A program made the translations under genes and the position numbers. Shown here piece after piece: positions 1 to 64,000 of a DNA stretch of 64,000 nucleotides; the first letter of the stretch is position 1, and every line of letters begins with the position of its first letter. The notes beneath the pieces are model-generated. The model was not told the origin of the DNA. It searched no databases and saw nothing but the letters and a program-made list of their open reading frames with translations. The stretch is from Pseudoalteromonas sp. FUC4 (GTDB lineage: Bacteria; Pseudomonadota; Gammaproteobacteria; Enterobacterales; Alteromonadaceae): contig NZ_SEUI01000001.1 in NCBI RefSeq assembly GCF_008370255.1, forward strand, positions 835,823-899,822, written 5' to 3'.

Positions 1-402
1 TTTATTGATTACATGCTGCAATTTAATCGCGATTACACTTATTCAACCGCCATATCACCGCTTATGGCAAGCCACACACTTGCGCGTATTAAAAGCATAA
101 AAACAGCTGATGATAAACGCGATAAGCTTAATGCTAATATTGCATTATTTAAGCAACTCGCTAAAACCCATAATATTGCTGTAATGCAATCAAACACAGC
201 CATACAACCCATAGTATTAGGCTGCGCTGAGCAAACGTTGCAAGCCGCAGATAAACTTAAACAACAGGGTATTTGGCTCACTGCAATTAGACCGCCCACG
301 GTTGCACATAACACCTCACGTTTACGCATTACTTTAACCGCTGCACATTCCGAGCAAGATATAACGCACTTAGTTAAGCATTTAGTAGGTGCAATAGCAT
401 GA
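1..402 (+). CDS. bioF: 8-amino-7-oxononanoate synthase, C-terminal part (5' truncated by window edge)
   Basis: This is the last ~133 codons of a PLP-dependent alpha-oxoamine synthase that condenses pimeloyl-ACP with alanine in biotin synthesis. The reading frame is open from base 1 (F-I-D-Y-M...), so the Met at base 13 is internal. The residues after it (YTYSTAISPLMAS) match the conserved active-site/C-terminal region of BioF, where the family has a FIYTTALPP-like stretch. The C-terminal small domain (IQPIVLGCAEQTLQAADKLKQQGIWLTAIRPPTV) is typical: the I-R-P-P-T-V motif is a family hallmark. The lysine that binds PLP lies upstream of the window. The stop overlaps the bioC start (ATGA). Identification is secure because bioC and bioD follow. 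Confidence 0.93.
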   Translation, partial: FIDYMLQFNRDYTYSTAISPLMASHTLARIKSIKTADDKRDKLNANIALFKQLAKTHNIAVMQSNTAIQPIVLGCAEQTLQAADKLKQQGIWLTAIRPPTVAHNTSRLRITLTAAHSEQDITHLVKHLVGAIA

Positions 403-1274
403 CTGCTCAGCCGGTATTAAAAACAGACCTAGTGCAAACACAACTTGTAAAACCGTGCCTAGTAAGTAACGATTTAAATGACGAGTTAAATAGAGAATCA
501 AGTCGAGAGCTAAACAAGGATCTTAAAAAGTCTACTCAAAGTAAGTTCTCAAAGGCGGCAGCGAGTTATAACACCCATGCAAATGTACAAAAACATGCTG
601 CGAGCGATCTATTTTCGCTAATAAAACCAGGCATTAATAAAAATAAGCTTTGTGTTGATTTAGGCGCAGGCCCACTTGTTAATACGCATACCTTACAAAG
701 TATGTTTGCAAGCGTTGTAGCAATAGATTTGAGCTTAAACATGTTGCAAAGTAGTGATTTAACCGCACCCAAAATATGCGCCGATATGGATAACTTACCG
801 CTGCAAGCAAACAGTGTTGATGTTATTTACAGTAACTTTGCAGTGCAGTGGTCTGCTAATTTTTCGGCTTTAATGCAATCACTTTACAGCATATTAAAAC
901 CAGGCGGGCAGGCGTACATAAGCGCTGTGGTAGAGGGCTCACTTAACGAAATAAAAACAGCCTTTGCAGCGCTTGATTCTAACAGCCACATAAATACCTT
1001 TAATAGTGAGTTGCATATAAACCAATCAGTCCAAAAAGCAGGTTTTACTATTAACAGCGCTCAAAAACGTATTTACACCGATGAATACATAACACCTTTA
1101 AAAGCTATTGCTTCAATTAAAGCTATTGGTGCAACAACGCAAAATCATACCAATACGCGCCAAGGGTTACTTACCAAATCGTCGCTTAAAAAAGTATGCA
1201 GTGCGTATCCGCTTATAAATAACAAAGCATGTGTGTCTTATCATGTGGTGCTGTTATCATTAGAAAAACACTAA
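399..1274 (+). CDS. bioC: Malonyl-ACP O-methyltransferase BioC
   Basis: This is a SAM-dependent methyltransferase that caps malonyl-ACP so that fatty-acid synthesis can build the pimeloyl chain of biotin. It has 291 residues. Class I MTase motif I is seen as CVDLGAGP near residues 85-93, then VVAIDLSLNML (motif II acid), ADMDNLPLQANSVDVIYSNFAVQW (motif III/IV) and LKPGGQAYIS (post-motif). About 45 N-terminal residues rich in polar amino acids precede the SKAAASYNTHANVQ stretch where BioC similarity begins, so the N-terminus is longer than usual. The start codon overlaps the bioF stop by 4 bases, implying translational coupling. Confidence 0.93.
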   Translation: MTAQPVLKTDLVQTQLVKPCLVSNDLNDELNRESSRELNKDLKKSTQSKFSKAAASYNTHANVQKHAASDLFSLIKPGINKNKLCVDLGAGPLVNTHTLQSMFASVVAIDLSLNMLQSSDLTAPKICADMDNLPLQANSVDVIYSNFAVQWSANFSALMQSLYSILKPGGQAYISAVVEGSLNEIKTAFAALDSNSHINTFNSELHINQSVQKAGFTINSAQKRIYTDEYITPLKAIASIKAIGATTQNHTNTRQGLLTKSSLKKVCSAYPLINNKACVSYHVVLLSLEKH

Positions 1275-1302
1275 ATAAGCCCAAAGACATTAAAGGCAAC
1301 GC

Positions 1303-1986
1303 ATGAAAGAATTTTTTATAACAGGCACCGACACCGATGCCGGAAAAACCCACGTTACCAGTTTGCTATTAAAGTTACTTGCCCAACACAAAAAACAAGC
1401 CATTGGCTTTAAACCTCTTGCTGCTGGTTGCGAAATGGCGTTCGATCAGCTAGTAAATGCTGATGCCCTCATACTAATGGAAAGCGCAACAGTGAGCGCA
1501 AAATACGACGTAGTAAATCCGTTTGCGTTTGCACCACCTATTGCGCCGCACATAGCCGCTGAGCAAGTGGGAGTTAGTATTACTATTGATAAACTAAGCG
1601 ATGCTTATAAAAACGTAAAACAGCAGGGCGCTAATTTTATACTTACCGAAGGTGCTGGTGGTTGGGCATTGCCTATTAATAAAAACGATTATTTATACGA
1701 CTGGGTTAAAGCAGAAAAAATGCCGGTAATACTGGTTGTTGGTATGAAGCTAGGTTGCTTAAATCATGCGTTATTAACCGCTGCGCATATGCAAAGTATG
1801 GGTATAAACTGCGTTGGTTGGATTGCAAACCAAGTAGATAAAAACATGGACGAGTACCAAGCAAACCTTGATTCACTTAAAGCACGTTTACCGTTTCCAA
1901 TACTTGCCATAAGTCCATACAGCGAGCAAACCCCTAAGTTACAAATATACAAAAGCTTGCTTAGTGCGTTATCTATTAACACTTAA
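1303..1986 (+). CDS. bioD: ATP-dependent dethiobiotin synthetase BioD
   Basis: This enzyme closes the ureido ring of dethiobiotin from 7,8-diaminopelargonate, CO2 and ATP. It has 227 residues, the usual family length. The P-loop is FITGTDTDAGKTHV near residues 5-18 (Lys15). The TEGAGGWALPI stretch is the BioD G2-like motif, and KPLAAGCE contains the conserved substrate-side lysine. An AAAGG ribosome site lies about 7 bases upstream of the ATG. It sits 28 bases after bioC in the same direction, so bioF-bioC-bioD form an operon. bioB is not in the window and probably lies upstream of bioF. Confidence 0.95.
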   Translation: MKEFFITGTDTDAGKTHVTSLLLKLLAQHKKQAIGFKPLAAGCEMAFDQLVNADALILMESATVSAKYDVVNPFAFAPPIAPHIAAEQVGVSITIDKLSDAYKNVKQQGANFILTEGAGGWALPINKNDYLYDWVKAEKMPVILVVGMKLGCLNHALLTAAHMQSMGINCVGWIANQVDKNMDEYQANLDSLKARLPFPILAISPYSEQTPKLQIYKSLLSALSINT

Positions 1987-2106
1987 GTGGTTTTAAAAAA
2001 GTTACTTTTTAGGTAAATCTTGAAATAGTCAGCCTTAGTACACATATAAACCTTTATAAATACATAGTTTGCTTAAAGACAATGTTACTAAGGACATAAC
2101 CACTAT

Positions 2107-3690
2107 ATGACGCCCCCATTTATTGAAAGCTACGCCCCAGATGCGCACGTAAGCGCTGAGCCAAAAGCACTAAACTATGGCTTACCTAAAAAACGCGTAG
2201 GCATAATAGGTGGGGGTACAGCTGGTGCCACAATAGCCATTAGGCTTGCTGCGTTAGGGTTAGAGACTTATGTGTTTGAAAAGAAAAAGTCGTTAATTGA
2301 TGGCCCTCCAATGTGCCACTTGCATGCAGGTGGCAACTTATATCGTGAAATCCCCGACGAAGACTGCATAGATTTACTCAAGCAATGTATAGATATTGCT
2401 CGCCTTTATCCTTACACCATAGATGTTCGCCCCACAGTATTTGCCGTACCCAAGCGCGATGACGACTCACCGGAGGATTTATTTCCGCGTTTAAATAAAT
2501 TGGTAAAAGCCTATAGCGAGCTTGTTGAGCAAGACAGCGCTAATAAAGTATTAGGCGAGCCAGAGCATTATTATCAGTTATATAGTTATGAGCAAATGCT
2601 AAAGCTTGCCAAGCAAAAGCAAGTAGCCAAGCCAACGTCGTTAGATGAGTGGATGATACCCGTTGCTAAGCATTTAGATTTAGATAAGCTAAAGTTTCCG
2701 CTAATTGTTGCACAAGAATATGGCTGGAATATATTTCGTTTATCGGCCAGTGCACAACTCGCGCTTGCCGAGTATAAACATGCTCACGTTTTAACAAGCA
2801 CCAGTGTTAAAAATGTATCGCCAGTTATAAATACCAATAATGATAAGCAAACAGTTAAATGGCGCATTGAATATCAATCAGAGCTAAATCTTAATGAAAA
2901 ACCTGATACTTCAACCGATACACAAGCCGATTCACAAACCATTGAGGTAGATTACCTAATTAATGCGTGTGGTTTTCAAACCGGTATTATTGACGACATG
3001 GTTGGTGTAGATGTAAAACGCATGGTCGAATTTAAAGCCTCTTACATTACTCATTGGCAAGGTGCTGGTGGACAAATACCCGAAATAATTATTTATGGTA
3101 ACCGAGGTACGCCAGAAGGTATGGCGCAGCTAACCCCTTACCCTAATGGTTACTTTCAAATACATGGCATGACTAACAACATTACATTGTTTAATGATGG
3201 CTTAGCTGATGCAACGCCAATGAGCGCACAGCCTAAAATTCCCAATAAATACCTGCATTATATTAAAGATGGCTGGGATGAAGCAGCATTGCAAACACGC
3301 ACTCAAACAGCAATTGATTATGTAGCGGAGTTTGTACCTGCATTTAAAACTGCTAGCACACAAAATAATGCCTTGTATGGCGGGCAACAAATCCCAGGTG
3401 ATGACGATACTTTGCGCGTAGCCGATGTAAGTTTATATTCGCATATTAGTTACGCACGGGCTGAAAATGTAAAAGCATCGTCAACGTTAATAGCGGCAGA
3501 TCAAATAGTGGGTGAGTTTATAAAATTAGGAATAATAAGTAGCGATCCTGCTGTAAATCATCACCGCAGTACCCACCAATGGTCGTACCTTAAACATAAT
3601 AGCGGCGAAAAAATTGACGAAGTTGCACGCATATTGGCACACGAGCGTGGTTTTCCAATCGATATGGCAGAGCTAAATAACAGCTTGTAA
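2107..3690 (+). CDS. FAD-dependent oxidoreductase
   Basis: This is a 527-residue flavoprotein. The N-terminal Rossmann fingerprint VGIIGGGTAGATIAIRLAALGLETYVFEKK (residues ~31-60) binds the ADP part of FAD, and the acidic residue at the end of beta-2 is present in VFEKK. A late motif, INACGFQTG, resembles the second FAD-contact region of monooxygenase/oxidoreductase folds. No signal peptide or membrane helix is visible, so it is probably cytoplasmic. AAGGA lies ~10 bases upstream of the ATG. The substrate is unknown, and I could not assign it to malate:quinone oxidoreductases, halogenases or lysine monooxygenases with confidence. It stands alone, 120 bases after bioD. Confidence 0.75.
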   Translation: MTPPFIESYAPDAHVSAEPKALNYGLPKKRVGIIGGGTAGATIAIRLAALGLETYVFEKKKSLIDGPPMCHLHAGGNLYREIPDEDCIDLLKQCIDIARLYPYTIDVRPTVFAVPKRDDDSPEDLFPRLNKLVKAYSELVEQDSANKVLGEPEHYYQLYSYEQMLKLAKQKQVAKPTSLDEWMIPVAKHLDLDKLKFPLIVAQEYGWNIFRLSASAQLALAEYKHAHVLTSTSVKNVSPVINTNNDKQTVKWRIEYQSELNLNEKPDTSTDTQADSQTIEVDYLINACGFQTGIIDDMVGVDVKRMVEFKASYITHWQGAGGQIPEIIIYGNRGTPEGMAQLTPYPNGYFQIHGMTNNITLFNDGLADATPMSAQPKIPNKYLHYIKDGWDEAALQTRTQTAIDYVAEFVPAFKTASTQNNALYGGQQIPGDDDTLRVADVSLYSHISYARAENVKASSTLIAADQIVGEFIKLGIISSDPAVNHHRSTHQWSYLKHNSGEKIDEVARILAHERGFPIDMAELNNSL

Positions 3691-3777
3691 TAAGCGGATC
3701 TATAAAAACTTTAGTCTTAAATTTGCTGTAAAACCCTTCTTAAAAAAATTATCAATAAACACATAAATAACACTTGT

Positions 3778-3800
3778 GTTATGACATAGTTTGTCACAGA
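3778..3800. promoter_or_regulatory. Candidate operator half of a pair (imperfect palindrome)
   Basis: GTTATGACA-N5-TGTCACAGA is an imperfect copy of the perfect palindrome located 34 bases downstream. Both lie in the htpX upstream region. The regulator is unknown. Confidence 0.45.
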
Positions 3801-3811
3801 ATAGCACTAAC

Positions 3812-3834
3812 GTTATGACATAGTGTGTCATAAC
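3812..3834. promoter_or_regulatory. Candidate operator (perfect 9-bp inverted repeat)
   Basis: GTTATGACA-TAGTG-TGTCATAAC is a perfect inverted repeat with a 5-base spacer, 67 bases before the htpX start. No T-run follows, so it looks like a protein-binding site rather than a terminator. The upstream copy at 3778-3800 keeps GTTATGACATAG and TGTCA. Spacing between the two is 34 bases. Confidence 0.5.
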
Positions 3835-3900
3835 GCAGTGATTGCTTTAACCTAATTTAATTTTATGTTCGGTGATCAAACCTATTTTTGTGAGGACAAT

Positions 3901-4764
3901 ATGAAACGTATATTTTTGTTTTTATTAACTAACCTAGCGGTTATGTTGGTATTAGGTGTAGTGCTTTCAATAATAATGAGTGCGCTGGGCTTAAGCCATC
4001 GTAGCCTAGGCGGAATTTTACTTATAGCCACCGTATTTGGTTTTGGTGGATCGTTTATTTCGTTATTTATGTCGAAATGGATCGCTAAAAAATCAACAGG
4101 CGCGCATGTAATTACGCAGCCTCGAAATGAAACCGAACATTGGCTTGTACAAACGGTATCTGCGCAAGCACAAAAAGCGGGTATTAAAATGCCAGAAGTG
4201 GCAATTTACGACAGCCCAGAAATGAACGCGTTTGCAACGGGCCCAAGTAAAAACAATTCGTTAGTGGCAGTAAGCACAGGCTTAATGCACAACATGACCA
4301 AAGATCAAGCCGAAGCTGTACTCGCCCACGAAGTATCGCACGTGGCTAACGGCGACATGGTAACGCTTACGCTAATACAAGGCGTGGTAAACACATTTGT
4401 AATATTTGCCGCAAAAGTACTGGCAGGCATTGTAGATAACTTTATAAATAGCGATGAAGAAGAGGGCGGTAGTAGCTGGACATACTTCTTATTCGATATG
4501 TTATTCCAAGTATTATTTGGTGTACTCGCAAGCATAGTGGTTGCAAGTTACAGTCGTAAACGTGAATTTGCAGCCGACAGCGGCGCAGCAAAACTAGTTG
4601 GTGCTGACAAAATGCGATCAGCCCTTGAGCGATTAAAGCAAAACCACCCGTCGCAATTACAAGGTTCAATGATGGCCTTTGGTATTGCAAGTGGTAAAGG
4701 TGTTGCTGAGCTGTTTTCATCGCACCCACCGCTTGAAGCGCGAATAGACGCTCTGCGTAAATAA
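3901..4764 (+). CDS. htpX: Membrane zinc metalloprotease HtpX
   Basis: This M48-family inner-membrane protease degrades misfolded membrane proteins, working with FtsH. I chose the ATG at 3901 because it gives the family N-terminus [16 protein letters not shown] and has AGGA five bases upstream; an in-frame start at 3865 is possible but lacks support. The protein is 287 residues. Two N-terminal helices (~4-25, 36-58) precede the catalytic HEVSH motif (His143, Glu144, His147). Two further helices follow (~160-180, 197-215), then REFAAD with the third zinc ligand (Glu222) and the conserved [11 protein letters not shown]-terminus. A pair of palindromes upstream suggests specific transcriptional control. 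Confidence 0.95.
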
Positions 4765-4786
4765 GCTAACCCTTATTTAAAAACAC

Positions 4787-4813
4787 AAAAGCCAGCGTAA
4801 TAGCTGGCTTTTT
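4787..4813. terminator. Bidirectional rho-independent terminator
   Basis: AAAAGCCAGC-GTAATA-GCTGGCTTTTT: a 6-bp GC-rich stem flanked by A and T runs between convergent htpX and gloA, serving both. Confidence 0.85.
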
Positions 4814-4829
4814 AGTGTGTGGGAGCTGG

Positions 4830-5357
4830 TTATTTACCAAAAATAATATCGGTAATGCCCTCTGGGGAGAGTATTTCAATCCAGTAGCCGTCAGGATCTT
4901 TAATAAATGCTAAGCCTTTCATTGAGCCATCGTCTGGCTTTTTAACAAATTCTACATCGTACTTTGCAAAGCGTTCACTCGCTGCGTATACATCGGGTAC
5001 ACTAATACCTATGTGACCAAAGCCTTTCGGTTCTTGGTTACCGCTGTGGTAACCCTCAAAGCTATCGTCGTCTTCTGTGCCCCAGTTATGGGTAAGTTCT
5101 ATTAGCGCAGGGCGGCCAAATACCCATTTAGCCTTAGTTTTATCATCACCTTCTGGCTGCTCAGGCTCGTAGCCTAAAAAGTACAATGTAAACTTCATTT
5201 CAGGAAAGTCATACTTACCTAACAGCTTCATACCTAATACATTTTGATAAAATTCGAGCGACGGTTTTGGATCTTTAATACGCAACATAGTTTGCTGCAT
5301 CACATAGCCTTTAGTGGCCTGTTCAATTTGCTCTGGCGATTCGTTATAGTTAGACAT
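4830..5357 (-). CDS. gloA: Lactoylglutathione lyase (glyoxalase I, Zn-type)
   Basis: This enzyme converts the methylglyoxal-glutathione hemithioacetal to S-lactoylglutathione in the cytoplasm. At 175 residues it matches the long, eukaryote-like class that usually uses zinc, rather than the ~135-residue E. coli Ni enzyme. Metal ligands are visible as Gln in QQTMLRIKD, Glu in [13 protein letters not shown], His in [12 protein letters not shown] and Glu in YWIEILSP. The insert between the first two ligands is also of the long type. AAGGA lies just upstream of the ATG. It is a single gene that shares a terminator with htpX. Confidence 0.95.
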
Positions 5358-5465
5358 GGTAATCCTTTGTATAAATTAAGAAGCGAAAATAGAGATATAA
5401 TGCTTAAATTATTATAATCAACCGTCGTTTAAATTACATAGCGCAATTTTAAAATAAGGAAGTAC

Positions 5466-5906
5466 ATGGCTATTACAATAACCACGGGCACATTTAAGGA
5501 TATAACCGCTGTAAGTAAACATATTCCCGAACTTTTAACCACTATTGATAACCAAGCTTTGGATAGCCGCTTAAATAATAAAAAAGCACTTATATTAGTG
5601 GCCTACCATGAAAATGAATTAGTCGGTTTTAAAATTGGCTATGAGCAGTCTAATTCGCAGTTTTATAGCTGGCTTGGTGGCGTACATCATAAATACCGAA
5701 GGCGTGGTATAGCTAAAAAGCTACTTATTAGGCAAGAGCAATGGGCCGCGGAGCAAGGCTATACCCATATACATGTAAAATCGATGAACCGGTTTCCTCA
5801 AATGCTCACTATGTTAATCACAAATGGCTATTACATAGGTGGCTATGTCGATAAACACAGTACGATGCTCAGTAAAATTAAGTTTGTAAAACAATTAGCA
5901 AAATAA
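5466..5906 (+). CDS. GNAT-family N-acetyltransferase
   Basis: This is a 146-residue single-domain acetyltransferase. The acetyl-CoA pyrophosphate-binding motif A is seen as VHHKYRRRGIAKKLLIRQEQWAAEQGYTHIHVKS (R-R-x-G-x-A pattern, ~residues 75-108), followed by motif B NGYYIGGYVDKH. AAGGA lies six bases upstream of the ATG. The substrate cannot be told from sequence. It is transcribed divergently from gloA across a 108-base gap. Confidence 0.8.
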   Translation: MAITITTGTFKDITAVSKHIPELLTTIDNQALDSRLNNKKALILVAYHENELVGFKIGYEQSNSQFYSWLGGVHHKYRRRGIAKKLLIRQEQWAAEQGYTHIHVKSMNRFPQMLTMLITNGYYIGGYVDKHSTMLSKIKFVKQLAK

Positions 5907-6013
5907 AATAGGGCGCTTTATTCATCGTTATTTAACTAAGTGCCATGTAGGGTTTAATTAACTACTGCAGAAATTACTTACACAAAGTAAATAACGCATA
6001 TAAAGGAGTGACT

Positions 6014-6523
6014 ATGTTTTTTGATGATATGCAGGGCTTAATACGTGTACTTATCATTGGCGTACTAGGTTATATCGCGCTGGTGTTTTGGCTGCGTATA
6101 TCGGGTAAACGTACGCTTTCTAAATGGAACGTGTTCGACTTTATAGTCACTATTGCGCTGGGATCTATTTTAGCCTCGGTGATCATTTCAAAAAGCGTTG
6201 CGCTGATAGAGGGCATACTCGCGTTTGTTGTGTTAATAGGGCTGCAATATGTTATTACGTGGCTTAGTGTGCGCTCATCTAAATTTGCTTCACTCATAAA
6301 AGCAGAGCCCACGCTCTTACTAAGTGATGGTGAATACTGCACGGCAGCACTTGAGTCGCAGCGGGTAACTAAATCAGAAATTCGCGCCGCTATTCGTGGT
6401 GCGGGTATATTAGCCATAGAAGATGTAGCCGCCGTAGTGCTAGAAACCGATGGCAGTTTTAGCGTACTTAAGCAAAATAACAGCGGGATAAAAACCGCGC
6501 TAAGTGATGTAAGCGGGCAGTAA
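6014..6523 (+). CDS. YetF/DUF421-type membrane protein
   Basis: This is a 169-residue protein with about three N-terminal membrane helices (~8-28, 38-56, 61-80), followed by a cytoplasmic DUF421 region with the family signature SGKRTLSKWNVFDFIVTIALGSI, RSSKFASLIKAEPTLLLSDG and EIRAAIRGAGI. I place the start at the ATG at 6014 because AAAGGAG ends five bases before it; an in-frame GTG at 6008 overlaps that ribosome site. The function of the family is poorly known (YetF/YdfR relatives in Bacillus). It is followed by its own terminator. Confidence 0.85.
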   Translation: MFFDDMQGLIRVLIIGVLGYIALVFWLRISGKRTLSKWNVFDFIVTIALGSILASVIISKSVALIEGILAFVVLIGLQYVITWLSVRSSKFASLIKAEPTLLLSDGEYCTAALESQRVTKSEIRAAIRGAGILAIEDVAAVVLETDGSFSVLKQNNSGIKTALSDVSGQ

Positions 6524-6550
6524 AGTAATACGCTAATAATTATATTAACT

Positions 6551-6573
6551 AAGGCAGGTATATTACCTGCCTT
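6551..6573. terminator. Bidirectional terminator
   Basis: AAGGCAGGTA-TAT-TACCTGCCTT is a perfect 10-bp inverted repeat followed by ATTTTG. It sits between the convergent YetF-like and TRIC genes. Confidence 0.8.
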
Positions 6574-6593
6574 ATTTTGTATTAAGCTTATTT

Positions 6594-7214
6594 TTATTTA
6601 GCGTGCTGCTCTAATAAACTAAAGGTAGGTAGGCGCCATTTAAAGCGAATTGAAGCCATACGTATTAAGTAGCCTGCAACAAGGCTTGCAATAATGCTGA
6701 TGTTGTCATCAATATTGTAATGGTGCAGCGCCAAGTATAAACAAGCTACAAGTAACGATACACTCGCGTATAGCTCGTTATGTAATACAAGCGGCGCTTG
6801 GCGGCATATTAAATCACGTAGTAAGCCACCAAAAACACCCGTTACAACCGCAGCCACTACACAAATACCATAATGCAATCCCATATTTAGCCCCACTTGG
6901 CTGCCAATAATACTAAAGGCAGCAAGGCCCAGTGCGTCTAAGCGCATAAAAATGCCTTTAAATTTAACTACCCACTTAGCCAGCCACGTAGTGACAATAC
7001 CGGCAATACAGGTAATTAATAAATACTCTGGGTGTAGTACCCAGGTAAGCGGGTAATTACCTAGTAAAATATCTCGCACGCTGCCACCGCCAATTGCCGT
7101 TGCACTTGCTACCAGCACTACGCCAAACCAATCCATTTTCATACGCCCAGCGCTAAGTGCGCCGGTCATGGCTTCTGCGGTAATACCAATAATATAAACA
7201 ACGGTTAGTAACAT
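6594..7214 (-). CDS. TRIC/UPF0126-family membrane protein
   Basis: This is a 206-residue, ~7-helix inner-membrane protein. The family duplication is visible: AMTGALSAGRMKMDWFGVVLVASATAIGGGSVRDILLGNYP in the first half and GLNMGLHYGICVVAAVVTGVFGGLLRDLICRQAPLVL in the second. Each has the glycine-rich GGG/GG-xx-RD kink characteristic of bacterial trimeric intracellular cation channel homologues (YicG/YadS type). A role as a cation channel is known for some members and is only inferred here. It has no operon partner. Confidence 0.88.
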   Translation of the reverse strand: MLLTVVYIIGITAEAMTGALSAGRMKMDWFGVVLVASATAIGGGSVRDILLGNYPLTWVLHPEYLLITCIAGIVTTWLAKWVVKFKGIFMRLDALGLAAFSIIGSQVGLNMGLHYGICVVAAVVTGVFGGLLRDLICRQAPLVLHNELYASVSLLVACLYLALHHYNIDDNISIIASLVAGYLIRMASIRFKWRLPTFSLLEQHAK

Positions 7215-7610
7215 GAGATAATCACTTAAAATACGTGCGTAAAAATAAGGTGTGGATTGTATAGATAAATTAAGTAAATAACGAATGAAAAATCGTACTA
7301 AAAAAGGTTAATTTAGATAAAAATAACTAATAACAAAATCGAGTGTAAACAAGCTGTTAAGTTGGTGGGTGAGTGCGTAATGGTTGATATGAATTAAAGG
7401 ACATTTGGCCGCAAATTATAAATAAAATAAGTTGAGTTTTAGTTGTTTTTAGCGCGTTTATTTTTAAGCTGAATTTAATAATTAAGTAAAGCGTAAAATT
7501 AACGCAACATGAATATGTGGTTGCATCGTCCTAATTTAGGAACGTATAATAACAAGTGTTAACTAAATGGAATTTGCGTAAAACGCAGCTTAAGCATAAT
7601 AGGCGGGTAC
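7215..7610. other. Gene-free spacer with promoter
   Basis: A 396-base A/T-rich spacer separates divergent genes. Apart from the promoter at 7521-7550 I see no ORF or hairpin of note. Confidence 0.6.
7521..7550 (+). promoter_or_regulatory. Sigma-70-type promoter for the cold-shock/excalibur gene
   Basis: TTGCAT (7521-7526), an 18-base spacer, then a perfect TATAAT (7545-7550), about 60 bases before the ATG at 7611. The resulting leader is ~55 nt. Confidence 0.55.
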
Positions 7611-8225
7611 ATGAACAAAGGATTGTTAAAGACGTGGAAAACCGACAAAGGTTTTGGTTTTATTAAATCAGATTCTCTAGAACACGACACGTTTATACAC
7701 ATATCAGCGCTCAAACACATGAGCCGCAAGCCTAAAGTGGGCGACACCATTTATTTTGAAGTTGCTACGCAGCCCGATGGTAAAACCAAAGCCATTAACT
7801 GCCGCATAGAAGGCGTTGCAGAGCTTAAAGCACCTTATCAAAAACACAAACAACAGCCACACCGTATTGCCAAGTCTAATTTTACCAGTAGCTTTTTAGG
7901 CAAAGTTGCCTCCATTAGCATTATCGCCGTGCTTGGCTTTGTCGCAGTAAGTAAATACAACCATTATAAAAGTAACGAGCAATTTAATAGCCACACTTCC
8001 GTTATTACCAACGACGATTTAGCCACCTTCGATGAGCAATACCCAAAAATCGTGATACCAAAAAACACGCAAAATTTTACCTGTGATGGCAGGCAATATT
8101 GTACTGAAATGCGCTCACGTGAAGAGGCTGTGTTTTTTATTAATAATTGCCCGAATACAAAAATGGATGGCGATAGAGATGGTGACCCTTGTGAGAGAGA
8201 TACAAGGTTCCAAGATGAGTGGTAA
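7611..8225 (+). CDS. Cold-shock domain protein with TM segment and C-terminal excalibur domain
   Basis: This is a 204-residue three-part protein. Residues 1-~65 form a cold-shock/OB fold with RNP1 KGFGFI and RNP2-like TFIHIS, expected to bind single-stranded RNA or DNA. A basic linker is followed by one hydrophobic helix (~97-112, KVASISIIAVLGFVAVS). The C-terminus (~150-200) carries FTCDGRQYCTEMRS...NTKMDGDRDGDPCERD, the excalibur calcium-binding pattern (DxDxDGxxCE) with its paired cysteines. Such CSD-TM-excalibur fusions occur in marine gammaproteobacteria. The topology puts the CSD inside and the Ca-binding part outside; the function is unknown. Confidence 0.85.
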   Translation: MNKGLLKTWKTDKGFGFIKSDSLEHDTFIHISALKHMSRKPKVGDTIYFEVATQPDGKTKAINCRIEGVAELKAPYQKHKQQPHRIAKSNFTSSFLGKVASISIIAVLGFVAVSKYNHYKSNEQFNSHTSVITNDDLATFDEQYPKIVIPKNTQNFTCDGRQYCTEMRSREEAVFFINNCPNTKMDGDRDGDPCERDTRFQDEW

Positions 8226-8277
8226 TTTCATAAATCGTTCAATTAAAAGTTTGGTTAAATAAAAATAGAGTTAATTA

Positions 8278-8301
8278 ATGGCTGTGTATAAATACAGCCA
8301 T
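8278..8301. terminator. Hairpin, probable terminator
   Basis: ATGGCTGT-N8-ACAGCCAT, 8-bp perfect arms, followed by GTAATTTTTG. It lies 52 bases after the cold-shock gene stop. Confidence 0.6.
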
Positions 8302-8311
8302 GTAATTTTTG

Positions 8312-8343
8312 CCCCATAACATTATTAAAAGGCGTTATTGGGG
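8312..8343. repeat. Imperfect inverted repeat with integron-like core motifs
   Basis: CCCCATAAC (8312-8320) pairs with GTTATTGGGG (8334-8343) apart from one bulged base, around a 13-base centre ending GGC. The ATAAC...GCGTTAT arrangement resembles the outer cores of an attC site whose middle is missing. This is weak evidence. Confidence 0.3.
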
Positions 8344-8413
8344 TTAAATATCAAAGGCTACTGAGTAGTAATTGTAATTATTTTTTATAAACGAGTTGTT
8401 TAGTGTAATTGTC

Positions 8414-8481
8414 GGACAACGTAATATACGCCGTTTTGGGGTGTTAGAAACCCCAAAGTGGGGTTCAATAAGACGTTAGCC
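8414..8481 (+). repeat. Candidate attC-like integron recombination site (upstream of cassette 1)
   Basis: The outer cores are GGACAAC (8414-8420) and GTTAGCC (8475-8481), complementary at 5 of 7 positions. Between them TTTGGGG (8435-8441) and CCCCAAA (8451-8457) form an inner stem around a 9-base loop, with spacers of 14 and 17 bases. The nested AAC...stem...GTT architecture and the position directly before a lone promoterless ORF fit an attC (or attI) site. Confidence 0.5.
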
Positions 8482-8505
8482 ATTATTAATATTTACGAGG
8501 TAGTT

Positions 8506-9465
8506 TTGAAGAATAGAGAAATATCAGGTTACATTGTTTTAGTTCTTTTTGTTGCTTTTTCAGCGTTTGCTTTAGATGTTTTATCTTCACACTTGACTGT
8601 AGAAATAGGACCCAAAAGTTTGCTTGATAAAGATGGTAATATAACCACTACTTTAGAGATTGTTTATCCTTTATGGCATCAAATTATTAATTTAGTAAAG
8701 AACTTCTTATACGGCCTTGCAGCTGCAATTTTTATAACTGTATTTGTTGCTAATAAACTACAAAGTAGTCAGCAGAAAGAAAAAGAAAACGAATTAATAA
8801 AGTTAAATGAAGCGGTCAATGTTAATGTTTTTGATAGTCTTTTTAAAACGATTATCCCAGAAGAAATTTTTAAAATAATTAAGCAAGAGATTATTGAAAA
8901 TAAAGTTGTTAGGCGTGAAGCAAAATGGATTTATAACTTTGAAGAGTCAGGTGGTAAAGTTATTTGCACTCAAACTACTAGGTATGAACTTCATAACTTA
9001 AGCCAAGAGGCTGTTTCTGATCCAGTTAAGTTGGAGCTTGATTCTCTTGGTGGTGAAGAATACGAAATTATTTCTGCAGAATGTCTTAGTATCGCTGGAG
9101 AGGTTTTAGTCCACTATGATCCTTCTGATTTGAGTAATAACAAAAATATTGATGTAAACACTGACGGTAAGCATACTTCGGTGGAATATACGGTCAATAT
9201 TCCACCTGAAAGCTACGTAGAGTATAAAACTGTATTTCGAAGAGCTTACCTCGGAGATATTACAGATGCTCAAGCAACAAAAGTCCCTGTTATCGGTGCT
9301 GACATAATTGTTAACTTTCCTGAGAAGTATGACTTTGATGTTTCTCCTTTGATGTCATCATTACCAAGGTTAATAACTAAAAGTTCAACTCAAAAAATTT
9401 ATCGTGTTGAGGGAGGTATTTTACCTCGGCAAGGATTCATCTTTTATCTGGTCAAAAATGGCTAA
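8506..9465 (+). CDS. Hypothetical two-TM protein (integron cassette gene 1)
   Basis: I do not recognise this family. I place the start at TTG 8506, where GAGG ends five bases upstream; the frame is open from a GTG at 8458, but that lies inside the attC-like palindrome. The protein is 319 residues. A first helix is at ~8-25 (YIVLVLFVAFSAFALDV), a ~35-residue outside segment follows, then a second helix at ~60-83 (FLYGLAAAIFITVFVA), a charged coil (KEKENELIKLNEA) and a ~210-residue soluble domain rich in beta-strand-like patterns. Two N-terminal helices plus a cytoplasmic sensor/effector domain is a layout seen in some defence effectors, but nothing proves that here. The 3' end is followed at once by an attC. 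Confidence 0.7.
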   Translation: MKNREISGYIVLVLFVAFSAFALDVLSSHLTVEIGPKSLLDKDGNITTTLEIVYPLWHQIINLVKNFLYGLAAAIFITVFVANKLQSSQQKEKENELIKLNEAVNVNVFDSLFKTIIPEEIFKIIKQEIIENKVVRREAKWIYNFEESGGKVICTQTTRYELHNLSQEAVSDPVKLELDSLGGEEYEIISAECLSIAGEVLVHYDPSDLSNNKNIDVNTDGKHTSVEYTVNIPPESYVEYKTVFRRAYLGDITDAQATKVPVIGADIIVNFPEKYDFDVSPLMSSLPRLITKSSTQKIYRVEGGILPRQGFIFYLVKNG

Positions 9466-9472
9466 TAAGTTG

Positions 9473-9551
9473 CTTAAACGGAATAATAGCAGTTGGCCAT
9501 CGCTTCGCGATTATAGCCAACCATTATTTTCCTCTTAGCAAAGCGTTAGAA
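9473..9551 (+). repeat. attC-like site between the two cassettes
   Basis: It starts with CTTAAAC (9473-9479) and ends with GCGTTAGAA (GTT at 9545-9547). In between, GGAATAAT and GTTGGC on the left pair with GCCAACC and ATTATTTTCC on the right, leaving unpaired bases on one side. The centre is a small ATCGC-TTC-GCGAT hairpin. The imperfect folded stem with AAC/GTT ends, ~79 bases long and starting just after a stop codon, is the attC design and resembles chromosomal-integron attC sites of Vibrio and Pseudoalteromonas. Confidence 0.75.
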
Positions 9552-9566
9552 GCATTAGGAGTTTAA

Positions 9567-10700
9567 TTGGAAAAATTCATCTCGATAAGTGTCAACCAGG
9601 GGGACGCCTTTTATTTAGAAAGGGAAAAACGAAAAATCCTTGTTGATGGTGGAAAATCTAGAAATGGATTCCCACAGCAATTTTTAAGAACAACAAATTC
9701 TGAGTCTATAGACATATTAGTTTGCACCCATGCTGATGCAGATCATATAAATGGTTTACTTGGATTATTAGAGCAAGGGTTTAGCATTGCAGAAGTCTGG
9801 CTACCAGGTGTTTGGACCAGCAGGCTAGAAGATCTTATAAACACACCTGACGAATTCATTTTTGAAGCCCACAAGGATATAGTGGATAAATATCTGGGAG
9901 ATGAGATCAACCTAGAAGAAATAGGTGAAAGTATAAATACAGATTGTATTGAAAATTTAAGACCTGATGAATCATATATTGACATATCAAGGATTTATTC
10001 ATCAATTGAAAGACAAGGAAAAAATAATGAATGGAAATTTCGCTTTTCTTCTGAGTATTTATACCACCGTCATATTCATAAAATGCTGGATAGAAAAATA
10101 GATATATATATTGATGCAATTCAAACTGCAGAAAAAATTAGAGAGATGGCAATATTAGCCTATCATTCTGGGGCCAAGATAAGATGGTTTGAATTTGGCC
10201 AAAAGCCCACAAAAAACTGTGGTGAAAAATACCTGAAGCCTATAAATTCAAGAGAAACATTTCAAATTTCAAAGCGTAAATCAGCCTTAGAGTATCTATC
10301 ATTAAGCAAGGCTAACAAAGAAAGTCTTGTTTTCCATTCTCCCACAGAAAATGGAAGAGCAAATGTACTCTTCAGCGCTGACTCAGATTTAGCTTTAAAT
10401 TATAACTTACGGGACGTTGGGAATGATTCTATTATCACTGCACCTCACCATGGCTCAGAACATAACAAAAACGCATATCAAGAACTAACAAATAACAATG
10501 TTATTACAAATGAAAGCATTCTTATTCGTAGTGACGGAAAGTATAAATCACGGCCAGGGAACTCTTACTTGCAATCAGTTGCTAAAAGAGCATGTACATT
10601 GTGCAGACCCTTTAACACACCTAAGCAAAATGTCATTTTCGAATCTAACGGCAAAGGGTGGGTGGCATCGAAAGGTTTAAACTGGTGTAAGTGCAAATAA
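9567..10700 (+). CDS. MBL-fold (ComEC-like) metallohydrolase (integron cassette gene 2)
   Basis: This is a 377-residue soluble protein with the metallo-beta-lactamase fold of the ComEC/Rec2 C-terminal type. ILVDGG (24-29) is beta-strand 2. THADADHINGLLGL gives the metal motif HxDxDH (His55, Asp57, Asp59, His60). FSADSDL resembles the GD-type strand, and TAPHHGSEHN carries the late metal histidines. A ~200-residue insert with many charged residues separates the two halves. The start is TTG at 9567 with AGGAG five bases upstream. No signal peptide or TM is visible. Nuclease or hydrolase activity is inferred from the family only. Confidence 0.8.
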   Translation: MEKFISISVNQGDAFYLEREKRKILVDGGKSRNGFPQQFLRTTNSESIDILVCTHADADHINGLLGLLEQGFSIAEVWLPGVWTSRLEDLINTPDEFIFEAHKDIVDKYLGDEINLEEIGESINTDCIENLRPDESYIDISRIYSSIERQGKNNEWKFRFSSEYLYHRHIHKMLDRKIDIYIDAIQTAEKIREMAILAYHSGAKIRWFEFGQKPTKNCGEKYLKPINSRETFQISKRKSALEYLSLSKANKESLVFHSPTENGRANVLFSADSDLALNYNLRDVGNDSIITAPHHGSEHNKNAYQELTNNNVITNESILIRSDGKYKSRPGNSYLQSVAKRACTLCRPFNTPKQNVIFESNGKGWVASKGLNWCKCK

Positions 10701-10701
10701 T

Positions 10702-10756
10702 AGCTGAAGGGGTCAAATAGCTGAAGGGGTCAAAGCTGAAGGGGTCAAATCTTGAC
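10702..10756. repeat. Tandem AGCTGAAGGGGTCAAA repeats
   Basis: Three copies of AGCTGAAGGGGTCAAA start at 10702, 10719 and 10734; the last runs into TCTTGAC. GGGGTCAAATCTTGAC-like sequences are typical of the flanks of REP-associated/IS200-like Y1 transposase genes, but no transposase is present, so this looks like a solo remnant or repeat island. It occupies the place where an attC should close cassette 2. Confidence 0.6.
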
Positions 10757-10815
10757 TTCATACATTAAAATATGAATTGGTTTAAAGGTTTTGATATTAG
10801 CTATTTCTATTCTCT

Positions 10816-10853
10816 AAAAGCGAAGCGCCTCATAATCTCTTTGTGAATTAGCT
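10816..10853. repeat. Dispersed ~38-base repeat, copy 1
   Basis: It matches 11811-11848 at 31 of 38 positions (shared core CTCTTTGTGAATTA). The two copies flank the gene at 10977-11579 in the same orientation. Confidence 0.55.
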
Positions 10854-10893
10854 ATACATAATTAAGGTTGTAAATCTCATCACTCTAAATGTA

Positions 10894-10933
10894 AAACATC
10901 GGCGGATTAGCAACCTAATTCACGCCGATGTTT
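10894..10933. terminator. Strong hairpin, probable terminator for the minus-strand gene
   Basis: AAACATCGGCG (10894-10904) and CGCCGATGTTT (10923-10933) form an 11-bp stem; the inner ATTAG/CTAAT pairs extend it. It lies 43 bases past the 3' end of the minus-strand gene at 10977. Confidence 0.7.
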
Positions 10934-10976
10934 AAACATTATTTAACTTAATACCTTACTAATAAGAGATTAAGTA

Positions 10977-11579
10977 TTAATCTTGTTTACGGTTAAGACC
11001 AAATAAGCAGATTGCTAAAAGTAACGTTGCAATCATGCCTGATGCGCCAGCAACACCTGATGGCAGAAATCCATCACGGCCACAGGTAATTAAAATACCA
11101 TTGGCAAGCATTGCAATTGCGCCTGCAAGGGCTGTAATATTACCAATGGCTTTGCCGCCTTTAGCGATAAATGATAGGCCAAATACAAGTGCTGCTAATC
11201 CTAATAATAATTTAGCTGCGTAGTAAATCATGAATGACAACGAAACTACGCCACCAATTAAAGGTTGTGCGCCTTCTACTGTGCCTGCAACTTTTCCAAA
11301 TGTAGAAAACAATGTAAGGCCAACGCTCACCTGTACTATGTTAAGTACTGCGCTAAACGCGATAGCCGACCAGCCTAGTTGAGCGTTTTTTGTTTGCACC
11401 ATAGCTGTGCCTGCAAAGGCAACAAGTAAAGTAAATATTAGTGCTTCTAGCCCCCAAGCAACCTGTCTTGAAAAGCTAATTTCAGCACTGTAAAGGGCTG
11501 AATAAATACCCTGTGATATCGCCAATATCAACAATAACGATGCTGTAATTAGGGTAGTGCGTTTATGTGTAAATTCCAT
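10977..11579 (-). CDS. Hypothetical multi-pass membrane protein
   Basis: This is a 200-residue protein of unknown family. Hydrophobic stretches indicate about six helices: ~10-28, 38-58, 70-90, 104-128, 133-152 and 165-190. No catalytic or transport signature is visible; small residues (Gly/Ala) are frequent within the helices. AGAGG lies upstream of the ATG. It is monocistronic, with a strong hairpin after it and two copies of a ~38-base repeat on either side. The direction is opposite to the cassette genes, so it is not part of the array. Confidence 0.7.
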   Translation of the reverse strand: MEFTHKRTTLITASLLLILAISQGIYSALYSAEISFSRQVAWGLEALIFTLLVAFAGTAMVQTKNAQLGWSAIAFSAVLNIVQVSVGLTLFSTFGKVAGTVEGAQPLIGGVVSLSFMIYYAAKLLLGLAALVFGLSFIAKGGKAIGNITALAGAIAMLANGILITCGRDGFLPSGVAGASGMIATLLLAICLFGLNRKQD

Positions 11580-11960
11580 TATGGACCTCTTTTGATTTTA
11601 TATTTAACGCTTTTAAAAGATGCAGTAAGTTTGCACACATCAAACCGTTGAAACTTTTATATAAATATTGAAACTATAAGACAGGCAAAGCGATTTTAAA
11701 ATTTCACTAAAACCAATAAAAATAATAATTAATTACAAATAGACTCAAGCATTAGCTTTTTATAAAACTTAAACTGGCAAAGTCGCATTGAGTTAAGCTT
11801 TTAAACCTTTAAAAGCACTGCGCCTTATACCCTCTTTGTGAATTAACTTTTAATTACTAAGAGGGTATTTAGATGCATTTTGGCAATGGGCATAAGCGAC
11901 TTTGAACAAAGCTACTTACTTTAGTCGGATAAGGTTGTACAAGGGCTTAAATCGGCTTTA
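11580..11960. other. Gene-free spacer carrying the second repeat copy and a hairpin
   Basis: A 381-base A/T-rich spacer between two minus-strand genes. It holds the repeat and hairpin at 11811-11868. I see no ORF. Confidence 0.6.
11811..11868. repeat. Dispersed repeat copy 2 fused to a 42-base hairpin
   Basis: 11811-11848 is the partner of 10816-10853. Its second half belongs to an imperfect palindrome, ATACCCTCTT (11827-11836) with AAGAGGGTAT (11859-11868), plus inner AATTA/TAATT pairs. No T-run follows on either strand. Confidence 0.5.
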
Positions 11961-12662
11961 TTAAGATAAAAACCTAAAATTAGACCAGTCACTTAACGCT
12001 ATGATTGTTTGCTTGGTAGGGGGTGCAACATAAATTAAACCTGTAATAGCAACTATTGATGCCAACGTAATTAATTTATTATCGAAGTCAGCTATTTTTA
12101 AAGCCGTACCAAAAGAGCGTTTAATGGTGACATTACTTAAATCTACACTGTAAATTTCATCTAGCAATAAATGAATTAACCCGCCGAGTAAAATAAATCC
12201 ACCCGTTAACCAGGCAAAGACGGCTGCTTGTGTAGTGGATTGGTCATTCAGCTTCCATGTTAGTTGAGTTGTTAATAGCGCGCATAACAGTATAAATAGT
12301 AAAGAGTGGCAACTACCTCTGTGCACTGTGATCCATTCAAAAATGGGTCTGATAATGTATTTCATAAACCCGTACACTAATAACGGCACTACTATTAACT
12401 CAACAAAACTAATTGTAATAATGAGCTCGGTGGTTATGTAATGCAGCACCAGTAATACAGCGCTCAGTGCAAATAAGTTAAAAATAGTATCGAGCGATGT
12501 GGAGTTATCTGAGTCTATGTCGGGTAATAAGCCGCCAATAGAGCCTAAAAACCATAACCAAAGCGCGCCGTTTAAATCAACATGGCCTGCAGATAATAAA
12601 GTGGCTGAACCTAAACCGGTGACGATGACTGCAGTATTAAGGTGAGTATTGAAATTTGCCAT
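11961..12662 (-). CDS. YdjM/DUF457-type inner-membrane metal-dependent hydrolase
   Basis: This is a 233-residue membrane protein similar to E. coli YdjM. Its N-terminus MANFNTHLNTAVIVTG and the GSIGGLLPDIDSDNS segment carry the conserved H...(L/I)PDIDSD metal-site pattern; HRGSCHSLL and GGLIHLLLDE supply further conserved His/Asp residues. About five membrane helices are visible. The start is the ATG at 12662, preceded by AAGAGA, not the in-frame codon 39 bases upstream. In E. coli ydjM is LexA-controlled; I see no clear SOS box here. Biochemical activity is unproven. Confidence 0.8.
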   Translation of the reverse strand: MANFNTHLNTAVIVTGLGSATLLSAGHVDLNGALWLWFLGSIGGLLPDIDSDNSTSLDTIFNLFALSAVLLVLHYITTELIITISFVELIVVPLLVYGFMKYIIRPIFEWITVHRGSCHSLLFILLCALLTTQLTWKLNDQSTTQAAVFAWLTGGFILLGGLIHLLLDEIYSVDLSNVTIKRSFGTALKIADFDNKLITLASIVAITGLIYVAPPTKQTIIALSDWSNFRFLS

Positions 12663-12839
12663 TGTATCTCTTGATAGAAAAATAGGTTGGCATTCTAGCA
12701 ATCAAAAACTTAATTGTTCAATGTACTTTAGAGGTTAGGTTTAAAATATGTTTTTGTTAGTTTAATTAACCGTGGTTTATTACATCAACGTGATATTTGA
12801 ATCGACGAAGTGATAACTTTTGCCGTTTATTACTAATCG

Positions 12840-14471
12840 CTATTTTTTAAACTCATCGAAAAATGCAATTTGCCCTCGGCCAGTTTCTTTAATGTGGTAG
12901 AGCATGTTGTCTGCGTTTAGCATTAACGCAACTAGTTCGTTACCATCATTTGGGGCTACTGCAATACCTATGCTTGCACCTACTGCGCATGTTTTATTTT
13001 GTGTAATATTAATATCGTGTTTTAACTCATTGAGTAAGGCGTTCGCTTTTTGTTGTGTTGCCGCTTTATCGTAGGTTTTAATTTGCCTTGCAACAATAAA
13101 TTCGTCACCGCCTAGGCGGATACACATGTCGTTTTTTTCGTGAAACAGTGTTTTAAATCTGTGCGCTATTTCAATTAGCACTTTGTCGCCGGCTTCGTGG
13201 CCGTAGGTGTCGTTTATGGGTTTAAACTTATCTAAATCAATCATCATAAGCACTAAGTGTTCATTATGTTTAATACATTCACGCAGTGCTTTTTTAAGGC
13301 GTTTATCACCGGCACGCCTGTTTAATAAGCCGGTGAGCGGGTCGTGATCGGCTTCAAAGCGGGTTTGTAGTTCACGCTCTGCGCGCTCAGTTACATCGTG
13401 TAAAATTACTTCTACTAGTTGCTCTTGTTTAGGGCTTCGTTTACTTTCTCTTTGGTCTGTTAATCTTACAAATAAGCAATGAAACCACACCGTTTTGTAG
13501 CCAACTTTACACTCAACATCTAAGGTGGTTTGTGGTGGGTTTTTAGCAGAGCGAATATCGTCCAGTAGGCTTTGTAACTCGTCTTCATTGCTTAGTAACT
13601 CAGGAAAATTTAAGGTTGGTAACTCTTTTTCGCCAGGTACAGTAAAGTAATGCTTAAATGCAGGGTTAAATGTGGTGATACTATTTTTGCTATCGAGTAA
13701 ACAAATACCTGCGCTGGCTTGTTCAAAAATAAGTCTAAACTTGGCTTCTAGCTCTTGGGTTTTTTTACGCAGTGTTTGCTCATTACTAATAGTTAAATGC
13801 AGCTCGTTCATTAAGGCATTTATACCGTGCGTTAAACGGCTTATTTCGTCTCGCTTGCCTTGCTTAAAGGTTAGCATTTTAAGGGTTTCTGGCTCGCTTG
13901 GGTTTATTTTAGCAAAGCTATCGGTCAGGTTTTGAATAGGTTGAGTAAGCCAACGCTGTACTACAAGCGATACAAAAAATGCGATAACAATAGATTGAAT
14001 CAGCATTAATATAAACTCTTTTTTAAGCGCTGCCTGTGCTTGTTGCTGTATAAACTTATCGTCGGGATATATTGATAATGCCCCTATATAGGTGTCATCT
14101 AAAAAGGGGTGCACAAGCCTAACTAACACAGCTTCTTTTTGTTTATTAATAGTGCCATTGGCAATAAATAACGCCATGTCGCCTTTTGCGTTTGCTTCAC
14201 CTTCTAGGCTTGCGCCTTGTACTAGGTCGTTACTTAGTAGACCGTTGATTATTTCTTGGCTTAATTCTTTATCGTTTAAATAAGCAGCTATGGCGGCTGT
14301 TTTTTCCATTGTTTGCGCTAATTGTTGAACGAGTAAGTAGTTGGTGTTTTTCTTTTCTTTAAAGCCTGAATAATATGACAGCGTTGACGAGACTAAAGAC
14401 ACAACAATAGCCACTAACGCAATTGATATAGCGACCCGTATATAGAGTTTTTGGCTAATAACTTTAATCAA
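12840..14471 (-). CDS. Membrane-bound diguanylate cyclase (HAMP-PAS-GGDEF)
   Basis: This 543-residue enzyme makes cyclic di-GMP. The first TM is at ~13-33 and is followed by a ~120-residue periplasmic sensor. The second TM is at ~152-172 (LMLIQSIVIAFFVSLVV), then HAMP (~172-226), a short coiled coil, PAS (~240-360) and the GGDEF domain (~375-543) with intact LGGDEF at 454-458. The position of the allosteric I-site (RxxD) reads EKND, so product inhibition is probably lost. It overlaps the upstream periplasmic-protein gene by 8 bases, and a periplasmic binding partner encoded next to it suggests ligand-controlled activity. Confidence 0.92.
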   Translation of the reverse strand: MIKVISQKLYIRVAISIALVAIVVSLVSSTLSYYSGFKEKKNTNYLLVQQLAQTMEKTAAIAAYLNDKELSQEIINGLLSNDLVQGASLEGEANAKGDMALFIANGTINKQKEAVLVRLVHPFLDDTYIGALSIYPDDKFIQQQAQAALKKEFILMLIQSIVIAFFVSLVVQRWLTQPIQNLTDSFAKINPSEPETLKMLTFKQGKRDEISRLTHGINALMNELHLTISNEQTLRKKTQELEAKFRLIFEQASAGICLLDSKNSITTFNPAFKHYFTVPGEKELPTLNFPELLSNEDELQSLLDDIRSAKNPPQTTLDVECKVGYKTVWFHCLFVRLTDQRESKRSPKQEQLVEVILHDVTERAERELQTRFEADHDPLTGLLNRRAGDKRLKKALRECIKHNEHLVLMMIDLDKFKPINDTYGHEAGDKVLIEIAHRFKTLFHEKNDMCIRLGGDEFIVARQIKTYDKAATQQKANALLNELKHDINITQNKTCAVGASIGIAVAPNDGNELVALMLNADNMLYHIKETGRGQIAFFDEFKK

Positions 14472-14904
14472 ATGTGTATACCACTTTTACTGCATCTGTA
14501 ACTTGCGATAGCGGTATGTAGCCAATTGCAAATTGTGATGAAGCTATTTTATTTATTGCGTCTTCTACCGATGTTGAAGGCGTGGGTGGCTTTGCGCGCC
14601 CTGAAAATAAAAGCCTTGCCCAATACGCATTTATTTTTTGCTCGTCTTTATTAACCAGTTTTAAGTAAAAGTCGTTTTTTAATGTTGATTGCGCGGGCAA
14701 ATCAAGCGGTTTTGAGGTCTCACCATCAGGGAAGGTTAAATAGCGGCCCATGTAAATATCAATAATTTCTCGTTTTGATAATGTGTTAATTGCATTGCTT
14801 TTATTAACAACGACGACAAACTCTGTCGATTTAGCATAAAAGCTCACAACAAGCAGGCACAAGGGCAGCAATGCGTTTATAAATAGGTTGCTAGGGCTCA
14901 TCAT
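14464..14904 (-). CDS. Small PBP-like (phosphate-binding type) periplasmic protein
   Basis: This is a 146-residue protein with a signal peptide (~1-25, LFINALLPLCLLVVSFYAKS) followed by a truncated type-2 periplasmic-binding-protein domain. SKREIIDIYMGRYLTFPDGE and INAYWARLLFSGRAKPP...IASSQFAIGYIPLSQV are the signatures seen in PstS-like proteins encoded next to GGDEF or chemotaxis proteins. It is about half the size of a true PstS. The first base of its ATG is the last base of the preceding porin stop (TAATG), and its 3' end overlaps the cyclase gene. It probably senses an unknown ligand and signals to the cyclase. Confidence 0.82.
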   Translation of the reverse strand: MMSPSNLFINALLPLCLLVVSFYAKSTEFVVVVNKSNAINTLSKREIIDIYMGRYLTFPDGETSKPLDLPAQSTLKNDFYLKLVNKDEQKINAYWARLLFSGRAKPPTPSTSVEDAINKIASSQFAIGYIPLSQVTDAVKVVYTFD

Positions 14905-16166
14905 TAAAACACCATACTAGCATTTAGACTAAGTATATGTACTTTGTGGCCCTCATCAACATCTGAAGGGTTACTAAGACTCCATAAGCCTGCACCTTGA
15001 GGTTTTATATCAAAGCGGTCTAACTGGGCTTTTAATGCTATGCGCTCAGACAGTTGCCATTTTACGCCTACGTTAATTGAGTGCTGGTGAACATTGGTAA
15101 TTTTAACTGCTGACTGACTGGCAACTGCGAGCTGTTGTATAGGTACTGAAAATTGTTCGGGAGTACTTGGCGCAAAAGCGGGATCGTTTACTTTTATTAC
15201 GTCATGGCGGTGTTTAGCCGCTGTAAAACCTGTGTAAAATATTGCGTTATCTACACGGTAACCTGCACTAATGTAGCCACTAATAACTGAAGGAGCAACT
15301 ATCCAATCGGATTCTGAAATACCTAGCTCAGATTGGATTAGCCAATTGTTGTGATCGTAAGTAAGCCCAAACGCAGCGTATTCTATACTGTTGCCTTTGG
15401 TGTTAAATTTGCTTGATATTTTTTGTGCTTGCGGCCATATACTTTGTGGTATGGCATCGAGTGCGGCTAAATACTCATCTAAAGCGGTTAACTTATAATC
15501 CCCAAAGTCTGATTTTGATAATGAAAAGCGCATAGTCCATGCATCTAAAGAGTAGGTTGCACTAAAAGTTGTTAAGTTATCAAAATCAATAAAAAAGTCG
15601 TCATTATAGGCTTGTAGCTTGGCTGTTGTACTACCATAAGCAAGTTTTAAACGTAAAAAACCATCGTTAATGGCTTTACTGTATTCAACATCTACACCAT
15701 CGAAATTTCCTGCAATGTTTGCAAACGAGTAGTACGAATGCGGCGGGCGCACCCATAAATAGGCATACCCTACGTAAGGGTATTCAGACAGTAAGTAAAG
15801 ATCGCTATTTAACCTGCCAGCACGAACAGCCCAATGGCGCGAGGGACGATAACGTACAAATGTGAGCTCTAAAAAATTATCAAAGCTTTTAAAAGCATGA
15901 TCTTGAATGACCACTTGAACCACAGAGTCCCAATTTTTGGCCAATGATATATTAGCCTGCCCACCTAAAATTGAATCTCGCGTTGCTGAAAAACCAGATT
16001 CGTTGACATTTGAATAGCTCGATGCAAAGCCAATATCTGAATCGTCCGTGTAGCTGAGTGTTAAGGATGCGAAACCGCTAAATTGTACGTCTATGTCGTT
16101 TGCATAGGTTTTATTAGCAGCAGAGATTGCCAATATTGCTATGGCAATTGTACCTCGGAACAACAT
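14904..16166 (-). CDS. Outer-membrane beta-barrel (porin-like) protein
   Basis: This is a ~420-residue protein. I choose the ATG at 16166, giving the signal peptide MLFRGTIAIAILAISAANKTYA; an upstream in-frame start adds 15 residues without reason. The mature protein shows alternating aromatic/polar strands throughout (FSGFASLTLSYTD, WAVRAGRLNSDLYL, HSINVGVKWQLSERIALKAQLDRF) and ends in Phe, the outer-membrane sorting signal. It is the first gene of the porin/PBP/diguanylate cyclase operon. The transported ligand is unknown, though the grouping suggests that an imported or sensed solute sets c-di-GMP. Confidence 0.8.
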   Translation of the reverse strand: MLFRGTIAIAILAISAANKTYANDIDVQFSGFASLTLSYTDDSDIGFASSYSNVNESGFSATRDSILGGQANISLAKNWDSVVQVVIQDHAFKSFDNFLELTFVRYRPSRHWAVRAGRLNSDLYLLSEYPYVGYAYLWVRPPHSYYSFANIAGNFDGVDVEYSKAINDGFLRLKLAYGSTTAKLQAYNDDFFIDFDNLTTFSATYSLDAWTMRFSLSKSDFGDYKLTALDEYLAALDAIPQSIWPQAQKISSKFNTKGNSIEYAAFGLTYDHNNWLIQSELGISESDWIVAPSVISGYISAGYRVDNAIFYTGFTAAKHRHDVIKVNDPAFAPSTPEQFSVPIQQLAVASQSAVKITNVHQHSINVGVKWQLSERIALKAQLDRFDIKPQGAGLWSLSNPSDVDEGHKVHILSLNASMVF

Positions 16167-16539
16167 GTTAGCCCGTATTTTTATAATGTAGATAATAAAA
16201 AGATAGCACAATTTATTAAATTACCAACTTCATCAACATGGTCTTTAACTAAATCCGTAAGAATGATGAATTTAAGAAAATGACATTATTTAGCATTAGC
16301 GCAAAATTTTGATTGTTTAACGCTAAATTATTTATAAAACGTAATTGATACAAGTAGTTAAGTAAATGCAGGTGAGTTAGCTGCATATATAAAATACCAG
16401 TAAACCTATTTACAGTAGGCTTTGTAACTTACAAATATACTTTATATCGTTTGTTAATGATTTGAACGTTATATTGTTGCATTTAAATATTGATATAGTA
16501 TAACATTCGCCGCATTCTAATTCATGAAAGAGCTTGAAT
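16167..16539. other. Divergent promoter region
   Basis: 373 A/T-rich bases lie between the porin operon (minus) and the ABC operon (plus). It holds a likely promoter at 16477-16504; nothing else of note was seen. Confidence 0.55.
16477..16504 (+). promoter_or_regulatory. Candidate promoter of the ABC exporter operon
   Basis: TTGCAT (16477-16482), a 16-base spacer, then TATAAC (16499-16504), about 35 bases before the GTG start. Confidence 0.35.
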
Positions 16540-17352
16540 GTGACAACACACCAACCGGTTAACCACACATCTAATAACGATTCTACAATTGCAGAACAAT
16601 CAAAAAATCAAAATAATGACAATAAGAGGGCTAATTATAAAGCCATTATTGAAGTGGACTCGCTTAGTTTTAGTATTAAAAACAACGCTATATTAAAAAA
16701 CTTAAATTTTACGGTGGGCTCAGGCGAAATTTACGCATTACTTGGCGGTAATGGCGCGGGTAAATCAACCACTTTAAAAACGTTACTGGGCTTTAATAAA
16801 CCAACGCAGGGCTCGGTACGAGTAGCGGGCAAAGAGGTGAGTAAAGCACTTGACTTTGTTCGTGGTAAAACGGCGTATTTACCAGAGTCTGCAACGTTGT
16901 ACCCGCATTTAACAGCACGCGAAAACGTAGAATATTTTTTATCACTTGCTGATATTAATAAAACAGACGAGCAGATTAATGCCGCGTTTAAGCGTGTTGC
17001 TTTGCAAGAAGGGGCGTGGGAGCGCCCTATGCAAACATACTCTAAAGGCATGAGACAAAAAACCGCGATTGCATTAGCTATTTTACGTGAAGCACCGATA
17101 TTTTTACTTGATGAGCCTACATCAGGCCTCGATCCTGTTGCCATAGATGAGTTTAACCAGTTAGTACGTGAGCTTGCATTATCAGGCGCTACTATTTTAA
17201 TGGTTACACACGATGTATATGGCGCCTGCCAGGTAGCAAATCGAATTGGTTTACTAAGAGCGGGTGAGCTGGTGGGCGAATTTGACGCGCCCGAAAATGG
17301 CCGTATTGATACTGAACAAGTGCATGCAGCTTTTGCGCAAAGAGGCGCGTAA
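16540..17352 (+). CDS. ABC transporter ATP-binding protein
   Basis: This is a ~270-residue ATPase. Walker A is LLGGNGAGKST, the Q-loop is in YLPESATLYPHLTARENV, the signature is YSKGMRQK, Walker B is IFLLDEPTSGLDP and the H-loop is MVTHDVY. I use GTG at 16540 (AAAGAG seven bases upstream) rather than TTG at 16534. An N-terminal polar tail of ~30 residues (HTSNNDST...NQNNDNKR) precedes the domain. TAATG couples it to the first permease. Together with the two permeases it resembles ABC-2 exporters of the NosF/GldA type linked to TonB receptors in Alteromonadales. Confidence 0.92.
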   Translation: MTTHQPVNHTSNNDSTIAEQSKNQNNDNKRANYKAIIEVDSLSFSIKNNAILKNLNFTVGSGEIYALLGGNGAGKSTTLKTLLGFNKPTQGSVRVAGKEVSKALDFVRGKTAYLPESATLYPHLTARENVEYFLSLADINKTDEQINAAFKRVALQEGAWERPMQTYSKGMRQKTAIALAILREAPIFLLDEPTSGLDPVAIDEFNQLVRELALSGATILMVTHDVYGACQVANRIGLLRAGELVGEFDAPENGRIDTEQVHAAFAQRGA

Positions 17353-18800
17353 TGAGCATACATAACTTTTCAAAAGTGGTTATAGTCGCCAAAGATGAAT
17401 GGCGCTATTGGCTACGCTCAAAACTAGCAATGACTGTGCTGGCTATTGGTTTATTGCTAACGCTTTCATCGGTAGTGGTTACCGCCATTACTATGCATGA
17501 ACTTAGCCATGCTCGCCATGAGCTTCAATCAAATGCTGAGCAAAGCTTTGTTGATCAACCCGATCGTCACCCGCACAGAATGGTGCACTATGGGCACTAT
17601 GCATTTAGAACGCCTTCACCACTGAGCACGCTCGACCCAGGTATTGACGCTTACACAGGTAACTCAATATTTTTAGAAGGACATAGGCAAAACAGCGCAA
17701 TGTTTGCCGACCAACGACAAGGTACAGCACTTACCAAATTAGGTAGTTTAACACCTGCTTTTATTGTGCAAACATTAGCGCCGTTACTTCTTATATTAAT
17801 TGGTTACAGCTCTATTAGTCGTGAGCGTGAATCGCAAACGCTTTCATACTTATTAGCGCAAGGCACATCGGGTACTACATTAATAGTCGGTAAAGGTTTA
17901 GCGTTACTTTCTGTTGTGGGCTTAATTATTGCGCCACTGGCAGTATCGGCTTTATTTACGATGTCTGCGGGCGAAAGCTTACTAGCAGTTACAAGCTTTG
18001 TTGTAGGTTACGCTTTATATTTAACCGTGTGGGTATTACTCATTTTATTAGCATCGAGCGTGTTTAGTAAAAACAGTGGTAGCTTTACAGCGCTTGCGTT
18101 TGTATGGATTTTACTGTGTATTGTTATGCCGCGTGTTGCAAGTACGAGTGCATCAACAGCTGTACCATCAACGGGCAAAATAGAAACCGACTTTGCAGTT
18201 AAAGCTGAGCTTAGAAAACTAGGCGATGGCCATAACACGAACGATCCTGCATTTAAGCAATTTAAACAATCACTCCTTGAAAAGTACAACGTAAATAGCA
18301 TTGATGAGCTGCCAGTAAACTTTAGAGGGTTAGTGGCAAGTGAGTCAGAGGCAAAACAAACCGATGTACTAAACCAATTTGCCGAACAGCGTATGCAAGC
18401 TGAGCTTAAACAAACGCAAGTATCACGTTATTTTGGCTGGGTATCCCCTATGGTGGCTATTCGCTCGCTCTCTATGATTGTTGTGGGTACAAGTATAGAA
18501 ACGCACCACCGATTTTTACGCGAAACCGAGCAACTACGTTTTGATTTTGTGCAAGGGCTTAATAAAGTTCACATTGAAAAACTTAACTACCAAGACGACA
18601 TGAACCGCAATGCCAATGCCGCAGCGACTCAAAAAGCACGCGTAAGCGCTGATAATTGGCAAATTCTGCAAGCCTTTAACTTTACTGTAGATAGCGCAAA
18701 TATTCGCGCACAAAGAAGTGTACCTGCTTTTTTACAATTATTGCTGTGGATAGCAGTGCTAGTAGGCGGTATTAAATTTGTAGGGAAGCGTTTGTCATGA
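17352..18800 (+). CDS. ABC-2 type transporter permease (first)
   Basis: This is a 482-residue permease. TM1 is at ~25-47, a ~100-residue extracytoplasmic loop follows, then a block of five helices (~130-270: AFIVQTLAPLLLILIGYSSI, LIVGKGLALLSVVGLIIAPL, VGYALYLTVWVLLILLASSVF, LAFVWILLCIVMP). A large second external domain precedes the C-terminal helix (FLQLLLWIAVLVGGIKFV). The SISRERESQTLSYLLAQGTS segment is the ABC-2 coupling motif. It starts in the stop codon of the ATPase gene (TAATG) and overlaps the second permease by four bases. Confidence 0.85.
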   Translation: MSIHNFSKVVIVAKDEWRYWLRSKLAMTVLAIGLLLTLSSVVVTAITMHELSHARHELQSNAEQSFVDQPDRHPHRMVHYGHYAFRTPSPLSTLDPGIDAYTGNSIFLEGHRQNSAMFADQRQGTALTKLGSLTPAFIVQTLAPLLLILIGYSSISRERESQTLSYLLAQGTSGTTLIVGKGLALLSVVGLIIAPLAVSALFTMSAGESLLAVTSFVVGYALYLTVWVLLILLASSVFSKNSGSFTALAFVWILLCIVMPRVASTSASTAVPSTGKIETDFAVKAELRKLGDGHNTNDPAFKQFKQSLLEKYNVNSIDELPVNFRGLVASESEAKQTDVLNQFAEQRMQAELKQTQVSRYFGWVSPMVAIRSLSMIVVGTSIETHHRFLRETEQLRFDFVQGLNKVHIEKLNYQDDMNRNANAAATQKARVSADNWQILQAFNFTVDSANIRAQRSVPAFLQLLLWIAVLVGGIKFVGKRLS

Positions 18801-20068
18801 ACTATTTAATTAAGCAATTTACGCGTGAATGGGGCTTTTTACTGCGCCAAAAATACGTAGTGGTGTTACTGCTTTGTAGCCTTGTGTTATCTGGTTTTGC
18901 TATTTACAGCGGGCTAAGCGAAGTAAGCGAACAGCAGCAAACTATTGAGCGTTTAAAAGCTGCAGATCAAAGCGACCGCGCTAACGTACAGCAAAAGCAA
19001 AACGATGCGGGCATGTTAGCGTATTACAGCTTTCATTTAACGTACTCTCAGCCATCTAACCTTGCATTTGCTGCATTAGGTGAGCGCGATATTTTCCCGT
19101 GGAAGCACCGCATTAATTTGTTGGCGCTTGAGGGGCAAATTTACGAAAGCGATGCACAAAATGCTGAGCTGGCACAAGCCGGAAAAATAGACTTTGTGTT
19201 TGTAATTAGTGCGCTTGCGCCACTGGTTATTATTTTGCTGTTTCATGATTTATTTGCAAGCGAGCGCACCAGCGGCAGGCACGATCTATTAGTAACTACT
19301 GCTAAGTCTTACTTTGCTTTATGGGGCGCACGCATAACCGTGAGGTTTGTAGCGTTAATAGTGTGTTTAATGCTGCCATTTTTTGTGGGTGCTTTTATAG
19401 CTGGAGCAAGCGCCTTTAAAGTGGCGTATGTATCACTTTTATGCATTGCATACCTTGCATTTTGGGCAGTGCTTAGTGTGTGGTTAGGTAAAAATGCAAC
19501 CAGTGCGCCGCGTGTTGCTTCAAGCTTAATTGGTTTGTGGGTGTTATTTGCTTTTATTATTCCTATTTTAGGCGACCTTGCTATTAATAAAACGGTGCAC
19601 TCTCCTAATGGTGGCGACATTGTGCTTACACAGCGTGAAGCGGTAAACGACGCGTGGGATTTACATAAATCAACCACCATGAATGCTTTTATTAAAGAGT
19701 ACCCAGCACTTGCGCCTTACGTTGATATGAGCAGTGAATTTGAATGGAAATGGTATTACGCATTTCAGCAAATGGGGGACTTGAAAGCGGCAGAACTTTC
19801 ACAAGCTTACCGCGATTCAGCCGCTAAAAAATATGAGCTAGCGGGGACTGTATCTTGGTTGTCGCCACCGCTTTTATTACAACGTAGCCTAACGCGTGCA
19901 GCTAATACCGACTCGGTGGCAGCTTATAACTACGAGCAGCAAATTAGAGATTACCATCAACAATTACGCGAGTTTTATTACCCGTGGTTATTTTACAAAG
20001 GCGACCCAACTAAAGCAGCCCTTGAAAACATGCCACGCTTTGAAAGCACCACGCAAACCAGCAAATAA
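18797..20068 (+). CDS. ABC-2 type transporter permease (DUF3526-like, second)
   Basis: This is a 423-residue paralogue of the preceding permease with the same plan: TM1 (~18-36), an external loop with FSFHL/ERDIFPWK-type residues, a helix block (~125-265) containing LFHDLFASERTSGRHDLLVTTAKS as the coupling motif, and a large external domain. The DUF3526 features AFAALGERDIFPW and WLSPPLLLQRSLT are present. It lacks the last C-terminal TM seen in its neighbour. ATGA overlap indicates coupled translation. The pair probably makes a heterodimeric exporter with the ATPase; the cargo is unknown. Confidence 0.82.
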   Translation: MNYLIKQFTREWGFLLRQKYVVVLLLCSLVLSGFAIYSGLSEVSEQQQTIERLKAADQSDRANVQQKQNDAGMLAYYSFHLTYSQPSNLAFAALGERDIFPWKHRINLLALEGQIYESDAQNAELAQAGKIDFVFVISALAPLVIILLFHDLFASERTSGRHDLLVTTAKSYFALWGARITVRFVALIVCLMLPFFVGAFIAGASAFKVAYVSLLCIAYLAFWAVLSVWLGKNATSAPRVASSLIGLWVLFAFIIPILGDLAINKTVHSPNGGDIVLTQREAVNDAWDLHKSTTMNAFIKEYPALAPYVDMSSEFEWKWYYAFQQMGDLKAAELSQAYRDSAAKKYELAGTVSWLSPPLLLQRSLTRAANTDSVAAYNYEQQIRDYHQQLREFYYPWLFYKGDPTKAALENMPRFESTTQTSK

Positions 20069-20075
20069 AAATACA

Positions 20076-20099
20076 GCGCTAAACATAGCTGTTTAGCGC
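20076..20099 (+). terminator. Intercistronic hairpin
   Basis: GCGCTAAAC-ATAGCT-GTTTAGCGC has 9-bp perfect arms between the ABC operon and the TonB receptor gene. No T-run is present, so it may be an attenuator or mRNA-stabilising loop rather than a full terminator. Confidence 0.5.
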
Positions 20100-20154
20100 A
20101 ATAACATATTTAAAACACAACTATAAAATACGTACATTACTCACAAGGTAAAAC

Positions 20155-22266
20155 ATGAAAACCAATACAAAAGGGCATAAGCTCACCTATTTAAGTGCTT
20201 GTTTAGTAAGTTTGTTTAGCAGCCAGATTATGGCCGCTGAGCAAAAGCAGCAAGTTAAAAGCGTAACGGATGACGCAATTGAAAAAGTAACCGTTGTTGC
20301 AACTCGCCAAGCTTACCAAGGTAACTTTAGCCCTTTAGAAACACCGCAATCGGAGCTTAAAATAGATTTAGAAGCCCTCGAAAACGCTGGTGCAGTAAGC
20401 CTTGATCAAGCACTTGATTTATCAGCCTCTGTTGCGCGCCAAAATAACTTTGGTGGGCTTTGGAATAGTTTTGCATTACGTGGTTTTGTAGGTGATGAAA
20501 ACCTACCTAGTAACTACTTAGTAAATGGCTTTAATGCTGGGCGTGGTTTTGGTGGCTCGCGTGACTTATCTGGTATTGAATCGGTTGAGGTTTTAAAAGG
20601 CCCACGCGCGGCGTTATTTGGCCGTGGTGAACCAGGTGGTACAGTAAACTTAGTTACTAAACGCCCAACGTTCGATACCGCAGGTGAAATTAAGCTTACT
20701 GTAGGTAGTTTTGATACTTATCGCGCCGATGTTGATTACACAACGCCGCTTAACGACGACGTAGCAATTAGACTGGTTGGTTTTTACGAAGACGCCGAAA
20801 GCTTTAGAGATACCATAGAAACCACTAAGCAAGGCTTTAGCCCATCAATAGTGTGGAATATAAACGACAGCAGCCAGCTAATATATGAACTTGAATACTC
20901 CGATCAAGAAGTCCCATTTGATAGAGGCGTTTTAGCTATAGATGGCGAACTTGGTTTAATTCCTGAAAGTCGCTTTTTAGGTGAGCCGGGCGACGGCCCA
21001 ATTGAAGCCGATGTACTAGGGCATCAGTTAGAGTACATTCATGACTTTGATGATAACTGGAGCATTTTATTTGGTGCAAACTATCGTGATACCTCTATGG
21101 AGGGCTTTGCAACCGAAACCGGCTTTGATGGCGTGATTGACGGTGAAGTAAATCGCTTTAGACGCTACCGCGATTTTGATGCAAAATACCAAGTATTTAG
21201 AACTGAGGTAAGTGGTAATCTTGAGCTGGGCGGGTTTGAGCACCGTTTAATTATGGGTGTTGATGCCGATAAATTTGAAAACGATCAAGTAATTTTACGT
21301 GTACGTGGTGATCAATATATTAATGTATTTAACCCTGTTTACGGCGCGTACGAATTACCAACGCCAACAGCTAATACTGACCGAGTAGAAATTCAAGAGT
21401 CGGTAGGGGTATTCATTCAAGACCAAATAAGCATTACCGATAAGTTAGATATTCGCATTGGTGCACGTTTTGATGATTATGAGCAGCGCTTAAATAACCG
21501 CTTAGCCAACACCAACACTAAACAAACTGAGTCACGTGTGAGTCCGCAGTTTGGTGTGGTGTATGAAGCAAGCGATTATGTATCTGTTTATGGAGCTTAT
21601 GGCGAAAACTTCCGTCCGCTTTCGGGCGCTGATGCTAATGGTGATGGTTTTGAGCCAAACCAGTCTACATCTGCTGAGGTGGGTGTTAAATTTACGCTAA
21701 ACGATGGCGCCTTATTTGGTACTGTTGCTGTGTTTAAAGTAGAGCAAGACAACATGCTTGTTGTAGACGATGCAACTGCGTTTACTTACGCAGCTATTGG
21801 TGAAGCACAAAGTAAAGGAATAGAGATTGATATTACAGGTGAGCTTACTGATACATTAGAAGTGTGGGCGTCGTATGCTTATACTGATGCAACAATCGAA
21901 AACTCATTTTTTGATGCCAACTTTGGTTACACAGTAGAGGCGGGTAGCTCGTTATTAAACATACCAGAGCAACAGCTTAGCTTGCAATTGGTTAAATCGG
22001 CCGCTTTATACGGTAAAGCTATAAAATTTGGTGGTGGTTTAATACATGGTGGTAAGCGTAATGGTTTTTTTGGTACCGACTTTGAACTACCAAGTTACAC
22101 AACCGCGCGTGCTTTTGTAAATTACGATGTAACAGACGCGATTGATATTACGGCTGAGGTAAATAACGTGTTTGATGAAACGTATTATACAAACTCGTTT
22201 GCTGATGCATGGGTACAACCTGGTACACCTAGAAACGTTAAGTTTTCTGCATCATATAAATTTTAA
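20155..22266 (+). CDS. TonB-dependent receptor (siderophore-type)
   Basis: This is a 703-residue outer-membrane transporter. The signal peptide (1-~27) ends ...SSQIMAA. The TonB box is probably EKVTVVATR. The plug domain (~50-160) has LDQALDLSASVARQNNFGGLWNSFALRGF and SVEVLKGPRAALFGRGEPGGTVNLVTKRP, the hallmark of siderophore receptors. The 22-strand barrel follows and ends in FSASYKF. It is encoded after the ABC-2 exporter and faces a 2OG-Fe(II) oxygenase, suggesting one iron- or peptide-related system. The ligand cannot be read from sequence; I see no clear Fur box in the 86-base upstream gap. Confidence 0.93.
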   Translation: MKTNTKGHKLTYLSACLVSLFSSQIMAAEQKQQVKSVTDDAIEKVTVVATRQAYQGNFSPLETPQSELKIDLEALENAGAVSLDQALDLSASVARQNNFGGLWNSFALRGFVGDENLPSNYLVNGFNAGRGFGGSRDLSGIESVEVLKGPRAALFGRGEPGGTVNLVTKRPTFDTAGEIKLTVGSFDTYRADVDYTTPLNDDVAIRLVGFYEDAESFRDTIETTKQGFSPSIVWNINDSSQLIYELEYSDQEVPFDRGVLAIDGELGLIPESRFLGEPGDGPIEADVLGHQLEYIHDFDDNWSILFGANYRDTSMEGFATETGFDGVIDGEVNRFRRYRDFDAKYQVFRTEVSGNLELGGFEHRLIMGVDADKFENDQVILRVRGDQYINVFNPVYGAYELPTPTANTDRVEIQESVGVFIQDQISITDKLDIRIGARFDDYEQRLNNRLANTNTKQTESRVSPQFGVVYEASDYVSVYGAYGENFRPLSGADANGDGFEPNQSTSAEVGVKFTLNDGALFGTVAVFKVEQDNMLVVDDATAFTYAAIGEAQSKGIEIDITGELTDTLEVWASYAYTDATIENSFFDANFGYTVEAGSSLLNIPEQQLSLQLVKSAALYGKAIKFGGGLIHGGKRNGFFGTDFELPSYTTARAFVNYDVTDAIDITAEVNNVFDETYYTNSFADAWVQPGTPRNVKFSASYKF

Positions 22267-22285
22267 ACTGTTAATCTAAAACTCA

Positions 22286-22314
22286 AAAAGGCTGCTTAAA
22301 TTAGGCAGCCTTTT
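22286..22314. terminator. Bidirectional terminator
   Basis: AAAAGGCTGC (22286-22295) with GCAGCCTTTT (22305-22314) between the convergent TonB receptor and oxygenase genes. The same GGCTGC/GCAGCC stem recurs at 23426 and 24574. Confidence 0.85.
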
Positions 22315-22340
22315 GTTTTTAAAACCTCTAAAATACGTAC

Positions 22341-23255
22341 TTAAAACGGTGCATAGCCATCATTTGGCTTGTTAGGGTTACTCCAGCGCTGTTTAGCATC
22401 AACAGGAATTCGTGGTGCACCTTGTGCTGGTAATCGACCGCGCTCCCCATACAACCACAAGACAAAGTTAGTTCGCTCGCCACTGGTAATAGGCTTGGCT
22501 GCATGTGCAATATTGCCTCGATGTAACATGGCAGTACCCGGCTTAAAGGTAAGTGATTTTATGTCGCCTGTGTACGGGTGATAAAAGTCAACTTCTGACC
22601 CTGTAAACTCTTCGCCTGGTAAGTTTAAGTTAATGTTAAGCGTTACAGCTGATGCGTCGGTATGTGGACGAATTGACGAATCTGTATTTGGCTCATAATA
22701 AATTGAAAAACCAAATGTTTGTGTATCAAACCCCATAACCTCAGGGAACAGCATACGCGAAATAGGGCGCATATAAGTGTTTAGTATTTCGTTATAAAAT
22801 GCTTGAAAGCTTGGCGCGGCTAAATAACCTTCTGAGCGGCTATCAAGCATGGCGCCACGGCGATTCAACACTATGCCGTATGGCGGGCGCAAAGGAATTT
22901 GCGAATTCCATACTTGTTCTAAATATCCGCGTAAAACTGCGAGGCGCTCAGGATCAAAAAATTGAAATTGAAACACATCAGGGGCTACTTCGTGTAATAA
23001 CGCTTTTACGGCAAGCTCTTTTGATGGATCGTCCCATGCTTGCTTTACTGCTTCGCGTAGGTTTTTATCAAGTAGTGTGTCGTCAAGCGTGAACGTTGAG
23101 CTATCTATTGATGTTGCTTCCCATTCGCTCCACGCGTTTGTAATTAGGTCGGTGTTGCTATTCCAAAAGTGTTGTACTGATTGTTCACGGTAAAGCATGG
23201 CTTGTCGTGTTGGTAATTCTAGAGCACGCGCTAGCTGTAATTGGTTGGCAAACAT
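22341..23255 (-). CDS. 2OG-Fe(II) oxygenase
   Basis: This is a 304-residue non-haem iron dioxygenase. The C-terminal jelly roll carries the HxD pair in SSIRPHTDASAVTLNINLNLP, the distal histidine in AMLHRGNIAHAAKPITSGERTNFVLWLYG and the 2-oxoglutarate-binding arginine in GERTN. GEEFTGSEVDFYHPYTGD and FKPGTAMLHRG are typical of the prolyl-4-hydroxylase-like superfamily. The N-terminal ~130 residues are helical and not recognised. It is convergent to the TonB receptor, and similar pairs (PiuC-like next to receptors) are common, so a role in modifying an imported ligand or peptide is plausible. Confidence 0.85.
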   Translation of the reverse strand: MFANQLQLARALELPTRQAMLYREQSVQHFWNSNTDLITNAWSEWEATSIDSSTFTLDDTLLDKNLREAVKQAWDDPSKELAVKALLHEVAPDVFQFQFFDPERLAVLRGYLEQVWNSQIPLRPPYGIVLNRRGAMLDSRSEGYLAAPSFQAFYNEILNTYMRPISRMLFPEVMGFDTQTFGFSIYYEPNTDSSIRPHTDASAVTLNINLNLPGEEFTGSEVDFYHPYTGDIKSLTFKPGTAMLHRGNIAHAAKPITSGERTNFVLWLYGERGRLPAQGAPRIPVDAKQRWSNPNKPNDGYAPF

Positions 23256-23425
23256 TTTGTGTCACTCCAGTTGTTGAATTTGGTTTATATCAATCTAAGA
23301 GTGCAATTTATTGCATTTGATTTAGTAGATAAACAGCCTGCTTTAGGAAACAGAATATACTATTTATTGATAATGAAGGTTTGTATACTTACTTGAAGCA
23401 GAGATAGCTAGTTTTGTAGATAAGT

Positions 23426-23452
23426 AAAAGGCTGCACAATATGCAGCCTTTT
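23426..23452. terminator. Terminator after msrA
   Basis: AAAAGGCTGC (23426-23435) with GCAGCCTTTT (23443-23452), 31 bases past the msrA stop; T-runs on both strands. Confidence 0.85.
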
Positions 23453-23482
23453 ATTGGTGTAATTTAAGTTGCTTAATAAATA

Positions 23483-24082
23483 CTAGTGAGTTGCTCTGTC
23501 GCCCCAAATTTCTTCTAGACGGCTGTCGCGACCACAACGCCAACGATACGTGTTATATCGGATTGGGTTGTTTTTGTAATAATCTTGGTGAAAGCTTTCC
23601 TTCCCTTTAATAGGGTAAAAGGTACTTGCGTTTAGTATAGGTGTAACCACAGTTTGATTAGGAAACTCGGCAACTACTGCTGCTTTTGTTTTTTCAGCTA
23701 ATTTACGTTGTTCGTCGTTTTGTACAAATATAGCGCTTAAGTAACTAGGGCCTTTATCACAAAATTGGCCTTTTGCATCAAAGGGATCAATATTTACCCA
23801 GTAATGATCAAGTATACCTTGATAGCTTACTATAGCTGGATCGTAAGTGATTTCTACGGCCTCGTAATGGCCTTTATGATTACCATTGTATGTCGGGTTT
23901 TTAAGTTTACCGCCGGTAAACCCCGAAATTACATCGGTTACGCCTTCTAGCTTTTCAAAGTCACTTTCCATACACCAAAAACAGCCTCCAGCTAAAACGG
24001 CTTTTTCAGTTTTTTCTGCATGGGAAAATGTACTAAACAAAATAACGGCAGATGTTAATGCAAGCGTAAGTGATTTTTTCAT
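23483..24082 (-). CDS. msrA: Periplasmic peptide-methionine (S)-S-oxide reductase
   Basis: This enzyme repairs oxidised methionine (S-epimer). The start is the ATG at 24082 (AGGTGG eight bases upstream), giving 199 residues with the signal peptide MKKSLTLALTSAVILFSTFSHA. Export is therefore likely and the enzyme acts in the periplasm. Catalytic Cys34 lies in GGCFWCMESDFE. GFTGGKLKNPTYN, HYEAVEITYDP, HYWVNIDPFDAKGQFCDKG and YRSAI-like (YLSAIFV) motifs are as in the family. Resolving cysteines appear in the FCDKG and WRCGR segments. It is monocistronic. Confidence 0.93.
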   Translation of the reverse strand: MKKSLTLALTSAVILFSTFSHAEKTEKAVLAGGCFWCMESDFEKLEGVTDVISGFTGGKLKNPTYNGNHKGHYEAVEITYDPAIVSYQGILDHYWVNIDPFDAKGQFCDKGPSYLSAIFVQNDEQRKLAEKTKAAVVAEFPNQTVVTPILNASTFYPIKGKESFHQDYYKNNPIRYNTYRWRCGRDSRLEEIWGDRATH

Positions 24083-24361
24083 AAAATTATCCACCTGTAG
24101 TGTGAGTTTATAAATACTTATAAAGTTAGACCCGCTTAGTGCTAATACAATTTCATTGTAGAGGGCTGGCTAATTTGTCTATGGTGCAATATTGTCTTTT
24201 GACAAGCTTTATAGGGATGAGGCTAGTAGTAAGATCACTATTTAAGTTAGTAGCATGGTTTAATTAAGTTAACCAATTAAGCGTTATTTAAAGGGTTGTT
24301 GAATTATGCTTACGTGTTCATTAAAGTGACAACATTAGTGATATAAATTAGCAGGTGACAA

Positions 24362-24556
24362 ATGAACCAGTTAACTGAAAAATCAATAAGCTGCCCTTAT
24401 TGTGGAGAAAGTATTGAAGTATTACTTGATGCAGCAGATATTGATGAGCAATACATAGAAGACTGCCAAGTATGCTGTAAGCCAATTTCGTTTGTGGTAT
24501 TTGAGAATGATGACGAGCTAAACGTTAATGTTTACAGTGAAGACGAAGCATTTTAA
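24362..24556 (+). CDS. CPXCG-motif cysteine-rich protein
   Basis: This is a 64-residue small protein with two Cys pairs, CPYCGES and CQVCCKP, that form a probable zinc ribbon. An acidic centre (DAADIDEQYIED) and the C-terminal FENDDELNVNVYSEDEAF are typical of the CPXCG family found across gammaproteobacteria. Its function is unknown. The ATG is preceded by AGCAGGTGAC. A hairpin terminator follows 17 bases after the stop. Confidence 0.85.
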   Translation: MNQLTEKSISCPYCGESIEVLLDAADIDEQYIEDCQVCCKPISFVVFENDDELNVNVYSEDEAF

Positions 24557-24573
24557 CTCGTTAATTAGATAGT

Positions 24574-24593
24574 AGGCTGCAAAGTTGCAGCCT
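24574..24593. terminator. Terminator after the CPXCG gene
   Basis: AGGCTGCAA-AG-TTGCAGCCT followed by TTTTA. It is the third use of the GGCTGC stem in 2.3 kb and is convergent with the next minus-strand gene. Confidence 0.85.
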
Positions 24594-24614
24594 TTTTACT
24601 GTGTATGTGTTTGG

Positions 24615-24815
24615 TTAGCTATTTTGCTCACGCGCTAACTGGTTAGGAAGAAGCTCTTCTACTATTTCGCGTGCTGGCAGTGTATAGCGTGTGCCGTCAA
24701 ACATTACTGAGGTAAACTCGTTAATATTAGTAATGCCTGTTAAGGTCCAGCCTTCGCCGCGCTTTGGGCAATATACTGTGGTAGTGGGTTGTATTACTTT
24801 AAAATCGTCACTCAT
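24615..24815 (-). CDS. Small hypothetical protein
   Basis: This is a 66-residue acidic protein starting MSDDFKVIQPTTTVYCPKRGEGW. A start at 24815 is favoured because an AGAGTGG ribosome site lies eight bases upstream; an in-frame GTG at 24827 overlaps it. A single CPKRGEG turn, a predicted beta-rich core and the C-terminal LPAREIVEELLPNQLARE helix are all that can be seen. Family unknown. It faces the CPXCG gene. Confidence 0.6.
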   Translation of the reverse strand: MSDDFKVIQPTTTVYCPKRGEGWTLTGITNINEFTSVMFDGTRYTLPAREIVEELLPNQLAREQNS

Positions 24816-24920
24816 TACGTTATCCACTCTTTTTGCTTTAAAGATAATGCTTGTTAATGGCGTATGGTAAGTTAATAATGCGTGTCCATAAAGAGCTAAT
24901 TAACTTACCACTTAAATAAA

Positions 24921-25403
24921 ATGTTTAATACCACAAAGCTTGAACGCGTTACGCTGCGTTTAATTACCCACAAACACGCTGCGTGTTTATTTAATATTTT
25001 AAACCACCCACATGTGTCAGAATTTAACGACTACGAAACACCGCTCAGCAAAACGCAAATCAAGCAATTAATACAAGATGATATTAGTGCATATTACGAA
25101 GGTGAAGTGATTAGAGTTGCAATTGAACATAATATATCTGGAAAGTTAATGGGTACTTGTGGGCTTTATAATTTAACGCCGTGTAAAAGTAGTGCGTTTA
25201 TAGGATTTGAGCTGCATCCTGACTTTTGGGATAAGGGCGTAATGTTTGAAGTGGTGACCGGTTTTATTGAAACCCTAGTTAAGCATGTACCGCTTAAACA
25301 TTTGTCGGCCGAGGTGAGCGCACATAATGCACGTTGTCATAATTTACTTATGAAACTAGGGTTTAGTTTAAGAGAAAATTCTGTCTGGCATAAATCACTT
25401 TAA
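24921..25403 (+). CDS. GNAT-family N-acetyltransferase (RimJ/RimL-like)
   Basis: This is a 160-residue protein with the RimJ/RimL-like pattern: LERVTLRLITHKHA at the start, GTCGLYNLTPCKSSAFIGFELHPDFWDKGVMFEVVTGFIE around motif A, and LSAEVSAHNARCHNLLMKLGFSLRE at motif B (N-xx-S/C-xx-LLxKLGF). The motif A turn reads DKG in place of the usual GxGxA, so cofactor binding may be altered. The substrate is unknown. It is divergent from the small gene at 24615. Confidence 0.8.
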   Translation: MFNTTKLERVTLRLITHKHAACLFNILNHPHVSEFNDYETPLSKTQIKQLIQDDISAYYEGEVIRVAIEHNISGKLMGTCGLYNLTPCKSSAFIGFELHPDFWDKGVMFEVVTGFIETLVKHVPLKHLSAEVSAHNARCHNLLMKLGFSLRENSVWHKSL

Positions 25404-25565
25404 CTCATCACGAGAATTATAAGCGCTTATCTTTTTACAATCGTCAATCCTTAAAGCTCAGTAAATAAAATACAAAATATAGTAGCTTTCTATTATAGTT
25501 AAGCGTAAGTAAATGAATTTGTTACCCGTGTTTTATTAAACATTTACGCTTAACAAGGATTTTAT

Positions 25566-26177
25566 ATGCTAGAAAAACTCTCTCAAGATGCGCTTGTAAT
25601 TTGGGCGACCATTGACCCTATAGGCACAATGGCGCTGTTTGCTGCGCTTACTTCTCATTTAACTGATCAACAACGTCGTAAAACTGCATTTAAAACGGTG
25701 CTTTATGCGGGGGGCGTATTATTAGGGTCTATTTTAATAGGGCAACTAATACTTAATGCGATGGGAATTAGATTGGTATCGTTTCAGTTAGGGGGCGGAA
25801 TTATATTGTTTTTGTTTGGCCTACAAATGATTTTTGGAAACGATTCTAACAAAGCTAAACAAGACCCCGATCACGATATAGCCGTGTTTCCGCTTGCTAT
25901 ACCAGCAACTGCGACCCCAGGCGCTATTTTGGCGGTAATACTACTTACCGACAATCATATTCACCCAATTACTACTCAAATAGGGACAGCGCTTGTTACA
26001 CTTGGTGTGTTGGGTATTACATTAATACTGTTGCTGCTTTCGGGTAAAATTATTAAGCTAATTGGTACTGGCGGCGCGTCTATTTTAACGCGTGTGATGG
26101 GGATGATTTTAGCCGCGTTTTCGGTTGAGCTTATTATGACCGCGCTTGAAATAAAACAATGGGTTAAGCTTGGTTAA
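25566..26177 (+). CDS. MarC-family (NAAT) membrane protein
   Basis: This is a 203-residue, six-helix inner-membrane protein. WATIDPIGTMALFAALTSHL is the start of the family signature, where the usual reading is FFxxDPxGxxPxF. FQLGGGIILFLFGLQMIFG, AVFPLAIPATATPGAILAVILL and TRVMGMILAAFSVELIMTALE are the other conserved blocks. The once proposed link to multiple antibiotic resistance is not supported for the family; the role is unknown. AAGGA lies upstream, and the esterase gene follows by 30 bases. Confidence 0.9.
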   Translation: MLEKLSQDALVIWATIDPIGTMALFAALTSHLTDQQRRKTAFKTVLYAGGVLLGSILIGQLILNAMGIRLVSFQLGGGIILFLFGLQMIFGNDSNKAKQDPDHDIAVFPLAIPATATPGAILAVILLTDNHIHPITTQIGTALVTLGVLGITLILLLLSGKIIKLIGTGGASILTRVMGMILAAFSVELIMTALEIKQWVKLG

Positions 26178-26207
26178 ATAACCCCTAAACATTAAAAGGA
26201 ATGCTGT

Positions 26208-27089
26208 ATGGCAATAAAAATAACAAAACACTATATTATTAATTTAAGTTTGGCCGTAGTCATTTTTGCAATTGGTATTTTAGCCATACGTTATTACAAC
26301 CATTATGTATCGGCCTATACAGATGTAACAATTAACTCAAGCGTGCTTAATGAGTCGCGCAAAGTGTTTATAAGATTACCGACTAATTACAATCCTAAAA
26401 AAGCATATCCGTTAATTATTAAAACCGATGGTAATTTTAATTTAGATACATGGGATAAAGCACTTACCAAACAAGCTAAGAGCGAAAAAGGGGATAAGGC
26501 TATATTGGTGTCTATTCCTAATTTATTTTTTACAGATACACGTAATCGCGATTTAGTGCCTCCTTATGCTCGCCAAGATGTAAATACACAAGCGCGCCCA
26601 GAAAATGAAACACTTATAGAGCCTAATGGTGAAGCCGACAAGTTTTTAGCATTTATTGAAACTGAGTTACTCCCGTATTTATCGGCAAAATATAAGCTTA
26701 GTAATAACTGTGTATTAAGTGGTTTTTCTGCCGGTGGCAGCTTTGTACTTTATACCTTGCATACAAAGCCTGAACTGTTTAATGGCTATTTTGCTTTTAG
26801 CCCAGCGGCTTGGTATGACGATATGACCGTAGTTAATAATGTAGAAGCGTTTTTAACTTCTCAAGCTAACAAAATTAAGTCACCTACTTATTTATATCTT
26901 TCTGTTGGTGGGGCAGAGCATCCGTTAATGTTAAAAGCGTTTAGTAATTTAGAGACTGTTTTAACAGCCAACCCTAACAATAACCTTGTGTGGCAAAGCG
27001 CTATAAACAAAGGTGCTGAGCATTCAGATAATCCACCACTTAGTGTATCAAAGGCATTAGCTGGTTATAGTGCGTTTATTAAAAAGTAG
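26208..27089 (+). CDS. Membrane-anchored putative esterase (alpha/beta hydrolase)
   Basis: This is a 293-residue protein. An N-terminal helix (~10-27, SLAVVIFAIGILAIRYY) anchors or exports it. The esterase-D/Fes-like domain follows, with KVFIRLPTNYNPKKAYPLIIKTDG and the nucleophile elbow GFSAGGS. The acid and base are probably in the C-terminal part (GAEHPLMLK; GAEHSDNPP with a likely His). Such proteins cleave siderophore esters or polysaccharide esters; the substrate here is not known. It is probably cotranscribed with marC and ends at a very strong hairpin. Confidence 0.8.
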   Translation: MAIKITKHYIINLSLAVVIFAIGILAIRYYNHYVSAYTDVTINSSVLNESRKVFIRLPTNYNPKKAYPLIIKTDGNFNLDTWDKALTKQAKSEKGDKAILVSIPNLFFTDTRNRDLVPPYARQDVNTQARPENETLIEPNGEADKFLAFIETELLPYLSAKYKLSNNCVLSGFSAGGSFVLYTLHTKPELFNGYFAFSPAAWYDDMTVVNNVEAFLTSQANKIKSPTYLYLSVGGAEHPLMLKAFSNLETVLTANPNNNLVWQSAINKGAEHSDNPPLSVSKALAGYSAFIKK

Positions 27090-27103
27090 ATTAGATAGGT
27101 TTA

Positions 27104-27135
27104 AGCGATAACTGTATGTATATACAGTTATCGCT
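27104..27135 (+). terminator. Strong hairpin after the esterase gene, with embedded LexA-box-like core
   Basis: AGCGATAACTGTAT-GTAT-ATACAGTTATCGCT has 14-bp perfect arms followed by GTTTTAT. Its centre (27112-27127) reads CTGT-ATGTATAT-ACAG, the E. coli-type SOS box pattern CTGT-N8-ACAG. Confidence 0.75.
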
Positions 27136-27250
27136 GTTTTATGTATTTAGAATGCTCAATCTGCTTTATAGCACTTTACTAAGTTTAATATTATTAACGA
27201 CTTAGAAAGGGCAGTTGGTTTAATTTATATTTGCACAGCAAATAAATTAA

Positions 27251-27266
27251 CTGTATTTATATACAG
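27251..27266. promoter_or_regulatory. LexA (SOS) box-like palindrome
   Basis: CTGTATTTATATACAG fits CTGT-N8-ACAG with the alternating AT core preferred by gammaproteobacterial LexA. TTGCAC at 27231 could be the -35 element of a promoter (17-base spacer to TATTTA) overlapped by the box. No gene starts downstream on the plus strand. Confidence 0.4.
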
Positions 27267-27570
27267 TGCTTAGGTGTTGAGTTAGAATGACGCCAGTACC
27301 TATGGGTATATAACACACGTATTTGTTACTGCTTTTAATCAGCTTTACGCCTTTGTGATCAGCAATAAGCAGTGTAAGTACTTTGTAGTTTCAGTACAGT
27401 TTAACGATCTTTTTACGCTCTTAATGTAGTTAATATAAATTAGCTGGTGGCTTTATAGTATAAGAACACATCATACTAAGTATTGTTATAACGCTAAACT
27501 TAGCAATAGAGTTGAATTAGAAAAAGATTATCAATAAGATAGTGCAGATAATAAAGCAGGATGTTTAGAT

Positions 27571-27600
27571 AAAAAGAGCATTTATAAAAATGCTCTTTTT
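27571..27600. terminator. Bidirectional terminator
   Basis: AAAAAGAGCA-N10-TGCTCTTTTT, 10-bp perfect arms. It ends the minus-strand MFS operon and would also end any plus-strand transcript from the gap. Confidence 0.85.
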
Positions 27601-27610
27601 TAAGTTACTA

Positions 27611-28750
27611 CTACTTTGCTTTGATCGGTTTAAAAAACAATACTAGTGCAATTATAAACGCTGAAACGCTACAAATTATAAATACGTTTTTCTCGCCACC
27701 AGGTATGTACTGCATAAATGAGGTAAAAAACTGACCCGAGAATACAGCCATCGTAAAGTACGATAAATTACGGCCGCGTACTTTCACATCACTGAGCTCT
27801 ACCGTCATATGGTTTAAAAGCGGGATGCTAAAACCAAATCCTATACCTATTAATATTGCGCCTAAAATTAAAAGTAGGGTGCTTACTTGTGTAAAACAAA
27901 TATACGATAAACTAAACGCTAAAAAGGCAAATGCCAAAACTTTGGGCTCACCAAGCTTCTTTGTTATTTTAGGCATAAAGCCTGCGGTAACTACAGCCAC
28001 TAAAGATATAAATGCGAGTAGTTGGCCTATTTGTGATTCGTTAAAGTTTTCCTCGTTCATTGTAATGGGCAGTAAAACAGTAGACGTAAAAAATATGGTC
28101 ATCGCGAGTGTTGAAATTACATAAACGCTTTTTAACGAGAGACCATTATTAGCTTTGTGGTTTAGATGTTCTGACACTTCATCGTTATTACTAGCCAGTG
28201 AGTTTTTACTTGGCACAAATAATAAAAGCATGGCCAAAAATACCCACGCTATTAAATAAAGTGAAAATGGCAGTGCCCAAAATTGCGACGCTAATAATCC
28301 GCCTAAAAATAAAAATATAACACCGCCTAACTCTATCGCCATGCCTTGTTTTGCAATCATGCCAAGGCGTGCTTCGCCTGTGTACCACGTAGAAATTAAA
28401 ACCGTACAACTTGCCATTACCACAGCAGTTATACCGCCGAGTAAAAATCGATTAGCAAATACAAGCGTTGAGCCTTTTAAAAAGTAAGCGCTGGCACCTG
28501 CAACCCCATATAAAAATAACCCAATGACTAAAAGTTTATAAGCTCCGTATTTATCTATTAATTTTCCTGCTAACGGCGCAAAAACCACAGCGCCTAACGA
28601 TGGCAACGTAATTAAAAGTATGGTGTTATCGGTTATACCTAATCCTTGTGAAATAATTACTAAACCTGGCGCAATTAGGGTTCCCACCATAATAGTTAAG
28701 CTGGCAATACACAGTAATGTAAAGCTACCCGCTGTTTTTAACATACCCAT
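27611..28750 (-). CDS. MFS transporter (second gene of pair)
   Basis: This is a 379-residue, 12-helix major facilitator. The loop 2-3 motif is present as GKLIDKYGAYKLLVIG and the N-terminal half carries LITLPSLGAVVFAPLAG. The central loop (~185-205, SKNSLASNNDEVSEHLNHK) separates the halves. It looks like a drug/metabolite proton antiporter; the substrate is unknown. AAGGAG lies six bases upstream of the ATG. It follows the other MFS gene by 24 bases, so they form an operon that is divergent from a LysR gene. Confidence 0.88.
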   Translation of the reverse strand: MGMLKTAGSFTLLCIASLTIMVGTLIAPGLVIISQGLGITDNTILLITLPSLGAVVFAPLAGKLIDKYGAYKLLVIGLFLYGVAGASAYFLKGSTLVFANRFLLGGITAVVMASCTVLISTWYTGEARLGMIAKQGMAIELGGVIFLFLGGLLASQFWALPFSLYLIAWVFLAMLLLFVPSKNSLASNNDEVSEHLNHKANNGLSLKSVYVISTLAMTIFFTSTVLLPITMNEENFNESQIGQLLAFISLVAVVTAGFMPKITKKLGEPKVLAFAFLAFSLSYICFTQVSTLLLILGAILIGIGFGFSIPLLNHMTVELSDVKVRGRNLSYFTMAVFSGQFFTSFMQYIPGGEKNVFIICSVSAFIIALVLFFKPIKAK

Positions 28751-28774
28751 TTTTACTCCTTAAGTTTTAAGCGA

Positions 28775-29947
28775 TTACTTTTTAGCAAATGAATTAAAAA
28801 TGCCACTTAACAAAATAAATATAATGCTTACAGCAACAACGCCAGGCCATTGATACAGTGCAAATGCTTTAACACCAACCATTGAGCCAACAGCGCCTCC
28901 AATGTAATAGCCCAGCATGTAAATTCCATTTATGCGACTTTGCGCAGTGGGGTCAATACTAAAAACACGCACTTGGTTAGCCACTTGTGCACTAAATATG
29001 GCAAAGTCGATTAAAATAATGCCAATAATTAACGACGCTAAACTGCCATTAAACAAACCTGTAATAGCAAAGCCGATTGCCGCAAGCGTAAGTGCAATCA
29101 TAATTAGAGCTTTAGACCCTAATTTGCTGACCCATTTACCCGATGACTTAGCGCCAATTACGCCAGCCAATGCTATTACACCAAATAAACCCGCTTGTTG
29201 AGCGTTGTAGTTAAATGGCTCGTTACTTACATAAATTGCAAGTGTTGCCCAAAGCACATTAAATGATGCAAACCAAAATGCGCCCGAAAGTGTAAAATGC
29301 TGCAGTGATTTATGTTTAATAAACAACGCCAACGTACTTTTAATGAGAGGCCAGTAACGCAAATTAGTGTGTGGCTTATTGCCAGGTAAAAACACGCGCA
29401 GTAATACACCAAATAATGCTGCGAGTACTGCCGACATTAAAAATACACTTCGCCAACCAAATTGCTCACCTACAAACCCACTTAACGTTCTTGAAAGTAA
29501 AATACCGATAGTTAAACCCATCATTAATGTGCCTAACGTGGCACCTTTTTGCTCGCTCGATACAAGCGATGCTGCAAAGGGTATTAATTGCTGGGTTATA
29601 TTGGCGCTTACACCAATTAAAAATACCGATATAAGTAATAAAGGTAAGTTAGGTGCAAGCATTGCTGCACTACAAGCCACTACTAATAAGCTCGACAAAA
29701 TAGTAATTAAACGCCTGCGAGCAATCGAGTCACCCAAAGGAGAAATAAATAATAACGCAAACGCGTAACCAATTTGTGTAAGCGCGGGAATACTCCCAAG
29801 CTGCGAATCAGTTAAATTAAATTCGTTCGCTATAAGCGGTAAAATAGGCTGGTTGTAGTATAAGTTTGCTGCTGTTGCGGCAATTGCAGTGGTCATCAGT
29901 AATAAAATAAATCGACTTAATGACTGATTTTGTTTGGGTTTGGTCAT
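28775..29947 (-). CDS. MFS transporter (first gene of pair)
   Basis: This is a 390-residue, 12-helix MFS protein. YYNQPILPLIANEFNLTDSQLGSIPALTQIGYAFALLFISPLGDSIARRRLI shows helices 1-2 and the GD...RR loop motif typical of the sugar/arabinose-efflux (AraJ/YdeA-like) set. LMMGLTIGILLSRTLSGFVGEQFGWRSVF is helix 5 with motif C of antiporters. It probably exports a small molecule. The adjacent divergent LysR gene is the natural regulator. Confidence 0.88.
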   Translation of the reverse strand: MTKPKQNQSLSRFILLLMTTAIAATAANLYYNQPILPLIANEFNLTDSQLGSIPALTQIGYAFALLFISPLGDSIARRRLITILSSLLVVACSAAMLAPNLPLLLISVFLIGVSANITQQLIPFAASLVSSEQKGATLGTLMMGLTIGILLSRTLSGFVGEQFGWRSVFLMSAVLAALFGVLLRVFLPGNKPHTNLRYWPLIKSTLALFIKHKSLQHFTLSGAFWFASFNVLWATLAIYVSNEPFNYNAQQAGLFGVIALAGVIGAKSSGKWVSKLGSKALIMIALTLAAIGFAITGLFNGSLASLIIGIILIDFAIFSAQVANQVRVFSIDPTAQSRINGIYMLGYYIGGAVGSMVGVKAFALYQWPGVVAVSIIFILLSGIFNSFAKK

Positions 29948-29979
29948 AGCTGTCTAGTGTTGTTAACTCATATAGCTAT

Positions 29980-29996
29980 GGTATGAGTTCTTTACC
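29980..29996. promoter_or_regulatory. Candidate LysR operator
   Basis: GGTA-N9-TACC in the 108-base gap between the divergent MFS and LysR genes, with A/T-rich flanks as in T-N11-A LysR boxes. Confidence 0.35.
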
Positions 29997-30055
29997 TATA
30001 ACAAAAATGATATTATTTTATAGAATCTATACAAATAATGTATTTAAGGTGTGTG

Positions 30056-30967
30056 ATGGATATTAAAACATTAAAAAGTTTTGTCAGCGTGGCTAAGCAT
30101 CAGAGTTTTTCAGAAGCGGCCAAAGAGCTACATACCGTGCAACCTGCAATAAGTAGGCATATTGCACAGCTCGAAAGCGAGTTTGATGTTGTGCTGTTTA
30201 TAAGAAATTCACGCGATGTTGCAATAACTCAAGCGGGTGAGCAGCTATTAAAAGATGCACGCGCTATTTTGACTCTAGCTGATAAAGCTAAAACTCAGGT
30301 TAAACGTGCCCACAACGGGCAGGTAGGTACACTTAATATTGCGCACTTAAGCTCGGCATGTTTAACCTTTATGGCAGCACTGGTTCGAGAATATAAACAG
30401 CAATACCCAAGCGTGCACGTTACATTGTTTGAAATGACTGCAACTGAGCAAATACATGCGTTTAAAAATGATTTAATTGATGTAGGTTTTTCACGGCCTT
30501 TACCTGATTCAATTAATGATGAATTTGTAAGTCATACTATTTATGTAGATTCATTGGTGGCCATCGTTAATCAAAACCATGCGCTGGCAAATTATAAAAA
30601 TATTGATTTAGCTAAACTAAAAAATGAGCCATTTATTATTTTTAATAGAGAGGAAGCACTTGGTCTTTTTGATGAAACTATTTTGCAATGCAAACAAGCT
30701 CATTTTTCACCGAACATTATTAGCCAACCTAGGCATATGCAAACATTAGTTACTGAAGTGGCTGCTGGCCTTGGTGTGGCAATTGCGCCATATTGCGTAC
30801 GTAAATTATATAGTGAAGGGTGCCATTTTATAAAACTGAGCGACGTACTCACGCAAATCCCAGTGCTATTACAAATTAAAAAAGCAGATACCAATGCAGC
30901 TGTTAATGCATTTGTTGAAATAGCCTTAAATGCAAAACTAAGTATTCAAAAAAGTATGGCGGAATAA
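30056..30967 (+). CDS. LysR-family transcriptional regulator
   Basis: This is a 303-residue regulator. The start at ATG 30056 (AAGG six bases upstream) gives the usual MDIKTLKSFVSVAKHQSFSEAAKELHTVQPAISRHIAQLESEFDVVLFIR winged-helix N-terminus (helix-turn-helix ~18-37). The effector-binding domain (~90-290) is intact, ending before a short tail. It is divergent from the two-gene MFS operon and very probably controls it in response to a small aromatic or related ligand; the ligand is not identifiable. Confidence 0.92.
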   Translation: MDIKTLKSFVSVAKHQSFSEAAKELHTVQPAISRHIAQLESEFDVVLFIRNSRDVAITQAGEQLLKDARAILTLADKAKTQVKRAHNGQVGTLNIAHLSSACLTFMAALVREYKQQYPSVHVTLFEMTATEQIHAFKNDLIDVGFSRPLPDSINDEFVSHTIYVDSLVAIVNQNHALANYKNIDLAKLKNEPFIIFNREEALGLFDETILQCKQAHFSPNIISQPRHMQTLVTEVAAGLGVAIAPYCVRKLYSEGCHFIKLSDVLTQIPVLLQIKKADTNAAVNAFVEIALNAKLSIQKSMAE

Positions 30968-30971
30968 AAAA

Positions 30972-30998
30972 AGCCCAGTTAAAAAAGTTAAAAGGGCT
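30972..30998 (-). terminator. Terminator of the minus-strand porin gene
   Basis: Read on the minus strand: AGCCC, a 17-base loop, GGGCT followed by seven T. The short stem makes it moderate. Confidence 0.5.
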
Positions 30999-31058
30999 AA
31001 AAGGGTTGTGCTTAGGGAAGTTGTAGTCTTTTTTTAAACTTATATTTAGAGCTTATAT

Positions 31059-32267
31059 TTAGAACTTATATCTAAAACCAAATGCTATACCGTCATCTTC
31101 CGACTGCTCCATTTGTGCTTGTTGTTCGTCGTTATCGCTTTCAAAGTCGCTAAAGTCTTTACGTGCTTCTACGTAGGCAATAGTGTCTTCGTCAATTAAG
31201 TAGTGAAGGCCAATAACAGCAAACTGACGCTTAAATACATCGTCTGGATCGGCGTTAAAGTTTGGCTGAATTACGTAGTCATCACCGGCATCAAACACGT
31301 TGTAGGCAATAAAAGGGCGAAAATCGTTATCAAAGCGGTAAGATGCAAATGTTTCTACACCGATTGCGTTTTTAATTAAGCGGCCAATATTATCGGTGTC
31401 GTGGTTTTTGTTTTTATTTACGTTGGCAGCAACGTATAAGCCGAGCTTATCAATGTTGCCCCACATAATACCTGCACCATAAATTAAATCTTCAACATTG
31501 CGTGTAGAACCATCGCCAAACGTTAAATCAAACTCGCCACGGTTAATACCCGCTGTAAGTGTTAGCATGTCAGTTGGAGTATAAGTTACAGACGCACCAA
31601 ATGTGTAATTAAATTCAACTTCTTGGGCAGCACTATCACCAGAGTTCCAAAGCGTTTCGCATTCTTCTTCTGAAATGTCGGTTACGTCACAGGTATAAAA
31701 CTCGCTGTTTTTAAGCTGCGCTTGTACTGCAAAACTAAAATCGTTATAGCTGTTGCGGTACTGCACTAACTTATCTCCACGGCCAGTGCCATTCACAGCG
31801 CCATCGTCTTTATTATAGGTATAAACACCAGCTGCATTACCATCCCATACAAAGCTATTATTTGTGCCATAAACCACGTCGTACCAAGCACCCCATTGTT
31901 TACCAATGGTAAGTTGGCCGTACTTTTCGTGTGAAAGGCCTGCGTAACCTAAACGGTTATATAAAAACTCATCCTGAATAGACTCAAAACGATTGTTATA
32001 AATAATATCGCTGCTGCCAACAGGGTTTACACCCCATTCTACGAGTGCGAGGGCAGTCCAGTCTTTCTTAAGCTTTCGGGTAAATCCAAAGTTAATCCGC
32101 GAGGTACCGTTAACAACTTCGGTTTCGTTTTGTGTATTAATTACACGCACATCAAGATACCCACCTACTTCAACAGTGTTTTTGTCATCTTTGTATAACT
32201 CTACTGCCGAAACAGCGGGTGCGAATACAATACTTGCGCTAATAAGCGTCGCTAATTTTTTGCTCAT
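31059..32267 (-). CDS. Gram-negative porin
   Basis: This is a 402-residue outer-membrane general porin. The signal peptide is MSKKLATLISASIVFAPAVSA. The mature start VELYKDDKNTVEVGGYLDVRV is the classic porin strand 1 (VELY...GG.L), and the end GIAFGFRYKF has the terminal Phe. Sixteen strand-like segments and the acidic/aromatic turns of the OmpC/porin_4 type are visible; a Cys pair (FYTCDVTDISEEECETL) sits in a probable external loop, which is uncommon. It is monocistronic with a long upstream region. Confidence 0.9.
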   Translation of the reverse strand: MSKKLATLISASIVFAPAVSAVELYKDDKNTVEVGGYLDVRVINTQNETEVVNGTSRINFGFTRKLKKDWTALALVEWGVNPVGSSDIIYNNRFESIQDEFLYNRLGYAGLSHEKYGQLTIGKQWGAWYDVVYGTNNSFVWDGNAAGVYTYNKDDGAVNGTGRGDKLVQYRNSYNDFSFAVQAQLKNSEFYTCDVTDISEEECETLWNSGDSAAQEVEFNYTFGASVTYTPTDMLTLTAGINRGEFDLTFGDGSTRNVEDLIYGAGIMWGNIDKLGLYVAANVNKNKNHDTDNIGRLIKNAIGVETFASYRFDNDFRPFIAYNVFDAGDDYVIQPNFNADPDDVFKRQFAVIGLHYLIDEDTIAYVEARKDFSDFESDNDEQQAQMEQSEDDGIAFGFRYKF

Positions 32268-32904
32268 CTTGTGTGTTGCCCTGTGTAAATTGGTCAGTTT
32301 TTTACGTAGGTAAAAATTCAGATTCGAAGACTAACAAAGCAATAAACGGCTCAAAAGTGAAAAAAAATCAACAAAATTGGAAGGAAAACTTAATTAACAT
32401 TCACTCAAGGTTAATTTTGTTTTTCAGGTGTTGCTGAGGTTTGTTTTTTTAGTTTTTTTGTAGGTAAAAAGGATTGGTAATAAGTGGTGTGTAAAAATTT
32501 GAATTTGAATTAATTTCATCTTGATTAAAAAATAGTAACTAGTGTAAAAGCTCTAAAAGTACTTTATTTTCATAAATATAACTTTTTATTATTATAGGTT
32601 GTACAAAAATGAGTTAAGTAAACACACAAACACGTTAAAAGTGTTTTTACTCTAATTTGTATCGTAATTTCTAATCTCTTACGCCTGTTTGTAAAACATA
32701 CTTTATGAATTTTAATTAGAATAAGTTGAATAAAAATTAACGAAACCATTAAATCTAATCCGTTATTTTTACTACTAACTACATAGCCATAATAAATGCC
32801 TTAAACCACGTGGTTTGACTTTAAACTTTCATAGAAAAACAGGCCATTTTGGTTTAAACTGCGCGCAATTTAAATACATCAATACTCCCTTGGAGGGTAG
32901 CGCT
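32268..32904. other. 637-base gene-free divergent control region
   Basis: This A/T-rich spacer lies between the porin gene (minus) and ybiT (plus). GTAGGTAAAAA occurs twice (32306-32316, 32460-32470). I see no ORF, RNA gene or strong hairpin. An open frame joins ybiT from 32815, but it does not resemble protein and lacks a ribosome site. Confidence 0.55.
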
Positions 32905-34494
32905 ATTATTAGTACAGCTAATGTCACCATGCAATTTGGTGCTAAACCATTATTTGAAAATATCTCAGCAAAATTTGGCGACGGTAACCGTTACGGTTTA
33001 ATCGGTGCAAATGGTTGTGGTAAATCAACATTTATGAAAATTTTAAGTGGTGAGCTTGAAGCGTCTTCAGGTAATGTAAGTACTGATCCAAATGAACGCG
33101 TTGCTAAACTAAACCAAGACCAGTTTGCCTACGAAGAATACTCAGTAATTGATACCGTAATTATGGGCCACAAAGAGTTGTGGGAAATAAAACAAGAACG
33201 TGACCGCATTTACTCTTTACCAGAAATGAGTGAAGAAGACGGTATGAAAGTAGCCGACCTTGAAACTGAATTTGCTGAAATGGATGGTTACTCTGCGGAA
33301 TCTAAAGCAGGTGAGCTTTTATTAGGTGTAGGTATTGGCACTGACCAACACTTTGGCCCAATGTCAGAAATTGCACCGGGTTTTAAGCTGCGCGTACTAC
33401 TTGCACAGGTGTTGTTTTCAGACCCAGACATTATGCTACTTGATGAACCTACTAATAACTTGGATATTTACACCATCAAGTGGTTAGAAGACGTACTTAA
33501 TCAGCGCGACTGTACGATGATAATCATATCGCATGACCGTCACTTTTTAAACTCTGTGTGTACACACATGGCAGATATTGACTACGGCGAGCTGCGTATT
33601 TATCCAGGTAATTATGACGAATACATGTTTGCAGCAACGCAAGCACGTGAGCAATTACTTAACGAAAACGCGAAAAAGAAAAATCAAATTGCTGAACTTC
33701 AACAGTTTGTTTCTCGTTTCTCTGCTAACGCATCTAAAGCTAAGCAAGCAACATCGCGTGCTAAACGTATCGACAAAATCCAATTAGACGAAGTTAAAGC
33801 GTCTTCACGTCAAACTCCGTTTATTCGTTTTGACCAAGAAAAGCAGTTATTCAGAAACGCGCTTGAAATGACTAATTTAACGCAAGGTTTTGACGACAAT
33901 ACGTTGTTTTCTGGACTTGAAGGTTTAGTAGAAGTTGGCGAACGTATTGCTATTATTGGTGAAAATGGTGTTGGTAAAACAACATTACTTAATACATTAG
34001 CAGGGCGCTTAGCACCTAAAGCTGGTGAGTTTAAGTTCTCTGAAAACGCGAACATTGGTTACTACGCGCAAGATCACGCTGATGAGTTTGCAACCGACAT
34101 GAACTTGTTTCAGTGGATGGAGCAATGGCAACAAGAAGGCGACGACGAGCAAGTGGTTCGTAGCTTCTTAGGCCGTATGTTATTCTCTCAAAACGATATT
34201 AAAAAATCAGTTAAAGTAATATCAGGTGGTGAGCAAGGCCGCATGTTGTTTGGTAAAATTATGATGCATAAGCCAAACATATTGTTAATGGATGAGCCAA
34301 CTAACCACATGGATATGGAATCTATTGAAGCGCTTAACTTAGCCCTTGAAGCTTACGAGGGTACATTGATGTTTGTATCTCACGACCGTCAGTTTGTATC
34401 ATCGGTTGCGACCCGCATTTGGGAAATTAAAGACGGTAAAGTTATCGACTTTAGAGGCAACTATGCAGAATACCTAGCGAGTAAAGAAGCTTAA
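32905..34494 (+). CDS. ybiT: ABC-F family ATPase YbiT (probable ATT start)
   Basis: This is a ribosome-associated ABC-F translation factor of the EttA/Uup/YbiT group with two ATPase domains and no TM segments. From the ATT at 32905 the protein is 529 residues (E. coli YbiT ~530) and begins (I)[20 protein letters not shown], which lines up with the family start without gaps. GGAGGG ends seven bases before it. No ATG or GTG exists nearby; an in-frame TTG at 32890 overlaps the ribosome site. Walker [10 protein letters not shown] and GENGVGKTT, signatures in [16 protein letters not shown] and [13 protein letters not shown], Walker [11 protein letters not shown] and [10 protein letters not shown], and the P-site tRNA-interaction linker ([27 protein letters not shown]) are present. 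Confidence 0.93.
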
Positions 34495-34517
34495 TTAGCT
34501 ATTTACCCGTTAACTCT

Positions 34518-34547
34518 AAAAAGCCATGTTTAAACATGGCTTTTTTT
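34518..34547 (+). terminator. Terminator after ybiT
   Basis: AAAAAGCCATGTTTAAACATGGCTTTTTTT: a 12-bp or longer stem with a T-run. Confidence 0.9.
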
Positions 34548-34580
34548 GTTTTTGTGAGTCGCAATTAAACTTGGTTTGGG

Positions 34581-34613
34581 TATAATACCCGCCTAAAACC
34601 GGACATAAGTCCG
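34581..34613 (+). promoter_or_regulatory. purE promoter -10 and leader hairpin
   Basis: TATAAT at 34581-34586 with no clear -35. It is followed by CGGAC-ATAA-GTCCG (34600-34613) and then CTATTTTT, which could be a small attenuator. No PurR-like box was recognised. Confidence 0.4.
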
Positions 34614-34645
34614 CTATTTTTAAAATACATTACTGAGGAGTATTT

Positions 34646-35128
34646 ATGACTGTTGGCATTATTATGGGTTCTAAATCAGATTGGCCAACCATGGAACATG
34701 CAGCACTCATGCTAGAGCATTTTGGCATTAAGTACGAAACCAAAGTCGTGTCTGCACACCGCACTCCTCAATTACTTGCTGATTACGCAAGTTCAGCCGC
34801 AGAACGTGGCATTAAAGTTATTATTGCTGGCGCTGGCGGCGCAGCACACTTACCAGGTATGGCAGCTGCTTTTACGTCGCTTCCTGTACTTGGCGTACCT
34901 GTAAAATCAAAAGCATTGAATGGTGTTGATTCACTTTTATCTATTTGCCAAATGCCTAAAGGTGTTGCAGTAGGTACGCTTGCAATTGGTGAGCCGGGCG
35001 CAGCAAACGCGGGTTTATTAGCTGCACAAATTTTAGGATGTCAAAATTCAGAAATTTTTACAAAAATTGAAGCGTTTCGTAAAGCGCAAACCGACACTAT
35101 ATTAGCTAATCCAAACCCTGCAGAGTAA
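34646..35128 (+). CDS. purE: N5-carboxyaminoimidazole ribonucleotide mutase
   Basis: This is the catalytic subunit of the purine pathway step that moves the carboxyl of N5-CAIR to C4. It has 160 residues, the typical class I length. The family signature [25 protein letters not shown] binds the phosphate; [15 protein letters not shown] holds the catalytic His; [26 protein letters not shown] is also conserved. GGAG lies upstream of the ATG. The two-base gap to purK shows an operon. Confidence 0.96.
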
Positions 35129-35130
35129 TA

Positions 35131-36279
35131 ATGAATATTTTAATATTAGGTGCAGGGCAACTTGCACGTATGATGAGCCTTGCAGGCGCACCACTTAACT
35201 TAAACGTAGTGGCGTACGATGTAGGCAGCAAGCAAATTATGCACCCGCTAACTGGCGAGGTTTATACCACATCACTTGAGCAAGCAATATCAAACGCAGA
35301 TGCAATTACTGCTGAGTTTGAGCACATCCCTGATGACGTACTAACACTTTGCTGCAACAGCAATAAGTTTTACCCAGGAAAAGCTGCTATTAAAACCGGT
35401 GGCGATCGTGCTCTTGAAAAGGCATTGCTTGATAAAACAAATGTAACTTGTGCGCCGTACCAATTAATTACTGAAAAAGCGCACCTTGAACACGCTGTTA
35501 AAACCTTAGGTAAGCCACTTGTTATTAAAACATGCCAAGCGGGTTACGATGGAAAAGGTCAATGGCGATTAAAGTCAGATGATCAAATAGACGAAATTTG
35601 GTCACAAATGGCTGATTTTATTGCATCAGGCACAGAGCTTGCGCCACATACAATTATTGCTGAAAAAATGATCCCGTTTGATCGTGAAGTATCTATTATT
35701 GGTGCGCGCGATAAACACGGTAATGTTGCTATTTATCCGCTAACAGAAAACGAGCACACAAATGGTGTGTTAACGTTATCTATTGCTGGTAAAAACAATC
35801 GCAGCGTTGAAGCTCAAGCAAACGATGCATTTACTAAAATAGCAAACGAACTTAACTATGTTGGCGTACTAGCTATTGAGTTTTTTGATGTACAAGGCAC
35901 GTTACTCGTTAACGAAATTGCACCGCGTGTACATAACTCAGGCCATTGGACGCAGCAAGGTTGTCACTGTTCGCAGTTTGAAAACCACATGCGTGCTGTT
36001 GCAGGTTTACCGCTTGGTAATACAGAGCTTAAACACATTACCGCGATGATAAACGTACTAGGGCTACCTAGTATTCCAGCTGACGTACTAAAATACGCAG
36101 ATGTGACTAGCCATTGGTATGGTAAAACTGCAAAACCAGGTCGTAAAATGGGCCATATAAACGTATCGGCCACTAGCATGAACGACCTAGCAGATAAATT
36201 AGGCGAGCTTACTGAATATTTACCTGAGAAAGACTACCCAGGTATTTTAAAAGCGGCAGCTAATTTAATCCTTCATTAA
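35131..36279 (+). CDS. purK: N5-carboxyaminoimidazole ribonucleotide synthase
   Basis: This ATP-grasp enzyme makes N5-CAIR from AIR, bicarbonate and ATP. It has 382 residues. ILGAGQLARMMSLAGAPLN is the N-terminal Rossmann-like signature; KTCQAGYDGKGQW is the ATP-grasp glycine loop; IAEKMIPFDREVSIIGARD and IEFFDVQGTLLVNEIAPRVHNSGHWTQQGCHCSQFENH carry the metal ligands. It follows purE by two bases and ends at a GCCGAGC hairpin. Confidence 0.96.
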   Translation: MNILILGAGQLARMMSLAGAPLNLNVVAYDVGSKQIMHPLTGEVYTTSLEQAISNADAITAEFEHIPDDVLTLCCNSNKFYPGKAAIKTGGDRALEKALLDKTNVTCAPYQLITEKAHLEHAVKTLGKPLVIKTCQAGYDGKGQWRLKSDDQIDEIWSQMADFIASGTELAPHTIIAEKMIPFDREVSIIGARDKHGNVAIYPLTENEHTNGVLTLSIAGKNNRSVEAQANDAFTKIANELNYVGVLAIEFFDVQGTLLVNEIAPRVHNSGHWTQQGCHCSQFENHMRAVAGLPLGNTELKHITAMINVLGLPSIPADVLKYADVTSHWYGKTAKPGRKMGHINVSATSMNDLADKLGELTEYLPEKDYPGILKAAANLILH

Positions 36280-36305
36280 ACGGCTAAATACTCGTTTTAT
36301 TAAAT

Positions 36306-36327
36306 GCCGAGCTTGCTCGGCTTTTTT
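36306..36327 (+). terminator. Terminator of purEK
   Basis: GCCGAGC-TT-GCTCGGC followed by six T. Confidence 0.9.
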
Positions 36328-36403
36328 ATGTTTAAAAAAGGCGCGTGGATACCCAGTTTGTGGAATAATGATTGAGTCTAAAATTTTACAGTGAAATTAT
36401 TTA

Positions 36404-37579
36404 ATGAAACTTAAAGCAATTTATAGCGCACTACTTGTTGCCGCTTCTTTTAGTACTTTTTTTAGTAACAGTGCATTTGCATCAGACTCTCTTCGTGTTG
36501 CTACATTTAATGTAAGTATGGATGCAACTAATCACACGCCTAAAGGTGAGCAAATTAAAAGTGATGCTTTAGTTAACGCACTTAAAGCAAACCACCAGCA
36601 AATTAAAAACATAGCCGAAATTATTCAACGTGTTCGCCCTGACATTATTTTACTTAACGAATTTGATTACATCCCAAAAGAGCAGGGTATTGAATACTTT
36701 AATAAACACTTTTTAAATGTAGGTCAGCAAAAACAAGCGGCTATTAACTACCCTTACTCTTATATAGCCCCGGTAAATACAGGCCTAGCTACCGAGTTTG
36801 ATTTAGATAATGATGGCAAAAAAAATGGCATGATGGGCGATGCACAAGGCTTTGGCTTTTTTGAAGGCCATTACGGTATGGCTATTTTGTCAAAATACCC
36901 AATCGATTTTGATAAAGTAAGAACTCTTCAAACCTTTAAATATAAAGACATGCCAAATGCACAAATGCCCGTAATGCCTAACACAGGTGAAAACTGGTAT
37001 AACGCACAAGAATGGCAAGCACTTAGACTTAGCTCTAAATCATTTTGGGATTTACCTATTAACGTAAATGATAAAACCATTCATGTTATTGCATCTCATC
37101 CAACACCGCCAGTATTTGACGGTGAAGAGGATAGAAACGGCAAGCGTAACCACGATGAAGTAAGGTTAATTGCTGATTACGTTTCAAACGCCAAGTATAT
37201 TTACGACGATAAAGGCGAAAAGGGCGGTTTAAAAACTTACTCTCGTTTTGTTATTTTAGGCGATTTAAATGCAGCCCCTGAGGGCGATAAAGCGCGTACT
37301 AATACCACCGACCAACTGCTTAAAAACCTACTTATTAACGCTCAATTTGTTCCAAAAAGTGAAGGTGCTAAAGAGCAATACGATGAACCTTATGCACAAA
37401 ATTACAGTGCTAATTGGCAAGCGCGTGTTGATTACGTTTTACCGTCAAACTATGGTTTAAAAATTAAGAGCGGTGGGGTGTTTTGGCCAACTAAAACTAG
37501 CGATGAATATCGTTTAATTAAAGACAGAAATGCTTCAAGCGATCACCGACTGGTGTGGCTTGATTTAATAGTTGAATAG
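36404..37579 (+). CDS. Secreted endonuclease/exonuclease/phosphatase-family protein
   Basis: This is a 391-residue exported protein: the signal peptide MKLKAIYSALLVAASFSTFFSNSAFA is followed by the EEP fold. Motifs include LRVATFNVSMD (Asn), DIILLNEFDYI (metal-binding Glu), GHYGMAILSKYPI, FVILGDLNAAPEGD (Asp/Asn) and the last SSDHRLVWLDLI (catalytic His). EEP enzymes cleave phosphodiesters (DNase I-like, sphingomyelinase, phosphatases); the exact substrate cannot be told. Extracellular phosphate scavenging would fit a marine bacterium. Monocistronic. Confidence 0.85.
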   Translation: MKLKAIYSALLVAASFSTFFSNSAFASDSLRVATFNVSMDATNHTPKGEQIKSDALVNALKANHQQIKNIAEIIQRVRPDIILLNEFDYIPKEQGIEYFNKHFLNVGQQKQAAINYPYSYIAPVNTGLATEFDLDNDGKKNGMMGDAQGFGFFEGHYGMAILSKYPIDFDKVRTLQTFKYKDMPNAQMPVMPNTGENWYNAQEWQALRLSSKSFWDLPINVNDKTIHVIASHPTPPVFDGEEDRNGKRNHDEVRLIADYVSNAKYIYDDKGEKGGLKTYSRFVILGDLNAAPEGDKARTNTTDQLLKNLLINAQFVPKSEGAKEQYDEPYAQNYSANWQARVDYVLPSNYGLKIKSGGVFWPTKTSDEYRLIKDRNASSDHRLVWLDLIVE

Positions 37580-37711
37580 CGTCCACTAATAAAGGGGGCA
37601 TTAGTAAACTGAGCTTTACCCTATTTAATGGCTATTTATCTTAAAAAATTGCAATAACTTGAGTGCTTCTGCTTAAATACGGCTTAATTATAATAACCGT
37701 ATAGAAGCACT

Positions 37712-40216
37712 ATGATTTTTAATTTTTCTTCATCTAAAACGTTAGTGGCCTTAGCTGTTGCCTCAAGTGTAATGCTTGCAGGTTGTAGCGCAACTGCTAA
37801 CACTTCTTCAACACAACAAAATGCTTTACCAGCAACCAAGGTTGCTGCGGTTGTAAACACGCCAGCAGATATCGGCTCACAAAAAATAACGCTAGAACAA
37901 GCAATGGCCGATCCAGACTGGATGGGCAATCAACCAGAGCGTGCTTACTGGGCTAGTGATTCGGCTACTATTATTTATGCTCAAAAAGAGCAAGGTAATA
38001 CACTACGCAATTTATTTAGCCAATCTGTTACTAGCCAAACAGCAGAGCAAGTAGCTCTTAATAAACTTCATACTGTGGGTTCTAATAAAGCCGTTTATTC
38101 AAAAAATAAAACAATGGCGGCCTACACATTTAAAGGTAATGTGTTTGTTAAAAACCTAAAAACGGGTGAACTTAAGCAAATTACAGCGACATCAGCAAGC
38201 GAGTCTAAACCACAATTTTTAAATAATGGTGATTTAGTTTACCGCCAAGGCAATGTTTTTTTTAAAGTTGATTTTAATACAGGCTTAACGAGCGAGCTTG
38301 CTAACTTAAAACTTACTGATGAGCCAAAAGGGGTTGAAGAGCCAAGCACGTATATTGCTAAAGAGCAGCATAAACTAATTAAATTTGTGGCGCTTCAACA
38401 AAAAAATAAAAAAGACAAGCAAGCACGCAACGAGCAAATTAATGAACAAAACGATTCAATTGCTAATACGGCTTACTACTTAGGTGATGGTAATAAAGTG
38501 GCAGAGGCACAGCTTTCGCCAAATGGTGATGCGTTATTAGTTGTTGTACAAAAGCAAACAGATTGGCGCGGTGATGGCGATATTATGCCTAACTACATTA
38601 CAAATGACGCGACAATAGAGCCTAAAAAAGCACGCCGACGTGTAGCAGATGCTAAAGAAGAAACCTCAAAGCTTGTCTACATCAATTTAACTAACAAAGA
38701 ACAAACATCACTTAGCTTTAATACCTTACCGGGTTTTGACGAAGATGTTTTAGCCGCAGTTAAAAAAGAAAATTATGCACGTGAAGGTAAAACATATAAG
38801 TCTAAAAAGGCGCTTCGTGGCATTAACCTTATTATGGACTGGGGTTTTGAGCAAAGCCCAATAGTATGGAATGATGACGGCTCGCAAGTAGCTGTCATGC
38901 TAGAAGCATGGGACAACAAAGACCGCTGGCTTGCTACCGTTGATTTTAAAAACAACAAACTTGTCTCGCAACATCGCCTACATGACGATGCATGGATTGC
39001 TTACGCATTTAACGACTTTGGGTGGTTACATAGCTCAAACACGCTTTATTACCTTTCGGAAGAGTCGGGTTACAGCCAGCTTTATAAAAAACCAATTAAT
39101 GGTAGTGCAACTGCGCTAACACAAGGCCAATTTGAGGTTTCTAATTTAACGCTTACTAGCGACGACAGCGCTATTTATTACAAAGCGAATGTTGAGCATC
39201 CTGGCCTTTACGAAATTTACCGCGTTAACCCGCAAACTGGTAAAAGTGAGCAAGTTACCGACTTAAACGGCATGACTGACTACACGTTAAGCCCAGATGA
39301 AAGCAAGTTACTCCTTAAGCACTCAACAATTACTATGCCTAATGAGCTTTATGTAGCAGACGCTAAAGCCAATGCAAAAGCAACGCGCTTAACGCACACA
39401 GTGTCGGATGAGTTTTTAGCTAAAAAGCTAACAGCCCCTAAAATTGTTGCCGTGCCATCAAGCCATACCGAACAACCAATATACGCAAAAGTGTACTACC
39501 CAGCTGATTACGTAGAAGGTGAAGTAGGTAAAAATCGCAAAGCAGTTATTTTTAACCACGGTGCGGGTTACTTACAAAACTCACACATGGGGTTTTCGGT
39601 TTATTTTCGTGAATTTATGTTCCATTCATTGCTCGCTGATGAAGGTTACATAGTAATGGATATGGATTACCGCGCATCTAAAGGTTACGGCCGTGATTGG
39701 CGTACTGCAATTTATCGTCAAATGGGAACGCCTGAAACACAAGATTTAGCCGATGGCGTTAAATGGATGGCGCAAAATGCCAATGTTGATACCAAAGCAG
39801 TCGGCACTTATGGTGGCTCATACGGCGGCTTTATGACCTTTATGGCCTTATTTACAGCACCAGAGTTGTTTCAATCGGGTGCGGCACTTAGACCTGTTAC
39901 CGATTGGGCACATTACAACACAGGCTACACGGCTAATATATTGAACCATCCTGATGTTGACCCGATTGCGTATGAGCGCAGCTCGCCAATTTATTACGCT
40001 GAGGGTTTAAACAAACGTTTACTCATTAATGCTCCAATGGTTGACGATAACGTGTTTTTTCAAGACTCAGTGCGTTTAGTACAGCGCTTAATAGAGCTTG
40101 AAAAACAAAACTTTGAAACAGCCATATTCCCAGTTGAACCTCATGGCTTTGTACAGCCTTCAAGCTGGTTAGACGAATACCGCCGTATTCATAAGTTATT
40201 TAAAGAAACGCTTTAA
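37712..40216 (+). CDS. Lipoprotein S9-family prolyl oligopeptidase-like peptidase
   Basis: This is an 834-residue serine peptidase. The lipoprotein signal MIFNFSSSKTLVALAVASSVMLAGCS has an L-A-G-C lipobox, so it is probably anchored in the outer membrane or periplasm. A seven-bladed beta-propeller region (~50-580) is followed by the alpha/beta hydrolase domain: GTYGGSYGGFMT carries the nucleophile Ser, APMVDDNVFFQDSVRL the Asp and FPVEPHGFVQPSSW the His. A dipeptidyl aminopeptidase/acylaminoacyl peptidase type is likely (S9C group). It ends at a very strong terminator shared with rhombosortase. Confidence 0.9.
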   Translation: MIFNFSSSKTLVALAVASSVMLAGCSATANTSSTQQNALPATKVAAVVNTPADIGSQKITLEQAMADPDWMGNQPERAYWASDSATIIYAQKEQGNTLRNLFSQSVTSQTAEQVALNKLHTVGSNKAVYSKNKTMAAYTFKGNVFVKNLKTGELKQITATSASESKPQFLNNGDLVYRQGNVFFKVDFNTGLTSELANLKLTDEPKGVEEPSTYIAKEQHKLIKFVALQQKNKKDKQARNEQINEQNDSIANTAYYLGDGNKVAEAQLSPNGDALLVVVQKQTDWRGDGDIMPNYITNDATIEPKKARRRVADAKEETSKLVYINLTNKEQTSLSFNTLPGFDEDVLAAVKKENYAREGKTYKSKKALRGINLIMDWGFEQSPIVWNDDGSQVAVMLEAWDNKDRWLATVDFKNNKLVSQHRLHDDAWIAYAFNDFGWLHSSNTLYYLSEESGYSQLYKKPINGSATALTQGQFEVSNLTLTSDDSAIYYKANVEHPGLYEIYRVNPQTGKSEQVTDLNGMTDYTLSPDESKLLLKHSTITMPNELYVADAKANAKATRLTHTVSDEFLAKKLTAPKIVAVPSSHTEQPIYAKVYYPADYVEGEVGKNRKAVIFNHGAGYLQNSHMGFSVYFREFMFHSLLADEGYIVMDMDYRASKGYGRDWRTAIYRQMGTPETQDLADGVKWMAQNANVDTKAVGTYGGSYGGFMTFMALFTAPELFQSGAALRPVTDWAHYNTGYTANILNHPDVDPIAYERSSPIYYAEGLNKRLLINAPMVDDNVFFQDSVRLVQRLIELEKQNFETAIFPVEPHGFVQPSSWLDEYRRIHKLFKETL

Positions 40217-40233
40217 TCTTTAATTATAAAAAC

Positions 40234-40274
40234 AAAAACGCCGCATTGGGTTAATTAACCAATGCGGCGTTTTT
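40234..40274. terminator. Very strong bidirectional terminator
   Basis: AAAAACGCCGCATTGG (40234-40249) pairs perfectly with CCAATGCGGCGTTTTT (40259-40274), between convergent S9 peptidase and rhombosortase genes. Confidence 0.92.
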
Positions 40275-40297
40275 ATTGGATTGAACAAAACCTAACT

Positions 40298-40894
40298 TTA
40301 TTTTTTCTTTTTAAAGTTCTTTTTAAGGAGCTCTATAGCCAGTGGTATGGCAAGCAGAGTTCCGCCAATTACACCAATTAAATGTGCGTCAATAGCAACA
40401 GTGGAGTTAATAAGTTTTCCTATATCAGCATTTGGGCCGCTAAATTGCTCAAACGCTATTTTAATCCATACGCCTACAAATAATAAATAACCCGATTTAA
40501 GCCCTACGGTTATATCTTTAACTGCCCCCCAAATAATTACGCCATGCAATAGAGCACTCAATCCAGTGTAAATATTTATGTTTGGGCAAAACCAGTAAAC
40601 ACCGAATCCACACCACAGCGCCAGCGCACTTGTATTAAAAGCGTAGCGAGTAGGTGATGTGTATTCGCCATGTAAAAGCCATATTAGTAAAACACCACTG
40701 GCATTTAGTCCAAAATGAGCCCAATTAGCATGAACAAATTGGCTAGAAAAAATTCGCCACAGTTCGCCTTCATCAATTAGGCTTCGGTTAAATTCAAGTA
40801 AATTATTTAAATCAAATGCAGCAAAAATGGTACTAAATAGCATCAGAATAATAGGCGGTAATATATAACGAGGTTGAATAGGTAAATTAAGCAT
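40298..40894 (-). CDS. rrtA: Rhombosortase (rhomboid-family intramembrane serine protease)
   Basis: This is a 198-residue, about six-helix membrane protease that cuts GlyGly-CTERM sorting tails on surface-directed proteins. LWRIFSSQFVHANWAHFGLNASGVLLIWLL is the first signature (H-xx-W-x-H-xx-xN), GLSALLHGVIIWGAV carries the catalytic Ser in GLSxLLHG, and the catalytic His is in the late AHLIGVIGGTLLA segment. I see no GlyGly-CTERM protein in this window, so its substrates lie elsewhere. The lysine-rich end (KKNFKKKK) is cytoplasmic. Confidence 0.85.
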   Translation of the reverse strand: MLNLPIQPRYILPPIILMLFSTIFAAFDLNNLLEFNRSLIDEGELWRIFSSQFVHANWAHFGLNASGVLLIWLLHGEYTSPTRYAFNTSALALWCGFGVYWFCPNINIYTGLSALLHGVIIWGAVKDITVGLKSGYLLFVGVWIKIAFEQFSGPNADIGKLINSTVAIDAHLIGVIGGTLLAIPLAIELLKKNFKKKK

Positions 40895-40991
40895 TTTATT
40901 ATATTTTTTTAGTCAAAATTTTTGCATATTGTGCCCGTTTAACTTTAAGATGCCAAATACAACTACGTAATTAAGTGTTTTTAGTATTTTT

Positions 40992-42770
40992 ATGCATTTT
41001 AAACTTAACTCATTATTTGCCATTGGACTGTGCGCAGTATCACTGCCTTCATTTGCACAGCAAGCAACTCAAATTGAAACTCGCGAACCTGAAGCCGCTA
41101 CCGGATTAATCCATAAAAAAGTAGTGCAAGGTGATAAATACATGGTAGCTGCGGCAAATCCATATGCCTCAAGAGCCGGTCAACAAATTTTAGCCCAAGG
41201 CGGCAGTGCCGTAGATGCTGCCATTGCTACTCAACTAGTGCTTACTTTAGTTGAGCCGCAATCATCTGGTATTGGCGGTGGTACATTTATGATGTACTAC
41301 AACAAAGCAAACAATAAGCTGACTAGTTTTGATGGCCGCGAAACAGCACCTGCAAATGCAGACGAAACACTGTTTTTAGATAAGCACGGTAAAGCCGTTA
41401 AATGGATTGAAGCTGTAGTAGGCGGACGCTCTGTTGGTGTGCCTGGTATTTTACATGCCTTTGCAAGCGCGCATAAACAATACGGTACATTGCCGTGGGA
41501 AGCGCTTTTTAAACCGGCTATTGAACTTGCAGAGCAAGGCTTTGTAATTTCGCCGCGTTTACATGGCTTATTAGCACGCCAGTTAAACCCAGGCGTATTG
41601 AGTATGCCGATTATTAACGAATACTTTTACCCGAACGGTAAATTAATTGAAGCGGGTAGTGTTAAAAAAAATCAACCACTTGCTGATTTATACAAAGACA
41701 TTGCAAAGCAAGGCATTGATGCATTTTACAAAGGCGAAAACGCTAAACAAATGGTTAATGCTGTACAGCACTCTAAAGTTGCCCCTGGTAAATTAAGTGT
41801 GCAAGATTTAGCAGATTACAAAAGTAAAGAACGCGATGCGGTATGTATACAATACCGTGCTTATAACGTTTGTTCTATGGCGCCACCAAGTAGTGGCGGT
41901 GTAGCAGTGCTACAAATGCTTGGTCTACTTGAACATAAAGACATGAGTGCACTTAAGCCAAATGGCGAAAAAGCGATTCATTACTTTAGCCAAGCTTCAC
42001 GTATTGCATTTGCCGATCGCGATATGTACATGGGCGATCCCGACTTTACTCAAGTACCTACACAAGAGCTCTTAAACAAAGAGTATATTGCCTCACGCGC
42101 TAAATTAATTACCGAAACAGACCAAAAAGCGGTAGCAGGTAATCCTGTAGGGTATTTAAGTTATGCAATGGATGATTCATACGAGTTACCTTCTACTTCG
42201 CATGTCTCTATTGTAGATAGTAAAGGTAATGCTGTTTCGATGACCAGTTCAATTGAAATGGCGTTTGGCTCTACGGTTATGGTTAATGGCTTTATTTTAA
42301 ATAACCAACTAACTGACTTTTCGTTATCGCCACGTAAAAATGGCAAGCTTGTAGCAAACCGTGTAGAGGCTGGTAAACGCCCGCGTAGTTCTATGTCACC
42401 GGTAATGGTATTTAATAAAGATGGCAGCTTACGCTTAATCGTAGGCTCACCTGGTGGTAGCCGTATCATAGATTACGTTGCACAAGTTGTTGTGGGTGTT
42501 ATTGACTGGAATTTATCAGCGCAAGACGCTATTAACTTACCGCGTACAACAAATCGTAACGATTACACCAGCCTTGAAAAAGGCACAGCCATTGAAGCCA
42601 TTGCGCCTGCACTTACCAAGCGCGGCCACAATGTACGTATTATTGATTTAAACTCAGGCTTACACGCAGTTGAAGTTAAAAATAATACCTTATATGGTGG
42701 CGCTGATCCGCGCCGTGAAGGTGTTGCGTTATCTGATTTAACTGATAATAACGCCACTATCAAATTTTAA
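40992..42770 (+). CDS. ggt: Gamma-glutamyltransferase
   Basis: This periplasmic enzyme cleaves glutathione and gamma-glutamyl amides. It is 592 residues with signal peptide MHFKLNSLFAIGLCAVSLPSFA. It is made as a precursor that self-cleaves at the Thr of ELPSTSHVSIVDSKGNAVSMTSS; the nucleophile aligns with Thr402 (TSH in place of the usual TTH). MVAAANPYASRAGQQILAQGGSAVDAAIATQLVLTLVEPQSSGIGGG is the large-subunit signature, and PRSSMSPVMVFNKDGSLRLIVGSPGGSRIIDYV the glycine loop of the small subunit. Monocistronic with a strong terminator. Confidence 0.94.
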   Translation: MHFKLNSLFAIGLCAVSLPSFAQQATQIETREPEAATGLIHKKVVQGDKYMVAAANPYASRAGQQILAQGGSAVDAAIATQLVLTLVEPQSSGIGGGTFMMYYNKANNKLTSFDGRETAPANADETLFLDKHGKAVKWIEAVVGGRSVGVPGILHAFASAHKQYGTLPWEALFKPAIELAEQGFVISPRLHGLLARQLNPGVLSMPIINEYFYPNGKLIEAGSVKKNQPLADLYKDIAKQGIDAFYKGENAKQMVNAVQHSKVAPGKLSVQDLADYKSKERDAVCIQYRAYNVCSMAPPSSGGVAVLQMLGLLEHKDMSALKPNGEKAIHYFSQASRIAFADRDMYMGDPDFTQVPTQELLNKEYIASRAKLITETDQKAVAGNPVGYLSYAMDDSYELPSTSHVSIVDSKGNAVSMTSSIEMAFGSTVMVNGFILNNQLTDFSLSPRKNGKLVANRVEAGKRPRSSMSPVMVFNKDGSLRLIVGSPGGSRIIDYVAQVVVGVIDWNLSAQDAINLPRTTNRNDYTSLEKGTAIEAIAPALTKRGHNVRIIDLNSGLHAVEVKNNTLYGGADPRREGVALSDLTDNNATIKF

Positions 42771-42782
42771 ATTATGTATAAT

Positions 42783-42812
42783 ATACATGCGGGCAGTGAA
42801 GCCCGCATGTAT
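42783..42812 (+). terminator. Terminator after ggt
   Basis: ATACATGCGGGC-AGTGAA-GCCCGCATGTAT followed by TTTC: 12-bp perfect stem. Confidence 0.85.
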
Positions 42813-42912
42813 TTTCTCTCAATGGTCTGACTAGCTTAATTGTCGTTGCAATTAAACCTCTAACACTGATAATGACAGATCATAACTTAAGACTCCGTTA
42901 AAGCCTGGAAAT

Positions 42913-44607
42913 ATGACAACTAATACTGATCCTAACTACTTATATATTCATCATTCTGGCCCTGGCCTAATTGAAACACCGCTATTAAATAAAGGCAGCG
43001 CCTTTAGTAAAAAAGAACGCGAAAATTTCAATCTTGCTGGTTTACTTCCTCCTCGCTTTGAAACAATAGAAGAGCAAGTTGAGCGTTGTTATCAGCAGTA
43101 TTCTAGCTTTACCGACAACCTTAATAAGCATATTTACTTACGTGCGATTCAAGATAACAACGAAACACTTTACTACCGTTTAGTGCGTGACCACCTTGAA
43201 GAAATGATGCCAATCATTTACACGCCTACAGTTGGCGACGCTTGTGAAAAATTCTCAGACATTTATCGCAGCGCGCGTGGCTTATTTATTTCGTATGAAG
43301 ATCGCTACCAAATTGACGACATTTTACGCAACGCTACCAAAGGTAAAGTAAAAGTTATTGTTGTAACCGATGGCGAGCGTATTTTAGGCCTAGGCGATCA
43401 GGGTATTGGTGGCATGGGTATTCCAATTGGTAAATTGTCACTTTACACAGCGTGCGGTGGTATAAGCCCAGCATACACATTGCCTGTAATGCTTGATGTA
43501 GGTACTAATAACGAAAAGCTTTTAAACGATCCTATGTACATGGGCGCACGCCATAAGCGTATTGCTCAAGACGAATATGATGAGTTTTTAGATTTATTCA
43601 TTAAAGCAGTTAAACGTCGCTGGCCAAATGTATTACTTCAGTTTGAAGATTTTGCACAACCAAATGCAATGCCGTTACTTAAGCGCTACCGCAATGAAAT
43701 TTGTAGCTTTAACGATGACATTCAAGGTACTGCGGCTGTAACGGTCGGTTCTTTACTTGCTGCGTGTCGTGTTAAAAATTCAACCCTAAGCCAGCAAAAA
43801 GTAGTTTTTGTGGGTGCAGGCTCTGCTGGTTGTGGTATTGCTGAGCAAATTATTAGCCAAATGGTTTTTGAAGGTATTTCAGAAGCTCAAGCGCGTAGCC
43901 AAGTATTTATGGTTGACCGTTTTGGTTTGCTTAGTGAGGGTATGGAAGGCTTACGCGATTTCCAACAAGCACTTGCACAACCTAAAGGCTCTTTAAGTGA
44001 TTGGACATACAGCGGTGAATACGCATCACTTCTTGATGTTATGCACTGTGCTGAACCTGACATTCTAATTGGTGTTTCTGGTCAACCTGGCTTATTTACA
44101 GAACAAGTAATACGCGCTATGCATGCCGGTTGTGAACAGCCAATTATTTTCCCATTAAGTAATCCATCTAAGCAAGTAGAAGCGCATCCTGCTGATGTGA
44201 TTAAGTGGACTGACGGTAAAGCACTTGTTGCTACAGGTAGCCCATTTGATCCGGTTGAGTACAATGGCGAAACGTTCCCAATTCCACAATGTAACAACAG
44301 TTATATTTTCCCGGGTATTGGTTTAGGTGTTATTGCCGCTAAAGCGACACGCATTACTGATGCTATGTTAAGTGTGTCTAGCGAAATGCTTGCAGAGTCG
44401 TCGCCGCGTGCAAACACAGGTAAAGGTAGTTTATTACCAGCCTTGACTGAAATTGAAACGCTAAGCAAACGTATTGCATTTGCCATCGCTAAAAAAGCAA
44501 TCGAAGAGGGCGTTGCTCTTGAGATTACGGATGATGCATTATGGGCAGCAATAGACAAGAATTACTGGTTACCAAAATACCGTAACTATAAACGTTGTAG
44601 TGTTTAG
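42913..44607 (+). CDS. maeA: NAD-dependent malic enzyme
   Basis: This enzyme decarboxylates malate to pyruvate and CO2 with NAD. At 564 residues it is the SfcA-type length. [37 protein letters not shown] is the family N-terminus; [18 protein letters not shown] holds the substrate-binding Tyr; [31 protein letters not shown] and [13 protein letters not shown]...[12 protein letters not shown] carry the metal ligands; [15 protein letters not shown] is the NAD-binding Rossmann loop. It ends with a clean terminator. Confidence 0.96.
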
Positions 44608-44664
44608 TAACGTTTATACGTAATTTTAAGTAGATGGTGTAATAGCATTAGTTACAACGCTTAA

Positions 44665-44691
44665 CAAAAAACAGGCAATTGCCTGTTTTTT
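44665..44691 (+). terminator. Terminator after maeA
   Basis: AAAAAACAGGCA-ATTGCC-TGTTTTTTT palindrome (ACAGGCAATTGCCTGT core) with a T-run. Confidence 0.9.
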
Positions 44692-44761
44692 TGTGCTTGT
44701 TCATATTTAATTAACCACGTACGGTGTTTACTTGCTTTTATATAATTAAAGGATCGACTTA

Positions 44762-45487
44762 ATGAAAACACTGACTCTTGTTTTAGGTAGTGCACTGGCT
44801 TTAAACGTACTTAGCTTTGATGCACTTGCGGCAGCGACTCCCGATGCTCCTCATATTTATGTTAAGGGCGAAGCGACTCTTACTACAATGCCAGATTACG
44901 TACAGCTTAGTGTAGGTATTACCGAAGTTGATAAAGACTTAATTGCAGCTAAAAATAAAACCGACTTAACTATCGCCAAGGCAATTAAGCTCGTAAAAGA
45001 AATTGGTGTTAAAAAAGGCGATATAAACGCAGGGCAAATTTCAATAAACCGTGATAGCCAATACAACCGCACTACCGGTAATCAAGAATTTAAAGGTTTT
45101 AAAGTTTCTCGTACGTTAACAGTAAAACTCAGCGATATAAATAAATACCCAGAGTTACTACAAAGCTTAGTTAACAACAGCATTAACCAAATTAATCAAA
45201 CACAATTTTTAGCAAGTAACTACAACGAGCTACATAAAAAAGCGCAAAAGTTAGCAATTAAAGACGCACGGGATGCAGCAAAAGAGTTTAGTGAAGATTA
45301 TGGCGTTGATTTAAAAGGGTTGTACAGCGCATCACTGAGTCCACTTAATGTGCAGTCGCAGCCTTACATGCGCGCAGAAAAAGTAATGATGGCTGATAGC
45401 GCACCAAGTAACTATGTACCTGATGCCTACCATGCTGGAGAGATTAAAGTAACAGCGTCAAGCTATGCTGTTTACTACATAGATTAA
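44762..45487 (+). CDS. SIMPL-domain (DUF541) periplasmic protein
   Basis: This is a 241-residue protein with signal peptide MKTLTLVLGSALALNVLSFDALA, then HIYVKGEATLTTMPDYVQLSVGITEVDKD and LAIKDARDAAKEFSEDYGVDLKGLYSASL, the conserved core of SIMPL proteins (E. coli YggE type, linked to oxidative-stress resistance). C-terminal EIKVTASSYAVYYI completes the fold. The precise function is unknown. It is convergent with the DUF2254 gene with only 3 bases between, and no terminator. Confidence 0.9.
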   Translation: MKTLTLVLGSALALNVLSFDALAAATPDAPHIYVKGEATLTTMPDYVQLSVGITEVDKDLIAAKNKTDLTIAKAIKLVKEIGVKKGDINAGQISINRDSQYNRTTGNQEFKGFKVSRTLTVKLSDINKYPELLQSLVNNSINQINQTQFLASNYNELHKKAQKLAIKDARDAAKEFSEDYGVDLKGLYSASLSPLNVQSQPYMRAEKVMMADSAPSNYVPDAYHAGEIKVTASSYAVYYID

Positions 45488-45490
45488 ACT

Positions 45491-46843
45491 TTAATTTTGG
45501 TGGTGCTCAAAACGTGCCACCAACTTCTCACCTTGCTCCTGGCTAATACGTGCTATAGAGTTGAGCATATTAGTCACTTCGCGTCTGTCGTATTCATTAG
45601 TTACATGCTCGTTTATGTCATCAACAATTGCATTTAAATAATTAAATAAACTGTTTCGTGCATCGGTATCTTTATGGGCAACAAACAAAATATTTTTAAA
45701 TGCCTCAAGCACGTTTGTCATTACGTATGCATCGCCTTTGGCGTAATTACGCAGCGGTGTAAAGTTGTCGTGTAATAACTCATCAAAGCTTGTTTCATGA
45801 AGGTATAACAATGGGGCATTATCACTGTGCTTAAACGAGTAGTTAATATCGTTAATTGAAAGTCGTTGAATAAGTAAAATACTCAGCATATCAATTGATT
45901 TAACCGCAGTACCGGGATCGTTTATGCCTGGACTCATTGCCTTAACCGCAATTTCTGATATTTGCGTTAATCCATAACGGTAATGGTCGCTAATGTACTC
46001 TTCTATATAAAAAATAAAGCAGTCGAGAATTTTATTAATCAGCTCTTCATCGTTTGCTATGTCTTTATTACATTTTAAAAACGGATACCCTTTAACTGTA
46101 AAATAGCCTTGGTTTACAGATATGTACACCTTTATATCTTGCTCTGCCAAAATAGCGCACAGCTTATCGGTATGTACTCCTTTGTAATATCCTTCTGTTT
46201 TACTGCTAACCGAATGCCATTTGCTAAAGTCTGGAAAGTCTTCAACTGGGTTTTCTTGTTGTCTTAGTATTATTGTTTTAATTTCGTTTTTAGTTTGGCT
46301 AAATAAGCCATTTAACACGTTATCAACTTGAATAGCACGTGAAATTGAATGTATAAAAAATACAAACAGGCCCAATGAAATCAAGCCAAAAATAAGGGCG
46401 AACAATACACCAATTGAAGGAATAGCCGTACTGCCACCTTCAAGCTTATTAATATTTATAAGCATAATAATTGAGTAAATTATGCTGCCTAAATAAAAAC
46501 CCAAAACCATTTGATGTGATTTACGCGTAATAAGCCCAGGGACTACGCGAGGCGATAAACTCGCGCTGGCCGAATTTAAAACCACCATTACCATTGAAAA
46601 ACTAAACACGGTAAGCGAAATAATGCTGCCTGCTAAGGTGCTTAAAATAGTACGTGCGTTTTCTGCGCTATCTACAAGTACAACCGATATAAATGACTTT
46701 AGCTGCTCAACAGGTGCTAAATATTCAACCGACATAGTAATAATGGCAAATACCAAAAAGCCCACTGAAAGCATAGAAGGGTAAAAGCCAATACTGTTAA
46801 TCATTTCACGGTAACTGTCGGCTACTTTGCGAGGTACAAACAT
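45491..46843 (-). CDS. DUF2254 membrane protein
   Basis: This is a 450-residue protein. Four helices lie in the N-terminal 170 residues (~20-42, 66-92, 105-128, 140-165), followed by a large cytoplasmic region. The family segments SSAEN-like DSAENARTILSTLAGSIISLTVFSFSMVMVVLNSASASLSPRVVPGLI and ALSPGINDP-like AVKAMSPGINDPGTAVKSIDMLSILL are clear. Function unknown; a stress-related membrane role is often assumed. AAGGA lies nine bases upstream of the ATG. Confidence 0.88.
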   Translation of the reverse strand: MFVPRKVADSYREMINSIGFYPSMLSVGFLVFAIITMSVEYLAPVEQLKSFISVVLVDSAENARTILSTLAGSIISLTVFSFSMVMVVLNSASASLSPRVVPGLITRKSHQMVLGFYLGSIIYSIIMLININKLEGGSTAIPSIGVLFALIFGLISLGLFVFFIHSISRAIQVDNVLNGLFSQTKNEIKTIILRQQENPVEDFPDFSKWHSVSSKTEGYYKGVHTDKLCAILAEQDIKVYISVNQGYFTVKGYPFLKCNKDIANDEELINKILDCFIFYIEEYISDHYRYGLTQISEIAVKAMSPGINDPGTAVKSIDMLSILLIQRLSINDINYSFKHSDNAPLLYLHETSFDELLHDNFTPLRNYAKGDAYVMTNVLEAFKNILFVAHKDTDARNSLFNYLNAIVDDINEHVTNEYDRREVTNMLNSIARISQEQGEKLVARFEHHQN

Positions 46844-46995
46844 AAAATCCTTATGTATTTTCTACTAACTTAATACCGCTAGCTTAGCATAGGCAATTAT
46901 TAAACTTCTGATAATGCTGCTCAAATTTATGTGTTATTATCACGCCCACAATAATAGAGCGCATTTTTATGCGATAAAAATAACAGGAAAACGCC

Positions 46996-47367
46996 GTGAT
47001 CATTTCAACTTATGCAGCATTACTCGCATTCTTTTACATTTATTTGAGTTTTAACGTAATAAAAGTGCGCCGTGCGGAGCAAATATCACTGGGTGATAAC
47101 GGTAATGCAACGCTACAACGTGCTGTGCGTGCACACGCAAATTTTATGGAATACGTGCCATTTGCATTAATTTTGCTTTTTTTAGCAGAGTACCAAGGGC
47201 TTGCTAGCCATTACTGCCATATATTAGGTGGTGCGTTATTAGTAGGGCGTGTGTTTCAAAATTTAGGCATAGTAGAAAAAAGCCTAAAATACCGCCAAAT
47301 AGGTACTATTACTACATTTTTAGTCATGATTATCAGCGCCTTTGTATTACTAGTAACACGCGGTTAA
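46996..47367 (+). CDS. MAPEG-family membrane protein
   Basis: This is a 123-residue protein starting at GTG (AGGAAAACGCC upstream). Four helices are visible. The family signature VIKVRRAEQISLGDNGNATLQRAVRAHANFMEYVPFALILL (R-x-R-A-x-N-xx-E) is present, and GALLVGRVFQNLG is the helix 3 motif. Bacterial MAPEG members have glutathione transferase/peroxidase-like potential; the substrate is unknown. It is 14 bases upstream of the sulfotransferase gene. Confidence 0.9.
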   Translation: MIISTYAALLAFFYIYLSFNVIKVRRAEQISLGDNGNATLQRAVRAHANFMEYVPFALILLFLAEYQGLASHYCHILGGALLVGRVFQNLGIVEKSLKYRQIGTITTFLVMIISAFVLLVTRG

Positions 47368-47381
47368 TTAAAGAAAAGTTA

Positions 47382-48014
47382 ATGAGCAAAATATTTATAA
47401 TAGGTTTACCGCGTACCGGCACAACCAGTGTGTGCCATGCATTTTTAGAGCTTGGTATTACAACAGCGCATACTGCGTATACTAATGCCTGTTTTGAAAA
47501 TGCTAGCGCGATTGCCGACACTCCCATATTTAACGATTTTAAAGCGCTTGATATTCATTACCCAGACTCTAAGTTTATTTATTTAGAGCGCGAACTTGGT
47601 GCATGGCTGCCATCCATAAAGCAGCTTTTAACGCGTATGCACACAAATCTAACGCGCGGCGACGGGGGCTTTAATATTCATATAAAGCGCTGTTATTTAA
47701 ATACGTTTAGTGAGCTTTCGCTTAATAATATTAGTGACGACAGTTACTTAGCTCACTGCTATGAAACACATTTTAATGATGCTCAAACGCACTTTAATAA
47801 CCGTGACAACGATTTTTTATCCATTGATATAGCAAAGCCCGATAGCTACAAAAAACTATGCAATTTTTTAGCATTAAAAAGTGACAAAGCTGATTTTGAA
47901 AAAATGAATATGGGCGGCAAAGTCACCGCATGGAACGATATTAAACACCCGCTTAAAGTTGAATCTACCGCTAAAGGGCGCATAGATAAATTACTGCCTT
48001 ACAAGATTTTTTAA
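47382..48014 (+). CDS. Sulfotransferase-family protein
   Basis: This is a 210-residue protein. The N-terminal KIFIIGLPRTGTTSVCHAFLELGI is the PAPS 5'-phosphosulfate loop. The DIHYPDSKFIYLERELGAWLPSIKQLL segment is the second strand and 3'-phosphate loop equivalent in Sulfotransfer_4-type proteins. It lacks the large acceptor domain of bigger family members. The acceptor is unknown. It is probably cotranscribed with the MAPEG gene and perhaps miaE (47 bases downstream). Confidence 0.82.
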   Translation: MSKIFIIGLPRTGTTSVCHAFLELGITTAHTAYTNACFENASAIADTPIFNDFKALDIHYPDSKFIYLERELGAWLPSIKQLLTRMHTNLTRGDGGFNIHIKRCYLNTFSELSLNNISDDSYLAHCYETHFNDAQTHFNNRDNDFLSIDIAKPDSYKKLCNFLALKSDKADFEKMNMGGKVTAWNDIKHPLKVESTAKGRIDKLLPYKIF

Positions 48015-48061
48015 AACAAATACGTTAAAATCCCCGCATTATTATATAAGTTGTACAGAAC

Positions 48062-48634
48062 ATGTTTGAATTAAAATACCACACCCCATTTGAATGGACC
48101 GAAGTTGTCCTTGCTGACTTTAATACTTTTTTACAAGATCATGCCGCTGCAGAAAAAAAAGCATCGGGTATGGCTATGTCTATGCTTTCGCATTATCCAG
48201 ACAAACGTAAATTAGTAAAAGCCATGACCGACTTAGCATTAGAAGAATTAATACACTTTAAACAAGTGCTTAAGTTACTTTTAGAGCGCGATGTAAACTT
48301 AGGTGACGACAAAAAAGATCCGTACATAAAACAAATTCGTGCATTGTTTAGACACGGTCGTGATGGTTTTTTAATGGACCGATTACTGGTTGGCGGTGTA
48401 ATTGAAGCACGTGGCCACGAACGTTTTTCTTTAGTTGCACAAGCACTTCCTGAGGGTAAAGAAAAAGACTTTTATGTTGCGATTGCCAAGTCAGAAGAAA
48501 AACATAAAAACTTATTTGTAGAACTTGCTTACGAATACTTTGATAAAGAAGAAGTTGATACTCGCCTAGAAGAGTTACTTATAGCTGAAGCTAAAATCTG
48601 CGAAAGCATCCCGTTTACAGCCGCTTTGCATTAA
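48062..48634 (+). CDS. miaE: tRNA-(ms[2]io[6]A)-hydroxylase
   Basis: This non-haem diiron monooxygenase hydroxylates the isopentenyl group of ms2i6A37 in tRNA. It has 190 residues. The ferritin-like four-helix core shows the iron ligands in HAAAEKKASGMAMSMLSHYP, LALEELIHFKQVLKLL (E-xx-H), GGVIEARGHERFSLVA (E-xx-xH-type) and AKSEEKHKNLFVELAYEYF (E-xx-H). It would act on UNN-decoding tRNAs. The next gene is a Tad cluster start 212 bases downstream, not part of this unit. Confidence 0.93.
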   Translation: MFELKYHTPFEWTEVVLADFNTFLQDHAAAEKKASGMAMSMLSHYPDKRKLVKAMTDLALEELIHFKQVLKLLLERDVNLGDDKKDPYIKQIRALFRHGRDGFLMDRLLVGGVIEARGHERFSLVAQALPEGKEKDFYVAIAKSEEKHKNLFVELAYEYFDKEEVDTRLEELLIAEAKICESIPFTAALH

Positions 48635-48643
48635 TTATAACTA

Positions 48644-48671
48644 GCGCAGAGCTATTTTATTTGCTTTGCGC
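48644..48671 (+). terminator. Weak hairpin after miaE
   Basis: GCGCAGAGC-N10-GCTTTGCGC with one G-T wobble and no T-run; it may end the miaE transcript. Confidence 0.35.
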
Positions 48672-48716
48672 CATCTACCTCTACTCTCATTTCTTGGTTA
48701 AACCCTTCATGAATTA

Positions 48717-48739
48717 TTGATTTGCAATTTGCGAATCAA
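48717..48739. promoter_or_regulatory. Palindromic activator site (UAS) of the Tad-like cluster, copy 1
   Basis: TTGATTTGCA-ATT-TGCGAATCAA is a 10-bp inverted repeat with one mismatch. It matches the perfect copy at 51662-51684. It is centred ~70 bases upstream of the -24 element at 48798. Confidence 0.7.
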
Positions 48740-48796
48740 AATAATAAAACACACTTTTTCACATATTAATGCATTGATAATAAAGCTAAAAGCGTT

Positions 48797-48812
48797 TGGT
48801 CTCATACTTGCT
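48797..48812 (+). promoter_or_regulatory. Sigma-54 promoter of the secretin gene
   Basis: TGGTCTCATACTTGCT has GG at 48798-48799 and GC at 48810-48811 with N10 between, matching the -24/-12 consensus (TGGCAC-N5-TTGCA/T) at TGG and TTGCT. The start of transcription would be ~35 bases before the ATG at 48846. Confidence 0.65.
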
Positions 48813-48845
48813 ACCTATACATTAAGCAAATTGAGGGAAAGGCTT

Positions 48846-50765
48846 ATGTTAAAATTTACTTTTATACTATTACTAATATCTTTTAGTGCTATGGGCAGTG
48901 AAAGTCATTTAGATTATATAGAAAATGCAAATGGTGAGCGGGTACAAAAAGTATCACACTTAGTTAAATGGACACATACTCGCTTTGTGTTTACCCGTGA
49001 TATTTCGCGTATAGCACTTGGCCATGAAACAACACTTGATGTGAACGTGGTTAATGGTCGCGAGCTACTAATTTTAGCTAAAAAATTAGGCCGTACATCT
49101 ATGATGGTGTGGTACGACGATAAAAGCTCGGAAACATTTTTACTTGGTGTTACCGAAGACTATAGCGTACTGGAAAATGCCCTCAACGATATTCACCCTG
49201 ACGTGCAGCTAACTATAGCCCCCGATCGCCATGCTGTTGTATTACGCGGTGAAGTACCTACTATAAATTACCGTCATGCCGCTTACGAGGCTGCAAAAAA
49301 CTACCTATACGCCAGTAGCTCACAAGCATCACAGCCCGTTATTACCTCAAACCCTAACCAAGGAATGTTTAATTCACTTGCTCAACGCTTGCAAGGGTTG
49401 GGTAACACAAACGGTGGTACCTCTCAAAACTCGAGCAAAGTCGCTATTATTAATTTAATAAAAGTGACTCAAGCACCCAAGCCTAAAGAAGAACGTATTA
49501 GCGAAGTTATTAAATCAATGGGTGCAGATAAGGTTAAAATTAAACGCATCTCCGTTGATGAGCTATCAAATGATGATAGCGATGTATTTTTACTGTCAGG
49601 CTCTGTAAAAAATCAGATAGAGCTAGTGCGCTTATTAAATACAATTAATAAATTATTCGAACCAGAGCAAGCATTACAAACTCAGGGCTCTCCCCTTGAT
49701 CCTAATAATTTAATGAGTGGCGCAACACAAGATAAAAGTGCAGGTATTGAAGTACTTGCCAACGAGTCGGGTGGCTTAATAAATGATGCTACCTCAGGAT
49801 TAAACTTAAGTAATGTAAGCTCTAATATTGCAAGAGCAACGTTGCTTTCGGTGGCTGGCGGTAAAGTTTTGTCGAGCATTGAAGTTGAAGATTTACCCCA
49901 AGTGCGTGTGTCGGTGCAGCTATACGAAGTAAATCAACGTAGATTAAAGCAATGGCGCCCAGATATTAGCGTGCTTTCTAATGGGTATGAAAAAGAAGCG
50001 GGATTGTTTGGTCGTGACGGTATGACTGAACGCGAATCAGGCTCTGCAACAATAGAAAACGCGCTTCAATTAATTGGTGGTCAATTAACTAATAACTTAC
50101 AGCTTTCTACCTCACAGTTTGCCATTGATATGTTGTTTTCATTACTTGAACAAGAAGGTATTTCTCGAACGCTTTCTCGCCCAACAATCACGGTTTTAGC
50201 CGGAGAAAGTGCCGTATTTAAGGTTGGTGGAGAAGTACCCGTACCTACAAGTTATAGCCCTTCAGGAATTACAAGCGGGCAGCAAGGTAGTAGTGGTTCG
50301 GTGTTTAGTGGTACAGAATTTAAATCATTTGGAGTTGAATTAAATGTACGCGCCATGGTTGACGACAAAGACAGAATAACACTTGATCTAAACCCCGTAA
50401 TTTCATTACCCGATACCACGTTAACCGCTGAAATTGCACAAAGCACAGGCAGCAGTTTAAACAGTAGTGCATTTAATACACGCAGCATGCAAACATCAAC
50501 ACGTTTAAAAGACGGACAACCTCTTATTATTGGTGGCTTAATTAGCACCGATAACAACGCAAGCCACGACTTTGTGCCTGATGGCAACGGCAATAGCATG
50601 TTAGGAAAGTTAAGCGAGACAACCAGTAAAAGTGAAAACAACCGCGAGCTTATAATTGTTGTAACTCCAAACCTGGTGCGCGAGCCAATTAATACATTAC
50701 GTTCGTGGGAACAAGCAAATATAGACAACCAGATACTTAGCTATATACAGGAGCAAGGGCTATGA
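48846..50765 (+). CDS. Secretin of a Tad-like (type IVc) system, CpaC/RcpA-like
   Basis: This is a 639-residue outer-membrane secretin. I choose the ATG at 48846 (GAGGG eight bases upstream), which gives signal peptide MLKFTFILLLISFSAMGS; the in-frame start at 48717 would lie in the operator. N-domains (~30-130, ...SHLVKWTHTRFVFTRDISRIALG) carry the Tad T2SS-N-like segment, followed by a long Ser/Gly/Asn-rich region and the C-terminal secretin domain (~440-620): FSLLEQEGISRTLSRPTITVLAGESAVFKVGGEVPVPT, GVELNVRAMVDDKDRITLDLNPVIS and GQPLIIGGLIS. It overlaps the next gene by four bases. Confidence 0.88.
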   Translation: MLKFTFILLLISFSAMGSESHLDYIENANGERVQKVSHLVKWTHTRFVFTRDISRIALGHETTLDVNVVNGRELLILAKKLGRTSMMVWYDDKSSETFLLGVTEDYSVLENALNDIHPDVQLTIAPDRHAVVLRGEVPTINYRHAAYEAAKNYLYASSSQASQPVITSNPNQGMFNSLAQRLQGLGNTNGGTSQNSSKVAIINLIKVTQAPKPKEERISEVIKSMGADKVKIKRISVDELSNDDSDVFLLSGSVKNQIELVRLLNTINKLFEPEQALQTQGSPLDPNNLMSGATQDKSAGIEVLANESGGLINDATSGLNLSNVSSNIARATLLSVAGGKVLSSIEVEDLPQVRVSVQLYEVNQRRLKQWRPDISVLSNGYEKEAGLFGRDGMTERESGSATIENALQLIGGQLTNNLQLSTSQFAIDMLFSLLEQEGISRTLSRPTITVLAGESAVFKVGGEVPVPTSYSPSGITSGQQGSSGSVFSGTEFKSFGVELNVRAMVDDKDRITLDLNPVISLPDTTLTAEIAQSTGSSLNSSAFNTRSMQTSTRLKDGQPLIIGGLISTDNNASHDFVPDGNGNSMLGKLSETTSKSENNRELIIVVTPNLVREPINTLRSWEQANIDNQILSYIQEQGL

Positions 50766-51439
50766 AAATACTTTATATAATTTTACTGCTTACTTTATCG
50801 GGTTGCGCTCATATTGATTACAAGCCAACAGTAAATCCTTACAACGCGTTGGGTGACATAGTTAATAAATACCAATTAAACGCCCAACCATTAAAGTGCG
50901 AAGGTATTAATGCAAGTAACTGTTTAAACCTAGTGCATGAGGTGAATCAGTTAATGCTTGAACACCCCGATAACACGGCAATACTTTCAATATCAGCATA
51001 TGTACTTTATAAAAGTGGCCGTGCTAATCAATCTCAACAGGTTATAAACACTCTACTTAATAAAGCTAACCCGCCGCTAAGCGCAATTACTTTAGGAGTC
51101 ACTTTAGCAATTGAGCAAGGTAATTTAGCTAAAGCAAAAAGCATTGCCCAATACGGTGTAGATGTTTTTGGTACACATGCTTCACCATACCTGCAAATGG
51201 CTTCTATACATTATGCCCAGGGCAACTACGTTGTAGCTTCAAACTATTTAGAGCTTTCGGTTAAGTTTGGTTTAAATAGTACCGCCTATTTTTATCATAA
51301 AGGGCTAATTGAAGAAGCTAATACCAATAATTTATTGGCTTGTGGCTACTATGAGCAAGTTTTACGTGTCGAGCCCACGCATCAAAAAGCACTTGCTAGG
51401 CGCGGTAAACTCTCTGTTTTAGGTAATTGTTATTCTTAA
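50762..51439 (+). CDS. TadD-like TPR lipoprotein
   Basis: This is a 225-residue lipoprotein: MKILYIILLLTLSGC is the signal peptide with lipobox L-S-G-C. About four tetratricopeptide repeats follow (~50-210, e.g. AILSISAYVLYKSGRANQSQQVINTLL and ASPYLQMASIHYAQGNYVVASNYLELSVKFG). TadD proteins help secretin assembly. Translation is coupled to the secretin (ATGA), and a terminator ends this first transcription unit. It has one Cys pair (KCEGINASNCLNL). Confidence 0.8.
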   Translation: MKILYIILLLTLSGCAHIDYKPTVNPYNALGDIVNKYQLNAQPLKCEGINASNCLNLVHEVNQLMLEHPDNTAILSISAYVLYKSGRANQSQQVINTLLNKANPPLSAITLGVTLAIEQGNLAKAKSIAQYGVDVFGTHASPYLQMASIHYAQGNYVVASNYLELSVKFGLNSTAYFYHKGLIEEANTNNLLACGYYEQVLRVEPTHQKALARRGKLSVLGNCYS

Positions 51440-51458
51440 GGCCTTCGGGCCTTTTTTT
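51438..51458 (+). terminator. Terminator after tadD-like gene
   Basis: AAGGCC-TTCG-GGCCTT with a T-run; the UUCG tetraloop makes it very stable. It separates the secretin/TadD unit from the pilin operon. Confidence 0.9.
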
Positions 51459-51661
51459 ATACCTAAAATTTGGCAATATTAAGGAGCCAAAACCACCTTA
51501 TTATTTATCAAAAATAGTAGTAAAGCTTACGCTAATCATACGTTTTATAAGTTACCCCACAATACCGCTTTTAATATTTAACCCCTTTTTGAGCACCTAT
51601 TAGTTTTAATAATTTAACAGAGCATCTTTAACATTAAGTATCTAAAAATCATTTTTTAATA

Positions 51662-51684
51662 TTGATTTGCATTTTGCAAATCAA
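51662..51684. promoter_or_regulatory. Palindromic activator site (UAS), copy 2 (perfect)
   Basis: TTGATTTGCA-TTT-TGCAAATCAA: perfect 10-bp arms, 3-base spacer. It is centred ~82 bases upstream of the -24 element, one helical turn more than copy 1. Confidence 0.75.
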
Positions 51685-51753
51685 AAGTAAAAACAGCTAA
51701 AGGGCACATTACAAAAATACATTAACCGCATGTATTAAAAGGTTTTTATTAGT

Positions 51754-51769
51754 TGGCATGCTCCTCGCA
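51754..51769 (+). promoter_or_regulatory. Sigma-54 promoter of the pilin operon
   Basis: TGGCATGCTCCTCGCA has GG at 51755-51756 and GC at 51767-51768 with N10 between; TGGCA and GCA match consensus. The ATG at 51815 lies 46 bases downstream of it. Confidence 0.7.
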
Positions 51770-51814
51770 ATATATAAAGTGAGCATAAGCTCTTCTAATT
51801 TAAAGGCTACGATT

Positions 51815-52204
51815 ATGAAAACTATTAAACATAACTTAAATAGCAAAAAGCAAAAAGGTTTTGTACTAACGTCAGAGCTAATCATTCTTTCTACTTCAAT
51901 GGTAGCGGCACTTGTAATTGGTTTATCTACATTACGTGACTCGGTAACCAGCGAACTTGAAGATGTAGCTGAAGCAATTGGCTCACTTGACCAAAGCTAT
52001 GTATTTGACGGAATGATTAACGCCGAAGGAACAGCTGAAGTGTCTGGCTCAGGCTTTGTAGATTCAGTTGATGTGTACGCAGGCGATGGTAGTTCATTCA
52101 CTTTTGTTGCATCAGACTTTAGTGAAAATGCGGCACTTATTAGTGCAACACCAAGTGGTGATGCTGCAACGCGTACAGCAGCAGGCGGTTCGCAAGGTAA
52201 CTAA
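51815..52204 (+). CDS. Pilin-like protein (probable major subunit)
   Basis: This is a 129-residue protein. The start at ATG 51815 has AAAGG eight bases upstream; the open frame from 51758 runs through the promoter. A basic leader (NSKKQKG) is followed by FVLTSELIILSTSMVAALVIGLSTL, a prepilin-like helix with a Glu. The Glu is at +6 relative to the putative cut after Gly, not +5. The remainder is acidic, Ser/Gly-rich and lacks Cys (VSGSGFVDSVDVYAGDGSSFTF). It is the first gene of its operon and is followed by a stable hairpin, which fits high expression. Not a typical Flp. Confidence 0.65.
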   Translation: MKTIKHNLNSKKQKGFVLTSELIILSTSMVAALVIGLSTLRDSVTSELEDVAEAIGSLDQSYVFDGMINAEGTAEVSGSGFVDSVDVYAGDGSSFTFVASDFSENAALISATPSGDAATRTAAGGSQGN

Positions 52205-52241
52205 CGCAAGGTAAGTAGGTTTGAATACCAAGCTTAAGGCT

Positions 52242-52265
52242 CACTGCCACAAAAGTGTGGCAGTG
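52242..52265 (+). repeat. Intercistronic stem-loop after the pilin gene
   Basis: CACTGCCACA-AAAG-TGTGGCAGTG: 10-bp perfect stem with no T-run, just before GGAGG of the next gene. It probably stabilises the upstream pilin mRNA or dampens downstream expression. Confidence 0.6.
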
Positions 52266-52287
52266 AAAGTTACTCTGGAGGAATATT

Positions 52288-53055
52288 ATGAAAAGTAAAA
52301 GTAACAAAGGCGCAACCACAGCGGCTCTCACATTACTCATCACCTCTGGCATGTTAGCTTCGGCTTTGGGTATTAGACAGGTAAACGATGAAAATAGCGT
52401 AACAGCTTGGGTAGTAAACAAAAATATGTCGGTCGGTCAAACAGTAACCGTTCACGATGTAGAGCAAAAGAGTATAGATCCAAGTAACTATTCAAATATT
52501 GCACTGAGCGTTCAAAACCCACGTGCACTAATTGGTCAAAAATTAGCAACTAATAAAATGGTTGAACAACCACTATTTGACACAGATTTTATTAGAGCAA
52601 AAAGCCAAAATTTATCAGAAGCGATACCGGCAGGGCGTGTTTTATATACTTTAAAACTAAATACCTTAGATATTCCGCTTTCGCGTATACACAAAGGTGA
52701 CCGACTCGACATAGTCGCTAAAACTAATCGTCTAGTAAGAACAGTTGCCCGTGATGTACAACTCATTGGTGTTTCAAAAGGCCCTAAATCGCAAGCCGCT
52801 AAAAGTGGCGTAATGGATAACTTAGCTAAAGAGTCTAATTCTGCTGCGGGCGGTGTGTCATTAGTCCTTGCGGTACTTCCAAAAGATGTTTATTCGTTGG
52901 CGGGTATAGATAACGCCGACAAAGTTTCAATTATTGTGCATAGCGCTTATGACATTGAACAAGGTCGTTTGCAAAACTTTTCACGCTTACAAACCAGTCG
53001 CACAATCGAAGTGGTTAAAGGCGTTAAAAATGAAGCTGTATATGTAGCTAAGTGA
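52288..53055 (+). CDS. CpaB/RcpC-like pilus assembly protein
   Basis: This is a 255-residue protein with an N-terminal anchor (LTLLITSGMLASALGI, ~13-29) and a SAF domain (~45-110: AWVVNKNMSVGQTVTVHDVEQKSIDPSNY, then LIGQKLATNKMVEQPLFDTDFI). The RcpC/CpaB core follows (RVLYTLKLNTLDIPLSRIHKGDRLDIVAK, VSLVLAVLPKDVYSLAGIDNADKVSIIVH). CpaB sits between the secretin and inner-membrane parts. Six bases separate it from the ATPase gene. Confidence 0.85.
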   Translation: MKSKSNKGATTAALTLLITSGMLASALGIRQVNDENSVTAWVVNKNMSVGQTVTVHDVEQKSIDPSNYSNIALSVQNPRALIGQKLATNKMVEQPLFDTDFIRAKSQNLSEAIPAGRVLYTLKLNTLDIPLSRIHKGDRLDIVAKTNRLVRTVARDVQLIGVSKGPKSQAAKSGVMDNLAKESNSAAGGVSLVLAVLPKDVYSLAGIDNADKVSIIVHSAYDIEQGRLQNFSRLQTSRTIEVVKGVKNEAVYVAK

Positions 53056-53061
53056 GTTTTT

Positions 53062-54360
53062 ATGTTTAATTTATCAAGCAAACATGAAGAAGTTCAAACC
53101 AGTTTAAGTACCTTTGAAGAGCTTAAAAAGCTATTACACGATGCCGTTATCGAAGAGTACGAACAAGAACCAACCGCGCTTTTATCAAGTAATGTTCTCG
53201 AAAAAATTTCTGCACTTTGCAGTGAAATTCCACAATTTAATCAATCTTCATTTAATCAACACCAACAAGAACAGGTTGTTCAGGCTGTGTTTGATGAAAT
53301 TCAAGGCCTGGGTCCTATTGCACAGTTTATGCTGGACGACCAGGTAAGTGATATTTTAATAAACGACACGCAAGATATATGGATTGATAAACAAGGCAAG
53401 CTACTTTGCACTGCCAGTAAGTTTGATGACGAACGTCATTTACGCCGATTTGTTGATCGCTTACTTGATGGTTGTGGCCGCCAAGTCAATGCGCTTATGC
53501 CAATTGTTGATGGCAAACTAAAAGATGGTAGCCGTGTTCATATTATTGTACCGCCTGCGTGTACCAGCGCAGCTATTGTATCGATTCGTAAGTTTAATCA
53601 TAAAAAAATAAACGATGACTTTTTAGTTAATAACCATTTTTTAGATAAAAACATCTTATCATTTTTAAAAAGTGCAGTTAAAACAGGCGTTAATATTTTA
53701 GTATGTGGCAATGCAGGTGCAGGTAAAACGTCGTTATTAAATGTACTTGCTAACTCTATTAACCCAAATGAACGTGTTGTCACCATTGAAGAAAGCGCTG
53801 AGCTTAATTTGCATCATAACCACGTTGTTCAATTAGAAGCCCACGACACAAACAGCGATGGTAAAGGCGCTGTAAGCCTAAGAGATTTAGTAAAAGCAGC
53901 TCTTAGAATGCGCGCCGATAGAATACTTGTTGGTGAGGTACGCTCAGGCGAGGTAATCGATATGCTCCAAGCAATGAACTGTGGTCACCAAGGTTCGATG
54001 ACGACTATACATGCTAATAGCGCAAATGATGCCGTTATTCGTTTATCTACCTTGGTACAACTACACAATGCACAACTGAGCGATACCCATACAAGTTCGT
54101 TAATTGCGTCGAGCATTCAACTTATAGTGCATGTTTCTCGCTCAACTAATGGTACCCGAACTCTAAAAAGTATTGGTGAAATTAAGCGTGTTAATGGCGG
54201 CGCACATTTTAGCCCGCTTTATAGTATTAACGAAGCAGAGCCTGTACAAAATGAGTTAATAGATAACTCAAGTGTTATTGAGTTTATGAAAGGCCAAGGC
54301 GCAAATGAAAAAGAATTAAAAGCATTACTACACACTAACCTGGAGGCTAATAATGACTAA
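53062..54360 (+). CDS. CpaF/TadA-like secretion ATPase
   Basis: This is a 432-residue hexameric ATPase that powers pilus assembly or secretion. FDEIQGLGPIAQFMLDDQVSDILINDTQDIWID is the TadA N-domain signature. The P-loop CGNAGAGKTSLLN (~215-227), acidic Asp box VTIEESAEL, Walker B RILVGEVRSGEVIDMLQAMNCGHQGSMTTIHANSANDA (with the histidine-box HANS) and the C-terminal domain all match. It overlaps tadB by 8 bases. Confidence 0.92.
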   Translation: MFNLSSKHEEVQTSLSTFEELKKLLHDAVIEEYEQEPTALLSSNVLEKISALCSEIPQFNQSSFNQHQQEQVVQAVFDEIQGLGPIAQFMLDDQVSDILINDTQDIWIDKQGKLLCTASKFDDERHLRRFVDRLLDGCGRQVNALMPIVDGKLKDGSRVHIIVPPACTSAAIVSIRKFNHKKINDDFLVNNHFLDKNILSFLKSAVKTGVNILVCGNAGAGKTSLLNVLANSINPNERVVTIEESAELNLHHNHVVQLEAHDTNSDGKGAVSLRDLVKAALRMRADRILVGEVRSGEVIDMLQAMNCGHQGSMTTIHANSANDAVIRLSTLVQLHNAQLSDTHTSSLIASSIQLIVHVSRSTNGTRTLKSIGEIKRVNGGAHFSPLYSINEAEPVQNELIDNSSVIEFMKGQGANEKELKALLHTNLEANND

Positions 54361-55228
54361 ACTTGATTATTTATTAGCTATAGCAACGGTTATTACTTTT
54401 GTACTTGCAGCTAGTGTGTTGGTTTCTTTGTATGCTAAAAATAAAAGTAACCAGAGCGCTAAAAAAGTAGATATTTTAGAAGAAAAAGACGTACTTACTT
54501 TGTCACTACGAGTGCTAGGCTTAAACATAAGTAACGCTTGGTTTATAAGCATGGCGTGCTCGCTCTCTAGTAGTTCATGGTTTTTAGCTAAATTATATTA
54601 CCCTGAGGCATCAACCAGCGCGTTTATTATTTCAATCGTGGTTTTTGTAACCTGTTTTATAACTGTGATAGACCTTGCTCATTATAAATTAGCAAAATTT
54701 GAACATCATTTTTTAGAATTTATTGAAACCGTACAATCGTGTTTAAGTACGGGGCTGTCGCTACAACAATCAATGCAGTTTGCTGATGAACATGCAGACT
54801 CATATATAAAAACACAAAGCTCTTTGCTATTACAACGCATGAGCATGGGGAGCGATGCAGAAACATCGTTTGCTCCATTAATTGAAAGATACAACTGCGA
54901 GACTGTAAGACTATTTGCTCATAGCATCATCACACATACACAAAGCCAGTGCGATTTAACCGACATGCTAAAAAGCGTATGTAACATGATGTCGCTTCGC
55001 ACCCTCGACCGCCAACAGTTAAAAGCAAAGCTTTCGGGTACTAAGTACGCTGCTGTATTTAGTGGTTTTTTACCTTATGCACTAATTCCTTTATTTAGCT
55101 ATACCGATCCAACCTGGTTTGAACCTTTATTAAACGATCCTAATGGGATTGCATTTATAACGGTTGCGCTTCTTTGTCAGCTATTTGGCTTTTTATGGCT
55201 ACGCCTTAGCTTAAGGGTAACATTATGA
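54353..55228 (+). CDS. TadB-like inner-membrane assembly protein
   Basis: This is a 291-residue protein. One N-terminal helix (~5-26) and two central ones (~57-75, 81-105) precede the T2SSF-like cytoplasmic domain (FLEFIETVQSCLSTGLSLQQSMQFADEHAD...ETSFAPLIERYNCETVRLFAHSII), and two C-terminal helices end it. The domain is the polytopic platform that works with CpaF. It overlaps both neighbours. Confidence 0.87.
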   Translation: MTKLDYLLAIATVITFVLAASVLVSLYAKNKSNQSAKKVDILEEKDVLTLSLRVLGLNISNAWFISMACSLSSSSWFLAKLYYPEASTSAFIISIVVFVTCFITVIDLAHYKLAKFEHHFLEFIETVQSCLSTGLSLQQSMQFADEHADSYIKTQSSLLLQRMSMGSDAETSFAPLIERYNCETVRLFAHSIITHTQSQCDLTDMLKSVCNMMSLRTLDRQQLKAKLSGTKYAAVFSGFLPYALIPLFSYTDPTWFEPLLNDPNGIAFITVALLCQLFGFLWLRLSLRVTL

Positions 55229-56040
55229 TTGATATACTTTTACTTATCGGACTTTTAGTAAGTATGGGCTCATTTATCCATATTCATAGGCAATCTCTTA
55301 AAGTCGAATTAGATAAACCTGATACTAAAAACATTAATTGGTATCCGCTAATCATCATCTCTAAACGTCAATTAAGACAAGCAGGGATTCAAATTAATAA
55401 AATATTAATAAGCCTGTACTGCTTTAAAGTGGCTGCTACTTTTAGTGCATTTACGGTTATAGAACTAACAGGGTATGAGCTGAGCCAATCAATTAAATTA
55501 TTGCTGTGTTTTATGTGTTTTTTTGCACCCGAATGCTGGTTTTTATTACGTAAAAATCAACGTAAAACCGTTATAAATAATAGTTTAGAGTTTTTTTTAC
55601 GGGTGTTACTGGTTTATATGCGCGCTGGATTTTCGTTAGAACGTTCATTTGCACTAGCAGTTGATCATGGATTAAGTCAAAAACACCCATTATACAAAGA
55701 ACTAAAGTTATTTTTATTCGAGCTTAGCGCAGGTAAAGATCGTGAATTTGCATTTAATTCACTTTTTGAAAGAACCGGCGTATTAGGAATTAAAAAGCTC
55801 GCCAACTTAATGTTAATAGGCTCAAAGCTTGGTACGCCACTTATCCAAGCAGTAGAGGCTCAACTTGAAGGCCTAGCTCTAAAAAAGAATATTTTACTCG
55901 CTAAAAAGGTAAACAAAAAAGCGATGCACACAACCTTTCCCATTATCTTAATTTGCTTTCCGATGTTTTTGGTATTGGTGTTTTTTCCCGCCGCATTACA
56001 AGTAATGAACGTACTTAAAATGCTTGTAGAAGTGTTATAG
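55225..56040 (+). CDS. TadC-like inner-membrane assembly protein
   Basis: This is a 271-residue T2SSF-fold protein. An N-terminal helix (1-~17), a ~60-residue loop, two helices (~70-110), then the cytoplasmic domain (LEFFLRVLLVYMRAGFSLERSFALAVDHG...FNSLFERTGVLGIKKLANLMLIGSKLGTPLIQAVEAQLEGL) and the C-terminal helix IILICFPMFLVLVFFPAALQVMNV. TadB and TadC together form the platform. It overlaps tadB by four bases. Confidence 0.87.
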   Translation: MIDILLLIGLLVSMGSFIHIHRQSLKVELDKPDTKNINWYPLIIISKRQLRQAGIQINKILISLYCFKVAATFSAFTVIELTGYELSQSIKLLLCFMCFFAPECWFLLRKNQRKTVINNSLEFFLRVLLVYMRAGFSLERSFALAVDHGLSQKHPLYKELKLFLFELSAGKDREFAFNSLFERTGVLGIKKLANLMLIGSKLGTPLIQAVEAQLEGLALKKNILLAKKVNKKAMHTTFPIILICFPMFLVLVFFPAALQVMNVLKMLVEVL

Positions 56041-56049
56041 GAGCCTGAT

Positions 56050-57216
56050 ATGAAAAAGCATTATCAACAAGGGTACATACTTACTATTGAGCTTATATTA
56101 ATTATAACAATTTTAATTATTGGCTCAATTGGCGGGGTGGTTTTAGTAAGGGACGCACTTATTAAGCGTCATCAAACTAAGGTAGATAATCAAATTACCG
56201 TAGTCGATGCTAATAACAAACCACTCGGTATTGCAGTAAGTTTTGATGAGCACCAAGCACCACTCATATTTTATACAGACCGTGGAGCAAACAACACGTA
56301 CAGGGCATTAATAGGCATACGAGATGATAGGTTTACCTCGCGAGAAGCTGTTTATTACGATGCTCCAAATTGCCAAGGTAACCCCTGTTTAAAGGGCTTA
56401 AGCGACGAAGCAACCGATAGCCAAGGTGTGAGCAAGTTAAATAATACCGGTAATGTGAGTTATATAAATGCGCTGCAGCAGGGTCCAAATTACGCAATAG
56501 GGCAGTTAGGTAATACCGTTATTGGTCAGTTATTAAGAAGTACGCCACAACAATGCCCTGCTAATAGTGAACAAATCCTATCTCGTTATGTATCACAAAA
56601 AGTAGTAACAGGCTCACCTTGTGAAAGCTTTGAAATAGATAAACAACCGGCCGACAGCAGTTGTTTAGTTGGAGTAACAGCGTTGGGTAATCCACTTTTA
56701 GGTACAAGCGATCAAGGTTTATCGCAGTCATGTGATACATGCCAAGCAGGGTACGAATCGCAAGGTGACATACTTGATTTATATTTACCACAGGTAGAGC
56801 CGCTTTTAAATACAACCCTAAATGCGCTTTCATTAGTTGGTATAGGAACAAATGTTGATATAGAGCTAGGTACAATATGCTGTCCAGAAGGTACACGCTT
56901 AGAAGAAGATGAAAACATTGTTGAGACACTTGTTTTCACTGTTTTAAAAACAACATTTGAGCTGGTCGGTATCGACTTAGTCAACAACCTTATTATTAGC
57001 GAAACACTAAGCTTAATAGGTATTGAGCCAGGCGTTACATACTGTAAAACATCACTGAATTTAGTAAATGCAGAACAAGTAATTAATATCACCACAGGCG
57101 AACCTGCACTTAGTAGCTTAACACCACCATTTAAAGTTTTACTGCCAGTACATAGCGGCCAAAACAGTACAACGTGGATACATACTCCCCCAAAAGGGGA
57201 AGGAGAACGTCAATGA
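56050..57216 (+). CDS. Large Cys-rich pilin-like protein (possible minor pilin or tip adhesin)
   Basis: This is a 388-residue protein. The leader MKKHYQQGYILTIELILIITILIIGSIGGVVLV repeats the odd prepilin-like motif of the first pilin (G-Y-I-L-T-x-E-L; Glu at +6). The rest is an exported domain with many Cys (PNCQGNPCLKG, QQCPANSEQ, GSPCESFE, SSCLVGV, QSCDTCQAG, ICCPEG, YCKT), so it is probably disulfide-stabilised. I do not recognise the domain. Position at the end of the assembly genes suggests a minor pilin or adhesive tip. It overlaps the next gene by four bases. Confidence 0.6.
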   Translation: MKKHYQQGYILTIELILIITILIIGSIGGVVLVRDALIKRHQTKVDNQITVVDANNKPLGIAVSFDEHQAPLIFYTDRGANNTYRALIGIRDDRFTSREAVYYDAPNCQGNPCLKGLSDEATDSQGVSKLNNTGNVSYINALQQGPNYAIGQLGNTVIGQLLRSTPQQCPANSEQILSRYVSQKVVTGSPCESFEIDKQPADSSCLVGVTALGNPLLGTSDQGLSQSCDTCQAGYESQGDILDLYLPQVEPLLNTTLNALSLVGIGTNVDIELGTICCPEGTRLEEDENIVETLVFTVLKTTFELVGIDLVNNLIISETLSLIGIEPGVTYCKTSLNLVNAEQVINITTGEPALSSLTPPFKVLLPVHSGQNSTTWIHTPPKGEGERQ

Positions 57217-60083
57217 ACGCCTCAAATATATTTACCTCACATGCTAATTTATCAGATACACACACTGATGAAATATCAACAGAAATTAAAGAAACCCTGA
57301 CATTACTAAAACAATTTTATGATGTACCTATTGTTAAATTTATCGACTTTAGAGAAGTTTATTCAGAGCAACTAATAACTTGCAACGATGAAGAAAGCGT
57401 CGAAAATGAGTTATTAAATTATCAACAGCGCTGTACAGAAGAAAAATTATATTTGTTCGAAGATACATTTTTTGATGATATATCAAACAACACTCATAAA
57501 TTAATTCGTTTTTATGCGCAATATCCAATTTATAATACGACTAATAAAATAATTGGTGTATTACTAATGGCAGATTTAGCACCTAAAACATTAATAGGCT
57601 CACAAAAAGATCAGTTTATTTCATTTTCTCAATTGTTACAGACACAACTAAATAAAGGGTCAGATTCAGTAGTTAATCAAAGTGCTAAATCGGCAAGAAA
57701 AAATCATGGAGAAAAGTATATTCATGTATTTAGTTTAGCGCCCGTCGCTTTTTTAATTGCATTAGTATTATGCTCATTCACTGCATTACTACTTTATACT
57801 ATTGAAAAAAAAGAACTGCAAAGTAATTATAATCAACAAAATCAGCAATTACGTAAAACGTTATTTAATGCATTAGAGCGATTTGATAATCAGGGGTTGT
57901 ATATATCGCAAAAAGATTTAGTCATAGCAGGCTTTTTGCAAAGCCAAAATAGTTATACAAAAGAGCAGCTTAACAATTTAGTGCAAAGCCAGGTATCAAA
58001 AAACTTAACTTACAAAGGGTATGTTGTGTTTGATTCTGATTATAATCAGCTTGCACTATGGTCAAAAAATAATTTTGATTTAGCCGCGTATGGATTTACT
58101 AACTGGTTAGAAAAATTTAATAAAAGAGCAAATAAACAAGCCGTAGAAGTATTTACGGTTGCTGATACTGCCTTCTTAATTTCTGAAATAAATATAAAAC
58201 AAGGCTCAATTTATACACTTACTGCATTTGATTTAAGTAAGTTTTTAAAAGCCGTTATTGGAAAATTAAACACTGAGAATTATAACGTTTTTATAGTAAC
58301 ACCTCAGTTTACTTTAGGAAAACAAGGAGAAGTTAATCCGAGCATAATTAAAAATAGTATTAGCGCTTTAAGCAGTCGTTTTCCACCTACTTGGCGCTTA
58401 CATGTGCAACCTATGAATAAAATAGTAAGACCAAAAATAACTAAATACAGTTTAGTTAGATTAGGACTGATTGCCTTTTGTGTATTCGCGTTTGTGTACT
58501 ATTTTTTACGTTTACCTAGGCGTTTACACAATGAAATAAAACAAAAAAATCAGTTAATACTTAATAGGGAAGAGCTTTTTTCAAGTTCTCTTGATGCGCT
58601 TCCGCATGGGTTTGCTATTTTTAATAGCCACGAATTTCCTGTGATTACCAACAATGCATTTAATCTTTTATTTGCTCAAGTGAATAAACAGAACAGTCAG
58701 CTATCGTATAGCCAGCTGATAAGTATTGCACAGCAAAATAATATTATAAATCATTACCATGAGCATCATAAGCTTGATAATGACCGTAACCAATTAATAG
58801 ATATAGGTTTTACAGACGGGAAATGGATTACTGTATTACAAAGGCATACAGATTTTAATGGTTTTGTTTGCTACTTTAGAGATGATACAGAGGCACATCA
58901 AAAAGAATGTTTACTCGCTGATGTTCTTGAAAAATCTAAGCAAACAAATCAATTAAAAGAAAAGTTTGTTACAAGGCTTAGTCGTCAATTAAAAACGCCT
59001 TTATCATCTTTAAAGTCATTAATTGAAATATCTAAAGATCCAATAAGCTTTAACGAATTTAAAAACAATGTGGGTAATATTTCTGATGTGTGCGACCAGC
59101 TTGAAAGTGTGATTCAACAGCTCGTAAATATAAATAAATCAGAGATCGGGAAGTTAAAACTTCAAGCTAAAAACGTTAATCTAAAAAAACTGATCAATAA
59201 TAACATGTCAATTTTAACGAAAGAGGCTGAAAGTAATAAAATAGTTTTTAAAAATAATATTACATCTGAATTAACGGTAGCAAGTGATGAAAAGTTAATT
59301 TCTCAATTGGTTATCCAGTTAGTGACTGAGGTTTTGGATTCGTCAAACAATACTACGCTTTCAATTAACGCCGAGATTAAAAAAGAAAGTACTCGTAATT
59401 ACCTACATCTCGATTTTTCATTAAGTAATTTAATTAATACGAGCCATTTTATAACTGAGCTTAAAAGCATTTCGGGTGATGATATAACACGCTTTATAGA
59501 TGATAAAGATATGTCATTAGAGTTAAAGTTTTTTATATCAATATTTAAAATGCTTGGTGGGAAAGCGTTAATTATTAGCAGTAGTGCAAATAAAACGACG
59601 ATATCACTTTCTATATTGGTAAACCTGGGAAGCAAGCAAATAAAAGATGAGGAAAAAGAAGTATTAAATAGTCGATTAACAACTACCGATTTAGTAAATA
59701 CTAATCCATTAACTAATAAAGAACAAAACACGCTATTACTAGTTGATGACGATCCACTTGTTGAGATTGTTATTAGAGCAATGCTAAAAAATGAAAACAT
59801 TAAAATAGATTACGCGTGCAGCGCAATTGAAGCAATGCTGATGGTATCTCAAAATAGTTACGACATTATTTTAATGGACATAGTAATGCCGGAATTATCA
59901 GGTACTGATGCTATGTTAAAAATTAAAAAACACAGTGATAATTCTAAAACTAAGATAATTGCACATACATCAACCCCAGATACTGAATCTAAATATATAA
60001 ACCAGGGCTTTGACGACATGCTATTAAAACCGGTAAAACAAGGAATATTAATAAACCAAATAGCACGTATTTTAAAAAGATAG
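57213..60083 (+). CDS. Hybrid sensor kinase-like protein with degenerate kinase core (GAF-TM-PAS-HisKA*-REC)
   Basis: This is a 956-residue protein. AAGGAG lies seven bases before the ATG at 57213. Domains: GAF-like (~20-150; FYDVPIVKF...IRFYAQYPIYNTTNKIIGVLLMADL), TM1 (~170-197), periplasmic region, TM2 (~414-435), PAS-like (~449-570), HisKA-like (~582-645), HATPase-like remnant (~670-830), receiver (~838-956, Asp889 in ILMDIVMP; Lys in LLKPVK). In the HisKA motif the usual SHELRTPL reads SRQLKTPL: the phosphoacceptor His is Arg. The N-box (NLLxNA) reads QLVTEVLDSS, and no DxGxG is seen. Catalysis is therefore unlikely. Translation is coupled to the pilus genes. Confidence 0.85.
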   Translation: MNASNIFTSHANLSDTHTDEISTEIKETLTLLKQFYDVPIVKFIDFREVYSEQLITCNDEESVENELLNYQQRCTEEKLYLFEDTFFDDISNNTHKLIRFYAQYPIYNTTNKIIGVLLMADLAPKTLIGSQKDQFISFSQLLQTQLNKGSDSVVNQSAKSARKNHGEKYIHVFSLAPVAFLIALVLCSFTALLLYTIEKKELQSNYNQQNQQLRKTLFNALERFDNQGLYISQKDLVIAGFLQSQNSYTKEQLNNLVQSQVSKNLTYKGYVVFDSDYNQLALWSKNNFDLAAYGFTNWLEKFNKRANKQAVEVFTVADTAFLISEINIKQGSIYTLTAFDLSKFLKAVIGKLNTENYNVFIVTPQFTLGKQGEVNPSIIKNSISALSSRFPPTWRLHVQPMNKIVRPKITKYSLVRLGLIAFCVFAFVYYFLRLPRRLHNEIKQKNQLILNREELFSSSLDALPHGFAIFNSHEFPVITNNAFNLLFAQVNKQNSQLSYSQLISIAQQNNIINHYHEHHKLDNDRNQLIDIGFTDGKWITVLQRHTDFNGFVCYFRDDTEAHQKECLLADVLEKSKQTNQLKEKFVTRLSRQLKTPLSSLKSLIEISKDPISFNEFKNNVGNISDVCDQLESVIQQLVNINKSEIGKLKLQAKNVNLKKLINNNMSILTKEAESNKIVFKNNITSELTVASDEKLISQLVIQLVTEVLDSSNNTTLSINAEIKKESTRNYLHLDFSLSNLINTSHFITELKSISGDDITRFIDDKDMSLELKFFISIFKMLGGKALIISSSANKTTISLSILVNLGSKQIKDEEKEVLNSRLTTTDLVNTNPLTNKEQNTLLLVDDDPLVEIVIRAMLKNENIKIDYACSAIEAMLMVSQNSYDIILMDIVMPELSGTDAMLKIKKHSDNSKTKIIAHTSTPDTESKYINQGFDDMLLKPVKQGILINQIARILKR

Positions 60084-60091
60084 GCCGCTAT

Positions 60092-60146
60092 ACCAACCGT
60101 CTTAATGCAGATTTTATTTAACGATAAAATATTAATGTCGGTTGGT
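60092..60146 (+). repeat. 55-base imperfect palindrome between the two REC genes
   Basis: ACCAACCG (60092-60099) pairs with CGGTTGGT (60139-60146); TTAAT/ATTAA and ATTTTAT/ATAAAAT (60111-60117, 60124-60130) continue the stem around TTAACG. It could be a miniature mobile element or mRNA structure separating the kinase and receiver genes. Confidence 0.6.
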
Positions 60147-60179
60147 GTTACATATAGCGTAATATATTCGAGGTAAAAA

Positions 60180-60608
60180 ATGAAAAACACGATTGAAGAT
60201 ACGATAAAAGTTATCGGATTTAATACAGTAAAACCTATAAATAAAACTACACGACTACTTTTAGTTGATGATGATTTGCTAATAGAAATTGTAATACGAA
60301 AAATGCTTAAAGAAGAAAACATATTAATAGATTTTGCATCCAGTGCTATAGAGGCACTATTAATGGTTTCTCAAAACATTTACGATATTATTTTAATGGA
60401 TATAGTCATGCCACAATTTACGGGCACCGACGCAATGCTAAAAATAAGAAAGTACGCTGATGCATCAGCAACAAAAATTATTGCGCATACATTTAGTGAG
60501 AACGAAAATAGTAATAATAAATATATAAAGCTTGGGTTTAATGGGTTGTTATTAAAGCCAGTTAAGCAAAGTGTATTAATTGAAAATATTAGATCTTTCT
60601 CAAAGTGA
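60180..60608 (+). CDS. Stand-alone response regulator receiver, duplicate of the hybrid kinase REC
   Basis: This is a 142-residue single-domain receiver (Asp74 in IILMDIVMP; DDD acidic pocket 30-32; Lys in LLLKPVK). No output domain. The domain is strikingly similar to the C-terminal REC of the preceding gene (shared stretches EIVIR, SAIEA, MVSQN, YDIILMDIVMP, GTDAMLKI, TKIIAHT), so one arose from the other by duplication. Residues 1-22 are a different N-terminal tail. It could compete for phosphate or act as a phosphate sink. Confidence 0.88.
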   Translation: MKNTIEDTIKVIGFNTVKPINKTTRLLLVDDDLLIEIVIRKMLKEENILIDFASSAIEALLMVSQNIYDIILMDIVMPQFTGTDAMLKIRKYADASATKIIAHTFSENENSNNKYIKLGFNGLLLKPVKQSVLIENIRSFSK

Positions 60609-60972
60609 TTAATGGCAATAGTAGGGGGGTTAACTGTTTATTACTTATAGCTAACTAAAAACTATTTAATAAGAATAATCCCTTCAAATTATTATCAACT
60701 TCGCTTTTGTAATTGTTGCATGTATACGAGTCAACGTTTCACACTTCTTAAAATGGTTTAACAATCACAATTATTAAACACTGTAATATTGTAAAGTCAG
60801 TAAATTTATTTGGCCTATAGCCCACGTATCACGAGGGTTTAACTTTTAAAACATTAAGGTTTTTTTATAACTAATAAATACTCATATTGGGATGGAATTT
60901 GCTTTATAAGGCTATATTCCAATTTTATAGTTTAATAAACATTATAATTTTTAAAATTAACGAGGCACAAGC
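60609..60972. other. Gene-free spacer
   Basis: 364 A/T-rich bases. The only structure noted is a palindrome GTTTAACAAT-CACA-ATTATTAAAC (60756-60779, one mismatch), which could be an operator for the hydrolase gene. Confidence 0.45.
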
Positions 60973-61797
60973 ATGAGCAAAACACAGTACGTTACAATAG
61001 AAGGTCATCAAATTGCTTATCAAGAAATGGGACAAGGTACACCTTTATTATTGATACACGGAATACCAACCAATAAATTATTATGGCGAAATGTGATTCC
61101 AACACTTGCGTCAAAATATCGAGTAATAGCGCCAGATTTACTAAACTTTGGTGAATCTGATATGCCAAGTAACACAGATGTATCTATAAATGCGCAATGT
61201 AGAATAATGTGTAAGTTTATAAAAGAGCTCGGTATTTCTAAAGTTAATATTGCTGCACATGATATTGGTGGTGGTGTTGCTCAATTAATGGCTGTAAATT
61301 ATCCGGATAAAGTAAACGGGTTGGTTTTAATTGATAGTGTGTGTTTTGATTCTTGGCCAATACCAGAATTTGAACCTTTGCTAGAACCAGGCGTAGAAGA
61401 AAAAACAACGGTAGACGAATTTGTCGATACATTAACAGATTTTATGCCCAAAGGTGTTTACGAGTCGAGCGTAATGACTGAAGAGTTGATGAAAATATAC
61501 TTAGCACCATGGAGTAATGAAAAAGGAAAAGCCGCTTTATTTAGTAACATGCGCAGGCTCAATAAAGAATATACCGAAGCTATTACAGGCGATCTTAAAA
61601 GCTTACCTCATGAAACACTCATAATATGGGGTAAAGAAGACAAATTTCAAAAACCAAAGTATGCACCAATGTTAGAAGAAGCAATTCCAAATTCGTCATT
61701 GGTTTGGATAGATAAAGCCGCACATTGGGTTATTGATGAACATCCAGATAAAGTGTCTGAGCTTATTAGTGAATTTATGAATGATAAAACATTCTAG
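60973..61797 (+). CDS. Alpha/beta hydrolase (dehalogenase/epoxide-hydrolase-like)
   Basis: This is a 274-residue enzyme. The oxyanion turn is LIHGIPTNKLLWR. The nucleophile elbow reads AAHDIGGGVAQLMA, where the elbow residue is Asp, not Ser: the H-D-x-G-G motif of haloalkane/fluoroacetate dehalogenases and epoxide hydrolases. The catalytic His is in KAAHWVIDEHPDKV and an acid in IIWGKEDKF. The cap domain (~130-200) is acidic. The reaction is not determined by sequence. No signal peptide; ACGAGG lies upstream of the ATG. Monocistronic. Confidence 0.82.
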   Translation: MSKTQYVTIEGHQIAYQEMGQGTPLLLIHGIPTNKLLWRNVIPTLASKYRVIAPDLLNFGESDMPSNTDVSINAQCRIMCKFIKELGISKVNIAAHDIGGGVAQLMAVNYPDKVNGLVLIDSVCFDSWPIPEFEPLLEPGVEEKTTVDEFVDTLTDFMPKGVYESSVMTEELMKIYLAPWSNEKGKAALFSNMRRLNKEYTEAITGDLKSLPHETLIIWGKEDKFQKPKYAPMLEEAIPNSSLVWIDKAAHWVIDEHPDKVSELISEFMNDKTF

Positions 61798-61878
61798 TGA
61801 ATTACTAGGCTTATTAAAAAGCCATTTATTTCAATACGTTAAGTTTTATTGAGTAAAGTAGCGAATAGGAATCATTGT

Positions 61879-61914
61879 AATACCGCTTGATTATATTAAT
61901 AACCAAGCGGTATT
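61879..61914 (+). terminator. Terminator after the hydrolase gene
   Basis: AATACCGCTTG (61879-61889) with CAAGCGGTATT (61904-61914) followed by TTTATA. Confidence 0.8.
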
Positions 61915-62129
61915 TTTATATGTTTAAATAACAAATAGCGTAAATAGGCAAAACATTAATTTTTAAAATAAGTAGGTTAATGCTTATAAAACAGTCAAAA
62001 TATAGCGCTTATACGTTAATTAATGAGGGTGAGTAACTTAGATTTGTGCTTATTTGGCTAATTTAACATAATATAAATTATAGGAAGTTAAGGCACATAT
62101 AGAAAGAGCGCTCAAATGCGCCCTTACTA

Positions 62130-62155
62130 TGTCCAATACTAGGCGGTATCGGACA
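62130..62155. repeat. Palindrome downstream of the SorC gene
   Basis: TGTCCAATAC-TAGGCG-GTATCGGACA: 10-bp arms with one mismatch, 62 bases past the SorC stop. Possible terminator or mobile-element end. Confidence 0.45.
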
Positions 62156-62216
62156 TTAAGTGGTTTTATTACAATAACAAGTATTACTAATACAGATGCT
62201 TTATTTTTCAAATTGT

Positions 62217-63176
62217 TCAATCAATACTTAGTAAACGCTCAGCTGTATATTCGTTAGTAATTAATCCACTGATCATGTTTGATCTTACTGCGCCCAAAAT
62301 GGCTAACACTTTTTCTTCACCAGCAGCTATCGCATAAATCTGTTTGTTAGCATTTGTTTTTAATGGCGTACTTGCTACGCGCTGATTAACTTTGCAATCT
62401 AAAAGCTTACCGTTTTTATCAAACACCCAACTAATCATTTCACCAACAGCACCAAGATCTTGTAACTCTTTAAGTTCTTTCGCATCAATAAAACCATCTA
62501 TATGTAATGGCGACTTTTCACCTAAGCTGCCAATACCCACAAATGTTACATCGGCATCTTTAGCGAGTTTTAAATTACCGGTAATATTTTGTTGTGCGTG
62601 TAATTGTTCTTTTTCTTCAATGCTTCTGGGTAAAACTGGCAATGGCATTGGGTAATGTCTTGCATTGGTGTGTTCAGCCATTCTTACTACAACATCATAA
62701 GGTGAAGCCGATCCATCTAAAGCCATATTACCTAGCATGGCTACAATTTTATGTTGCGGACAATCAACAGTTCTTAGCTCATCCACACATGAACGTAAAA
62801 CTCGACCGGTTCCCATAGCAAGTACTTTGGGTTGTTCTGATTTTAAATGACGTTCTATTTCTGCCGCGCCAGCTTGAGCCAAACCTAATGTAGACGATGG
62901 TTCAGACGGGTCGCTCGGTACAACTTCACACGAATCTAACCCAAAACGGCTTTTTAATTTTTCGGCCAAATCCATACATTTAGCAATCGGGTGGTCAAGT
63001 CTAACTTTAATTAATCCTTGGCTCACAGATAATGCGACCATTCTTTGCGCAGATTGACGAGATATATTTAGCTTTTTAGCAATTTCATCTTGTGTGTTGC
63101 CGCCAACATAATATAACCACCCTGCTCTTGCTGCATCATCTAGCTTTCTAATTTCTGTATTTGATAGCTTTACCAC
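62217..63176 (-). CDS. SorC-family sugar-responsive transcriptional regulator
   Basis: This is a 319-residue regulator starting at GTG 63176 with AGAGG six bases upstream. The N-terminal HTH (~18-50: LYYVGGNTQDEIAKKLNISRQSAQRMVALSVSQGLIKV) binds DNA. The C-terminal sugar-binding domain (~65-315) has LGLAQAGAAEIERHL, VLAMGTGRVLRSCVDEL, KIVAMLGNMALDGSASPYDVVVRMAEH and the effector loop VGIGSLGEKSPLH. The family controls uptake of polyols/sugars by their phosphates. It lies in the same orientation as the ATPase gene at the window edge and so probably controls the sugar ABC locus. Confidence 0.9.
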   Translation of the reverse strand: MVKLSNTEIRKLDDAARAGWLYYVGGNTQDEIAKKLNISRQSAQRMVALSVSQGLIKVRLDHPIAKCMDLAEKLKSRFGLDSCEVVPSDPSEPSSTLGLAQAGAAEIERHLKSEQPKVLAMGTGRVLRSCVDELRTVDCPQHKIVAMLGNMALDGSASPYDVVVRMAEHTNARHYPMPLPVLPRSIEEKEQLHAQQNITGNLKLAKDADVTFVGIGSLGEKSPLHIDGFIDAKELKELQDLGAVGEMISWVFDKNGKLLDCKVNQRVASTPLKTNANKQIYAIAAGEEKVLAILGAVRSNMISGLITNEYTAERLLSID

Positions 63177-63378
63177 GTAAACCTCTTAAAATAGAAGGAA
63201 AACTAAGTCCTTATTTTCATTACATAATTTTAATTATATGTGCTGCTATATAAATTATTTTATTAATTTTGGAGTATCTATTTATCAATAACGTTTTTGT
63301 TATTTATAGTTGTAAATATACCATTCCTTAATAAAAAATACCTAGGTTTCATAGGATTATGTAATTAGAATTTAGTTA

Positions 63379-63402
63379 ATAGCACCCTTATAAAGGTGCT
63401 AT
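63379..63402. terminator. Hairpin downstream of the ABC ATPase gene
   Basis: ATAGCACC-N8-GGTGCTAT, 8-bp perfect arms, 23 bases past the ATPase stop; T-run weak. Confidence 0.55.
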
Positions 63403-63424
63403 TTAAGGTAATTAAAGATTGGCT

Positions 63425-64000
63425 CTAGCGAATTGTTAAACCGTTATTATCAAACTTTAATACTTTATTTGCTGGTGCAGTTAGATAAATACTGTCGCCA
63501 TATTTTAATGGGCAATCTCCATCTGCTTTTACTGTTACGGTCCCTTTGCCTTCAATATTTATATGTAAAAAGCTCTCCGATCCTAAATGCTCAATTACAC
63601 CTACAGTTCCAGCCCAAGTACCTTGCTCAGTCGAGAGTGTTATATGCTCCGGTCGTATACCAATACAGCTAACATTCGCATCTTCATTTTGTGGAGCATC
63701 TATAAAATTCATTTTTGGCGAACCAATAAAACCAGCTACAAATTTGTTCACGGGGTTTTTATAAAGCTCTAAAGGTGTGCCTACCTGTTCAATAATACCG
63801 GCATTAAATACCGCGATTCTATCTGCCATTGTCATAGCTTCAACCTGATCGTGCGTAACATAAATCATTGTTGTAGCTAAACTTTTATGTAATTCAGATA
63901 TTTCTAAACGCATATTTACACGTAATGACGCATCAAGATTTGAAAGCGGTTCGTCGAATAAAAATGCCGAAGGCTGACGTACAATTGCGCGCCCTATCGC
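63425..64000 (-). CDS. Sugar/polyol ABC transporter ATP-binding protein, C-terminal part (truncated by window edge)
   Basis: This is the last ~191 codons of a MalK/UgpC/SmoK-type ATPase. The frame stays open to base 64000 ([34 protein letters not shown]), so the Met at 63913 is internal: Walker [12 protein letters not shown] and D-loop precede it, then the H-loop [36 protein letters not shown]. The C-terminal regulatory OB/TOBE region ends with [12 protein letters not shown] and [17 protein letters not shown]. Walker A is outside the window. Together with the SorC gene it marks a carbohydrate uptake locus. Confidence 0.9.

Follow-up and report, generated by a model that had tools for sequence, protein, structure and literature searches.

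Which regulator switches on the Tad-like pilus genes of Pseudoalteromonas sp. FUC4, and through what kind of promoter? In the window (i.e., the whole 64,000-nucleotide stretch of DNA analysed), an initial annotation had placed two sigma-54 promoters with one common palindromic enhancer at these genes and had predicted that a matching activator is encoded elsewhere in the genome. Control of such genes has been described in other bacteria (here and below, statements on cited papers refer to the excerpts available): the Pectobacterium tad locus is controlled by an adjacent two-component system (PMC3767616), and CtrA control has been reported for Caulobacter pilA. In A. salmonicida, tad genes rise in luxI and ainS mutants (PMC6499059); therefore, an influence of quorum sensing on tad is in itself no novelty. 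Expression of luxO and rpoN was measured in Pseudoalteromonas (PMC6275029); that luxO is not equated here with the activator gene discussed below, and the available part of the main text contains no word beginning with Tad or pili. Among the titles and beginnings of abstracts listed for the open-licence literature, none reports that a Tad locus is controlled by a LuxO-type regulator or by sigma-54.

The cluster contains the following genes:

48846..50765, + strand, RcpA-like secretin (Pfam Secretin, 107 bits; T2SS-T3SS_pil_N)
50762..51439, + strand, TPR protein with a lipoprotein-like start, named TadD-like by us (Pfam TPR_19, 34 bits)
51815..52204, + strand, small prepilin-like protein of 129 aa, KG-FVLTSELIILS (alignment of 5 relatives)
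52288..53055, + strand, RcpC/CpaB-like protein (TIGR03177, 36.5 bits, cut-off 71; PF16976, 17.6 bits, cut-off 28.8; under the cut-off for both)
53062..54360, + strand, assembly ATPase, TadA-like, named from context (Pfam T2SSE, 171 bits)
54353..55228, + strand, T2SSF-family membrane protein, TadB-like, named from context (Pfam T2SSF, 37.8 bits)
55225..56040, + strand, T2SSF-family membrane protein, TadC-like, named from context (Pfam T2SSF, 22.3 bits, cut-off 25.2)
56050..57216, + strand, 388-aa protein with a prepilin-like start, QQGYILTIELILIIT (alignment of 5 relatives)
57174..60083, + strand, hybrid-kinase-like protein (H-box His replaced by Arg; no ATPase domain found; receiver)
60180..60608, + strand, single-domain response regulator (Pfam Response_reg, 72.7 bits)

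The Tad/Flp core set is present, namely the secretin, the assembly ATPase and two T2SSF platform proteins (the second just under the cut-off), and the cluster further resembles Tad/Flp (type IVc) loci in its RcpC-like, TPR and small prepilin proteins. It differs in that the prepilin-like protein has no Flp family match (none in Pfam, at 0.1, or in NCBIfam), and that no TadZ, TadV peptidase or TadE/F was matched among the cluster and flanking proteins searched. The cluster is Tad-like; several canonical Tad genes were not seen among these proteins. The 388-aa protein, which has no family match in Pfam and NCBIfam profile searches and a poor structure model (mean pLDDT 50), is probably a large minor pilin; its gene served as the marker for the cluster in the genus survey. 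The hybrid-kinase-like protein is probably a pseudokinase with a receiver. We infer from the sequences that this cluster directs pilus assembly. The pilin leader contains a conserved GAGC-ATAA-GCTC element, which was considered as an RNA fold and rejected, its energy being no better than that of shuffles.

The putative control elements lie in front of the secretin and the prepilin-like genes:

48717..48739, + strand, predicted enhancer palindrome 1, TTGATTTGCA-ATT-TGCGAATCAA, with the LuxO-type core TTGCAATTTGCGA
48797..48812, + strand, sigma-54-type promoter 1, TGGTCTCATACTTGCT (GG 48798-48799, GC 48810-48811)
51662..51684, + strand, predicted enhancer palindrome 2, TTGATTTGCA-TTT-TGCAAATCAA, with the core TTGCATTTTGCAA
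51754..51769, + strand, sigma-54-type promoter 2, TGGCATGCTCCTCGCA (GG 51755-51756, GC 51767-51768)

The 23-bp palindrome TTGATTTGCA-N3-TGC(A/G)AATCAA indeed occurs in exact copies at 48717-48739 and 51662-51684; no third copy with up to 3 mismatches exists elsewhere in the window, and 0 were found in 100 shuffles. The GG-N10-GC elements follow 70 and 82 bases downstream, as had been claimed, if measured from the palindrome centre to the first G (58 and 70 bases from the palindrome end, for promoters 1 and 2), and at both promoters TGGCAC-N5-TTGC-like -24/-12 elements with conserved GG and GC are present. On our own consensus scale (0-9, over GG-N10-G(C/A)), promoter 2 scores 7, with 5 sites scoring at least 7 in the window (both strands); promoter 1, that of the secretin gene, is a mediocre sigma-54 match, with a score of only 5 that is shared by 57 window sites. 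Both promoters are unremarkable alone and rise above chance because of their place and conservation. The palindrome is real, though not a new type of enhancer, as its core is the known LuxO enhancer TTGCA-N3-TGCAA (PMC10328515, PMC3352281, PMC10162802); the core TTGCATTTTGCAA of palindrome 2 is even identical to the V. cholerae LuxO site at qrr3 (PMC10328515).

Averaged over 11 other rows, palindrome 1 is 86% identical to the window, compared with 52% for the remaining upstream sequence, and palindrome 2 is 93% conserved compared with 61%. The -24/-12 core is 91% identical for promoter 1 and 99% for promoter 2 (the average for the secretin promoter is lowered because row L138 stops short of it). 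The palindromes and the -24/-12 elements are conserved footprints. The spacing at promoter 1 is 70 bp in 7 and 82 bp in 4 of the 11 Pseudoalteromonas loci showing this promoter, and at promoter 2 it is 82 bp in 6, 80 bp in 5 and 70 bp in 1 of 12 loci. A palindromic, A+T-rich sequence might be a chance repeat without function; the probability of this is practically negligible, with 0 occurrences in shuffles and with place and spacing conserved in related genomes, and both chance and a repeat element were rejected in view of the shuffles, the conserved place and the footprints.

In 29 loci with 86 palindromes (orthologous and hence not independent sites included), 73 of the palindromes have a sigma-54-like site at a distance of 60-150 bp, compared with 481 of 5410 A+T-rich control positions (8.9%; 5410 rather than 5800, because some loci are poor in A+T-rich stretches). 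These loci are the respective part of the window, L006, L039-L044, L129-L137, L139-L147 and L149-L151; L152 and L153 lie outside the set, as do L038, L138 and L148, which come from the genomes of L139, L043 and L044. Palindromes without such a site are found mainly before hpt-luxO (12 of 14 loci, the exceptions being L039 and L145, by hand count); the thirteenth, L144:10063, precedes a response-regulator gene. The hpt-luxO copies, together with the high frequency of score-5 GG-N10-G(C/A) sites, would fit a palindrome that is bound by a regulator unrelated to sigma-54 (e.g., a repressor), the GG-N10-GC matches being incidental. However, the fixed spacings, the conserved -24/-12 elements and the excess over the controls make this very unlikely. 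The initial annotation had also proposed that both sites face the same side of the helix, as their spacings differ by about one turn. This claim is weak: for 29 spacings (entered by hand), the Rayleigh test gave p ~0.02 if a period of 10.5 bp is assumed and 0.32 for one of 10.0; for the five palindrome-promoter spacings of the own genome, p was ~0.14. Helical phasing was rejected as proof.

The whole-genome scan for the palindrome, which the initial annotation had suggested as a check, revealed 8 forward and 7 reverse matches when 3 mismatches were tolerated; the reversed-pattern control gave 3 and 4. Besides the window copies, the sites with 1 to 3 mismatches are four on another contig (C14), all within its first 7.5 kb, and two places with 3 mismatches, on C11 and C12. 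If one mismatch is allowed, the shorter core is not enriched in the whole genome (22 places vs 36 in the control), and only its 4 exact places are informative. The genes around the C14 sites encode a PAS hybrid kinase, a LuxU-like HPt protein, an EAL protein, a second pilin-like protein and the predicted activator:

C14:7916-9313, LuxO-like sigma-54 activator (another contig of the same genome)

The site before a 345-aa regulator has GA, not GC, at -12. On C14, the palindrome accompanies three more promoter-like sites; therefore, the enhancer is common to the two window promoters, as proposed, without being confined to them. With this correction, the palindromes and the promoter arrangement in the window are confirmed as real, and the proposal of two sigma-54 promoters with one enhancer at a Tad-like cluster is backed by comparative sequence evidence.

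The C14 protein has a receiver domain, an AAA+ domain for sigma-54 activation and a Fis-type domain for DNA binding (Pfam, above cut-off). Its best NCBIfam model is LuxO (582.9 bits, followed by NtrC with 384), yet it fails the LuxO equivalog cut-off of 800 bits; the best NCBIfam match of the HPt protein is LuxU (49 bits vs a cut-off of 140). Of 11 residues critical for DNA binding by LuxO (PMC11407668), the C14 activator keeps 9, compared with all 11 in the four Vibrionaceae LuxO rows scored. L073, another LuxO-superfamily member, likewise has 9 of 11, and the recognition helix therefore does not single out LuxO itself.

The activator co-occurs with the cluster and with the palindrome. The marker gene was detected in 11 of 108 genus genomes, all of which also have the activator, which is present in 14 at E<=1e-150 (a threshold of our choice) and missing at this threshold from 94. 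The palindrome with at most one mismatch was found in 14/14 activator-positive and 1/94 other genomes (these are related, and the counts are not independent); if two mismatches are allowed, 16 further activator-lacking genomes have a site (31/108 overall). Furthermore, in one genome from each of five genera (Shewanella, Psychromonas, Pseudomaricurvus, Spongiibacter and another Pseudoalteromonas), no more than ~10 kb separate the activator gene from Tad-like genes, and similar sites are present; for Pseudomaricurvus, the 397 bases that could be searched ahead of the pilin gene contain no such site. G151 has both window-type sites and an interrupted activator gene. Family-wide, a scan with 3 mismatches was uninformative (at least 113 of 147 genomes matched, and a control pattern was also present in many). 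The secretin search gave matches in 147/147 genomes; among the matches listed, only the own protein was covered in full, and the others, with partial coverage and at most 35% identity, therefore look like other secretins.

The observed basis for assigning the regulator comprises the sites, the promoter-like elements, their conservation, the co-occurrence, the linkage in other genera and the likeness of the recognition helix to that of LuxO. On this basis, both window palindromes are very probably enhancers for the LuxO-superfamily activator encoded at C14:7916-9313. Note that the genome contains 13 strong sigma-54 activator matches (and one RpoN match), and in V. fischeri qrr1 is activated by both LuxO and SypG via overlapping sites (PMC10162802), so another activator of the same genome might control both operons, the C14 protein serving C14 alone. 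This is improbable, since the 12 remaining activators keep just 3 to 7 of the 11 DNA-contact residues, the same palindrome lies next to the LuxO-like gene, and activator and cluster co-occur in the genus and are linked in other genera.

In a midpoint-rooted tree, the C14-type activators form their own clade of 7 (99/99) outside the Vibrionaceae LuxO clade (100/99), and a Vibrio group with a syp-like neighbourhood (checked for one member, L082) is a separate clade as well (100/100). The tree covers 29-30 of 80 loci, chosen by us after cutting near-identical rows, with the C14 activator and 9 others of the genome; the remaining 3 were only residue-scored. No Qrr RNA was found above the cut-off, under stricter search filters, in the 108 genus genomes, the own one included, with a model that detects Qrr in four Vibrionaceae luxO loci; two sub-threshold matches belong to two activator-lacking genomes. 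The adjoining LuxU-like HPt gene and the common operator would also be expected for an ordinary Vibrio-type quorum-sensing LuxO acting via Qrr RNAs, with the pilus sites being minor. Such a role is highly improbable in view of the separate clade, the Qrr results and the 94 genus genomes lacking the activator at the threshold used.

We return to the C14 protein as the probable regulator of the pilus genes. Phosphate would pass from the PAS hybrid kinase via the LuxU-like HPt protein to the activator, which would bind the palindrome, with its centre 70-82 bp upstream of the GG of GG-N10-GC, and open sigma-54 RNA polymerase there, presumably in an RpoN-dependent manner. This would switch on two operons together, secretin-TPR and pilin-rcpC-tadABC-minor pilin-kinase/receiver; predicted targets on C14 are the second pilin-like gene, the EAL protein gene and a response-regulator/hydrolase/kinase operon. 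The palindrome copy before hpt-luxO, mostly without a sigma-54-like site, probably serves feedback.

LuxO is known as an activator of a few small RNAs. In some marine Pseudoalteromonas, a relative of LuxO appears to switch on surface pilus genes directly rather than via small RNAs; an adhesive-pilus regulon would be under the direct control of a LuxO-type protein through the LuxO operator. This suggests a specific way in which sigma-54 may control a Tad-like pilus, with a testable regulon of about five promoters, and makes a case for one operator and phosphorelay being reused for small RNAs, polysaccharide and pili. Tentatively, and with more doubt than confidence, these activators may be regarded as a third LuxO-superfamily branch, beside LuxO and SypG, that is a dedicated Tad-like pilus switch coupling a PAS phosphorelay and c-di-GMP breakdown to pilus assembly without Qrr RNAs. 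Control of surface adhesion would possibly be the older role and Qrr quorum sensing a later use of the operator (the fork bearing on this is weak, 88/32, in the midpoint-rooted tree), and the Pseudoalteromonas regulon would be split over two loci and held together by the operator.

The system resembles the Vibrio LuxU-LuxO-Qrr pathway in its receiver-AAA+-Fis activator, HPt partner, sigma-54 promoters and the operator TTGCA-N3-TGCAA. For V. cholerae LuxO, qrr genes account for four of the 5 ChIP-seq peaks (PMC10328515), whereas the predicted targets here are pilus and signalling genes in a genus without Qrr at the cut-off; furthermore, the C14 activator falls into a separate clade, and the C14 kinase, of the PAS type, has no hydrophobic segment that exceeds our threshold. 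SypG, a LuxO-superfamily activator, directly controls the Vibrio syp polysaccharide locus via sigma-54 (PMC10162802, PMC6499059). The system predicted here is alike in that a LuxO-superfamily activator would switch on a biofilm/surface locus directly through sigma-54; it differs in that the Vibrio syp-like group is a separate clade and that the target in Pseudoalteromonas is a pilus.

The pilus locus of the window (48717-60608; genome of 4.33 Mb, 16 contigs) consists of two predicted operons, with the following features:

48846-51439, predicted operon 1: secretin, TPR protein
51815-60608, predicted operon 2: small prepilin, RcpC-like protein, TadA-like ATPase, TadB-like and TadC-like proteins, 388-aa protein, hybrid-kinase-like protein, single-domain response regulator
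57174-60083, hybrid-kinase-like protein: H-box FVTRLSRQLKTPL, with Arg replacing His; receiver present

The Tad names are based on general families and gene order, and we designate the pilus as Tad-like without claiming a complete Tad system. In prepilins, Glu is usually found at position +5 after the cleavage site. The small prepilin (51815-52204; KG-FVLTSEL) and the 388-aa protein (56050-57216; QG-YILTIEL) both have a prepilin-like start in which Glu occupies position +6 relative to the presumed site. No ATPase domain could be detected in the hybrid-kinase-like protein even at E<=1, and it is probably a pseudokinase with a receiver. Arg in the H-box was also observed in the kinase-like proteins of the related loci L129, L131 and L151; the search pattern was unmatched in the remaining relatives.

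The palindromes (core TTGCA-N3-TGCAA) reported in the initial annotation at 48717 and 51662 are both exact, with none found in 100 shuffles, and each is indeed followed by GG-N10-GC and then a start codon, with spacings of 70 and 82 bp (from the centre of the palindrome to the first G). Across 12 aligned upstream regions, identity to the window for the secretin and pilin, respectively, is 86% and 93% in the palindrome, 91% and 99% in the -24/-12 core, and 52% and 61% in the remaining upstream sequence. For the secretin, the spacing is 70 at 7 of 11 loci and 82 at the other 4; for the pilin it is 82 (6 of 12 loci), 80 (5) or 70 (1). A conserved GAGC-ATAA-GCTC element (51779-51800) lies in what is predicted to be the leader of the pilin transcript; its folding energy is no better than that of shuffles.

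The activator that had been predicted to exist elsewhere in the genome was found at the start of contig C14, together with four further palindrome sites (770, 5689, 6446 and 7439). These were revealed by a scan of the genome outside the window allowing <=3 mismatches, which also gave one three-mismatch place each on contigs C11 and C12. As the reversed control pattern likewise matches the genome at <=3 mismatches (3 forward, 4 reverse), three-mismatch places are unsafe taken singly. Genes at the start of C14 code for a 345-aa response regulator, a hydrolase (read as putative isochorismatase-like), a PAS hybrid kinase, a 96-aa prepilin-like protein, an EAL protein, an HPt protein (top NCBIfam match LuxU, 49 bits vs cut-off 140) and the sigma-54 activator (top match LuxO, 583 bits vs cut-off 800). 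Three of the C14 palindromes precede sigma-54-like elements:

before the 345-aa regulator: TGGCACATAACTTGAT, GA replacing GC
before the second pilin: TGGCACGACTTTCGCA
before the EAL gene: TGGCCTGTAAATTGCT

Unlike these three sites, the palindrome before hpt-luxO has no sigma-54-like element, and the same was found in 12 of 14 loci. The second small prepilin-like gene stands in the regulatory locus (L006:5893-6183), at a distance from the Tad genes; it has its own palindrome and the highest-scoring sigma-54 match among those compared (score 8 on a 0-9 scale).

Linkage of the activator gene to Tad-like genes, at distances of up to about 10 kb, is seen in Shewanella ulleungensis, Psychromonas sp. 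SP041, Pseudomaricurvus alcaniphilus, Spongiibacter thalassae and Pseudoalteromonas sp. 0303; in four of these five genomes a palindrome precedes the pilin. In Pseudomaricurvus, no palindrome was found in the 397 available bases before the pilin; two weaker sites lie closer to the activator. The regulatory locus examined in P. distincta and P. sp. P1-25 is separate from the Tad genes, as in FUC4. The C14 activator is 97% identical to its counterpart in P. distincta ATCC 700518, and FUC4 is placed close to that species. Among 108 genus genomes, 11 have the 388-aa protein, used as marker of the cluster, and 14 have the activator (E<=1e-150); all of the 11 are among these 14. The palindrome with <=1 mismatch occurs in all 14 and in G209, and with two mismatches allowed in 31 of the 108. 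Among 369 genomes drawn from the class, only FUC4 was found to have the 388-aa protein; the system is patchy. It is decaying in relatives (loci L149, L151 and L150; genomes G151, G212 and G233). Three genomes possess the activator without the 388-aa protein: G212 (genes between rcpC and the kinase are missing), G233 (secretin-like gene next to the activator present only in parts) and G208 (examined at the regulatory locus). The activator gene of G151 is interrupted. One-mismatch palindromes were also observed at L152:9423 (G233) and L153:7909 (G209), paired with good sigma-54-like sites at spacings of 91 and 89, before genes read as a putative chaperone-usher pilus operon; in G209 the activator is absent at the threshold of the genus search.

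We infer a mechanism in which a phosphorelay would load the LuxO-like activator, which would then bind the shared palindrome and open sigma-54 polymerase at the two promoters of the window as well as at the C14 promoters. The regulon would include the EAL gene, which suggests that c-di-GMP may be lowered during pilus production. The working kinase is more likely the C14 PAS hybrid kinase than the window's kinase-like protein, because of the latter's H-box Arg and missing ATPase domain. As the C14 kinase has no hydrophobic segment exceeding the threshold used, an internal signal would fit it better than a membrane autoinducer receptor.

According to PMC3352281 and PMC10162802, the LuxO enhancer is TTGCA-N3-TGCAA; the core of the window's second site is identical to the V. 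cholerae LuxO site at qrr3, ttgcattttgcaa, given in PMC10328515. The C14 activator keeps 9 of the 11 LuxO residues reported as critical for DNA binding in PMC11407668, and the 12 other strong activators of FUC4 keep 3 to 7. The same number is kept by L073, another protein of the LuxO superfamily, so this count marks the superfamily and not LuxO alone. In the tree, the Tad-linked activators group together as a seven-member clade (99/99). The Vibrionaceae LuxO clade (100/99) does not include it, nor does a clade of three Vibrio proteins (100/100), of which one has a syp-like neighbourhood. No Qrr RNA was detected at the cut-off in the 108 genus genomes; the two sub-threshold matches (38 and 36 bits vs cut-off 50) are in activator-negative genomes, and the same model detects Qrr next to luxO in four loci of Vibrionaceae. 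Because of the separate clade and the lack of Qrr at the cut-off in the genus, the putative activator, which probably works like LuxO, is filed neither as LuxO nor as SypG. The promoter type itself is not new; the new element is that a LuxO-type switch is probably coupled to a Tad-like pilus.
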